NCBI GenBank assembly: GCA_027618305.1 | Contig: JAQCFD010000003.1 | Span: forward strand, 1 to 39,326 | Direction: 5' to 3' | DNA: 39,326 nt | From: Pseudomonadota bacterium | GTDB lineage: Bacteria; Pseudomonadota; Alphaproteobacteria; UBA6615 | Shown here: in pieces, positions 1-39,326 of the stretch | How the letters are laid out: each line of letters starts with the position of its first letter | How positions within the stretch are numbered: position 1 is the first letter of the stretch | Position numbers and translations under genes: made by a program | Notes under the pieces: generated by a model | Database searches by the model: none | What the model saw: the letters and a program-made list of their open reading frames with translations, nothing else | Told to the model about the DNA's origin: nothing

Positions 1-623
1 GTCTCGACATCGATGGCGTAGAGAATGCCCCCGATCGAGCTGATTTAGACGACACCGTCCACGACGGCCGGCGACGCCAGCACGCCACCTCCGGTGCGAA
101 ACTTCCAGCGGACCGTGCCCGTGCCGGCGTTCAGCGCGTAGACATATTTGTCGAAGGCGCCGAAATACACGACGTCATCGACGACAGCGGGCGAGGATTG
201 CTGGCCGCCCGGGCCAAGATCGAATGTCCAATTCGCCGCGCCCGTCGCCGCATCCACGGCATAGAATTTATTGTCGTCGGCGCCGAAATACACCGTCCCG
301 GCGACCACCGCCGGTGACGCACGCAACAGACCGCCGACCGGGAATTGCCAGATTTCCTCACCCGAATCCCCGTCAACCGCGAACAACGCCTGCGCAAAGC
401 TGCCCGCATAAACAACACCGTCCACGACGGCCGGCGAAGACTCGACGACGGCACCCGTGTCGAATTCCCAGAGAAGTTTCGGCGCAACCGCAACTTCACC
501 CGCGCCATCCCACGCGCTGTGGGCCGCGTCGCGCCGGAAGGCGGGCCAGTCGTCAGCCGATGTCGGAACGGCACCCAAGGAAAACAGGAAGAGAATGATT
601 ACGGCCAGGCGCATGCGTACCAT
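1..623 (-). pseudogene. PQQ-binding-like beta-propeller repeat protein, secreted; 3' part outside window; interrupted by in-frame TAA
   Basis: Translation MVRMRLAVIILFLFSLGAVPTSADDWPAFRRDAAHSAWDG followed by repeats SSPAVVDGVVYAGS.., ASPAVVAGTVYFGAD.., SSPAVVDDVVYFGAF.., ASPAVVDGVV*ISSIGGILYAIDVE. The TAA at 45-47 (complement) falls where the repeat has Tyr. Confidence 0.8.
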
Positions 624-731
624 GGTGCGCAATGTCCCCGACGGCCGTGTGGCCGGCCAGTCAAAGCTTCGTGCGTCGGCGGTTCGCGCTATGATGACTG
701 CCTCACCTTTTCTGCTCAGGATAAAAGTCTC

Positions 732-1157
732 ATGCCCCTCAAACCCGAAGACATCATCGGTGCCTGGAACCTCGTCGACACGTTCCGGGAGAATGCCGAC
801 GGCACCACCACCAAGCACCAGGGGGCCGACCCCAAGGGCATCATCATGTACACCGCCGACGGCCATATGAGTGCGATCACCCGCTCGGGCAACCGTCCTT
901 TTCCGGCGCGCGATGCCTCCGACGCCGACAAGGCCCGGATGTTCGATACCTATCTGAGTTACGCCGGTCGCTGGTCGCTCGACGGCAACACGGTCACCCA
1001 CCATATCGAGCACGCCCTGAACGAGAATTTCGTCGGCAACGACCGCAAGCGGGTGATCGACCATCAAGGCGACCGCATGGTGCTGAAGGGCGAGGGTGGC
1101 GACGGGGCATCGACGGCGACGATCATCTGGGAACGCCACAAACCGACCGGCAGCTGA
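732..1157 (+). CDS. Lipocalin-like domain protein
   Basis: ORF MPLKPEDIIGAWNLVDTFRENADGTTTKHQGADPKGIIMYTADGHMSAIT..; 'IIGAW.LV' start and 'G.I.Y..DGHMSA' motif typical of lipocalin-like proteins. Confidence 0.75.
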   Translation: MPLKPEDIIGAWNLVDTFRENADGTTTKHQGADPKGIIMYTADGHMSAITRSGNRPFPARDASDADKARMFDTYLSYAGRWSLDGNTVTHHIEHALNENFVGNDRKRVIDHQGDRMVLKGEGGDGASTATIIWERHKPTGS

Positions 1158-1160
1158 GCC

Positions 1161-2453
1161 CTATCCAAGCTTTTTCGGCTTCGGGCCGCCGGTCGCCCAA
1201 TCGAGCAACTCGACCGTGTGCACCACCGGCACGTCCAGCGCGCCGGCAAGCTGCGTGATGCAGCCGATATTCCCGGTCGCAACCACCTCGGGCGTGGTGC
1301 GGGCGATATTCGCCGCCTTGCGGTCGCGCAGGCGACCGGCGATCTCCGGCTGCAGGATGTTGTAGGTCCCGGCCGAGCCGCAGCACAGATGCCCCTCACC
1401 CGGCTCGCTCACCGTGAAACCGGCCGCCGTGAGAAGCGCCTTGGGCGGCGTTCGGATCTGCTGGCCATGCTGCATGGAACAGGCCGAATGATAGGTCACG
1501 CGCAGTTCGGGGATGCCCGAAACCGGCGTCAGCTCGGGTTCCAGGGCGGCGAGATACTCGCTCACATCCTGGGTCAGTTCGGACACCCGGACCGCCTTGT
1601 CGCCATAGGCCGCGTCCTCGCGGAACATGAAGCCGTAATCCTTGACCTGGGTACCGCAGCCGCTGGTGTTGATGATGATCGCATCGAGACCGGCGCCGTC
1701 CGCTTCGGCGATCCAGGCGTCGATGTTGGCGGCGGCCTGGGCGTGGGACGCATCGACCTTGCCCAGATGGTGGACGAGCGAGCCACAACAGCCCGCACCG
1801 TCGGCCACCACGACCTCGATACCGAGCCGGGTCAGCAGACGCACAGTCGCCTCGTTGATCTGCGGGGCGATCACGGTTTGCGCACAGCCGTTCAACAGCG
1901 CCACACGCCCACGGCGCACGCCTTCGGCGGGAATGACCTGGGGCACATCCACCGGCGACGGCGGCCCGAGATCGGTCGGCGCCAACTCCAGCATCGCGCG
2001 GGTGCGGCCTCGAAACAGGCCGCGCAACGGGCGGGCCAGCGACGCCGCAAAGAGCAACGCGCGGAACCGCTGCGGATGGGGGATCGACCAGGCCAGCGCC
2101 CCGCGGATCACCCGATCGAACAGCGGCCGGGTATACGTCTCTTCGATATGCCTGCGGCCGTGGTCGACCAGATGCTGATAGTGCACCCCCGACGGGCAGG
2201 TGGTCATGCAGGACAGGCAGGACAGGCAGCGGTCCAAATGGCGGACGGTCTCTTCATCAGCTGGCGCGTCGGCCTCCAGCATCTGCTTCATCAGGTAGAT
2301 GCGCCCGCGCGGGCTGTCGAGCTCGTCGCCGAGCAGCACATAGGTCGGGCAGGTCGCCGTGCAGAAGCCGCAATGGACGCAGGCGCGCAGAATGTCGTTG
2401 GCGACCGCAATGTCGGGGTTGGCGAGCTGGGCGAGTGAGAAGTGGGTTTGCAT
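1161..2453 (-). CDS. glcF: Glycolate oxidase iron-sulfur subunit GlcF
   Basis: Two CxxCxxCxxxCP clusters (CVHCGFCTATCPTY, CLSCLSCMTTCPSG) plus CCG motifs (GAGCCGSLVHHLG, HLCCGSAGTYNI); adjacent to glcE and glcD. Confidence 0.93.
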   Translation of the reverse strand: MQTHFSLAQLANPDIAVANDILRACVHCGFCTATCPTYVLLGDELDSPRGRIYLMKQMLEADAPADEETVRHLDRCLSCLSCMTTCPSGVHYQHLVDHGRRHIEETYTRPLFDRVIRGALAWSIPHPQRFRALLFAASLARPLRGLFRGRTRAMLELAPTDLGPPSPVDVPQVIPAEGVRRGRVALLNGCAQTVIAPQINEATVRLLTRLGIEVVVADGAGCCGSLVHHLGKVDASHAQAAANIDAWIAEADGAGLDAIIINTSGCGTQVKDYGFMFREDAAYGDKAVRVSELTQDVSEYLAALEPELTPVSGIPELRVTYHSACSMQHGQQIRTPPKALLTAAGFTVSEPGEGHLCCGSAGTYNILQPEIAGRLRDRKAANIARTTPEVVATGNIGCITQLAGALDVPVVHTVELLDWATGGPKPKKLG

Positions 2454-2465
2454 CGGTCAGACATC

Positions 2466-2532
2466 CCTCATGCTGAGCTTGTCGAAGTATGAGGGTTCCA
2501 CAACCGCATCCTTCGTCAAGCTCAGGATGAGG
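2466..2532. repeat. Imperfect inverted repeat (CCTCATnCTGAGCTTGTCGAAGnATG family) in the glcE-glcF intergenic region
   Basis: Left arm 2466-2491 cctcatgctgagcttgtcgaagtatg; right arm 2507-2532 catccttcgtcaagctcaggatgagg; reverse complements with 3 mismatches in 26. Confidence 0.85.
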
Positions 2533-2570
2533 TGGTTTCTTGCGAGCCCGGTCACGTACGATATCATCAG

Positions 2571-3779
2571 CTAGACCCCGCTATACATGCGGCCGGGGTT
2601 GAGGACATGGCGCGGGTCGAAGCTCTCCTTCACCCGGGCCGACAGGGCCGCGAGCGGTCCCGGCTGGGGCTGGAATACATCGACCTTGCGGCGCACATCT
2701 TCCGGTGCGCGCACCAGGGTGGCATGGCCGCCGCCGTTTGCCGCGAGCACTTCGCGTATGACCGCGCCACCTGTATCGCCCCCATCGCTGCCGACGCGGA
2801 ACCAGATCAGTCCGCCGCCCCAATCAAAGAGTGCGGTCCCCGGTACACGGGCCGAGATGGCCTCCATGATATCGGCTGACTTGTCCGGCGTGACAGAAAG
2901 ACGCCAGAGCGGCGCATCGCCATCGCCCACACCTTCGACATCGCGTACCGACGCCCAAAAGGCCTGCGAGGCCTCCCGATCGAGGGTCGTGACGTTGCCG
3001 CGCGCACCCACCAACGCACGCAGCGCCTCACTGCGCGCCGCGACGGAGGGAACGAACCCCTCGACCCGGAATGCAGTGACCGGGCCCGAGACGGATGCCA
3101 AACCCGCCGGCAAGTGCGCCGCACCGGAAACTTCGTTGCTGGAATTCAGCGCCGCGGACATGATTTCAACGGCATCCGCAGCTGTCGCCCCGGACAGCAA
3201 TATTGTTTCCTCGGTCTCCGCGGCGGGCAGAACCTTGATGGTGATCTGGGTGAGCGCCGCCAGCGTGCCGAACGACCCGGTCAACAGCTTCGACAGATCA
3301 TAGCCGGTCACATTCTTGACCACCCGGCCGCCGCTCTTCACGAGGTCACCACGGCCCGTCACCGCCTCGATTCCCAGGATGTGATCGCGCGCCGCGCCCG
3401 CCTTGATACGGCGCGGACCGGCAAGGTTGCAGGCGATCATGCCACCCAGGGTGCCGCCGTCGCCACCGTACAGCCGCGCGAAACGCGGCGGCTCGAAGGC
3501 CAGCATCTGTCCCTTCGCCGCGACGGCGGCCTCGATCTCGGCGAGCGGCGTGCCCGCCCAGGCGGAGAGGACCAGCTCTTCGGGCTCATACAGGGTGATG
3601 CCGGTCAGGCCGGACAGGTCGACCGCGTGGGCGATGATGCGGTTGCCGTCGCCCATGGGCCGTCCGAAGCCGCGCTTGGTGCCGGTGCCGAGAATCTCGA
3701 GCGGGGTTTCCTCGCTGCTCGCCCAGGCAATCGCTTCGACGACCTGCGCGGAGGTTTCGGGTTTGAAGGTTTCCGTCAT
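2571..3779 (-). CDS. glcE: Glycolate oxidase FAD-binding subunit GlcE
   Basis: FAD-binding domain (GTGTKRGFGRP, GGDGGTLGGMIACNLAGPRRIKAGAARDHILGIEAVTGRGDLVKSGGRVVKNVTGYDLSKLLTGSFGTLA). Start set at MTETFKPETS; the ORF-track extension to 3827 reads into a palindromic repeat. Confidence 0.92.
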   Translation of the reverse strand: MTETFKPETSAQVVEAIAWASSEETPLEILGTGTKRGFGRPMGDGNRIIAHAVDLSGLTGITLYEPEELVLSAWAGTPLAEIEAAVAAKGQMLAFEPPRFARLYGGDGGTLGGMIACNLAGPRRIKAGAARDHILGIEAVTGRGDLVKSGGRVVKNVTGYDLSKLLTGSFGTLAALTQITIKVLPAAETEETILLSGATAADAVEIMSAALNSSNEVSGAAHLPAGLASVSGPVTAFRVEGFVPSVAARSEALRALVGARGNVTTLDREASQAFWASVRDVEGVGDGDAPLWRLSVTPDKSADIMEAISARVPGTALFDWGGGLIWFRVGSDGGDTGGAVIREVLAANGGGHATLVRAPEDVRRKVDVFQPQPGPLAALSARVKESFDPRHVLNPGRMYSGV

Positions 3780-3800
3780 ATTTCCAAGCCACTTTTGATC

Positions 3801-3890
3801 GTCGTTCCCGCGAAGGCGGGCATCCATAAAACCCGATGCAAACCCGGGCTACCTACCGTGTTTATGGGTTCCCGCCTTCGCGGGAACGAC
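3801..3890. repeat. Long inverted repeat (GTCGTTCCCGCGAAGGCGGG family) in the glcD-glcE intergenic region
   Basis: Arms 3801-3830 gtcgttcccgcgaaggcgggcatccataaa and 3861-3890 tttatgggttcccgccttcgcgggaacgac, 28/30 complementary, 30-nt spacer. Confidence 0.9.
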
Positions 3891-3930
3891 GCGTATAACC
3901 GGTTGGGCCCAGCCATTTGCACGACGCCAC

Positions 3931-5424
3931 TCAGAAGCGCGGCAGATCGGGGAACGGCATCTTGCCGCGATGAATATGCATGCGGCCGAGTTCGGCGCAG
4001 CGGTGCAGGGTCGGGAAGACCTTGCCCGGATTGAGCAGCTGGTTTGGGTCGAAGGCGCATTTGACCCGCATCTGCTGGTTCAGATCATCGTCGGTGAAGA
4101 CCTCGGACATCAGGTCGCGCTTCTCGACCCCCACGCCATGCTCGCCGGTCAGGACGCCGCCCACCTCGACGCACAGGCGCAGGATATCGGAGCCGAAATT
4201 CTCCGCCCGGTCCAGCTCGCCGGGCTTGTTGGCGTCATACATGATCAGCGGGTGCAGGTTGCCGTCACCGGCGTGGAACACGTTGGCGACGCCGAGCCCG
4301 TATTTCTCCGACAGCCCCGACATGCGCTCGAGTACTTCGGGCAGGCGATGGCGCGGAATGGTGCCGTCCATGCAGTAATAATCGGGGGTCAGGCGGCCGA
4401 TCGCCGGGAAGGCCGCCTTGCGGCCGGCCCAGAACTGGTTGCGCTCGTCCTCGCTCTCGGAAACCCGGATCGAGACCGCGCCCAGCCCTTCGGCGATCTC
4501 GCGCACCCGGCCGATCAGGTAGTCCACCTCGACCGGCGGGCCGTCGAGTTCGACCAGCAGCAGCGCCTCCACATCCAGCGGGTAGCCGACCTGAACGAAG
4601 GCTTCGGCCGCCTTAATGGCGGGCCGGTCCATCATCTCCATGCCGCCGGGAATGATGCCCGCGCCGATGATGTCGGCGACGCACTGGCCGCCCGCGGTGC
4701 TGGACCCGAAGCCGATCATCAGTGCGCGCGCCGTGGTCGGCTTGGGCAGAATGCGTACCGTCACTTCCGTGATCACGCCCAGCAGGCCCTCCGAGCCGGT
4801 CATCAGGCCGAGCAGATCATAGCCTTCGGAATCCATATGCTTGCCGCCGAGACGCATAATCTCGCCGTCCGGCAGTACCATCTCGATGCCCAGGATATTG
4901 TTGGTGGTCAGGCCGTATTTCAGACAATGCACGCCGCCGGAATTCTCCGCCACGTTGCCGCCGATAGTGCAGGCGATCTGGCTCGACGGGTCGGGAGCGT
5001 AATAAAAGCCGTCCGCCTCGACCGCATGGGTGATCCCCAGGTTGGTAACCCCCGGCTGGACGACGGCGCAGCGATTGGCATAGTCGATCTCAAGCACCCG
5101 GTTGAACTTGCCGAGCCCGAGCGTGATCGCATCGGCCGCCGGCAGCGCGCCGCCCGACAGGGACGTGCCGGCACCGCGCGGGACGATCTTCACCGCATTC
5201 GCGTTGCAATAGCGCATGATCGCCGAGACCTGCGCGACAGTCTCGGGCAGAACGACAATCATCGGCATCTGCCGATAGGCGGTGAGCCCGTCGGATTCAT
5301 AGACTGACATGCCCTTTTCGTCGGCGATCACCCCCTCACCCGGCACGAAGGCGCGCATGGCCGCGACGATCTCGTCGCGGCGCGCGAGGGTCTGGGCATC
5401 GGGCTCAGGCATCAACATGGGCAT
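3931..5424 (-). CDS. glcD: Glycolate oxidase FAD-linked subunit GlcD
   Basis: 497 aa FAD-linked oxidase: VPRGAGTSLSGGALP, GGNVAENSGGVHCLKYGLTTNNILGIEMVLPDGEIMRLGG, NVFHAGDGNLHPLIMYD, GEHGVGVEKRDLM. Confidence 0.94.
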   Translation of the reverse strand: MPMLMPEPDAQTLARRDEIVAAMRAFVPGEGVIADEKGMSVYESDGLTAYRQMPMIVVLPETVAQVSAIMRYCNANAVKIVPRGAGTSLSGGALPAADAITLGLGKFNRVLEIDYANRCAVVQPGVTNLGITHAVEADGFYYAPDPSSQIACTIGGNVAENSGGVHCLKYGLTTNNILGIEMVLPDGEIMRLGGKHMDSEGYDLLGLMTGSEGLLGVITEVTVRILPKPTTARALMIGFGSSTAGGQCVADIIGAGIIPGGMEMMDRPAIKAAEAFVQVGYPLDVEALLLVELDGPPVEVDYLIGRVREIAEGLGAVSIRVSESEDERNQFWAGRKAAFPAIGRLTPDYYCMDGTIPRHRLPEVLERMSGLSEKYGLGVANVFHAGDGNLHPLIMYDANKPGELDRAENFGSDILRLCVEVGGVLTGEHGVGVEKRDLMSEVFTDDDLNQQMRVKCAFDPNQLLNPGKVFPTLHRCAELGRMHIHRGKMPFPDLPRF

Positions 5425-5480
5425 ATCAACATGGGGACATCTCCAAAACGGTGCACGGAGTATAGCGGGCGGCGGGCAAC

Positions 5481-5503
5481 AAAAAACCGCGCATCACGCG
5501 CGG
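5481..5503 (-). terminator. Rho-independent terminator downstream of rpmJ
   Basis: Minus strand reads CCGCGCgtgatGCGCGG followed by TTTTTT (plus strand aaaaaaccgcgcatcacgcgcgg). Confidence 0.75.
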
Positions 5504-5541
5504 CTTTTTCATCACTTCGTCTATGACACGCGACGAAGGGC

Positions 5542-5667
5542 TCAGCCCTGGCGCGCCTTGAAGCGGGGGTTCAGCTTGTTGATCACGTAGATGCGTCCAC
5601 GCCGGCGTACGACCTGGCAGCCGCGACCGCGCTTCTTGAGTGTCTTCAGCGAACTTGCGACCTTCAT
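5542..5667 (-). CDS. rpmJ: 50S ribosomal protein L36 (41 aa; absent from the supplied ORF track)
   Basis: [41 protein letters not shown], characteristic L36 (C-minus type). Confidence 0.96.
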
Positions 5668-5763
5668 AGGACCGCTCCCAAATATGAAATCCCCGCCCCA
5701 AATGGCGGAAACGCGCGGAAACTAACCGCGACACCCCCCCATGTCAACGCCCGTTTGGGCGAT

Positions 5764-6345
5764 TCATCGCGCCTTGGCGTGATATTCCGGGTTAGGCATC
5801 CGATCCAGCGCCGTCGAGACCCGGTTGGTCATGTTGAAGAAGGCCGCAACGTTGGCGATGTCGAGGATGTCGCGCTCGTCGAAACCGGCGTCCCGCAAAG
5901 CCTGGCGGTCGGATTCCTCGACCTCGGCGGGGGCGCGGGTCATTTTCACGGCGAAATCCAGCATCGCACGCTGGCGCGCCGAGATCTCCGCCGCACGATA
6001 GTTGATCGCCATCAGTTCTCCCAGCGCGGGATCACCGGACAGCTCGCGCACGCCGGCACCATGGGCCACCACGCAATAGAAGCACTTGTTCTCCGACGAG
6101 ACGACGGTCGCGATCATCTCGCGCTCGAGGCGACTCAGGCCCATCTCGGACAGCATCAGCTCGTTGTACATGGCGATGAAGGCGCGCAAGCGTTCCGGCA
6201 CCACCGCATAGCTCTGCAACACGTTCGGGATCATGCCGAGCTTGTCCTGACAGACGGCGAAGTATTTCCGCAGATCCTCGTCCAGCTCCTCGGCACCGGG
6301 AATCCGCAGGTCGAGGGCGTGAATATGGTCGGGCTGGGCGCTCAT
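5764..6345 (-). CDS. Peroxidase-related / carboxymuconolactone decarboxylase (AhpD-like) family protein
   Basis: LSRLEREMIATVVSSENKCFYCVVAHGAGVRELSGD contains the CxxC...H AhpD-like signature; C-terminal FDERDILDIANVAAFFNMTNRV. Confidence 0.88.
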   Translation of the reverse strand: MSAQPDHIHALDLRIPGAEELDEDLRKYFAVCQDKLGMIPNVLQSYAVVPERLRAFIAMYNELMLSEMGLSRLEREMIATVVSSENKCFYCVVAHGAGVRELSGDPALGELMAINYRAAEISARQRAMLDFAVKMTRAPAEVEESDRQALRDAGFDERDILDIANVAAFFNMTNRVSTALDRMPNPEYHAKAR

Positions 6346-6527
6346 CAGAGGAACCGTTCGGGTCGTTGAATGGAACTGTCAGTATAGATTGGGTGGCAAG
6401 ACGTGTGACCAAGGAACTTCATGCCATTCACGTCCCTCGGTCCATCTATGCGATAATGGGAAACGCGGCGCGGGACGAGCCACTTGCCTATCTCACGCGA
6501 CGCCGTCGCAATCGAGGAGATATTGCC

Positions 6528-7565
6528 ATGAGCGCTCAAAGCGAATTCCAGGCCGACACGGCCATCACAAGCGAGATTCCGGTGCTCGATGCGGGTGCCT
6601 ATTTCGACGGTGATGACGACGCCCTCGAGCCGCTGGCCGATGCCGTGCGCCATGCCCAGGAAGATATCGGGTTTTATTTTCTGGCCCATCACGGCGTCTC
6701 CGCGGATCTGATCGCGCGTACGTTCGACGCGGTCGGGCGGTTTTTCGCCTTGCCGGAAAACGAGAAGCTGGCGCTCAAGGTGAATGAGCACCAGATCGGC
6801 TACATCCCTCCGAAGGCGAGCATCCTGAAAACCTCGGGCATCGAGAACAACACCAAGCCCGACACCAACGAGGCCTTCCAGGTGATGCGCGACCGCGTGG
6901 CGGACGATCCGAAGGTGGTCGACGGCATCCGCTTCAACGCGTGCAATCAGTGGCCGGACGAGGACCGTGTGCCGGGGTTGCGCGCCACATTGCTCGAATA
7001 TCACGACAGCATGGAGCGGCTCGGCTGGCGCATGCTGCCGGTCTATGCCCGCGCCCTGAGCCTGCCGGCGGACGCGCTGTACAAATATTTCCGCGACCCC
7101 CACTTCATCAACCGCAACGCCCATTACGCGCCGGGCAAGGCCGAACCCGGCCAGCATGGGCTCGGCGCCCATGCCGATCACAGCTTCATGACATTCCTGC
7201 CGCTGTCGAAAGTCCCGGGCCTGCAGGTGAAGACCCAGGCGGGCGCCTGGATCGACGTGCCCCATGTTCAGGACGCCATGCTCATCAACACCGGCGAATT
7301 CCTCAACCGCTGGTCGAACGGGCGCTTCATCGCCACCCCGCACCGGGTCACGATCCCGGACCGGGACCGGCTGACGATCACATTCTTCTACAATCCGAGC
7401 GACGAAACGGTGAACACACCGTTCGCGACCTGCGTCAGCCCGGAGAACCCGCAACGTTTCGAATCGGTGACATTCCTTCAATACTTGACGGACTACGCTG
7501 AGGGGAACTACCTCCATCAGGCGGAGTATGCGCGTCGAAGCTCGGCACCGAACAACACGCCCTAA
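6528..7565 (+). CDS. Isopenicillin N synthase family 2OG-Fe(II) dioxygenase
   Basis: IGFYFLAHHGVS, GLGAHADHSFMTFLP (HxD), LINTGEFLNRWSNGRFIATPHRV (distal His and downstream residues), RLTITFFYNP. Confidence 0.9.
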   Translation: MSAQSEFQADTAITSEIPVLDAGAYFDGDDDALEPLADAVRHAQEDIGFYFLAHHGVSADLIARTFDAVGRFFALPENEKLALKVNEHQIGYIPPKASILKTSGIENNTKPDTNEAFQVMRDRVADDPKVVDGIRFNACNQWPDEDRVPGLRATLLEYHDSMERLGWRMLPVYARALSLPADALYKYFRDPHFINRNAHYAPGKAEPGQHGLGAHADHSFMTFLPLSKVPGLQVKTQAGAWIDVPHVQDAMLINTGEFLNRWSNGRFIATPHRVTIPDRDRLTITFFYNPSDETVNTPFATCVSPENPQRFESVTFLQYLTDYAEGNYLHQAEYARRSSAPNNTP

Positions 7566-7607
7566 CGGCCCTCACGGGCCACAACCCAAAGTATCGGAGC
7601 GCCAGGC

Positions 7608-8585
7608 GTGAGTGACTCACACCCTTGGAACCTGAACCTCGGACGACATCCGAGCCCCGACGAAGTGTCATTCGATCTTGAGCGCACGCTCTCCTCGGTC
7701 GTCGCCCTTCAGTCGCGCGTGCCGGATGACGCCTTCACGGCCCCGATCCTCGGCACCGAACGGGAAGGACAGGGCGTGGTCATCAGCGACGACGGTATGG
7801 TCCTGACCATCGGCTATCTCGTGACCGAGGCCGAGAATGTCTGGCTGATCGACAATCATGGCGGCGCCCATGCCGCCCATGTCGTCGGCTATGACCAGGA
7901 AACCGGGTTCGGGCTGGTGCAGGCGCTGGGGGTGCTGAACCTGCCGGCGATGCCGCTCGGGAATTCCGCCGAGATCTCGACCGGCGATTCGCTGATCGTG
8001 GCCGGACAGGGCGGACGCGAGGCGGCCATCAACACCCAGGTGATTTCGGTCCGCGAGTTCGCCGGTTCCTGGGAGTATGTCCTCGACAGCGCCATCTTCA
8101 CGGTGCCCGCGCATCCGCGCTGGAGCGGCGCGGCCGTGATCGACTGGTCGGGCCATCTCGTCGGGATCGGGTCGCTGTATATCCAGCAGGCCGCCGGCGA
8201 CGATGACGAGATCGACGGCAACATGATCGTACCGATCGATCTGCTGAAGCCCATTCTCCAGGAAATCAAGGATTCCGGCGGTCGCCGCCGCGCCGCGCGG
8301 CCCTGGCTGGGCATGACGACGGCAGAGGCCGAGAACCACCTCGTCGTCGCAGGCATTGCCGAAGGCGGCCCCGCCATGCGCGCCGGGGTCGAGCCGGGTG
8401 ACATGGTGTTGGGCGTCGATGGCGAGGAGATTTCAGGCCTCTCGACCCTGTTCCGCAAGATCTGGTCCCTTGGCGATGCCGGGGTGATGGTGCCGCTGAC
8501 CCTGCATCGCGACAGCCAGGTGTTGTCGGTGCGGGTCGAAAGCGCCGCACGGGCCGACTTCCTCAAAAAGCCGCAGGTCAACTAG
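7608..8585 (+). CDS. HtrA/DegP-like trypsin-fold protein with C-terminal PDZ domain, catalytic triad degenerate
   Basis: GQGVVISDDGMVLTIGYLVTEA aligns to HtrA G-G-VI...TNNHVV; PDZ: RPWLGMTTAEAENHLVVAGIAEGGPAMRAGVEPGDMVLGVDGEEISGLSTLFRKIWSLG. Confidence 0.8.
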   Translation: MSDSHPWNLNLGRHPSPDEVSFDLERTLSSVVALQSRVPDDAFTAPILGTEREGQGVVISDDGMVLTIGYLVTEAENVWLIDNHGGAHAAHVVGYDQETGFGLVQALGVLNLPAMPLGNSAEISTGDSLIVAGQGGREAAINTQVISVREFAGSWEYVLDSAIFTVPAHPRWSGAAVIDWSGHLVGIGSLYIQQAAGDDDEIDGNMIVPIDLLKPILQEIKDSGGRRRAARPWLGMTTAEAENHLVVAGIAEGGPAMRAGVEPGDMVLGVDGEEISGLSTLFRKIWSLGDAGVMVPLTLHRDSQVLSVRVESAARADFLKKPQVN

Positions 8586-8610
8586 ACCCCAGCCTATCCA
8601 GAAGCCCGCC

Positions 8611-9591
8611 CTAGAAGGCCGTGACGTCGAAGAGTCTCGGCGCATCCGGGTCGATCCGGATTCGGACCGCGCGGATGTCGAGCGCGCCCGGCACTTCGAC
8701 CCGCCACAGCTTGTGCAACGAATTGCCGGCGAAATCCTGAAACGGGGTATCGACGGTGAAGACATGACCATCGCCATGGATCACGAGCACCGGGCCGCCG
8801 AATGCCATCGCGCCCTCGGTGATCGCGGCGAGGGTCGCGTGGAAGCCGCCACCCAGCCCGTAGAGCAGGTAAGGGTCGGCCTGGAACGCCAGCACCACCG
8901 CGGTTGACCGCTCCGCCCGGGCGACCTCGAACAGCGCGGTAATCCAGGCAATATTCGCGGCATTCCGGCTTTCATACTCCGCCATCGCCGCGATGTCGCC
9001 GGCCCGGCGCCCGTTGTTCGAACCCACGATATGGGCCGTCGCGAACAACACCCCGTTGATCCGCCAGCGCGCATTTTCCACCAGCGCGGCGTGCGCCGGG
9101 GTCAGGTCGGACTGGCGCTCGAGTTTGACCTGGTCGCGACCCAGACTGATCGGTTCCGCGAAGAACAGATCGCGCAGCACCGACAGGCGTTCGCGCGGGT
9201 CGTAGTCGCCCCAGCCCGGCCGGTGGCAGTCGGTCCATTCATTGTCGCCCGGGGTGTAGACCAGCGGCCCGTCCACGCTGTTCATATAGTCGCGCTGACG
9301 CAGGAAAACCGCCTCGTCGCACGGCCCACCCCCCTTGATATCGCCCACATTGATCGTGACGTCCGGTGCTTCGGCGCTGATCTTGCGCAGCAGCTCTTCA
9401 TAGGCGGCGATATCCGCTGTGCGGTAGGGCATGTCGCCGAACGCAACAATCGTGACCGGGGTGTCGGCGCTCGGGTTGCGGGGGGCGGGTTTTTGGTGCG
9501 CCGACCCGCAGGCAGCCAGAACCAGACAGCACAACAGGGAGACGGTGCGCCAACCACGAAAATGATGCGCAAATGCTTGAAATATAGGCAT
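8611..9591 (-). CDS. Calcineurin-like metallophosphoesterase-type lipoprotein
   Basis: Lipobox LVLAACGS after a signal peptide; VTIVAFGDMPY, NVGDIKGGG, YTPGDNEWTDCHRP, VLVIHGDGH motifs. Start placed at MPIFQAF; ORF extends to 9627. Confidence 0.72.
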   Translation of the reverse strand: MPIFQAFAHHFRGWRTVSLLCCLVLAACGSAHQKPAPRNPSADTPVTIVAFGDMPYRTADIAAYEELLRKISAEAPDVTINVGDIKGGGPCDEAVFLRQRDYMNSVDGPLVYTPGDNEWTDCHRPGWGDYDPRERLSVLRDLFFAEPISLGRDQVKLERQSDLTPAHAALVENARWRINGVLFATAHIVGSNNGRRAGDIAAMAEYESRNAANIAWITALFEVARAERSTAVVLAFQADPYLLYGLGGGFHATLAAITEGAMAFGGPVLVIHGDGHVFTVDTPFQDFAGNSLHKLWRVEVPGALDIRAVRIRIDPDAPRLFDVTAF

Positions 9592-9749
9592 TTCGGGAGT
9601 CTGCCTCCGTGGAACCGCACCGATCAATTTTTTTGATAACCCTGTTGTGGTCGACCTCCCGATACAGGCAAGATCATACTAACAAAATAAGAAAGAACCG
9701 CCTACGTGGGGGAAATCCAACAGCGGATACCAAACCAGGGAGTATCAAA

Positions 9750-10781
9750 ATGAAAGCGAAACTACTGACAGGCATCGTTGCCGTTGCCGGCCTCATGGCG
9801 ATTGGCAGCAATGTAAACACCGCACACGCGGCCACGCTGGACGATGTCCGCGCCGCCGGCGAATAGAAATGCGGCATCAACACGGGCCTTCCCGGCTTTG
9901 CGTATACCGATGACAAGGGCAACTGGACCGGCTTCGACGTCGCCTATTGCCGCGCGCTCGCCGGCGCCGTGCTCGGCGATCCGAACAAGGTGAAATGGGT
10001 CAACCTGACCGGCAAGAACCGTTTCCCGGCGCTGACCTCGGGCGAGATCGATGTGCTGTCGCGCAACACGACATGGACCTTCTCGCGCGATGTCGATCTG
10101 GGCTTTACCTTCGTCGGTGTGAACTATTACGACGGCCAGGGCTTCATCGGCCGGACTGCATTGGGCGCGAAAAGCCTGAAGGAGCTCGATGGCGCCTCCA
10201 TCTGCATCCAGACGGGCACGACCACCCAGCTCAATCTGGCGGATTATTTCCGGTCCAACTCGATCAGCTACGAACCCGTACCGATCGAAACCAACGAAGA
10301 GGCCCGCAAGGCGTATGAAGCCGAACGTTGCGACGCCTACACCACGGACGCATCGGGCCTCGCGGCCACACGTTCGACCTTCCCGGACGCCCAGGCGCAT
10401 ATGATTTTCCCGGAGATCATCTCCAAGGAACCTCTGGGACCGCTGGTGCGCCAGGGTGATGATCAGTGGGCGGACATCGCGCGCTGGACCCTCAATGCGC
10501 TGATCAACGCCGAGGAGATGGGCATTACCCAGGCCAATGTCGATGAACTCGCCAAGGGCACCGACAATCCGGAAATCAACCGTATGCTCGGCGCCGAAGG
10601 TTCGCTGGCCGAAATGCTTGGGCTGGATAAGGCCTGGGCGGTCAACGCGATCAAGGCCGAAGGCAATTACAGTGAGATTTTCGAGCGCTACCTCGGAAAG
10701 AGCACACCACTGGCTCTTGAGCGCGGGCTCAATGCCCTGTGGAAAGACGGCGGCATCCTCTACGCCCCGCCGATGCGATAG
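9750..10781 (+). pseudogene. aapJ: General L-amino acid ABC transporter substrate-binding protein AapJ, interrupted by in-frame TAG at 9864-9866
   Basis: Frame-continuous MKAKLLTGIVAVAGLMAIGSNVNTAHAATLDDVRAAGE*KCGINTGLPGFAYTDDKGNWTGFDVAYCRALAGAVLGDPNKVKWVNLTGKNRFPALTSGEIDVLSRNTTWTFSRD..; no frameshift; followed by aapQMP. Confidence 0.88.
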
Positions 10782-10790
10782 GCAACGTAT

Positions 10791-10818
10791 GAAGGCTCGC
10801 GGGAAACCGCGGGCCTTC
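10791..10818 (+). terminator. Strong stem-loop between aapJ and aapQ (attenuator or mRNA-stabilising hairpin)
   Basis: gaaggctcgcgg-gaaa-ccgcgggccttc, 12-bp stem with one G-U, followed by ttcgtttt. Confidence 0.65.
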
Positions 10819-10852
10819 TTCGTTTTGACCTGACAGCAACGGGCAGACTTTC

Positions 10853-12043
10853 GTGACGCAGACCACACCGACCGACAATGACGGACGGTTCGAATTTCGC
10901 CGGATCCTGACCGACGAACGCAGCCGCGGGATCGTTATCCAGATCGCCGTCGTGCTGGCGATTGCGGCATTTATTGCGTTCATCACATTCAACACGATCA
11001 CGAACCTGAAGAGCGCCGGGCTGGCGACGGGATTCGGGTTCCTGGCCGATCCGGCATTCTTCGACATCAACCAGCCCCTGATCGAATACACATCGCAATC
11101 TTCCTTCGCGCGCGCCCTGCTCGTCGGCCTTCTCAACACGATCATGGTGTCGGTACTCGGCATCGTTGCGGCGACCCTGATCGGGTTCATGGCCGGTGTC
11201 CTGCGCCTGTCCGACAACTGGCTTATCAGCCGTCTGGTGACGTCTTATGTCGAGTTCACCCGCAATGTACCGGTTCTGTTGCAGATCATTTTCTGGTGGG
11301 CGCTGCTGACAGGCCTGCCCAAGGTCCGCGACTCGCTCTCGATCGGCGATGTGGCGTTTCTCAACAACCGCGGCCTGCGGATGCCGGCACCGATCACGGA
11401 GCCCGGCTTCCTGTGGGTTGCCATCGCATTCTTTCTCGGCATCCTCGGCGCCATCCTGGTAAGCCGCTGGGCGCGCAAGCGCCAGGACCTTACGGGCCAG
11501 ATATTCCCGGCGGGCTGGGTGAGCCTCGGGCTCATTATCAGCCTCCCGCTTCTCGTTCACATCGCGCTGGGACAGCCGCTCGGCTGGGAGATTCCCCGAC
11601 GCACGCGCTTCAACTTCCAAGGCGGCATCAACCTGACGCCGGAACTGATCGCGCTCTGGCTGGCGCTCGCGACCTACACCGGCGCCTTCATTTCCGAGAT
11701 TGTGCGCGCGGGCATTCTGTCGGTCAGCCGCGGCCAGAGCGAAGCGGCCTTCGCGCTGGGCCTGCGCCCCAACCTGACGATGCGCAAGATCATCTTGCCC
11801 CAGGCCCTGCGGGTGATCATTCCGCCGCTCACCAGCCAGTATCTCAATCTGACCAAGAACTCGTCTCTGGCCATCGTCATTGGCTTCCAGGACCTGGTCT
11901 CGATCGGCGGATCGATTCTCAACCAGTCAGGCCATTCGCTCGAGATTGTCGGGATATGGATGGCGATCTATCTGTCCCTGAGCCTGGCGACCTCCGCCTA
12001 TATGAACTGGTACAACAAGCGTATCGCACTGGTGGAGCGCTAG
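10853..12043 (+). CDS. aapQ: General L-amino acid ABC transporter permease AapQ
   Basis: GTG start; EFTRNVPVLLQIIFWW, YTGAFISEIVRAGILSVSRGQSEAAFALGLRPNLTMRKIILPQALRVIIPPLTSQYLNLTKNSSLAIVIGFQDL. Confidence 0.92.
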   Translation: MTQTTPTDNDGRFEFRRILTDERSRGIVIQIAVVLAIAAFIAFITFNTITNLKSAGLATGFGFLADPAFFDINQPLIEYTSQSSFARALLVGLLNTIMVSVLGIVAATLIGFMAGVLRLSDNWLISRLVTSYVEFTRNVPVLLQIIFWWALLTGLPKVRDSLSIGDVAFLNNRGLRMPAPITEPGFLWVAIAFFLGILGAILVSRWARKRQDLTGQIFPAGWVSLGLIISLPLLVHIALGQPLGWEIPRRTRFNFQGGINLTPELIALWLALATYTGAFISEIVRAGILSVSRGQSEAAFALGLRPNLTMRKIILPQALRVIIPPLTSQYLNLTKNSSLAIVIGFQDLVSIGGSILNQSGHSLEIVGIWMAIYLSLSLATSAYMNWYNKRIALVER

Positions 12044-12046
12044 GCG

Positions 12047-13153
12047 ATGCACGAACCCTTCCACAGAACCCACGAAGAGATGCTTCCTGAGCGCCCCGCC
12101 CCGCTGGCGAGCGTCGGGCTTGTCGGTTGGCTGCGTGCGAGCCTTTTTTCGAGCCTGTCCAACACGATCCTGACCCTCGTCGCACTCTACATCCTGTGGC
12201 TCGCGGTCCCCACCTTCCTCGATTGGGCATTCTTCAGCGGCCAGCTTGCGGGCGAAGACCGGTTTTCCTGCGGCAACCACGGTGCCTGCTGGGCCTGGAT
12301 CGATCAGCGCATCGGTCAGTTTCTCTATGGCTTCTACCCGTCGGACGAGACCTGGCGGATCAACATCGCCTTCCTCCTGCTGTTCCCCGCACTGGCGCCA
12401 TGGTTGATGGACAATGTGCCGGGCAAGGCGCATCTGCGCTGGTTCTCCGTCATCTACCCGTTCATCGCGGTGTACCTGCTCGTCGGTGGCTTCGGGCTCG
12501 AAGAGGTGACGACCGACAAGCTCGGTGGCTTCAGCCTCAACCTCGTGGTCGGCCTTGCGGGTATCGTCCTCTCATTGCCGATCGGCATCCTGCTGGCGCT
12601 CGGCCGCCAGTCGCGCCTGCCCCTGATCCGCTGGTTCTCGATTATCTTTATCGAGGTGGTTCGGGGCGTCCCCCTGATCACGCTCCTGTTCGTCTCGAAC
12701 ATCATCCTTCCGATCTTCCTTCCCGCCGACGTGGCGCTGGACTCGGTGATCCGCGTGATCGTAATGGTGACGGCCTTCGCCTCGGCCTATATGGCGGAAG
12801 TCATCCGCGGCGGCCTGCAGGCGATCCCCAACGGCCAGTATGAAGCCGCCCAGGCCATGGGGCTGAACTATTGGAAATCCATGCGCCTGATTATCCTGCC
12901 TCAGGCCCTGAAGATTTCGATCCCGGGTATCGTCAACACCTTCATCGGCCTGTTCAAGGACACCACGCTGGTGATCGTGATCGGCCTGTTTGATATCCTG
13001 GGCATCGCCAATGCCATGGTCTCGAATGCCGACTGGCTCGGGCTTTCGTCCGAGACCTACGTCTTTGTGTCCTTCTTCTTCTTCGTGGTCTGCTTTGCCA
13101 TGTCGCGCTATTCGATGCGCCTGGAAAGCAAACTCGACACCGACAAACGCTGA
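12047..13153 (+). CDS. aapM: General L-amino acid ABC transporter permease AapM
   Basis: SRLPLIRWFSIIFIEVVRGVPLITLLF, AYMAEVIRGGLQAIPNGQYEAAQAMGLNYWKSMRLIILPQALKISIPGIVNTFIGLFKDTTLV. Confidence 0.92.
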   Translation: MHEPFHRTHEEMLPERPAPLASVGLVGWLRASLFSSLSNTILTLVALYILWLAVPTFLDWAFFSGQLAGEDRFSCGNHGACWAWIDQRIGQFLYGFYPSDETWRINIAFLLLFPALAPWLMDNVPGKAHLRWFSVIYPFIAVYLLVGGFGLEEVTTDKLGGFSLNLVVGLAGIVLSLPIGILLALGRQSRLPLIRWFSIIFIEVVRGVPLITLLFVSNIILPIFLPADVALDSVIRVIVMVTAFASAYMAEVIRGGLQAIPNGQYEAAQAMGLNYWKSMRLIILPQALKISIPGIVNTFIGLFKDTTLVIVIGLFDILGIANAMVSNADWLGLSSETYVFVSFFFFVVCFAMSRYSMRLESKLDTDKR

Positions 13154-13165
13154 CCGGAGGGCCCG

Positions 13166-13930
13166 ATGTCCGCAACCGACCAAGCCGTGAACGAGGCGCC
13201 CGTCATTGAAATCGAGGGCCTGAACAAGTGGTACGGCGCATTTCATGTCCTGCGCGACATCAACCTGTCGGTCGATCAGAGCGAGCGGATCGTCATCTGC
13301 GGCCCGTCGGGCAGCGGCAAATCCACCCTGATCCGCTGCATCAACCGGCTCGAGGAACATCAGGAAGGCCGCATCGTCGTCAACGGCACCCGCCTGACCA
13401 ACGATCTCAAGCAGATCGACACGATCCGGCGCGAGGTCGGCATGGTGTTTCAGTCGTTCAATCTGTTCCCCCACCTCACCGTGCTGGAAAACTGCACCCT
13501 GGCCCCGATCTGGGTTCGCAAAACCCCCAAGGCCGAGGCCGAGGCGGTTGCGATGGAGTATCTCGAGCGGGTCAAAATCCCCGAGCAGGCGTCGAAATTC
13601 CCGGGCCAGCTGTCGGGCGGCCAGCAGCAACGTGTCGCCATTGCACGCTCCCTGTGCATGAAGCCCAAGATCATGCTGTTCGATGAACCGACCTCGGCAC
13701 TCGACCCTGAGATGATCAAGGAAGTGCTCGACGTGATGGTCGACCTGGCGGACACGGGCATGACCATGCTGGTTGTCACCCATGAAATGGGCTTTGCATC
13801 GCAGGTCGCCGACCGGGTCATTTTCATGGACGAAGGCCAGATCGTGGAGCAGAACAATCCCGATGAATTCTTCAACAATCCGAAGTCGGAGCGGACCAAG
13901 CTGTTCCTGAGCCAAATCCTGAGTCACTGA
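13166..13930 (+). CDS. aapP: General L-amino acid ABC transporter ATP-binding protein AapP
   Basis: Walker [10 protein letters not shown], signature [15 protein letters not shown], Walker [15 protein letters not shown]. Confidence 0.94.
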
Positions 13931-13963
13931 CGCCGCGGCGCGAGCGAAGGTTTGCGGAGACCC

Positions 13964-14016
13964 CGTCCTTCGACAGGCTCAGGACGAGGCCCTCATACTG
14001 AGCCTGTCGAAATATG
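13964..14016. repeat. Imperfect inverted repeat, same family as 2466-2532
   Basis: cgtccttcgacaggctcaggacgagg (13964-13989) and cctcatactgagcctgtcgaaatatg (13991-14016). Confidence 0.85.
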
Positions 14017-14052
14017 CGGGCCGTCGCCCCAAATCTTTCAAGTAGATATTCA

Positions 14053-14979
14053 ATGTTCGAAACATTTCTCGCGCTCGCGCCCGTCTTTCTGCTGATCGCC
14101 ATCGGCTGGGCACTGAAGGCCCTGTGGCTGCGCGACGAGGCGATGTGGCGTCCGGCGGAAAAACTCGCCTACTTCGTGCTGATTCCAGCGCTGGTTGTCC
14201 ATGATTTGTACAACGCGGATCTCGCATCCCTGCCCTTCTCGCGCATGGTCATCGCGCTTCTGGGGGCCGTGATCATCGTCGCCCTGGCCCTGCTGGCCCT
14301 GCGCCCCCTGTTATCGAAGATCCTGGTCGAGGGGGACGCGAGCTTCACCTCCGTTTTCCAGGGCTCGATCCGGGCCAACTTCTTCATCACCCTTGCCGCC
14401 GCACCGGCGCTTCTGCCGGCGGATGGGGCGGCATTGGTCATCATCGCCGTCGCATTTTTCACGGTTACGGCAAACATCCTCAGTGTATTGGTGCTGGCGC
14501 GCTGGGGCCGCGACGGCAAGGCGGATCTCGGCGCCCTGATCAAACGCCTCGCGACCAATCCATTCATCGTCGCCACCCTGGTCGGGATCGCCGTCAACCT
14601 GTCCGCAGTACCAGTACCCCGGGTCGTGGATTCCACCTTCGCCCTGCTCGCCGCGGCCGGGTTGCCCCTGGCGCTGCTGACGGCGGGTGCGGGCCTTCGG
14701 CTTGCAACGGTTGGGGTGCATTTGCCGGGGATATTCATCGCCAGCCTCGGCAAGCTTTTGATCCTCCCGGCCGTGGCCGTGGGGCTCGGGACGCTGCTCG
14801 GCCTCGAAGCCTCGGTGGTCGCCATGCTGGTGCTGTTCCACAGCCAACCCACCGCCATCACGTCCTATGTGCTGGCCAGGCAGATGGGGGGCGATCATGA
14901 GCTGATGGCGGGCATCCTGACGACCCAGACATTGCTGGCCGTTTTCACCGTTCCGGTCATGCTGGCGATGTTCACATAG
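14053..14979 (+). CDS. AEC (auxin efflux carrier) family transporter
   Basis: Multi-helix protein MFETFLALAPVFLLIAIGWALK..., FVLIPALVVHDLYNADL, LVLFHSQPTAITSYVLARQMGGDHELMAGILTTQTLLAVFTVPVML. Confidence 0.88.
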   Translation: MFETFLALAPVFLLIAIGWALKALWLRDEAMWRPAEKLAYFVLIPALVVHDLYNADLASLPFSRMVIALLGAVIIVALALLALRPLLSKILVEGDASFTSVFQGSIRANFFITLAAAPALLPADGAALVIIAVAFFTVTANILSVLVLARWGRDGKADLGALIKRLATNPFIVATLVGIAVNLSAVPVPRVVDSTFALLAAAGLPLALLTAGAGLRLATVGVHLPGIFIASLGKLLILPAVAVGLGTLLGLEASVVAMLVLFHSQPTAITSYVLARQMGGDHELMAGILTTQTLLAVFTVPVMLAMFT

Positions 14980-15102
14980 ATTTATGGCGGTTTGTGACGG
15001 GACCCAAAGCGCGCGCCCGCGAACGCCTTGCCTGACAGTCTCAGACGGCTACACTCGCACCTGGACGTGACAGAATCCCATATTCAGCAAAGTGGCGATG
15101 CC

Positions 15103-15546
15103 ATGAAAATTGAAACCATCGACCATATCGGCATCCGCGTCGCGGACCTCGACCGCGCCCTGGCCTTCTACACGCTGTTCGGATTCAAGCAGATCGGGAA
15201 AGCGGGAAACGATCCTGTTGCCGTGGTCATGAACGACGCCGGGGTCGAACTGAACCTGGTCTTCAACGCCAACGACGACAATGGTGGCGACAATATTCTG
15301 ATGGATGGGGACACGAAATATCCCGGCTTTACCCATGTGGCGTTTCGCGTCGATTCCATCGCCGGCAGCATCCGACTGCTGAACGAAAACAACATCGAGA
15401 TCACACAAGGGCCCGTGAAATTCGGGCGCGGCGGGCATGTGTCCGTCTTCCTGCGTGACCCCGACCGCAACACCATCGAACTGCGCGGCCGCGAGGAGGA
15501 TCTATCCGATCTCGGCGGCGTTGAATCCTACGAAAACGAAAATTGA
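15103..15546 (+). CDS. VOC (glyoxalase/bleomycin resistance) family protein
   Basis: MKIETIDHIGIRVADLDRALAFYTLFGFK...GFTHVAFRVDSI...VSVFLRDPDRNTIELRG. Confidence 0.92.
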   Translation: MKIETIDHIGIRVADLDRALAFYTLFGFKQIGKAGNDPVAVVMNDAGVELNLVFNANDDNGGDNILMDGDTKYPGFTHVAFRVDSIAGSIRLLNENNIEITQGPVKFGRGGHVSVFLRDPDRNTIELRGREEDLSDLGGVESYENEN

Positions 15547-15573
15547 GAATCCTGACCCTTCCGCGACGGCTAT

Positions 15574-16231
15574 TCAGTCCACGGTAACAGCAGCAAGAAA
15601 TGTCGAGCCGGCGAATTCCTGATCGGTCAGGCGCCGACGATTCGGACGACCGGGCCACGGGTCGCGGACAATAATGTTCTGCAATTGATAATTGCCGAAA
15701 TTGTCCTCGACCCATTCCATCGCCGTCATCAGAGTTGCGTGCCCCAGCGCACCATTGATGAGCGGCGTATCATTTGCCAGAAACCATGACGCCTGCTCAA
15801 GCGCTGCCGGATTCACAATCCCGAACTGCAAATCCGCCAAAACCTGGGCGGATGCGTAGAATTCGTTCCCATTACGGTCCTGCCATTGTCCCTCGATCGC
15901 CGACACAATTCCCGGGCCTGCCGCTGGTTCGCAGATGAATTGATTGCCATAGAGCTTCTCGACGATCGCCTCCTGCGGCACATCGAACCCCGCGATGCCA
16001 AAGGCCGCCTCGATGCAAGCAGCCCAGCACCATTGGTCACAGTTTTTGGCCTACCACCTGTCCCACATTGACGCCGACCGCACATTCGCGGGCCAAACCA
16101 GCGCCGTAGGGTACCCAGGGACCACAACTTCCGGCAGCAGCAGCTTCATTCGAGACCATGCCCATACCACCCATCGCCGCGAGAGACGCCGCCCCCACAC
16201 TTCGAATAAACTGTCGTCTCGACATCTCCAT
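15574..16231 (-). pseudogene. Tat-signal papain-like cysteine protease, frame broken at an A5 tract (16043-16047)
   Basis: N-part MEMSRRQFIRSVGAASLAAMGGMGMVSNEAAAAGSC..VGQVVGQ; other-frame NCDQWCWAACIEAAFGIAGFDVPQEAIVEKLYG...GALGHATLMTAMEW...NIIVRDPWPGRPNRRRLTDQEFAG (Cys, His and Asp/Asn-site motifs). Removing one A joins the frames (218 aa). Confidence 0.78.
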
Positions 16232-16424
16232 AGAACAATCCTAGGTTATATTCGTTTGTCTATAAACAATTTTACGTGGCATTTTTCGCAGCTGCAAATA
16301 TTCGATTTTTCACACCACAGTTAGAAAATTCGGACCGCAGCGAACGCTCTCTTGCATTACGGTCCGATCTCCACCAGCTTACGCGCCAAAGCCTGGATAT
16401 CGGGCGATTGAGAAAGGTTTCAAC

Positions 16425-17129
16425 ATGCAGCTGATCGATCTGAGTGGCGAGATTTTCCACAAGTGCCCAACGCTGGCGAACCATCCGCCGGCGGTGATCA
16501 CCGACTGGAACACCCATGACACCTACCGCGAGGCCGAGGGGGTCAGATTCTCGATCGCGTCCAAGTTCATGTCCTTCGGTGAACACACCGGCAGCCATGT
16601 GGACGCGCCGGTGCATTTCGACGCCGACCCGAACGCGTTGTCCGTCGATCAGATGCCTCTGGAGGATTTCTACACCGATGCCGTCTGCCTCGACCTGTCC
16701 CACAAGGAACTAAAGAGCCGGATCACGGTCGAAGACCTCGAGGCCGCCGAGAAGGCCGCGGGCATCGAGATTCGGCCGCGCGATACGGTGTTTCTTTATA
16801 TGGCCCATTACGACCGGACCTTTGGCACGCCGGAATTCCTCACGGATTTCCCGGGCCTGACCAAGGAATCCGCCGAATGGCTGGGTGCCAAGGGGATCGT
16901 CATGTTCGGCGTCGAGGCCGTGAGCCCGGGCCGCCCCGGCAAGGATAATTTCGAGGTGCATCTGGTATGCCGCGACATGGGCTTCACCCATATGGAAGGG
17001 CTCACCAACCTCGATAAGGTCGTCGGCAAGGGGCGGTTCCGCTTTATCGGGTTTCCGCTGAAGATTCGCGGCGGGACGGGAAGCCCCATCCGCGCCGTCG
17101 CCGTCCTTGGCGAGAATAGCGCCGAATAG
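16425..17129 (+). CDS. Cyclase / kynurenine formamidase-like family protein
   Basis: Metal-binding motif HTGSHVDAPVHF; MQLIDLSGEIFHKCP start. Confidence 0.88.
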   Translation: MQLIDLSGEIFHKCPTLANHPPAVITDWNTHDTYREAEGVRFSIASKFMSFGEHTGSHVDAPVHFDADPNALSVDQMPLEDFYTDAVCLDLSHKELKSRITVEDLEAAEKAAGIEIRPRDTVFLYMAHYDRTFGTPEFLTDFPGLTKESAEWLGAKGIVMFGVEAVSPGRPGKDNFEVHLVCRDMGFTHMEGLTNLDKVVGKGRFRFIGFPLKIRGGTGSPIRAVAVLGENSAE

Positions 17130-17132
17130 CCC

Positions 17133-17870
17133 CTATTCGGCGGTCAGGCCTCCGTCGACGGCAATCACCTGCCCCGTCAGCGAGGGTCCGGCGCTCGCCA
17201 GGTAGAGCACGGCGTCGGCAATCTCCTGCGCGGCGGGGAAATCACCCGTGGGAATGCGCGCCTGCATGCGTGCGCGATGGTCGGGGTCTTGCAGGAGGAC
17301 CTGACGAGATTCCGTCATCACGGTCCCCGGTGCGACAGCATTCACGCGAATGCCCGCCTTGGCCCACTCGATGGCCAGCATGCGGGTCATCTGAATCAGC
17401 CCGCCCTTGGAAATGCCGTAGACCGAGCGACCCGCAAATCCGGTCATCCCGTGGGTCGATGCGATATTGACGACCGAGCCGGGCTTTCCCGCATCCATGC
17501 AATGTTCGGCGAGGCGCGCGGCCGCGAAATAGGCGCCCTTGAGATTGATGCCGATGACCGAATCCCACTCCTCCCAGGTGACGTCGACCGCCTGCTGCAG
17601 GAGCGTGCGACCGGCATTGTTTACGAGGGTGTCGAGCCCGCCCAGACCATCAATGGCCGCCGCGACCCCGTCACGGATACTCGCTTCGGACTCGAGCTCG
17701 ATTTCGACAGGCATGGCCGTCACACCGGACAGATCCGGGTGGGTCATCACCTCGTCCAGCAGCCCGATTTCGCGGTCCGCGAGCGCCACGTCGTAGCCGG
17801 CGCGGGCCAGGGTGAGTGCCGTTTCCCGGCCCAGGCCGGTTGACGCACCGGTTACAAGTGCCTTGCTCAT
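17133..17870 (-). CDS. SDR family NAD(P)-dependent oxidoreductase
   Basis: MSKALVTGASTGLGRETALTLARAG (TGxxxGxG), NNAG, YGISKGG (YxxxK), C-terminal GQVIAVDGGLT. Confidence 0.94.
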   Translation of the reverse strand: MSKALVTGASTGLGRETALTLARAGYDVALADREIGLLDEVMTHPDLSGVTAMPVEIELESEASIRDGVAAAIDGLGGLDTLVNNAGRTLLQQAVDVTWEEWDSVIGINLKGAYFAAARLAEHCMDAGKPGSVVNIASTHGMTGFAGRSVYGISKGGLIQMTRMLAIEWAKAGIRVNAVAPGTVMTESRQVLLQDPDHRARMQARIPTGDFPAAQEIADAVLYLASAGPSLTGQVIAVDGGLTAE

Positions 17871-18406
17871 GCCGACACCTTCAGGTCGCCGGCCGCGTCG
17901 CGTGCGAGGCCGGTCTCGGACGCCGCATCGGTGATCGTCGGATGCCATTCGACACGCCCGGCCTCAGGACCGCCGATGATTGTTAGCAATGTTCCGGTGC
18001 CCTCGCCGACATGACGGAAGCCGCGATAAACGCCCATGGGCACACTGATCGAATCGAACGGCTCAAGTGTAACCGCGTTTTCGCCGTCGTCGGTCGCCCA
18101 ATAGACCTCCCACGGCCCGATCAGCGGCATGAAGACTTCTTCGGTCTCATGGGAATGCAGGGCGGCGCCGTTGCCCTTCTCGGCCTGGATCATGCCGAGG
18201 TTGAAACCTTTGGCCGGCAACGGGATGTTCGGGCGGAGCTCCGGCTTGTCCGTGGCCTCGACCACGCCCATGCCGACGATGTTGATCTTGAAGCGCTTGT
18301 GCCCCGGGAGACGGCTGTCGACAAACGCCTCGTCCGACCCTGTCAGCTTGGAAAACCGTGCGACAAAGGCTTCCATTTCCGTGACCGAAAGATTGTTGAC
18401 GTCCAT
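17867..18406 (-). CDS. Cupin domain protein
   Basis: GNGAALHSHETEEVFMPLIGPWEVYW...PFDSISVPMGVYRGFRHVGEGTGTLLTIIGG. Confidence 0.85.
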   Translation of the reverse strand: MDVNNLSVTEMEAFVARFSKLTGSDEAFVDSRLPGHKRFKINIVGMGVVEATDKPELRPNIPLPAKGFNLGMIQAEKGNGAALHSHETEEVFMPLIGPWEVYWATDDGENAVTLEPFDSISVPMGVYRGFRHVGEGTGTLLTIIGGPEAGRVEWHPTITDAASETGLARDAAGDLKVSA

Positions 18407-18435
18407 CGGGTGTCTCCTGATTTGAGCAGTACTGT

Positions 18436-19380
18436 CTAGGATGCGGCGGCCTCGGCGACCTTCTTCTCATGCACGGCCAGACCGGCGCGCGCCGCCAACA
18501 GGATCGGCGTGTGCAGCCCGGCGGCCTGAGCGCGGTCAACCATATCGCCGATGATGTGATCGCCCTCGGTGCGGTTTCCGGCCAGCACGTCGCGCAGCAT
18601 CGACGAGGCAAACTTCGAGCCCTGGGTCGAGAACATCTTCTCATAGGTCGCGATGACCTTCTCGGAGACCGTATGACCCAGCGCATCGGCCGTGTCCCGG
18701 CATTCGGCGAGCGCCGCCGTCAGGAACTCGGGACCGGACGGGGTATCGAGAATCTCGCCCACCAAACCGCGGGTCAGTGTGTTGACCGACGACATGGCGC
18801 ACAGCATGGCGAATTTGTCCCACATCACCTGGGAGACATTCGGGCTCGGATCGATGTCGAACTTGACCTTGTCATTGAGCGCTGCGAAGGCCTCGACCCG
18901 CGCCGACATGCCGCCCGCCATCTCGCCATAGGCGATACGGTGGAAGTCTCCGAAATGGGTGATGTCGCCGGTCTCCGGATCGCGCTTGGCGCCGATATAG
19001 CAGGTGCCGCCGAGCACCTTGTCGTCGCCGAACCGCGCCTGCATCAGATCGATCTGTTTCATGCCGTTCAGCAGCGGCAGGATCGTGGTCTGCGCCCCAA
19101 CGGCCGGTGCGATCACATCCATCGCCGCGCCGAGATCGTAGGCCTTGCAGGCCACGATAATCAGGTCGAACTCACCCGATAATTGATCGGCGGTCGCGGC
19201 GTTTACCGGGACCGTGAAATCGTCGAAGAAATCGCTGTGCACGATCAGGCCGCGTTCGGCGAGCTGGGCCTGCCGGTGCGGCCGCACCAGGAAGGTCACA
19301 TCGCAACCGGCTTCGGCCAGGCGACCGCCGAAATAGGCGCCGACGCCGCCGGCGCCGAACACAAGAATGCGCATACTCAT
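18436..19380 (-). CDS. 2-dehydropantoate 2-reductase (ApbA/PanE) family oxidoreductase
   Basis: MRILVFGAGGVGAYFGGRLAEAGCDVTFLVRP, VACKAYDL, QVMWDKFAMLCAMSSVNTLTRG. Confidence 0.9.
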   Translation of the reverse strand: MSMRILVFGAGGVGAYFGGRLAEAGCDVTFLVRPHRQAQLAERGLIVHSDFFDDFTVPVNAATADQLSGEFDLIIVACKAYDLGAAMDVIAPAVGAQTTILPLLNGMKQIDLMQARFGDDKVLGGTCYIGAKRDPETGDITHFGDFHRIAYGEMAGGMSARVEAFAALNDKVKFDIDPSPNVSQVMWDKFAMLCAMSSVNTLTRGLVGEILDTPSGPEFLTAALAECRDTADALGHTVSEKVIATYEKMFSTQGSKFASSMLRDVLAGNRTEGDHIIGDMVDRAQAAGLHTPILLAARAGLAVHEKKVAEAAAS

Positions 19381-19392
19381 GACAGTAATTTC

Positions 19393-20511
19393 CTAGTCGG
19401 TCAGGCAGAGACCATGTTCAGGCCGGAAGGTCAGCCAGACCGTCTGGTCGGGGCGCAGATTCTCGTAATGGTCGATCTGAATGCCGATCTCATGTCCGCT
19501 CGCGCTCACCCGGCCCTCGAGGAAACTCCCGAGATAGATGGTATCGATGACCTTACCCTCGATGACATTTTGGCCATCCGATACATCGGGCGCATCGAGA
19601 TGGAGCTGCACATCTTCGGGCCGCAGGTTGAAGAAGATCCGATCACCCGTTTGCGCGGCGGGGGCACCCGTCCCGCGCAGCCGCAGCGGCGCACCGCCAT
19701 TGGTCGACGGCACCTCGACCTCGCAGGTCTCGCCGCTGCGCGCGGTCAGCTTGCCCTCGAGCAGGCTGGTCACGCCGATGAAGTTTGCGACAAATGAATT
19801 GACCGGGTTCGCATAGATGTCCTCCGGGTCGCCGATCTGCTGGATCACGGCCTTGTCCATGACCACCACCCGGTCGCTCATGACCAGCGCTTCGGACTGG
19901 TCATGGGTGACGAAGATCGAGGTGATCCCGACTTCCTTCTGCAGGCGCACAATCTCGTCGCGCATCTGCTCACGCAGCTTCGCATCGAGGTTCGAGAGCG
20001 GCTCATCGAACAGGATGACATCCGGTTCGTAGACAATCGCGCGGGCGAGCGCGACGCGCTGGCGCTGGCCACCCGAAAGCTTCGTGGCGAACCGGTCGGC
20101 GACGTGATCGAGGCCGACAAGCTCCAGGGCCTTCATGGTCTTCGTCTTGATTTCGGCACCGGACGCACGGCGCACCCGCAGCCCGTAGGCGACGTTGTCA
20201 AACACCGTCATATGCGGCCACACGGCGTAACTCTGGAAGACCATCCCGATGTTGCGGTGTTCCGGGAACAGGTAGATGTCCTTCTCCGGCGCGACAACGG
20301 TTTCGCCGCCAATCCGGATTTCACCGGCTTCCGGCCGCTCGAGACCCGCGACACAGCGCAGAGTCGTGGTCTTCCCGCAACCCGACGGCCCCAGGAGAGT
20401 AACGAATTCGCCCTGGGCGATATCCAGGTTGAAGTCCTTCACGGCGGTCTCCGCACCGTAACTCTTGTAGAGATGCTCGATCGAGACTTTGATGTCGCTA
20501 TTCGAGGTCAT
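19393..20511 (-). CDS. ABC transporter ATP-binding protein (PotA/FbpC/UgpC-like), ATPase 2
   Basis: GPSGCGKTTTLRCVAGLERPE, LSGGQRQRVALARAI, VILFDEPLSNLDAKLREQMR, C-terminal TOBE-like region. Start at 20511 overlaps the upstream stop (ATGA). Confidence 0.92.
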   Translation of the reverse strand: MTSNSDIKVSIEHLYKSYGAETAVKDFNLDIAQGEFVTLLGPSGCGKTTTLRCVAGLERPEAGEIRIGGETVVAPEKDIYLFPEHRNIGMVFQSYAVWPHMTVFDNVAYGLRVRRASGAEIKTKTMKALELVGLDHVADRFATKLSGGQRQRVALARAIVYEPDVILFDEPLSNLDAKLREQMRDEIVRLQKEVGITSIFVTHDQSEALVMSDRVVVMDKAVIQQIGDPEDIYANPVNSFVANFIGVTSLLEGKLTARSGETCEVEVPSTNGGAPLRLRGTGAPAAQTGDRIFFNLRPEDVQLHLDAPDVSDGQNVIEGKVIDTIYLGSFLEGRVSASGHEIGIQIDHYENLRPDQTVWLTFRPEHGLCLTD

Positions 20512-21611
20512 GGCTGCACCGCCAAAGTGTGTTCGGCATCGAAGCGCAGATGCACTTTCTCGCCGGTACGCGGATGATTGCGGGGGTGAGAGATCACCTT
20601 CCACTCGAAGTCGCCCCACTTCACCCGGCAGTCGACATAACTGCCCAGGAAAATAGCGTGGATACACTCGCCCGTCAGCACACCACCACCGCCCTCGGGG
20701 ACGGCATGGACGTTCTCGGGACGGACTGAAAGAACCGCGTCCTCGCCGGCGGCAATGCCGGCCGTAAGGCGGCACGGCAGCTGTACCGTCTGCCCGTCCT
20801 GGGTGACTTCGAACTTGCCGATGCCCGGCTCGCTGACTTCAACGACCTTCCCCTTCATGAGATTGGCGATGCCGATGAAGTTGCTGACATACTCGTTGAC
20901 GGGCTTCGAATAGATTTCAACGGGCCCGCCACGTTGCTCGATCTTGCCCTTGCTCATGACGATGATCTCGTCGCTCATCACCAGCGCTTCGGACTGGTCA
21001 TGGGTCACATAAATCGATGTGATGCCGACCTCGTTCTGGATGCGCTTGAGCTCGACGCGCATCTGTTCGCGCAACTTGAGATCGAGGTTCGAGAGGGGTT
21101 CGTCGAACAGCAGCAGGCTCGGTTTGGACACAATGGCACGTGCCAGGGAGGCACGCTGCTGCTGGCCGCCCGACAGGTTGGTCGCGAGGCTGTCCGCCCA
21201 GTCGGTCAATCCGACCAGCTCGAGCACCTCGGCCACACGGTCGTCGATGTCCGATTGGTCCCAATTACGAATCTCGAGCGGATAGGCGACATTCTGCGCC
21301 ACCGTCATGTGCGGCCAGATGGCGTAGCTCTGGAAGACCATCCCGATGTCGCGTTTTTCCGGCGGCAGGAACAGACCTTCCTTGGGCGACGTGAATATCG
21401 TCTCGCCAACCCGAATTCGCCCACCATCGATCGTATGCAGGCCGGCAATGCTCATCAGCGTCGTCGTCTTGCCGCAGCCCGAGGGGCCCAACAGCGTCAG
21501 GAATGCGCCCTTCGGTATACCGAAGGAAATGCCGTCCACAGCCTTGTCGTCGCCGAAATACTTGACGAGATTATCGACCTGCAGATAGGCGCCGGATGTA
21601 TCAACAGCCAT
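20508..21611 (-). CDS. ABC transporter ATP-binding protein (PotA/FbpC/UgpC-like), ATPase 1
   Basis: [58 protein letters not shown]. Confidence 0.93.
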   Translation of the reverse strand: MAVDTSGAYLQVDNLVKYFGDDKAVDGISFGIPKGAFLTLLGPSGCGKTTTLMSIAGLHTIDGGRIRVGETIFTSPKEGLFLPPEKRDIGMVFQSYAIWPHMTVAQNVAYPLEIRNWDQSDIDDRVAEVLELVGLTDWADSLATNLSGGQQQRASLARAIVSKPSLLLFDEPLSNLDLKLREQMRVELKRIQNEVGITSIYVTHDQSEALVMSDEIIVMSKGKIEQRGGPVEIYSKPVNEYVSNFIGIANLMKGKVVEVSEPGIGKFEVTQDGQTVQLPCRLTAGIAAGEDAVLSVRPENVHAVPEGGGGVLTGECIHAIFLGSYVDCRVKWGDFEWKVISHPRNHPRTGEKVHLRFDAEHTLAVQP

Positions 21612-21621
21612 GATTCTCCCC

Positions 21622-23373
21622 CTAGGCCGTCAGGGCTTCGCGCCCGGCGAAGCGCCGGAATGCATAGATTGCGATCAGCAGCAGAACCGTCTGCGCCATC
21701 GACAGGGCCGCGGTGAGCGGCTCGTTCTCGAAGTTCGTCAGATAGTAAACGCCGACCGACAGTGTTTCGGTGCCCGTCGTGAACAGGATAATCGAGATCG
21801 ACAGTTCACGCAGGAAGATGATGAACAGCAAAATCCAGCCCGCGAACAGACCGGGTTTCAACAGCGGGATCGTGATCCGCCACAGGGTCGTGAACCAGGA
21901 TGCACCCGCCATCCGCGACGACTGGTCGAGCTCTTCGGAGATCGCCAGCATGATCGAGGAGATGTTGCGCTGCCCGTAAGGGAAGAAGCGCGTGATGTAG
22001 GCCAGCATCAAAATCCACAGCGTCGCGTAGATCGGGGTCTGGATGTAGGTCACCAGCACGCCCATCGCCAACACGATGCCCGGGAAGCCGATCGGCACCA
22101 CCGACAGGAAGTCGAGCATCCGCACGCCGAAACCCTTGGTGCGGTGGATCATGTAGGAGATGACCAGCGCCATCACCATCGCAATCGACGCGCCGCCGAA
22201 GGCCAGAATCAGCGAGTTGCCGATGCCGTTGGTCGCCGCCGAGATCGCTTCCGGACGCCACCAGAACAGGGTCTTCACATAGTTGATGGTGGTCAAATCC
22301 GCCCACACGATCTTGCCGGTCCACACCGGGTGCAGGCTGACGATGATCAGGCAGACGATCGGCAGCACCACCGCAACGGCGATGAACGTCAGATTGTAGC
22401 CGAAGGCCACCCACTTCCACGGGCCCAGATCGAGCACGTTCGGGCGGAAGCCCTTGCCGGTCACGGTTGTGAAGGACCGCGGCGCGATGTAGCGCTGCTG
22501 AACCCAGATTAGGAACACGGTGATAATGCCCAGCGCCATGCTCATCGCGGCGCCGAGGTAATGGTTGGCGTCGTCGCCGACCGCCTTGGAGAAAATCTGT
22601 GTCGTCAGGGTTTCCCAGCCATAAGGAGCCGAGAGCTTGAACGGTACGCCGAACTCGCCGGCACTGGTCACGAACACGATGATCGCGCCCGAAAGGATGC
22701 CCGGCATGACCAGCGGCAGGGTGACCGTCATGGTCGTGCGCACGAGGCCGGCACCGGTCGTCCGCGCACTGTCCTCCAGCGAGGGGTCCATGCGTCGCAG
22801 CGAGCCAACCACAAAGAGATAAACCAGTGGCGCGAAGAAGATGCCGGTCACCCAGATCACGCCCCAGATATTGTCGATATTCATGATCGCGCCCTCGATC
22901 CCGAGGACATCGCGCGCCAGGTTGTTCAGCAGTCCGGTCTGGGGCTCACCCAGATTGTGCCAGGCGATCGCGCCGACGAAGGGCGAAAGGAAGAACGGGA
23001 TCAGATTGTAGGGCTCGAGATAGTCGCGGCCCGGGCAGTTGGTGCGCGCGTTGATCCAGGCGAGTGACACACCGAGGAAGGTGGCCAGCACCGTGGAGCC
23101 CGACGAGATGATCAGCGTGTTGATGAATGCCTTCGGGATAATCCGGTCGGTGAACATCTCGACATAGTTGCCGAAGCCCCAGGCCGTATCCCAACCCAGC
23201 GGGTCGAGCACCTTGAAGCTGGAGACGAACAAAACCGCCAAAGGCACGATCACAGCGCCGGCGACGATAATCGCCACGACAAAGGTGATCAGGTTCTCCT
23301 GCGTCATCATGGCGCGCAGGCGGTTGCTGGTGCGGGAGCGTTCGCGCGTCGGCGAAAGTGTTTCCGTGGTCAT
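21622..23373 (-). CDS. Fused (two-domain) ABC transporter permease, Fe3+-type
   Basis: 583 aa with two permease halves; EAA-type loops: EDSARTTGAGLVRTTMTVTLPLVMPGILSG and DQSSRMAGASWFTTLWRITIPLLKPGLFAG. Confidence 0.92.
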   Translation of the reverse strand: MTTETLSPTRERSRTSNRLRAMMTQENLITFVVAIIVAGAVIVPLAVLFVSSFKVLDPLGWDTAWGFGNYVEMFTDRIIPKAFINTLIISSGSTVLATFLGVSLAWINARTNCPGRDYLEPYNLIPFFLSPFVGAIAWHNLGEPQTGLLNNLARDVLGIEGAIMNIDNIWGVIWVTGIFFAPLVYLFVVGSLRRMDPSLEDSARTTGAGLVRTTMTVTLPLVMPGILSGAIIVFVTSAGEFGVPFKLSAPYGWETLTTQIFSKAVGDDANHYLGAAMSMALGIITVFLIWVQQRYIAPRSFTTVTGKGFRPNVLDLGPWKWVAFGYNLTFIAVAVVLPIVCLIIVSLHPVWTGKIVWADLTTINYVKTLFWWRPEAISAATNGIGNSLILAFGGASIAMVMALVISYMIHRTKGFGVRMLDFLSVVPIGFPGIVLAMGVLVTYIQTPIYATLWILMLAYITRFFPYGQRNISSIMLAISEELDQSSRMAGASWFTTLWRITIPLLKPGLFAGWILLFIIFLRELSISIILFTTGTETLSVGVYYLTNFENEPLTAALSMAQTVLLLIAIYAFRRFAGREALTA

Positions 23374-23460
23374 CGCGTATCCACCGGATCAAATCTGAAT
23401 GGGGTCACACGACGAATTCGCCGTGCAATGCATAAAAGCTGCAGCTGGGAAGTGGAAGTG

Positions 23461-23495
23461 ATCGCGGGGTCCGGGAATTTTCCGGACCCCGCGAT
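23461..23495 (-). other. Perfect 14-bp stem-loop between solute-binding-protein and permease genes
   Basis: atcgcggggtccgg-gaatttt-ccggaccccgcgat; no T-tract follows on the minus strand. Confidence 0.8.
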
Positions 23496-23514
23496 ATCCG
23501 TCAGGCTCTGGGGC

Positions 23515-24633
23515 CTAGCGGAAGTTCTCTTGCCAAAGGTCGCGCGCAGGCTTGGCATCCTTCGCCGCCTGAACAACCCAGTCCTTCATGCCGAGCAGCT
23601 TGGTCTTATCAAGGTCAAGCAGATACGGCGCAGCTGCAGCCGGCGGCTCGTAGCCCGCACGCATGCTGTAGACGGCCTCACCTTCGACGAAGATGTCTGA
23701 ACCTTCTTTCGACAGCAGGAACTCGATCAGCAGTTTGCCGGCGTTCGGGTGCGGGGCACCTTTGAGCACGGCAACCTGGTTGCCGAGCATGACCTGACCT
23801 TCGCTGTAGGAGCCGATCTTGAGCTTGTCCTTGAGGTCCTCGGACTTGAGCACGTTCTGATACACGCGGCCCGACAGGTTCCACATGTCGAACGGACGCT
23901 GACAGGAAATGACCATCTGCATCTTCGGCTCGGTGCGGAACTCGACGAGGGGGTCGGTCTTCTTCAGTGCCGGCCAGAACTCGTTGAAGTTCACGGCGCC
24001 CGCCTCAGCCAACGCCAACGTCGTGTTGGTGTAGGTGAACGACTTGGTGATGTCGGACGAGATGGTCTTGCCGCTCAGGCTGGCCGCGACCGTGTCCGCA
24101 TAAGACGTGACGTTGAAGTTCTCCATGCCGGGGCAGGATGCGTTCCAGACCGGCTGGAACGTGTAAGCCAACGGCGTCACCACATACGGATACTTCGAAT
24201 ACTGACCGGCCTTCTCGACCAATCCCACGCTGTCTGCCCAGTAACCGCTATCGAGTTTCTCGAACGCATCGCGCTCGGCAGCGGCAGCAAAGAAGCTCGG
24301 CGCGCTGACCAGAATCAGGTCGACGGTGAACTTGCCGGCCTGAATTTCCTGGCGGACCTGCGCCACCGTGGCGCCCGTGCCCTTGCGAAGGCTGTTGAAT
24401 TCGAAGTCGTCGCCAAGATTATAGCGCGCCCTGAAAGCCTCGCCCATGCGCTGCGCCGTACGGTCGCTGAACAGAGGATGAATGATGGTGACACCACCTT
24501 CGGCCTTTGCCAGCGGCGCGAGCGCCTTTTCCTGGGCATTGAGATGGCCGTCGGCCTGCGCAACCGAACCGGCCGCGAGAAGAGCGATCGCCGACACGGC
24601 TCCCGCCCACACTGATTTACGTTGGAATTTCAT
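23515..24633 (-). CDS. ABC transporter extracellular solute-binding protein (Fe3+-type family)
   Basis: Signal peptide MKFQRKSVWAGAVSAIALLAAGSVAQA, then EKALAPLAKAEGGVTIIHPLFSDRTAQRMGEAFRARY; upstream of permease and ATPases. Confidence 0.88.
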   Translation of the reverse strand: MKFQRKSVWAGAVSAIALLAAGSVAQADGHLNAQEKALAPLAKAEGGVTIIHPLFSDRTAQRMGEAFRARYNLGDDFEFNSLRKGTGATVAQVRQEIQAGKFTVDLILVSAPSFFAAAAERDAFEKLDSGYWADSVGLVEKAGQYSKYPYVVTPLAYTFQPVWNASCPGMENFNVTSYADTVAASLSGKTISSDITKSFTYTNTTLALAEAGAVNFNEFWPALKKTDPLVEFRTEPKMQMVISCQRPFDMWNLSGRVYQNVLKSEDLKDKLKIGSYSEGQVMLGNQVAVLKGAPHPNAGKLLIEFLLSKEGSDIFVEGEAVYSMRAGYEPPAAAAPYLLDLDKTKLLGMKDWVVQAAKDAKPARDLWQENFR

Positions 24634-24733
24634 CGAATTCCTCTCCCTATGTTCATTTAGTTAACGGAACGCCACTATTTTTCTTTTTGTGTAACGGATT
24701 TGTGGGGCAGAGGGAAGAGGATGTTGTCCGGAC

Positions 24734-25501
24734 TTATCCAGATATTTTAGTCAGCGCGGCGGCCTGGGCCGCCCGGGCTTCCGAACTCGTCATATTGAGC
24801 AATACCTGATCCTGCTCCAGCGTTGCGGTATCGGTCCCTGAGAACAGCCGGTTCACCGATTCCTTGATCATCTGCTGGGCCACCCGGGGTTTGGCCGTGA
24901 TCTCCGCCGCCATCACCAGCGCCGCGGCCATCGTGTCGTCACTCACCTCTTCACACAGGCCCCAGTCGAGTGCCGTCGCGGCGTCGACCCGGCGGCACAG
25001 CCCGGCGATCAGCTTGGCGCGGGCCGGCCCGACGAGCCGGACCAGGCGCGGCAGCGTGCCCCAGGAATAGGTGATGCCGAGCTCCACCTCCGGTGCGCGC
25101 AACCATGCGCCCGTCTGCAGAATGCGGAAGTCACACGACAGGGCGAGCGAAATGCCACCGCCAATCGCGAACCGGTCAACCGCCGCAATCGTCAGCTGGG
25201 GCAGTGCCTCCCAGGCGCGGCACATCTCCAGGCCAAGGCGGATGTGCCGCCGCGCCTCAACAAGCGGAAGCTCCTGCGCAAATGAATCCGGTTGGGAGAT
25301 ATCGTTGCCCGCACAGAAGGCGCCCCCGGCGCCGGCCAGGATAATCGCACCGATATCGGTCCGCTCGGCCAGCGCGTGCGCCGTGGCAGCAAGCTCTCGC
25401 TTCAATTCAGACGACAGCGCGTTGCGTTTGTGTGGCCGATTGAGCCGCACAATCAGCGTATCGCCGCCGGCCTCCTCGACGGTCACGACGGGATCGGACA
25501 C
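24734..25501 (-). CDS. Enoyl-CoA hydratase/isomerase family protein
   Basis: LNRPHKRNALSSELKRELAAT, ILAGAGGAFCAGNDI, FAIGGGISLALSCDFRI. GTG start at 25501 inferred. Confidence 0.9.
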   Translation of the reverse strand: MSDPVVTVEEAGGDTLIVRLNRPHKRNALSSELKRELAATAHALAERTDIGAIILAGAGGAFCAGNDISQPDSFAQELPLVEARRHIRLGLEMCRAWEALPQLTIAAVDRFAIGGGISLALSCDFRILQTGAWLRAPEVELGITYSWGTLPRLVRLVGPARAKLIAGLCRRVDAATALDWGLCEEVSDDTMAAALVMAAEITAKPRVAQQMIKESVNRLFSGTDTATLEQDQVLLNMTSSEARAAQAAALTKISG

Positions 25502-25526
25502 AACAATTCTCCTTAAACGCGAACCA

Positions 25527-26363
25527 CTAGTCGTAAAACACGAACACCCGGGTCTCGATGGTCTCACGCGCCGCCGGGACCGGCGGCGAGTTCGGGTCCT
25601 CGAAGGCGGAGTGCAGGGCATAACGCGCCGTGCCGTCGGTGAGCGTGTCGTAATTCTTGAACAGCAGGACCTCGTCCCGCGTCATGCGCGGAAAATAATA
25701 CCAGCGATGGTTCGCATCATACGCCGCATGGCGCGTGGCACTGGGGCGCGCATATTCGAAGGACGGCTCCGGGCGGATTGGCGCCTCACGGCGGGTCGAG
25801 ATCAGAAAATCTTCATCGATCGTGCGCGAATCGCACACGGTCAGCGGCCACTGTTCGATCGGCCCGGACATCGAGCGCCAGACGTTCACGATGGCGAATC
25901 GGCCCCGCAGACGTTCGTCTGCCGCATCGCCGAACTTGTCACGCATACGTTGCCTGGCGGAGGAATCGTCGTAATCGCTATGGGGTGCGGGAACGGGATC
26001 GCGCGACCCGTATTTCTCCCGGTGCGATGCATCGGTCGAACGCCGGGTGTGGTCGAACACGATGGCTTCACGGGCCCCGGCGATCCTGGCCACCAGCGTT
26101 TCGATCTCTGGTGTGTAGACGGATGCCAGCTGCGCATCATCATTGAAGTCGGTCACCTGCGTTACCTGCTCGGCGAATGCGAAACCCTCAATATCCAGAG
26201 TCAAACTCTCAGCCAACGGCCGGGCGTTTCGAATGGTAACCGTCCGCGGCTGGCGCGCACCGCTCAAACTGACTGTACCGGCGGCTGTCGCGGTCTGGGT
26301 GAAGACGGGCGTCTCGCTTGTATCCACCAAATAGTTGAGCGCCGCCATTATCTCGGGCGCCAT
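25527..26363 (-). CDS. CmcJ/NvfI-like family oxidoreductase
   Basis: DFNDDAQLASVYTPEIETLVARIAGAREAIVFDHTRR, PHSDYDDSSARQRM, GRFAIVNVWRSMSGPIEQWPLTVCDSRT, HRWYYFPRMTRDEVLLFKNYDT. Start taken at MAPEIMAALNYLVDT; ORF extends to 26471. Confidence 0.82.
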   Translation of the reverse strand: MAPEIMAALNYLVDTSETPVFTQTATAAGTVSLSGARQPRTVTIRNARPLAESLTLDIEGFAFAEQVTQVTDFNDDAQLASVYTPEIETLVARIAGAREAIVFDHTRRSTDASHREKYGSRDPVPAPHSDYDDSSARQRMRDKFGDAADERLRGRFAIVNVWRSMSGPIEQWPLTVCDSRTIDEDFLISTRREAPIRPEPSFEYARPSATRHAAYDANHRWYYFPRMTRDEVLLFKNYDTLTDGTARYALHSAFEDPNSPPVPAARETIETRVFVFYD

Positions 26364-26574
26364 TGACCTATCCCCTGCTCCGCCAGTCATGGCGCAACCT
26401 CCCCTTTGGTCACCCGCCCGTTCCTCCGAGCGTGGCAAGCAGTCTATGGCGCAAGTTGCAGCGGAGTCCACGAACCGAATAATATTGGCGCGCCGACGCG
26501 CATCGCGGCGCAGCGGCAGAATCGTTTAGAATTGATGGGACAATACATGGTCGCGCCAAACAGGCTCGACCGGC

Positions 26575-27531
26575 ATGTTTCCACAACAAAGAGCCATGGC
26601 GCACGAATGTCTGAAATTGGCGCCTCTCAAACCCCGTTTGCCGATGATCGACAAACTCGCTAAGGCCGCCCGCGATCCCGTGCTCGCATGGGCCTGGGCC
26701 TACAGTCGATGGTGCCCGCAACGGGCCGTGAAGCGTGCGACCGCGCTCGCGCGGCGGGCGGGCCTGCGCCAACCTCATTTCGTGTTGTCTTTCGACTGCG
26801 ATACCGATGCCGACAGCGCGGTGGTGCCTGCGATGCATGCCCGGCTGCGCTCCGGCGGCCTGTCGCCCTTATATGCGGTCGCCGGCGAAGTGCTCGCGGC
26901 GGCGGCAAACGACTACCGCGCGATAGCCGAAGAAGGCGCGGTATTCCTCAATCATGGCTTTCGCCGCCACGCCGCACGGGACTCTGCATCCGGCGACGTG
27001 ACATCGACCTACTTCTATGGCGACGTCTCCGAGGCAGAGTGGCAAGACGATATTCGCCGGGGTGCCGAGGCTGTCGGGGACATTCTCGGTCAGCGACCGG
27101 ATGGATTTCGCACACCCCATTTCGCGAGCTTCGAATCCCCGCGTGACTTGATGGCCCTGTGGCAGTTCCTGTCCGAACTCGGATATCGCTATTCAAGCTC
27201 GACACGTCCGCTGTTCGGATTGCGGCACGGACCGTTCTTCACGCGCGCAGGGATCGTCGAGTTTCCCGTGAGTGGTTGCCTGACCGAACCGGGGCAGATA
27301 TTGGACAGCTGGGGATTGATACGCCGCGGCGACGGCACATCGCGGCGCCTCCTCGAAGAATTACGTGCCTATCTGGCGTTGATGGAGACCGGCCAGCCGG
27401 GCCTCCTCAACCTTTACCTGGACCCGGCGGATGTCGCCGACGATGAAGATGTTCTCAAGATGCTGACGCGCTTTGCACCTTTTGCTGCGAAAGACTTTGC
27501 ATCCGTACTCGGGCGGGCCGACCATGGCTGA
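26575..27531 (+). CDS. Polysaccharide deacetylase-like protein
   Basis: FVLSFDCDTDAD motif, NHGFRRHA (HxxxxH-like), RPDGFRTPHF. Start uncertain. Confidence 0.75.
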   Translation: MFPQQRAMAHECLKLAPLKPRLPMIDKLAKAARDPVLAWAWAYSRWCPQRAVKRATALARRAGLRQPHFVLSFDCDTDADSAVVPAMHARLRSGGLSPLYAVAGEVLAAAANDYRAIAEEGAVFLNHGFRRHAARDSASGDVTSTYFYGDVSEAEWQDDIRRGAEAVGDILGQRPDGFRTPHFASFESPRDLMALWQFLSELGYRYSSSTRPLFGLRHGPFFTRAGIVEFPVSGCLTEPGQILDSWGLIRRGDGTSRRLLEELRAYLALMETGQPGLLNLYLDPADVADDEDVLKMLTRFAPFAAKDFASVLGRADHG

Positions 27532-28759
27532 CACCAACATGCGCATCCTGTGCCTTGGCTATTGTTTTCCGCCTGTGGCCAGCCCCGAGGCGTTCGTCAC
27601 CGCCAAGACGATGGCCGCTATTCCCGATGCAGAGGTCGATATCGTGACGGCCTCGGCAAATCTTTATGCCCAGCTCCCCGATCACAGTCTCGACGCCTAT
27701 GTCGAATCGCGTTTCGGCCGGATCGAACGGATCGACGGCGGGTTGTTTCGGATGCTGGGGAAAATTTCACGGCTGCCCCTGCGGCCCGACCGGTATCTGT
27801 TGCTCACGCGCGCCACCACGGCCCGCGCGGAAGCCATGCAACCCGACGGATATGACTGCCTGGTCACACGCTCGCAGTATCATTCGGTCCATGCCGCAGG
27901 ACGCCGCCTGAAGCAGCGCCACCCCGATCTGCCCTGGGTCGCGTGTTTTTCGGACCCATGGTCGGGGGGGGCCTATGAACGCCAGGTCCCGCTGATGTCG
28001 CCCTGGAGCCGCAACCTGGAGCGCAAGGTCTTGCGCGAAGCCGACGCGCTGGTGTTTCCCACGGCCGAGATGCGGGACTATTTTGCGGCACTGAACACCG
28101 GGATTTCGATCACGCAAAAGAGCCATGTCGTACCCCATGGGTACGACCCCACGCTCTACGACGGCACGTCGCCGACGCAAACGTCGCAAAAAGTCCGGGT
28201 TGGGATGTTCGGCACATTCTACGGCCCGCGGACACCGCAGTTGCTTCTCGAAGCGATCGAACGCGCCGCGGGCGACGGATCGGCACCTGAATTCACTGTT
28301 GAAATTTTCGGGCCTGGCGGCGCGGCCTTCAATCGTGAACTGGTCAAACACCCCGCCGCGGAAAAACTTGTCACCCATGGCGGCGTTCTTCCCCATACGG
28401 ACGCGCTCGTCCGCATGAAATCTTTCGACCTGCTAGTCATCAGCGACGCGCCCATGGCGACGCGTTCCATGTTTCTGCCCTCGAAGATTGCGGATTATCT
28501 GGGGTCCGGAAGACAGATGTTCGCAATCACGCCGGAAGGACCCACGCAGGATTTGATTGAACGCATCGGGGGTTGGTCCGTAATCCCTGACGAGCCCGCC
28601 GCCGTGGCGGCGGTTCTGATCGACGCCATTCGGGGCGTCAACGCAGTGAAACCGGCACAGTCTGATGAGGCACGCGACGCGTACAGCATCGAGCGGATCG
28701 GTCGCCGCTTCCGCGACATACTGGACCAGTTGATCGCCTCAAAGGCGGCGAAATCTTGA
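27524..28759 (+). CDS. Glycosyltransferase (GT4-like)
   Basis: MRILCLGYCFPPVASPEAFVTAKTM, KVRVGMFGTFYGPRTPQLLLEAIERAAG, KIADYLGSGRQMFAITPEG. Confidence 0.82.
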   Translation: MADTNMRILCLGYCFPPVASPEAFVTAKTMAAIPDAEVDIVTASANLYAQLPDHSLDAYVESRFGRIERIDGGLFRMLGKISRLPLRPDRYLLLTRATTARAEAMQPDGYDCLVTRSQYHSVHAAGRRLKQRHPDLPWVACFSDPWSGGAYERQVPLMSPWSRNLERKVLREADALVFPTAEMRDYFAALNTGISITQKSHVVPHGYDPTLYDGTSPTQTSQKVRVGMFGTFYGPRTPQLLLEAIERAAGDGSAPEFTVEIFGPGGAAFNRELVKHPAAEKLVTHGGVLPHTDALVRMKSFDLLVISDAPMATRSMFLPSKIADYLGSGRQMFAITPEGPTQDLIERIGGWSVIPDEPAAVAAVLIDAIRGVNAVKPAQSDEARDAYSIERIGRRFRDILDQLIASKAAKS

Positions 28760-30024
28760 GTGGCCAGGAAACCTGGGGTCGCGGGTTCTTCTGGTTCGCG
28801 TTGCTTTCGAGTTTGGTTGGCTTTCTCGGCTACTACGACGCGCAGGGCTTCGTCACAACGCCCCCCGCAATCGTGCTCGGCCTGCAACTCATTGCAGGTG
28901 GCGTTGGATTTTTGCTCCTGCGCGGACAACTGCTGACGAATATCCGAGGCGTCCTGCCCTTGATCCTGGTTGTTGCATGGGCTGCGATCACATTGGTCTG
29001 GGCCGATGATCCGTCCACGGCCCTGCGGCGCTGGCTTCTTGTGTTCACACCCGGGATTCTGCTTTGTCTGCTGGCGGCCAGCGACCCTCGACCACGACAG
29101 ACATTTGCTTGGTTCACCGCCCTCGTCGCCGTGATCACGATCGCGTCGGGAGCATTCTTCGCGGTCATAATGGCGTTCTGGGAGACGACAATCCCCGAGA
29201 ACGCACTGCGGTACTTTCTGGTTGATATCAATGGATGGGTGCTTGGCGTCGCGGAGGGGGGGCGGCAGTACAAACTAGGCATGTATATACCGCGCTTTTC
29301 CGGCCTGACCTCAAACCCCAACAGCTTGGGCCTGTTCGCCGCGATCGGCCTCATCGCGCTGGCGGCGATTGCGCACCCGAAACGTGATGCGCAAGGTGTC
29401 GGCCTCATTCTGGTCATAGGACTTGTCGCCTTCCTGTTGCTGATATCAGGGTCGCGTGCGGCATTCGCCATGGCCGCGACCGGCATCTTTTTCGTCGGCC
29501 TGCTCCGTACAAACAGACGCCGAACAGCGCGTCTCGCCGTTCTGCTGGTATGCGTCATGACCCTGTCGCTATATCTCATGACGTGGCTGACCGGCACCAC
29601 ACAGGACCTCGGACATGTAGAAGTCTTCGAACTGCGCGATCGCGCCCATGGGTGGCAAATTGCGATACGCGCGATAGGCGATGTCTGGCTGTCCGGGTTG
29701 GGTTTCGGGCTGACGCAGGAAGCGATCTATGCGCCCCTTGGCCTTCAAACAACCGCCCATTCCCTCTCATTGTCCATGCTCGTTGAAACCGGGGTTGTGG
29801 GATTTATTCTGGTTCTGGCCGCCTGGTTCACCCCGGTGTTCAAGGCCACGCGGCAGGGCCGAAACGTCACGGCCACCGATATCGCCATCGTGGCCCTGCT
29901 GATGGGCCTTTTCGTTCATCAGACAGTGGACAGTTCGGTTTTCCGTTATCATTGGGCGCACTTCGTCTTCGTCTACCTTCTCGGCGCCAGCGCCGGGTTG
30001 TCGGGATCGCGAACAAACGCGTAA
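28756..30024 (+). CDS. O-antigen ligase / Wzy-type polymerase family membrane protein
   Basis: Multi-TM; RFSGLTSNPNSLGLFAAIGLIAL, ISGSRAAFAMAATGIFF, GLGFGLT...TAHSLSLSMLVETGVVGFILVLAAW. TTG start overlapping the upstream stop. Confidence 0.85.
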   Translation: MSGQETWGRGFFWFALLSSLVGFLGYYDAQGFVTTPPAIVLGLQLIAGGVGFLLLRGQLLTNIRGVLPLILVVAWAAITLVWADDPSTALRRWLLVFTPGILLCLLAASDPRPRQTFAWFTALVAVITIASGAFFAVIMAFWETTIPENALRYFLVDINGWVLGVAEGGRQYKLGMYIPRFSGLTSNPNSLGLFAAIGLIALAAIAHPKRDAQGVGLILVIGLVAFLLLISGSRAAFAMAATGIFFVGLLRTNRRRTARLAVLLVCVMTLSLYLMTWLTGTTQDLGHVEVFELRDRAHGWQIAIRAIGDVWLSGLGFGLTQEAIYAPLGLQTTAHSLSLSMLVETGVVGFILVLAAWFTPVFKATRQGRNVTATDIAIVALLMGLFVHQTVDSSVFRYHWAHFVFVYLLGASAGLSGSRTNA

Positions 30025-30042
30025 GTATCACCCCCGAGAGGG

Positions 30043-31128
30043 TTGGTCGTGGCTTCAAACTTTAACTTCGTCTCAAGACGCGACACCGGTCCCGAGGCCT
30101 GGAACAGGTCTGCGGACATGTTTCCGGACGCTTGGATATGGCATCGCTGGGAAGCGATTGACGCCTATGCGACGTGGCCGAATACCCGCGATGCCAGCTT
30201 CGCGCTGCTCGACCCGACGACAAACCAGCCAGTCGCCCTGGTCCCCTTGCGGCATGTGGCAGGGCGTTGGCCGGCACGGCGCCTGACCAGCCGACTGGAA
30301 TCCACCGGCGGCCCGGCTTACGCAGCAACATTGTCACCGCGCCAGCGCAGCAACGCCGAACGCGACGTGCGCACCGGGTTGATTGATATCGCCCGGAAAG
30401 AAGGCGCACACCAGATCGAACTGGCGATGGCGCCACTTGCGCCGGCGCGGCACGGAGACGCGTCCAGCAACGTCAATCCGCTCGCAATGCTCGGCTGCGC
30501 GGAGGCCTCGACGCAGAGTTGGATCCTCGACCTTGAGGATCGGAGTGAGGCCGCGCTTTGGCGCAATCTTGAACACCGGGTCCGCAAGACCGTCAACAAG
30601 GCCGAACGCGGTGGGGTTACCGTGCGCGACGTTGGACCGGAGGACCTCGCAGACTATCTCCGTCTTCATCAAAGCGCTTCCGTCCGCAACGGATTGCCGG
30701 TCAAGCCTGCGGCCTATTTCGAAACGATTTTTGAGACCTTCCTGAAGCATGACCTGGCGGCCGGCTTCTGCGCGGTCGCACCGGACGGGCGAACAATCGC
30801 GATCCACATCTTTGCGGTCTACAAAGAGGCCGCCCTCTACTGGGTCGTGGCCAGTGACGAGGAAGCCCTGACGAGCGGCGCCAATGATCTGGTCCAGTGG
30901 CACGCGATCCACACGTTCGCCGCTCGAGGTCTCGTTCGTTATGAGTGCGGCGAAGCGTTTCCCGGTGCGCCCGCCGGCAAGCGTCGCCGGATCAGCGATT
31001 TCAAGAAAGGGTTCGGCGGCAACCTGGCACCCTATTATCGCGGCACGTTGACACACAGACCAATGGTTGCGGCGGCCCTGGAACTGGTCAGATCAACACG
31101 CCGGAATGACGACGGGGGCGAGTCGTGA
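30043..31128 (+). CDS. FemAB/BioF2-like GNAT acetyltransferase family protein
   Basis: LEHRVRKTVNKAERGGVTVRDVGPEDLADYLRLH, AYFETIFETF, GRTIAIHIFAVYKEAALYWVVASDEEALTSGANDLVQWHAIHTFAARGLVRYECGE, SDFKKGFGG. Confidence 0.82.
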   Translation: MVVASNFNFVSRRDTGPEAWNRSADMFPDAWIWHRWEAIDAYATWPNTRDASFALLDPTTNQPVALVPLRHVAGRWPARRLTSRLESTGGPAYAATLSPRQRSNAERDVRTGLIDIARKEGAHQIELAMAPLAPARHGDASSNVNPLAMLGCAEASTQSWILDLEDRSEAALWRNLEHRVRKTVNKAERGGVTVRDVGPEDLADYLRLHQSASVRNGLPVKPAAYFETIFETFLKHDLAAGFCAVAPDGRTIAIHIFAVYKEAALYWVVASDEEALTSGANDLVQWHAIHTFAARGLVRYECGEAFPGAPAGKRRRISDFKKGFGGNLAPYYRGTLTHRPMVAAALELVRSTRRNDDGGES

Positions 31129-31871
31129 GTCAGACCGCGGCGCATTTCGACCGTGAGGCCGCAGAATATCCGACCCATATCGGCACGGACTACATCCAGG
31201 CGCGGAAATGGGCGCTCGTCGATGCCCATGCGCCCGGCACTGGGCGCGTGGCCGATATCGGGGCCGCCACAGGCCGCCACGCGCTTGCGCTCGCGGCGCG
31301 GCCGCTGGACATCGTCGCGATCGACCCGAGCCAACAGATGCTCGCGCAGCTTTGCCGGCTGGCCGACACCCGCGACCAAGACGGCACCATCCTGCCCTGT
31401 GCCGCAGCGCTACCCGCGCTGCCGATGACCGGCGCCACGTTCGACCTGATCTACTGTTTCTCGACATTGCTGCTGTTGTCCCCGCAGGATCAGGAGGCCG
31501 CACTTGCCGAGATGGCCGGGCTGCTTCGACCGGGTGGCTCTCTGATCGTCGATATCGCGGGATCCCGATCACTCGCCATAAGATACTGGCACCGCCATTA
31601 CCGTCGGCGCGGCCTAAGCGGTGTGTTCGGTCATTCCGCCCCGCGAACACGCGAGATGCTTGAGCAAAACGGGCTGAAAATCATCTCGATAGAAGCACAT
31701 GGTGTGCTCTCACAATTTCTGTTGGCACCCGGATTACAGCGGTTCCCCGGATTGATCAGACGCGTCCGGGGCAGTGAAACAAGACCGGGCTGGGACGCGG
31801 TGATCTCGTGCCGCCTGCCCGCCCTGGCGGAACGCTGGTACGTCGTGGCGCGGCGACCGGAGACGGTCTGA
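31125..31871 (+). CDS. Class I SAM-dependent methyltransferase
   Basis: GRVADIGAATGRHALALAARPLDIVAIDPSQQML, TFDLIYCFSTLLLL, LLRPGGSLIVDI. Confidence 0.88.
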   Translation: MSQTAAHFDREAAEYPTHIGTDYIQARKWALVDAHAPGTGRVADIGAATGRHALALAARPLDIVAIDPSQQMLAQLCRLADTRDQDGTILPCAAALPALPMTGATFDLIYCFSTLLLLSPQDQEAALAEMAGLLRPGGSLIVDIAGSRSLAIRYWHRHYRRRGLSGVFGHSAPRTREMLEQNGLKIISIEAHGVLSQFLLAPGLQRFPGLIRRVRGSETRPGWDAVISCRLPALAERWYVVARRPETV

Positions 31872-31872
31872 G

Positions 31873-33326
31873 ATGATGATCGGTCGACATCGGATCGACG
31901 GCGATCTCGTGCTGCGGTTTATCGCCGAGGGTATGACCAAGGGCACCGCGCTTATCCTGGCCTTCCTCCTGGCGCGATGGCTGGCAGCGGACGGGTTTGG
32001 CGGCTATTCACAAACTCAGGCCCTGGTCGCCGTGCTCGTCCCCATCGTCCTCCTCGGCCTCGGCTTTGCGGTCATTCGCCAAATTGCGGGCGCCCGCACG
32101 ACCGCAGATATCGCGGCACCGATTGCCACGGCTTTCGTGATCTCATCGGCAATTTCATTGATCCTGGCAACGATCATGTGGACGGCGGCCAACTCGATTG
32201 CCGTACATTTTTCCAACCATCCGGCAGCGGCCACGCTGGTCCGCGCGGCAGCCATACTGCTCCCGATTGCGGCATGGCAATCCCTGATGTTCGAAGCCCT
32301 GCGCGCCCGACACAGGGTCAAATCGGCAACCCTGCTCCAGATCACCGAGGCTATCGCATCCCTGATCGCTATTATTGTCCTGACATTCCTCGATAACCTG
32401 ACGCCCGTCATCGCCATCAGGGTCATAACGGGGCTAAAATTTTTCTTCTTCCTGTGTGCCGGCGCCGACTTCCTGCTGCTACAGCGCATCCGCCCCAACC
32501 AACTCGTGATCCTGCCCCTGCCCGGCATCCGGTCGGCCCTTGCCCTGGGCATTCCATTCATGATCGCCGGTCTGGGCGAGTCACTCATGGGCCTCGTCGA
32601 TCGCGTTCTGGTCGGCAGCCTGGCCGGGGCCGACACCGTGGGGCGCTATGTTGCCGCGCAGACACTGATCGCCATTCTCGCATCATGGGGCGCGCCCTAC
32701 TGGTGGCTGCTCTATCCGCGCATGGCGCGCGCCATGGCCAACGACTCGCCGGCGGAAGCACAGGCGGCCACCCATCGACTTTTCGGGAACTTCATCGCCT
32801 GGGGCACGCCCCTCGCCGTTTTGCTCGCCATCCTCGGCGCACAAATTCTCACCCTCGCCCTGGGCGAGACGTTCCGAATCTCGCCGACAATAATGAGCGT
32901 CCTCGTCCTGGCCGTGTTTGTGAATCAATCCGCCACGCCGTGGGAATATTATCTGTACATCACCGGCAAGGCGGTTTTCCTGATGTGGGCATCCCTGGCG
33001 TGGGGCCTCGTCGCGGTCGCCGGCATCGTGCTCCTTTTGCCGGAGATCGGCCTGCTCGGCACCGCGATTTCAGTGGCGGCGGCTTCGCCCTGTCCGTGGT
33101 GGTGATGGCCGGCCGGCAAGGCGTGGGGCTTCAACTGCTGCCGCCCCACGTCACCCAGCGCTCGACCATCGGCTTTGCTGCGGGAGTCGGCGTGATTGGT
33201 TTTATGTATCTGGTGGCGATCCCGGCAACATTCCTGCCCTGGCACATCGCAGCCGCATTTCTCGCGACCTACGTGATCGCAAGCGGGCTCACCGCGCTGC
33301 TTCAGGCCCGCTGGCGAACCGCCTGA
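31873..33326 (+). pseudogene. Polysaccharide flippase (Wzx/MATE-like), 3' part shifted out of frame near 33073-33084
   Basis: First frame ends ...LGTAISVAAASPCPWW* at 33105; the other frame continues GGFALSVVVMAGRQGVGLQLLPPHVTQRSTIGFAAGVGVIGFMYLVAIPATFLPWHIAAAFLATYVIASGLTALLQARWRTA* to 33326. One added base gives 484 aa. Confidence 0.82.
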
Positions 33327-34450
33327 TCCGCCTCAATTTGCCGCAGCAGCGCCGCCGCCGCTGCCGCACCGGCATTCCCATCACCCTGCAGTGCGCGCCA
33401 CTTCGCAACGGCGACCGGATCAACCGGCACCGACATAAAATCATTCACCGCGTCGATGAGACCCGTCGCATCTGCGCCGACGATGCGCGTCAGGCCGAGA
33501 TCCACGGCGTCGGGCCGTTCGGTTTTTTCCCGCACAATCGCGACCCGGGTTCCCAGTGAGGCGGCTTCTTCCTGGACCCCGCCGGAATCCGACACGACAA
33601 ATTTCGCGGCCCGCTGCGCATGGAGAAATTTCGGATAGTCCAGGGGCTTACTCAACATCACCCGGTCGTTCCGGTCGCCGAAAAACTGGAAGGCCGTGCT
33701 GCGAACCCTGGGGTTGGGATGGACCGGCCAAAGAATTTGAAGATTGGGATAAGCATCCAGAATGGTGATCAGTTGACGACATGTCGCTTCGAGACGCGCC
33801 CCGAGATTTTCGCGCCGGTGCAATGTGACCAGCACGAAGTCCCCATTCGGCAGCCAGGCTATATCCCCGTCAGCGATCTGCGCCAACATCCCGTCCTGGC
33901 TGTCGAGGCCGCTGTTCCCGATGACCTCGATGCTCTCCGGCGGAACACCCTCGTTCAGCAAGTTCTCGCGCGCGCATGGATAGGGCGCCAGGTGAAGGCT
34001 CGCCAGGCGCGCGATTTCCTGCCGGAAACCCTCTTCCGGCCAGGGCTCGTGAATATCATGTGTGCGCAGGCCGGCCTCAAGGTGAATCACGGTGCTCTCA
34101 CCGAGATACCCGAAGAGCGCGCCGGCGAAGGCTGTCGCCGTATCGCCCTGCACGAGAATCCAGTCAGGACGTTTGCTGGCGTATCGTTCCGTCAGGCTGA
34201 CGATGGTGCGCTCGACCACCTCCATCGGGGTCTGGTCGCGCTGCATGAGGTTCAAATTCACATCGACCGTGAAGTCGAGCGCGTTCAATGTCTGCGTCAT
34301 AATCTCGGCATGCTGACCGGTACATACAACGCCAACATCACCGGCCAACTGCGTGCCGCGAATACGCGCAACCATCGGTGCGAGTTTGATCGCCTCGGGC
34401 CTCGTCCCAAAAATCACCAGCCCAGACATGCAACGCCCTTTGTCATTCAA
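33302..34450 (-). CDS. wecB: UDP-N-acetylglucosamine 2-epimerase (non-hydrolysing)
   Basis: VIFGTRPEAIKLAPMV, VCTGQHAEIM, VQGDTATAFAGALFGYL, HLEAGLRTHDIHEPWPEEGFRQEIARLA, VTLHRRENLG, VSDSGGVQEEAASLGT. Confidence 0.94.
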   Translation of the reverse strand: MNDKGRCMSGLVIFGTRPEAIKLAPMVARIRGTQLAGDVGVVCTGQHAEIMTQTLNALDFTVDVNLNLMQRDQTPMEVVERTIVSLTERYASKRPDWILVQGDTATAFAGALFGYLGESTVIHLEAGLRTHDIHEPWPEEGFRQEIARLASLHLAPYPCARENLLNEGVPPESIEVIGNSGLDSQDGMLAQIADGDIAWLPNGDFVLVTLHRRENLGARLEATCRQLITILDAYPNLQILWPVHPNPRVRSTAFQFFGDRNDRVMLSKPLDYPKFLHAQRAAKFVVSDSGGVQEEAASLGTRVAIVREKTERPDAVDLGLTRIVGADATGLIDAVNDFMSVPVDPVAVAKWRALQGDGNAGAAAAAALLRQIEADQAVRQRA

Positions 34451-34453
34451 GTC

Positions 34454-35608
34454 TCAATCTGCGCGTTCCGCGAGTGCGCGCAAAATGTCCGCAGTTTGCG
34501 TGGCAACCCTGTCCGGGTCCCACATGCGCCAGGCCGCGTCCTGCGTTTCTTGCGCGAACGCAACCCGCTTGCGGGGATTGCCTTCCAAATCCCGCAACGC
34601 AGACGCGTAGGCACCGGAGTTCCCATCCACGAACAACACATGCAAACTTGCATATTCCGGCGACTCCACCGCAGGCAAGCGATTCACGATAATCGGCAGT
34701 CCTGAAAGCGCGGCCTCCATCACCGTTTTAGGCATTTCCCGAAAGGCGCTGTTCACGACCAGCACGTCATAGCGCGGCAAACTCGCGCAGAGTTCGCGAT
34801 TGTCCATGGCCCGGATGAAGCTGGTGCGGCGCCCCACACCACCCTCTTCGGCGGCGCGCTGCGCGGTGTCATGAAGCGGACCATCACCAATGAGCGTCAA
34901 TTCGACATTGGGCGTCACCTTGAGTGCTGCAATGATCGGGCCGGGATCCCGGCCCGGCATCTGGCGGCCCAACCAAAGCGCCCGCATCGGCACCCCGTAG
35001 CGCTCGCTGACGGTCGGGCGCGCCGTGACACCCACGACATTCGGCACCACGACGGTACGCTCGGCAATGTCAGGCGGCAGATAATCACGGATGGGCGCAT
35101 ACACCGCCATGACCGCCCCTGCACCCCGCAACGCCTGATGAACCGATGGCGCCAGCAGGCGTCGCCACAGCCGATCCCGCGCGCCAACATATTGCGATTG
35201 GATATGCGGATCAGGCGTCGTGTGAAGGCTCACGGCGTAGGGTATTTGGGCCTCGCGGCCGACAACAGCGGCCGCGACCGCCGCCAAACCATCACCATAG
35301 GCACGCACCAGGTCAGGCGGGTCCGACAGCAAATCGGATATGAGCCGCGCCAATCGCGTCTCGAGACGGCCCGGTCGCAGCCCAAAGGTTGCCGTCATCA
35401 ATCCACGACGGTCGATGCCCACATTCACATATCGGTGGCGTGCCGGTGCGCACAGACGCGCGATCATCAAATCCTCGGGCTGGTCCTCGACCAGGCCAAG
35501 CACCGTCACGGTATCGAACACGCCCGCCGGATTGAAATAGCCGTCCAGGATCTCGCCCTTGGCTTCCCATTCGGAAATTCGGTCTTCCAGGATGACCATC
35601 AGGTGCAT
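34454..35608 (-). CDS. Glycosyltransferase (GT4-like)
   Basis: MRALWLGRQMPGRDPGPIIAALKVTPNVELTLIGDGPLHDTAQRAAEE, YDVLVVNSAFREMPKTVMEAALSGLPIIVNRLPAVES. Start set at MHLMVILEDR. Confidence 0.85.
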   Translation of the reverse strand: MHLMVILEDRISEWEAKGEILDGYFNPAGVFDTVTVLGLVEDQPEDLMIARLCAPARHRYVNVGIDRRGLMTATFGLRPGRLETRLARLISDLLSDPPDLVRAYGDGLAAVAAAVVGREAQIPYAVSLHTTPDPHIQSQYVGARDRLWRRLLAPSVHQALRGAGAVMAVYAPIRDYLPPDIAERTVVVPNVVGVTARPTVSERYGVPMRALWLGRQMPGRDPGPIIAALKVTPNVELTLIGDGPLHDTAQRAAEEGGVGRRTSFIRAMDNRELCASLPRYDVLVVNSAFREMPKTVMEAALSGLPIIVNRLPAVESPEYASLHVLFVDGNSGAYASALRDLEGNPRKRVAFAQETQDAAWRMWDPDRVATQTADILRALAERAD

Positions 35609-35860
35609 GGAACTTTGCTCTTTCCGGTTGCGGCCGCGGTCATCGCGACACCGTATTACTGTTCCGGCAAACACACACGGGTCCGATCCGGAGCACCGTA
35701 AAAACCGTGAGTACGAACAACGTCGCAGCCCGCCACCGGGTGGCGTCAACTGCTCACATGTAGACGATAATGTCGGCCACGCTATTCCTCCGAAACGGAT
35801 CTCCCTGTCGGAATAACCGCCCCCGGCCACGCGTCAGCCAAGATCAACAAGGGGGGGGAA

Positions 35861-35935
35861 TGGTGGGCACGGCTGGGATTGAACCAGCGACCCCTGCGAT
35901 GTCAACACAGTGCTCTCCCGCTGAGCTACGCGCCC
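35861..35935 (-). tRNA. tRNA-Val(GAC), with encoded CCA
   Basis: Minus strand GGGCGCG TA GCTC AGCGGGA GAGC A CTGTG TTGACAT CGCAG GGGTC GCTGG TTCAATC CCAGC CGTGCCC A CCA; cloverleaf folds with anticodon GAC. Confidence 0.95.
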
Positions 35936-36058
35936 CACCTGATACGGGTTTCAGCGTCGTCGGCAGAGACCATCTACGGTCTTCCGTCCACGACAGGGGC
36001 GGGTGATACACCGCACCTCCGCCGATGGCAAGAGGCACACCCGCCAAATTCACAAGCG

Positions 36059-36388
36059 TTACCGCTTGTACTCGATCTCGTAGCCCACAACGTCCGTATT
36101 GCCGGTGTTGACCGCGTTATGCTCCACCGGTGCCGAATAGGATCCGGCCTTGCCGGGTTCGTAGCTGAACACCTTCGTGGTGCCGTCGGCAAAGTGCGAT
36201 GTGAGTTCGCCGGCGGTGAGATAGATCACCACATAATCGAGTTGGTGGGTGTGCCAGCCCGTCTGTTCACCGGGCTTGAGGGTGTATTTGATGATACGCG
36301 ACCGGTCATCCTCGTGGACGATATCGCTGAGCGCGGCCGTGCGGTCGGCGGCATCCGGTGTGTAGCTGATTTCGGCAGTGTTGGACAC
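36059..36388 (-). CDS. Small cupin domain protein
   Basis: RIIKYTLKPGEQTGWHTHQLDYVVIYLTAGELTSHFADGTTKVFSYEPGKAGSYSAPVEHNAVNTG. Confidence 0.85.
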   Translation of the reverse strand: MSNTAEISYTPDAADRTAALSDIVHEDDRSRIIKYTLKPGEQTGWHTHQLDYVVIYLTAGELTSHFADGTTKVFSYEPGKAGSYSAPVEHNAVNTGNTDVVGYEIEYKR

Positions 36389-36448
36389 GAGAGCCCCCAG
36401 AATTATTGTTGTAACGTCCAGGGGACTATAGCAAATAACAGCGTCTCG

Positions 36449-36817
36449 TCAGGCGACCTGTTGTTCAAGGATCGCATCCACCTGATCGACCAGATCGCGC
36501 AGATGGAACGGTTTGGACAGGACCTTGGTGTCACCCATTTCCTCCCGCGCATTCATGGCCACCGCCGCGAAGCCCGTGATGAACAATACCTTCAGATCGG
36601 CATTCACCTTGCTGGCCTGGCGCGAAACCTCGATCCCGTCAATTCCCGGCATCACGATATCCGCGATCAGCAGTTCATAGGCGCGCTCCGACACGGCGTC
36701 GAGGGCAGCCAGACCGTCGGGCACCGCCGTGACCTCATGTCCGCTGCGCTCCAGCGCACGGGTCAGAAACTCACGCATTGATTGGTCGTCTTCGGCGAGC
36801 AAAATTCGCGCCATCAA
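36449..36817 (-). CDS. cpdR: Single-domain response regulator CpdR
   Basis: MARILLAEDDQSMREFLTRALERSGHEV..LLIADIVMPGIDGIEVSRQA..VLFITGFAAVAM..KVLSKPFHLRDLVDQV; 122 aa, neighbour of N-formylglutamate amidohydrolase. Confidence 0.88.
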   Translation of the reverse strand: MMARILLAEDDQSMREFLTRALERSGHEVTAVPDGLAALDAVSERAYELLIADIVMPGIDGIEVSRQASKVNADLKVLFITGFAAVAMNAREEMGDTKVLSKPFHLRDLVDQVDAILEQQVA

Positions 36818-37011
36818 ACCCGTATCCTCTAGGCTCGTCAGTGAAGGTCCGCATCGTCAGCACGGGGTATCCAAGGCTACCCCCAAAGCGGTTTCGAAAG
36901 GGTGAAGAAATTCGATCGCAGCGGCTGACGCCGCTTCCCGGCACTCACGTCAAAACACGCATCCGTGTCAAGGGTGACAGCCACCCCGCTTTTCGCTACA
37001 TCAGACATGTT

Positions 37012-37896
37012 ATGGACCGCGAACCCGTCAACGATTCAGCCGCCGCGATTGAGATTCTCGCGCCCGCCGAGCAGCGTGTTCCGCTGGTCTTCTCGTCGCC
37101 CCATAGCGGACGGGCCTACCCCGAGGCATTCCTCGCCGCCTCCAAACTCGATGCACATGCCATCCGCCGATCCGAAGATTCTTTCGTCGACGAATTGTTC
37201 GCCCAGGCACCACATCATGGTGCGCCGCTGCTGAAGGCATTGTTTCCGCGCGCCTTCGTGGACCCAAACCGCGAGCCTTATGAGCTCGATCCGGCGATGT
37301 TCATCGAAGCGCTCCCGGCCTTCGTCAACAAGCACTCGCCCCGGGTGGCTGCCGGGCTCGGCACGATCGCACGGGTGGTCGCCAATGGCGCGGAGATATA
37401 CTCGTGCAAGCTCTCCTTCTCGGAGGTGTGCGAACGCATCGAACGTTGCTACCAGCCCTACCATGAAGCGCTGGAAGATCTGATTACCCAGACCCGCACG
37501 GCATTTGGCACCTGCATACTCATCGACTGCCATTCCATGCCATCCGTCGGAGGACCGATGGAGAATGACGCCGGGCGCCGGCGCCAGGTAGATTTCATCC
37601 TCGGCGACGCCCATGGCCGGTCCTGCAACCGGTCCCTGACGGGCCTGGTCGAGGAAACCTTGCGCGAGATGGGCTACACCGTCGTCCGCAACGCGCCCTA
37701 TTCGGGCGGCTTTATCACCCGCAATTATGGTCGTCCGGATATCGGGGTGCATGCGCTGCAGATCGAAATCAACCGCGCGCTCTATATGGACGAAGCAACC
37801 ATCGAACGCACCGAAGGCATGGCAAAAGTCGCCGAGAATATGAGCCTGCTGGCGGCGCGACTGGCCGCGCTTGAACCTGCGGCCCTCGCTGCCTGA
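37012..37896 (+). CDS. N-formylglutamate amidohydrolase
   Basis: VPLVFSSPHSGRAYPEAFLA, RSEDSFVDELF, DPNREPYELDPAMF, ILIDCHSMPSVGG, DFILGDAHGRSC, YSGGFITRNYGRPDIGVHALQIEINRALYMDE. Confidence 0.93.
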   Translation: MDREPVNDSAAAIEILAPAEQRVPLVFSSPHSGRAYPEAFLAASKLDAHAIRRSEDSFVDELFAQAPHHGAPLLKALFPRAFVDPNREPYELDPAMFIEALPAFVNKHSPRVAAGLGTIARVVANGAEIYSCKLSFSEVCERIERCYQPYHEALEDLITQTRTAFGTCILIDCHSMPSVGGPMENDAGRRRQVDFILGDAHGRSCNRSLTGLVEETLREMGYTVVRNAPYSGGFITRNYGRPDIGVHALQIEINRALYMDEATIERTEGMAKVAENMSLLAARLAALEPAALAA

Positions 37897-37904
37897 GACA
37901 GACC

Positions 37905-38474
37905 TTGGTATTGGCCCCCGATCAGGCTGGTTCATTCACGCTGCGCGATGCATGTGCGGATGATGCGGTGGCCGTTCAGGCGATCTACGCCACCCATGTG
38001 CTGACCGGGCTCGCCTCGTTCGAGGAAGTGCCGCCGGATGCCGGCGAGATGGCACGGCGCATGGCGGTCATTCAGGCAAAGGGACTGCCGTATATTGTCG
38101 CCGAGCGTGACGGCCGGATAGGCGGCTACGCCTATGCCAGCCCCTTTCGCGAACGTTCCGCGTACCGCTATACCGTCGAGGATTCGGTCTACGTCGCAAA
38201 TGACGCGCTGCGCCGCGGGCTGGGTCGATCCTTGCTGAACGCGGTCATCACACGCTGCACCGCAGCGGGCTTCCGGCAAATGATCGCGGTGATCGGCGAC
38301 AGCGAAAACCAGGGTTCAATCGGCCTTCACAGACATCTGGGTTTCGAAATGATCGGGACCATGCCGGCCGTGGGCTACAAATTCGGTCGTTGGGTCGACA
38401 GCGTACGCATGCAGCGCGCACTTGGCCCCGGCGCCGAAACACCACCCGGGGCCGCCGGCCACGAGCGAAACTAG
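37905..38474 (+). CDS. GNAT family N-acetyltransferase (phosphinothricin acetyltransferase-like)
   Basis: FTLRDACADDAVAVQAIYATHVLTGLASFEEVPP, YTVEDSVYVANDALRRGLGRSLL, NQGSIGLHRHLGFEMIGTMPAVGYKFGRWVDSVRMQR. Confidence 0.9.
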   Translation: MVLAPDQAGSFTLRDACADDAVAVQAIYATHVLTGLASFEEVPPDAGEMARRMAVIQAKGLPYIVAERDGRIGGYAYASPFRERSAYRYTVEDSVYVANDALRRGLGRSLLNAVITRCTAAGFRQMIAVIGDSENQGSIGLHRHLGFEMIGTMPAVGYKFGRWVDSVRMQRALGPGAETPPGAAGHERN

Positions 38475-38519
38475 GCGTGGCGGCTGACCAAATCGACCGC
38501 AGCCTGCGTATGTGGGGGT

Positions 38520-38548
38520 AAAAAAAAGGGCCGTGGAAACCACGGCCC
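38520..38548 (-). terminator. Rho-independent terminator
   Basis: GGGCCGTGG-TTT-CCACGGCCC then T8 on the minus strand (plus strand A8 at 38520-38527). Confidence 0.85.
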
Positions 38549-38597
38549 GAAGTCATAGGGAGGAAACGCTTTAAAGCGACACCGCAGTACGATGCCG
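38520..38597 (-). ncRNA. Candidate small RNA (about 78 nt) with exposed anti-Shine-Dalgarno UUUCCUCCC
   Basis: Minus strand ...CGGCATCGTACTGCGGTGTCGCTTTAAAGCGTTTCCTCCCTATGACTTCGGGCCGTGGTTTCCACGGCCCTTTTTTTT: small hairpin CGCT-TTAA-AGCG, single-stranded UUUCCUCCC, intrinsic terminator; promoter-like boxes just upstream. TSS is estimated. Confidence 0.5.
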
Positions 38598-38603
38598 CAG
38601 TGC

Positions 38604-38633
38604 AATATATGCTTCTCGCATATGCGAAGACAA
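38604..38633 (-). promoter_or_regulatory. Sigma70-like promoter with palindrome in spacer
   Basis: Minus strand TTGTCT (38633-38628), 18-nt spacer, TATATT (38609-38604). Spacer contains perfect palindrome TCGCATATGCGA (38616-38627). Confidence 0.45.
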
Positions 38634-38789
38634 GCCGTTCGGGTGCATGCCGTGGTAATTAAAAGAAAATTCTCTATTCACTGAATTTCGTTGAAATAAT
38701 ATTTCGCGATTATCATGCACTGCACAATAGATAAGCAGGATTGGTGCACCCGGCCATGATGGCACGGCGTTTGCGACGTAAGTCGTGCC

Positions 38790-39326
38790 ATGACGATCAC
38801 ATTTCACAACCCCTATCGACATTTCCTGGTGTCCGCGCTCGCAGCGGCCGTTTTCACGCTGGCGGCGATCGTCGACCCATACCCCGCCAACGCTATGGAA
38901 ACGCACAGTATTTGCGCCTCGGCCATCGGCCCCGCGGAGATCGAAAGGAATATACCAAACGATCTCCTCATGGCGATCGCACATACGGAATCCGGGCGCT
39001 GGGATGCGCGCCGGCAGGCAATATTTGCCTGGCCCTGGACGGTCACAAGTGGTCCGGATGGGCGGTTTTTTCCGACCAAGGCGGAGGCCATCGACCATGT
39101 TCGCCGTTTGCAGGCGCGCGGCGTTCAAAATATCGACGTCGGCTGCATGCAGATCAATTTGCGCCATCACCCCAACGCTTTTCCCGATCTGGAAACGGCA
39201 TTCGATCCTGCGAAAAATACCGCCTATGCAGCTCAATTCCTGGGCGACCTTTTCAAAGCGCACAACTCCTGGGGCGAGGCGATACGGCGCTACCATTCCA
39301 AGAACTCGAAATTCAACCGCCCCTAT
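38790..39326 (+). CDS. Lytic transglycosylase SLT-domain protein, truncated by window end
   Basis: MTITFHNPYRHFLVSALAAAVFTLAAIVDPYPANA (signal peptide) then IPNDLLMAIAHTESGRWDARRQAIFAWPWTVTSGPDGRFFPTKAEAIDHVRRLQARGVQNIDVGCMQINLRHHPNAF; open to the end, so not in the ORF track. Confidence 0.88.
   Translation, partial: MTITFHNPYRHFLVSALAAAVFTLAAIVDPYPANAMETHSICASAIGPAEIERNIPNDLLMAIAHTESGRWDARRQAIFAWPWTVTSGPDGRFFPTKAEAIDHVRRLQARGVQNIDVGCMQINLRHHPNAFPDLETAFDPAKNTAYAAQFLGDLFKAHNSWGEAIRRYHSKNSKFNRPY

Follow-up and report, generated by a model that had tools for sequence, protein, structure and literature searches.

Organization of the locus

The window, that is, the whole stretch of 39,326 nucleotides that was analysed, carries a short minus-strand transcription unit in the 315-bp gap between the end of a GNAT acetyltransferase gene (38474) and the ATG of a divergent lytic transglycosylase gene (38790). 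The preliminary description had reported this gap as about 315 bp, and had read the minus strand as TTGTCT-18-TATATT followed by about 78 nt ending in a 9-bp hairpin plus T8; both readings were confirmed from the sequence. The features are as follows:

37905..38474, plus strand: GNAT acetyltransferase gene, neighbour (Pfam PF13420)
38520..38597, minus strand: alpha-r8/MmgR-family sRNA gene, ~78 nt (start deduced from the -10 hexamer; RF00519 match 38584-38513)
38520..38548, minus strand: intrinsic terminator, 9-bp stem, 3-nt loop and T8 (terminator scan)
38557..38566, minus strand: UUUCCUCCCU, targeting core against Shine-Dalgarno sequences, unpaired (identical in 14 family sequences; defined in SisA-D)
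38567..38578, minus strand: CGCUUUAAAGCG, alternative short hairpin (position of Rfam P1)
38576..38598, minus strand: 5' hairpin GCGGCAUCGU-ACU-GCGGUGUCGC (folding; paired in relatives)
38596..38604, minus strand: proposed -10/+1 operator TGCACTGCG, with the PhaR core of S. meliloti, YGCR-N-YGCR (motif comparison)
38604..38609, minus strand: -10 hexamer TATATT (retained in most relatives)
38616..38627, minus strand: spacer operator TCGCATATGCGA, YGCR-N2-YGCR, proposed PhaR site (family members retain it at or close to -60)
38628..38633, minus strand: -35 hexamer TTGTCT (TTGTYT in congeners)
38716..38724, minus strand: distal operator TGCAGTGCA, proposed PhaR site (position conserved in 57/164 loci, 26/60 families)
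38790..39326, plus strand: lytic transglycosylase gene (SLT domain), divergent neighbour, truncated by the window end (Pfam PF01464)

The promoter, with its 18-nt spacer, agrees with the consensus at 9 of 12 positions, and the terminator consists of GGGCCGTGG-TTT-CCACGGCCC (38548-38528) followed by T8 (38527-38520), all on the minus strand. The possibility that the hairpin terminates the GNAT gene was rejected, since on the plus strand it lacks a T-run and so does not serve that gene. The promoter and terminator consensus scan is by itself poor evidence, as it barely exceeds shuffles (promoter-like sites: 2 found, 0.4 expected; terminators: 1 found, 0.7 expected).

Family identity and distribution

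The locus matches the covariance model RF00519 (suhB/MmgR, alpha-r8) over model positions 1-77 of 77 with 53 bits, as compared to the curated cut-off of 41 bits, and RF00519 is the sole sRNA family above its cut-off in the Rfam search of this region. The locus is confirmed by this match as the organism's alpha-r8 (MmgR) sRNA gene, a further member of an established family. CcsR and alpha-r14 (NfeR1) are alphaproteobacterial sRNAs with CU-rich anti-Shine-Dalgarno loops, and the preliminary description had likened the RNA to CcsR/'cuckoo' or alpha-r14; neither matched the locus in the Rfam search at E up to 10, and this kinship was not supported.

One alpha-r8 copy was found in the window genome, a 3.12-Mb MAG of 79% completeness, and one in each of the six congeners (6/6). 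A match is present in 20 of the 24 genomes examined from the same taxonomic family and in 166 of 288 alphaproteobacterial genomes, 130 of them above the cut-off. An exact-core search matched MAG records labelled Rhodospirillaceae. The sRNA gene stands beyond chance because of the Rfam match (E 2.9e-8 for the window) and its conservation in all congeners. That there is no sRNA here and a chance promoter-like string merely precedes a stray terminator, as the weak excess of the consensus scan over shuffles might suggest, can hardly be entertained in view of the above-threshold Rfam match, the single copy in each congener and a 10-mer that stays invariant amid diverging flanks.

Like MmgR of Sinorhizobium meliloti (SmelC689, RF00519 'suhB'), the window sRNA matches the model from end to end, measures 77-78 nt and has an anti-Shine-Dalgarno core and a terminator; like SisA-D of Caulobacter crescentus, it has the UUUCCUCCCU pairing core 3' of a weak hairpin and a Rho-independent terminator. 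It differs from S. meliloti mmgR in its neighbour genes and in being known from sequence alone. It also differs from SisA-D, since Caulobacter has four copies, with SisA beside an N-formylglutamate amidohydrolase gene and CrfA acting as a sponge of SisA (PMC12559287), whereas the window shows one copy with other neighbours. Two further arrangements were seen among the loci: one alpha-r8 locus (L157) has a pair of TTTCCTCCCT cores separated by about 20 nt and may encode a double-headed sRNA, and three others (L003, L074, L077) hold three alpha-r8 genes in tandem, with PhaR-type sites placed differently for each copy.

The usual, though not obligatory, neighbour of alpha-r8 genes is an N-formylglutamate amidohydrolase gene (PMC12559287). 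It adjoins the sRNA in the congeneric loci L025 and L034; the window sRNA is not linked to it, being flanked by the GNAT and lytic transglycosylase genes. In the window, L019 and L021 the neighbours are a GNAT or biopterin-dependent hydroxylase gene plus a lytic transglycosylase gene, as compared to the amidohydrolase of L025 and L034. Such a change of neighbours within a genus may reflect either relocation of the sRNA gene or rearrangement of its surroundings.

Folding and the targeting core

The sRNA folds far better than shuffled sequences (z -5.5). In 12 family sequences, the helices of the 5' hairpin show pairing in 98% and 90% of cells, with one change on both sides. The near-direct repeat noted in the preliminary description does consist of similar segments, although these are actually the two arms of this hairpin, GCGGCAUCGU and GCGGUGUCGC, which are kept in relatives. 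The short hairpin CGCUUUAAAGCG overlaps the 5' hairpin by three bases, so that full formation of both is impossible and the two are competing structures. One congener (G001, locus L025) no longer has a clear -10/+1 site and has lost the long 5' hairpin as well, which indicates that this architecture is not universal, even within the genus.

The exact 10-mer UUUCCUCCCU lies single-stranded in the centroid folds of the window, 3' of the weak hairpin. The anti-Shine-Dalgarno segment had been described as unpaired, which holds; its conserved core is this 10-nt stretch rather than UUUCCUCCC. Both the core and the terminator are much better conserved in relatives than the diverging flanks, as the preliminary description had predicted, and its view of an independent, trans-acting sRNA that carries an anti-Shine-Dalgarno segment is supported.

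PhaR-type sites in the promoter and their conservation

In S. meliloti, MmgR limits phasin levels and the accumulation of the stored carbon polymer PHB; AniA/PhaR in turn represses it, NtrC activates it, and the dyad through which they act lies between the -35 and -10 elements (PMC7143759, PMC8401924). The mmgR promoter is bound by PhaR, which recognizes a YGCRNYGCR core; S. meliloti is the only organism from which this binding and repression are experimentally known (PMC12542648). The resemblance of the spacer palindrome to an operator, suggested earlier, is borne out: the element is conserved in the family and is of PhaR type (CGCA-TA-TGCG, YGCR-N2-YGCR), with a gap of 2 bp as compared to 1 bp in the published motif. 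The -10/+1 site reads TGCA-C-TGCG, and the distal site, 120 bp upstream of it, TGCA-G-TGCA. The window promoter thus resembles that of S. meliloti mmgR in its PhaR-type site between -35 and -10, and differs in the 2-bp gap of that site and in the extra sites at -10/+1 and ~120 bp upstream.

No site of the window matches the strict AT-armed PhaR consensus, and the YGCR-N-YGCR core is not enriched within the window alone (43 observed against 52 expected in this GC-rich sequence). Since the core is common by chance, sites in one genome mean little, and 165 alpha-r8 loci from 61 taxonomic families were therefore compared. YGCR-N-YGCR was found in 96 of 137 alpha-r8 promoters of PhaR-encoding genomes, as compared to 12.3 in shuffles. 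Its family-mean fraction is 0.70 across 58 families with PhaR, as against 0.01-0.14 for the other gaps, gap 2 being the highest; some PhaR-encoding genomes lack the motif at the alpha-r8 promoter. In many promoters the motif is located 5' of the -10 element and outside the transcript, so that more than conservation of the RNA sequence is involved. These counts suggest that the PhaR-type operator arrangement is widespread in Alphaproteobacteria.

A second, distal peak of the 1-bp-gap motif occurs between -150 and -200 relative to the core (57/164 loci, 26/60 families), where other gaps are seen in 2-12 loci. The distal-proximal spacing clusters near 119-123 bp, 118-124 bp being found in 8 of 23 families, a cluster that is weak after a one-per-family permutation (p 0.025) and forms correspondingly weak evidence for looping. 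The distal site lies 66 bp upstream of the lytic transglycosylase ATG in the window, and may instead control that divergent gene and not the sRNA; this is somewhat unlikely, given that the site keeps a similar distance from the sRNA in 26 families while the neighbour genes vary in those examined. Provisionally, within the part of the earlier mmgR literature that was covered, no earlier description of the class-wide breadth or of the distal operator was found.

Probable linkage of the operators to PhaR

The window genome encodes PhaR (TIGR01848, 161.6 bits; PF07879 and PF05233), as do all congeners. Genomes with both PhaR and alpha-r8 number 143, those with PhaR only 33, with alpha-r8 only 23 and with neither 89 (Fisher p 4e-25, a statistic that ignores relatedness and genome size). 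The proximal motif is present in 80 of 113 genomes with PhaR as compared to 2 of 23 without, many of the PhaR-minus Rfam matches being weak and not clear alpha-r8 genes; among the clear alpha-r8 cores of PhaR-minus genomes it occurs in 2 of 11, both from one incomplete MAG.

The 1-bp-gap motif also stands at all phaR promoters (7/7) and all phasin promoters (5/5) found in the genus, and in three of the five congeneric phasin promoters a 2-bp-gap element precedes it by 20-22 bp, as in the sRNA promoter. This sharing of the motif by phaR and phasin promoters appears to be the most independent support for a link to PhaR. It parallels the S. meliloti PhaR/AniA regulon, in which YGCRNYGCR occurs at the phasin and mmgR promoters, and extends to congeneric phaR promoters; the composite of 2-bp-gap and 1-bp-gap elements ~21 bp apart is not described in the publication on that regulon considered here, and the sites in this lineage are predicted. 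A search for the composite operator in the genus gave 62 matches as compared to 30 for the reversed control and is thus noisy; its AT-rich matches include the sRNA and phasin promoters. No phasin gene was found in the incomplete window genome. In the same genome (L046, 1255-2429), phaR is divergent from a Pfam-less ORF and a synthase-like gene; the region between them contains YGCRNYGCR sites that overlap.

It is quite improbable that the locus encodes an alpha-r8 sRNA whose palindromes serve another regulator, such as NtrC, or a different promoter function, with PhaR uninvolved. In S. meliloti, NtrC too works through the dyad of the mmgR promoter (PMC8401924), and no shared upstream motif is reported for Caulobacter sisA-D (PMC12559287). 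Against this reading, the motif corresponds to the PhaR core and shows specificity for a 1-bp gap; it goes together with phaR in the genomes compared (with the caveats given above), and it is found again at the promoters of the phaR and phasin genes of congeners. The promoter palindrome is most likely a docking site of the PHB sensor PhaR. With PhaR as the suggested regulator, the 'stress- or growth-regulated' sRNA of the preliminary description is better read, from the operator evidence, as carbon-storage-regulated.

Candidate targets

In seven genomes, 28 instances of the string AGGGAGGAA with a subsequent ATG were counted, as compared to one of the reversed pattern, a control that does not cover ordinary ribosome-binding sites. 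Six of 7 congeneric genomes (L242, L245, L253, L254, L255, L261) carry AGGGAGGAA at the start of a luciferase-like monooxygenase gene, in four of them within AGGGAGGAATCGCCATG; this gene is a candidate for a conserved target of the sRNA. The duplex energy of its copy in the window genome is -24.4 kcal/mol as compared to a mean of -13 for window genes, as expected from the way in which this gene was picked. The motif also precedes ATG in two genomes each for genes that we take, from reading their sequences, to encode pyruvate dehydrogenase E1-beta and a CO-dehydrogenase-type small subunit, and in one genome each for several presumed transporter solute-binding proteins; these, too, are candidate targets.

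Phasin mRNAs were rejected as direct targets, their duplex energies being ordinary and the pairing of their leaders poor. An ABC transporter cluster of the window (solute-binding protein, permease, ATPase; 23424-23432 and 23518-24636) has a TGCATTGCA site before the permease gene, and the leader of its solute-binding gene, AGGGAGAGGAA, gives the second-best sRNA pairing among 33 window genes.

Proposed mechanism and significance

The locus very probably encodes an alpha-r8 (MmgR) trans-acting sRNA that is repressed by PhaR until PHB sequesters the repressor, and that pairs with selected Shine-Dalgarno regions. Family membership, promoter, terminator, anti-Shine-Dalgarno core and conserved PhaR-type operators are the parts of this proposal drawn directly from sequence; repression by PhaR until its titration by PHB granules is what we infer from them. 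PhaR of the same genome would bind the spacer, -10/+1 and distal sites and block transcription of the sRNA; as PHB granules accumulate, PhaR would be sequestered and the sRNA made together with the phasins. The sRNA would then pair through UUUCCUCCCU, presumably on Hfq, with the Shine-Dalgarno regions of selected mRNAs, whose translation would fall; transport and carbon metabolism are the candidate target classes. The same 10-mer is the proven pairing site of Caulobacter SisA, which, with Hfq, represses mRNAs upstream of the start codon, at the Shine-Dalgarno sequence (PMC12559287).

More tentatively, PhaR control of alpha-r8 sRNAs could be ancestral in Alphaproteobacteria and involve a two-part operator, in which one or two core-promoter sites act with a partner ~100-125 bp farther upstream, DNA looping perhaps bringing them together.

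Alpha-r8 sRNAs are widespread in Alphaproteobacteria, and in the published accounts found, the activating switch is known only in S. meliloti. The PhaR reading assigns the promoter palindrome a specific, falsifiable ligand. If control by the PHB sensor is class-wide, one circuit would join the state of carbon storage to the repression of transport and metabolism by the sRNA, which would act as the post-transcriptional arm of PHB sensing across the class.
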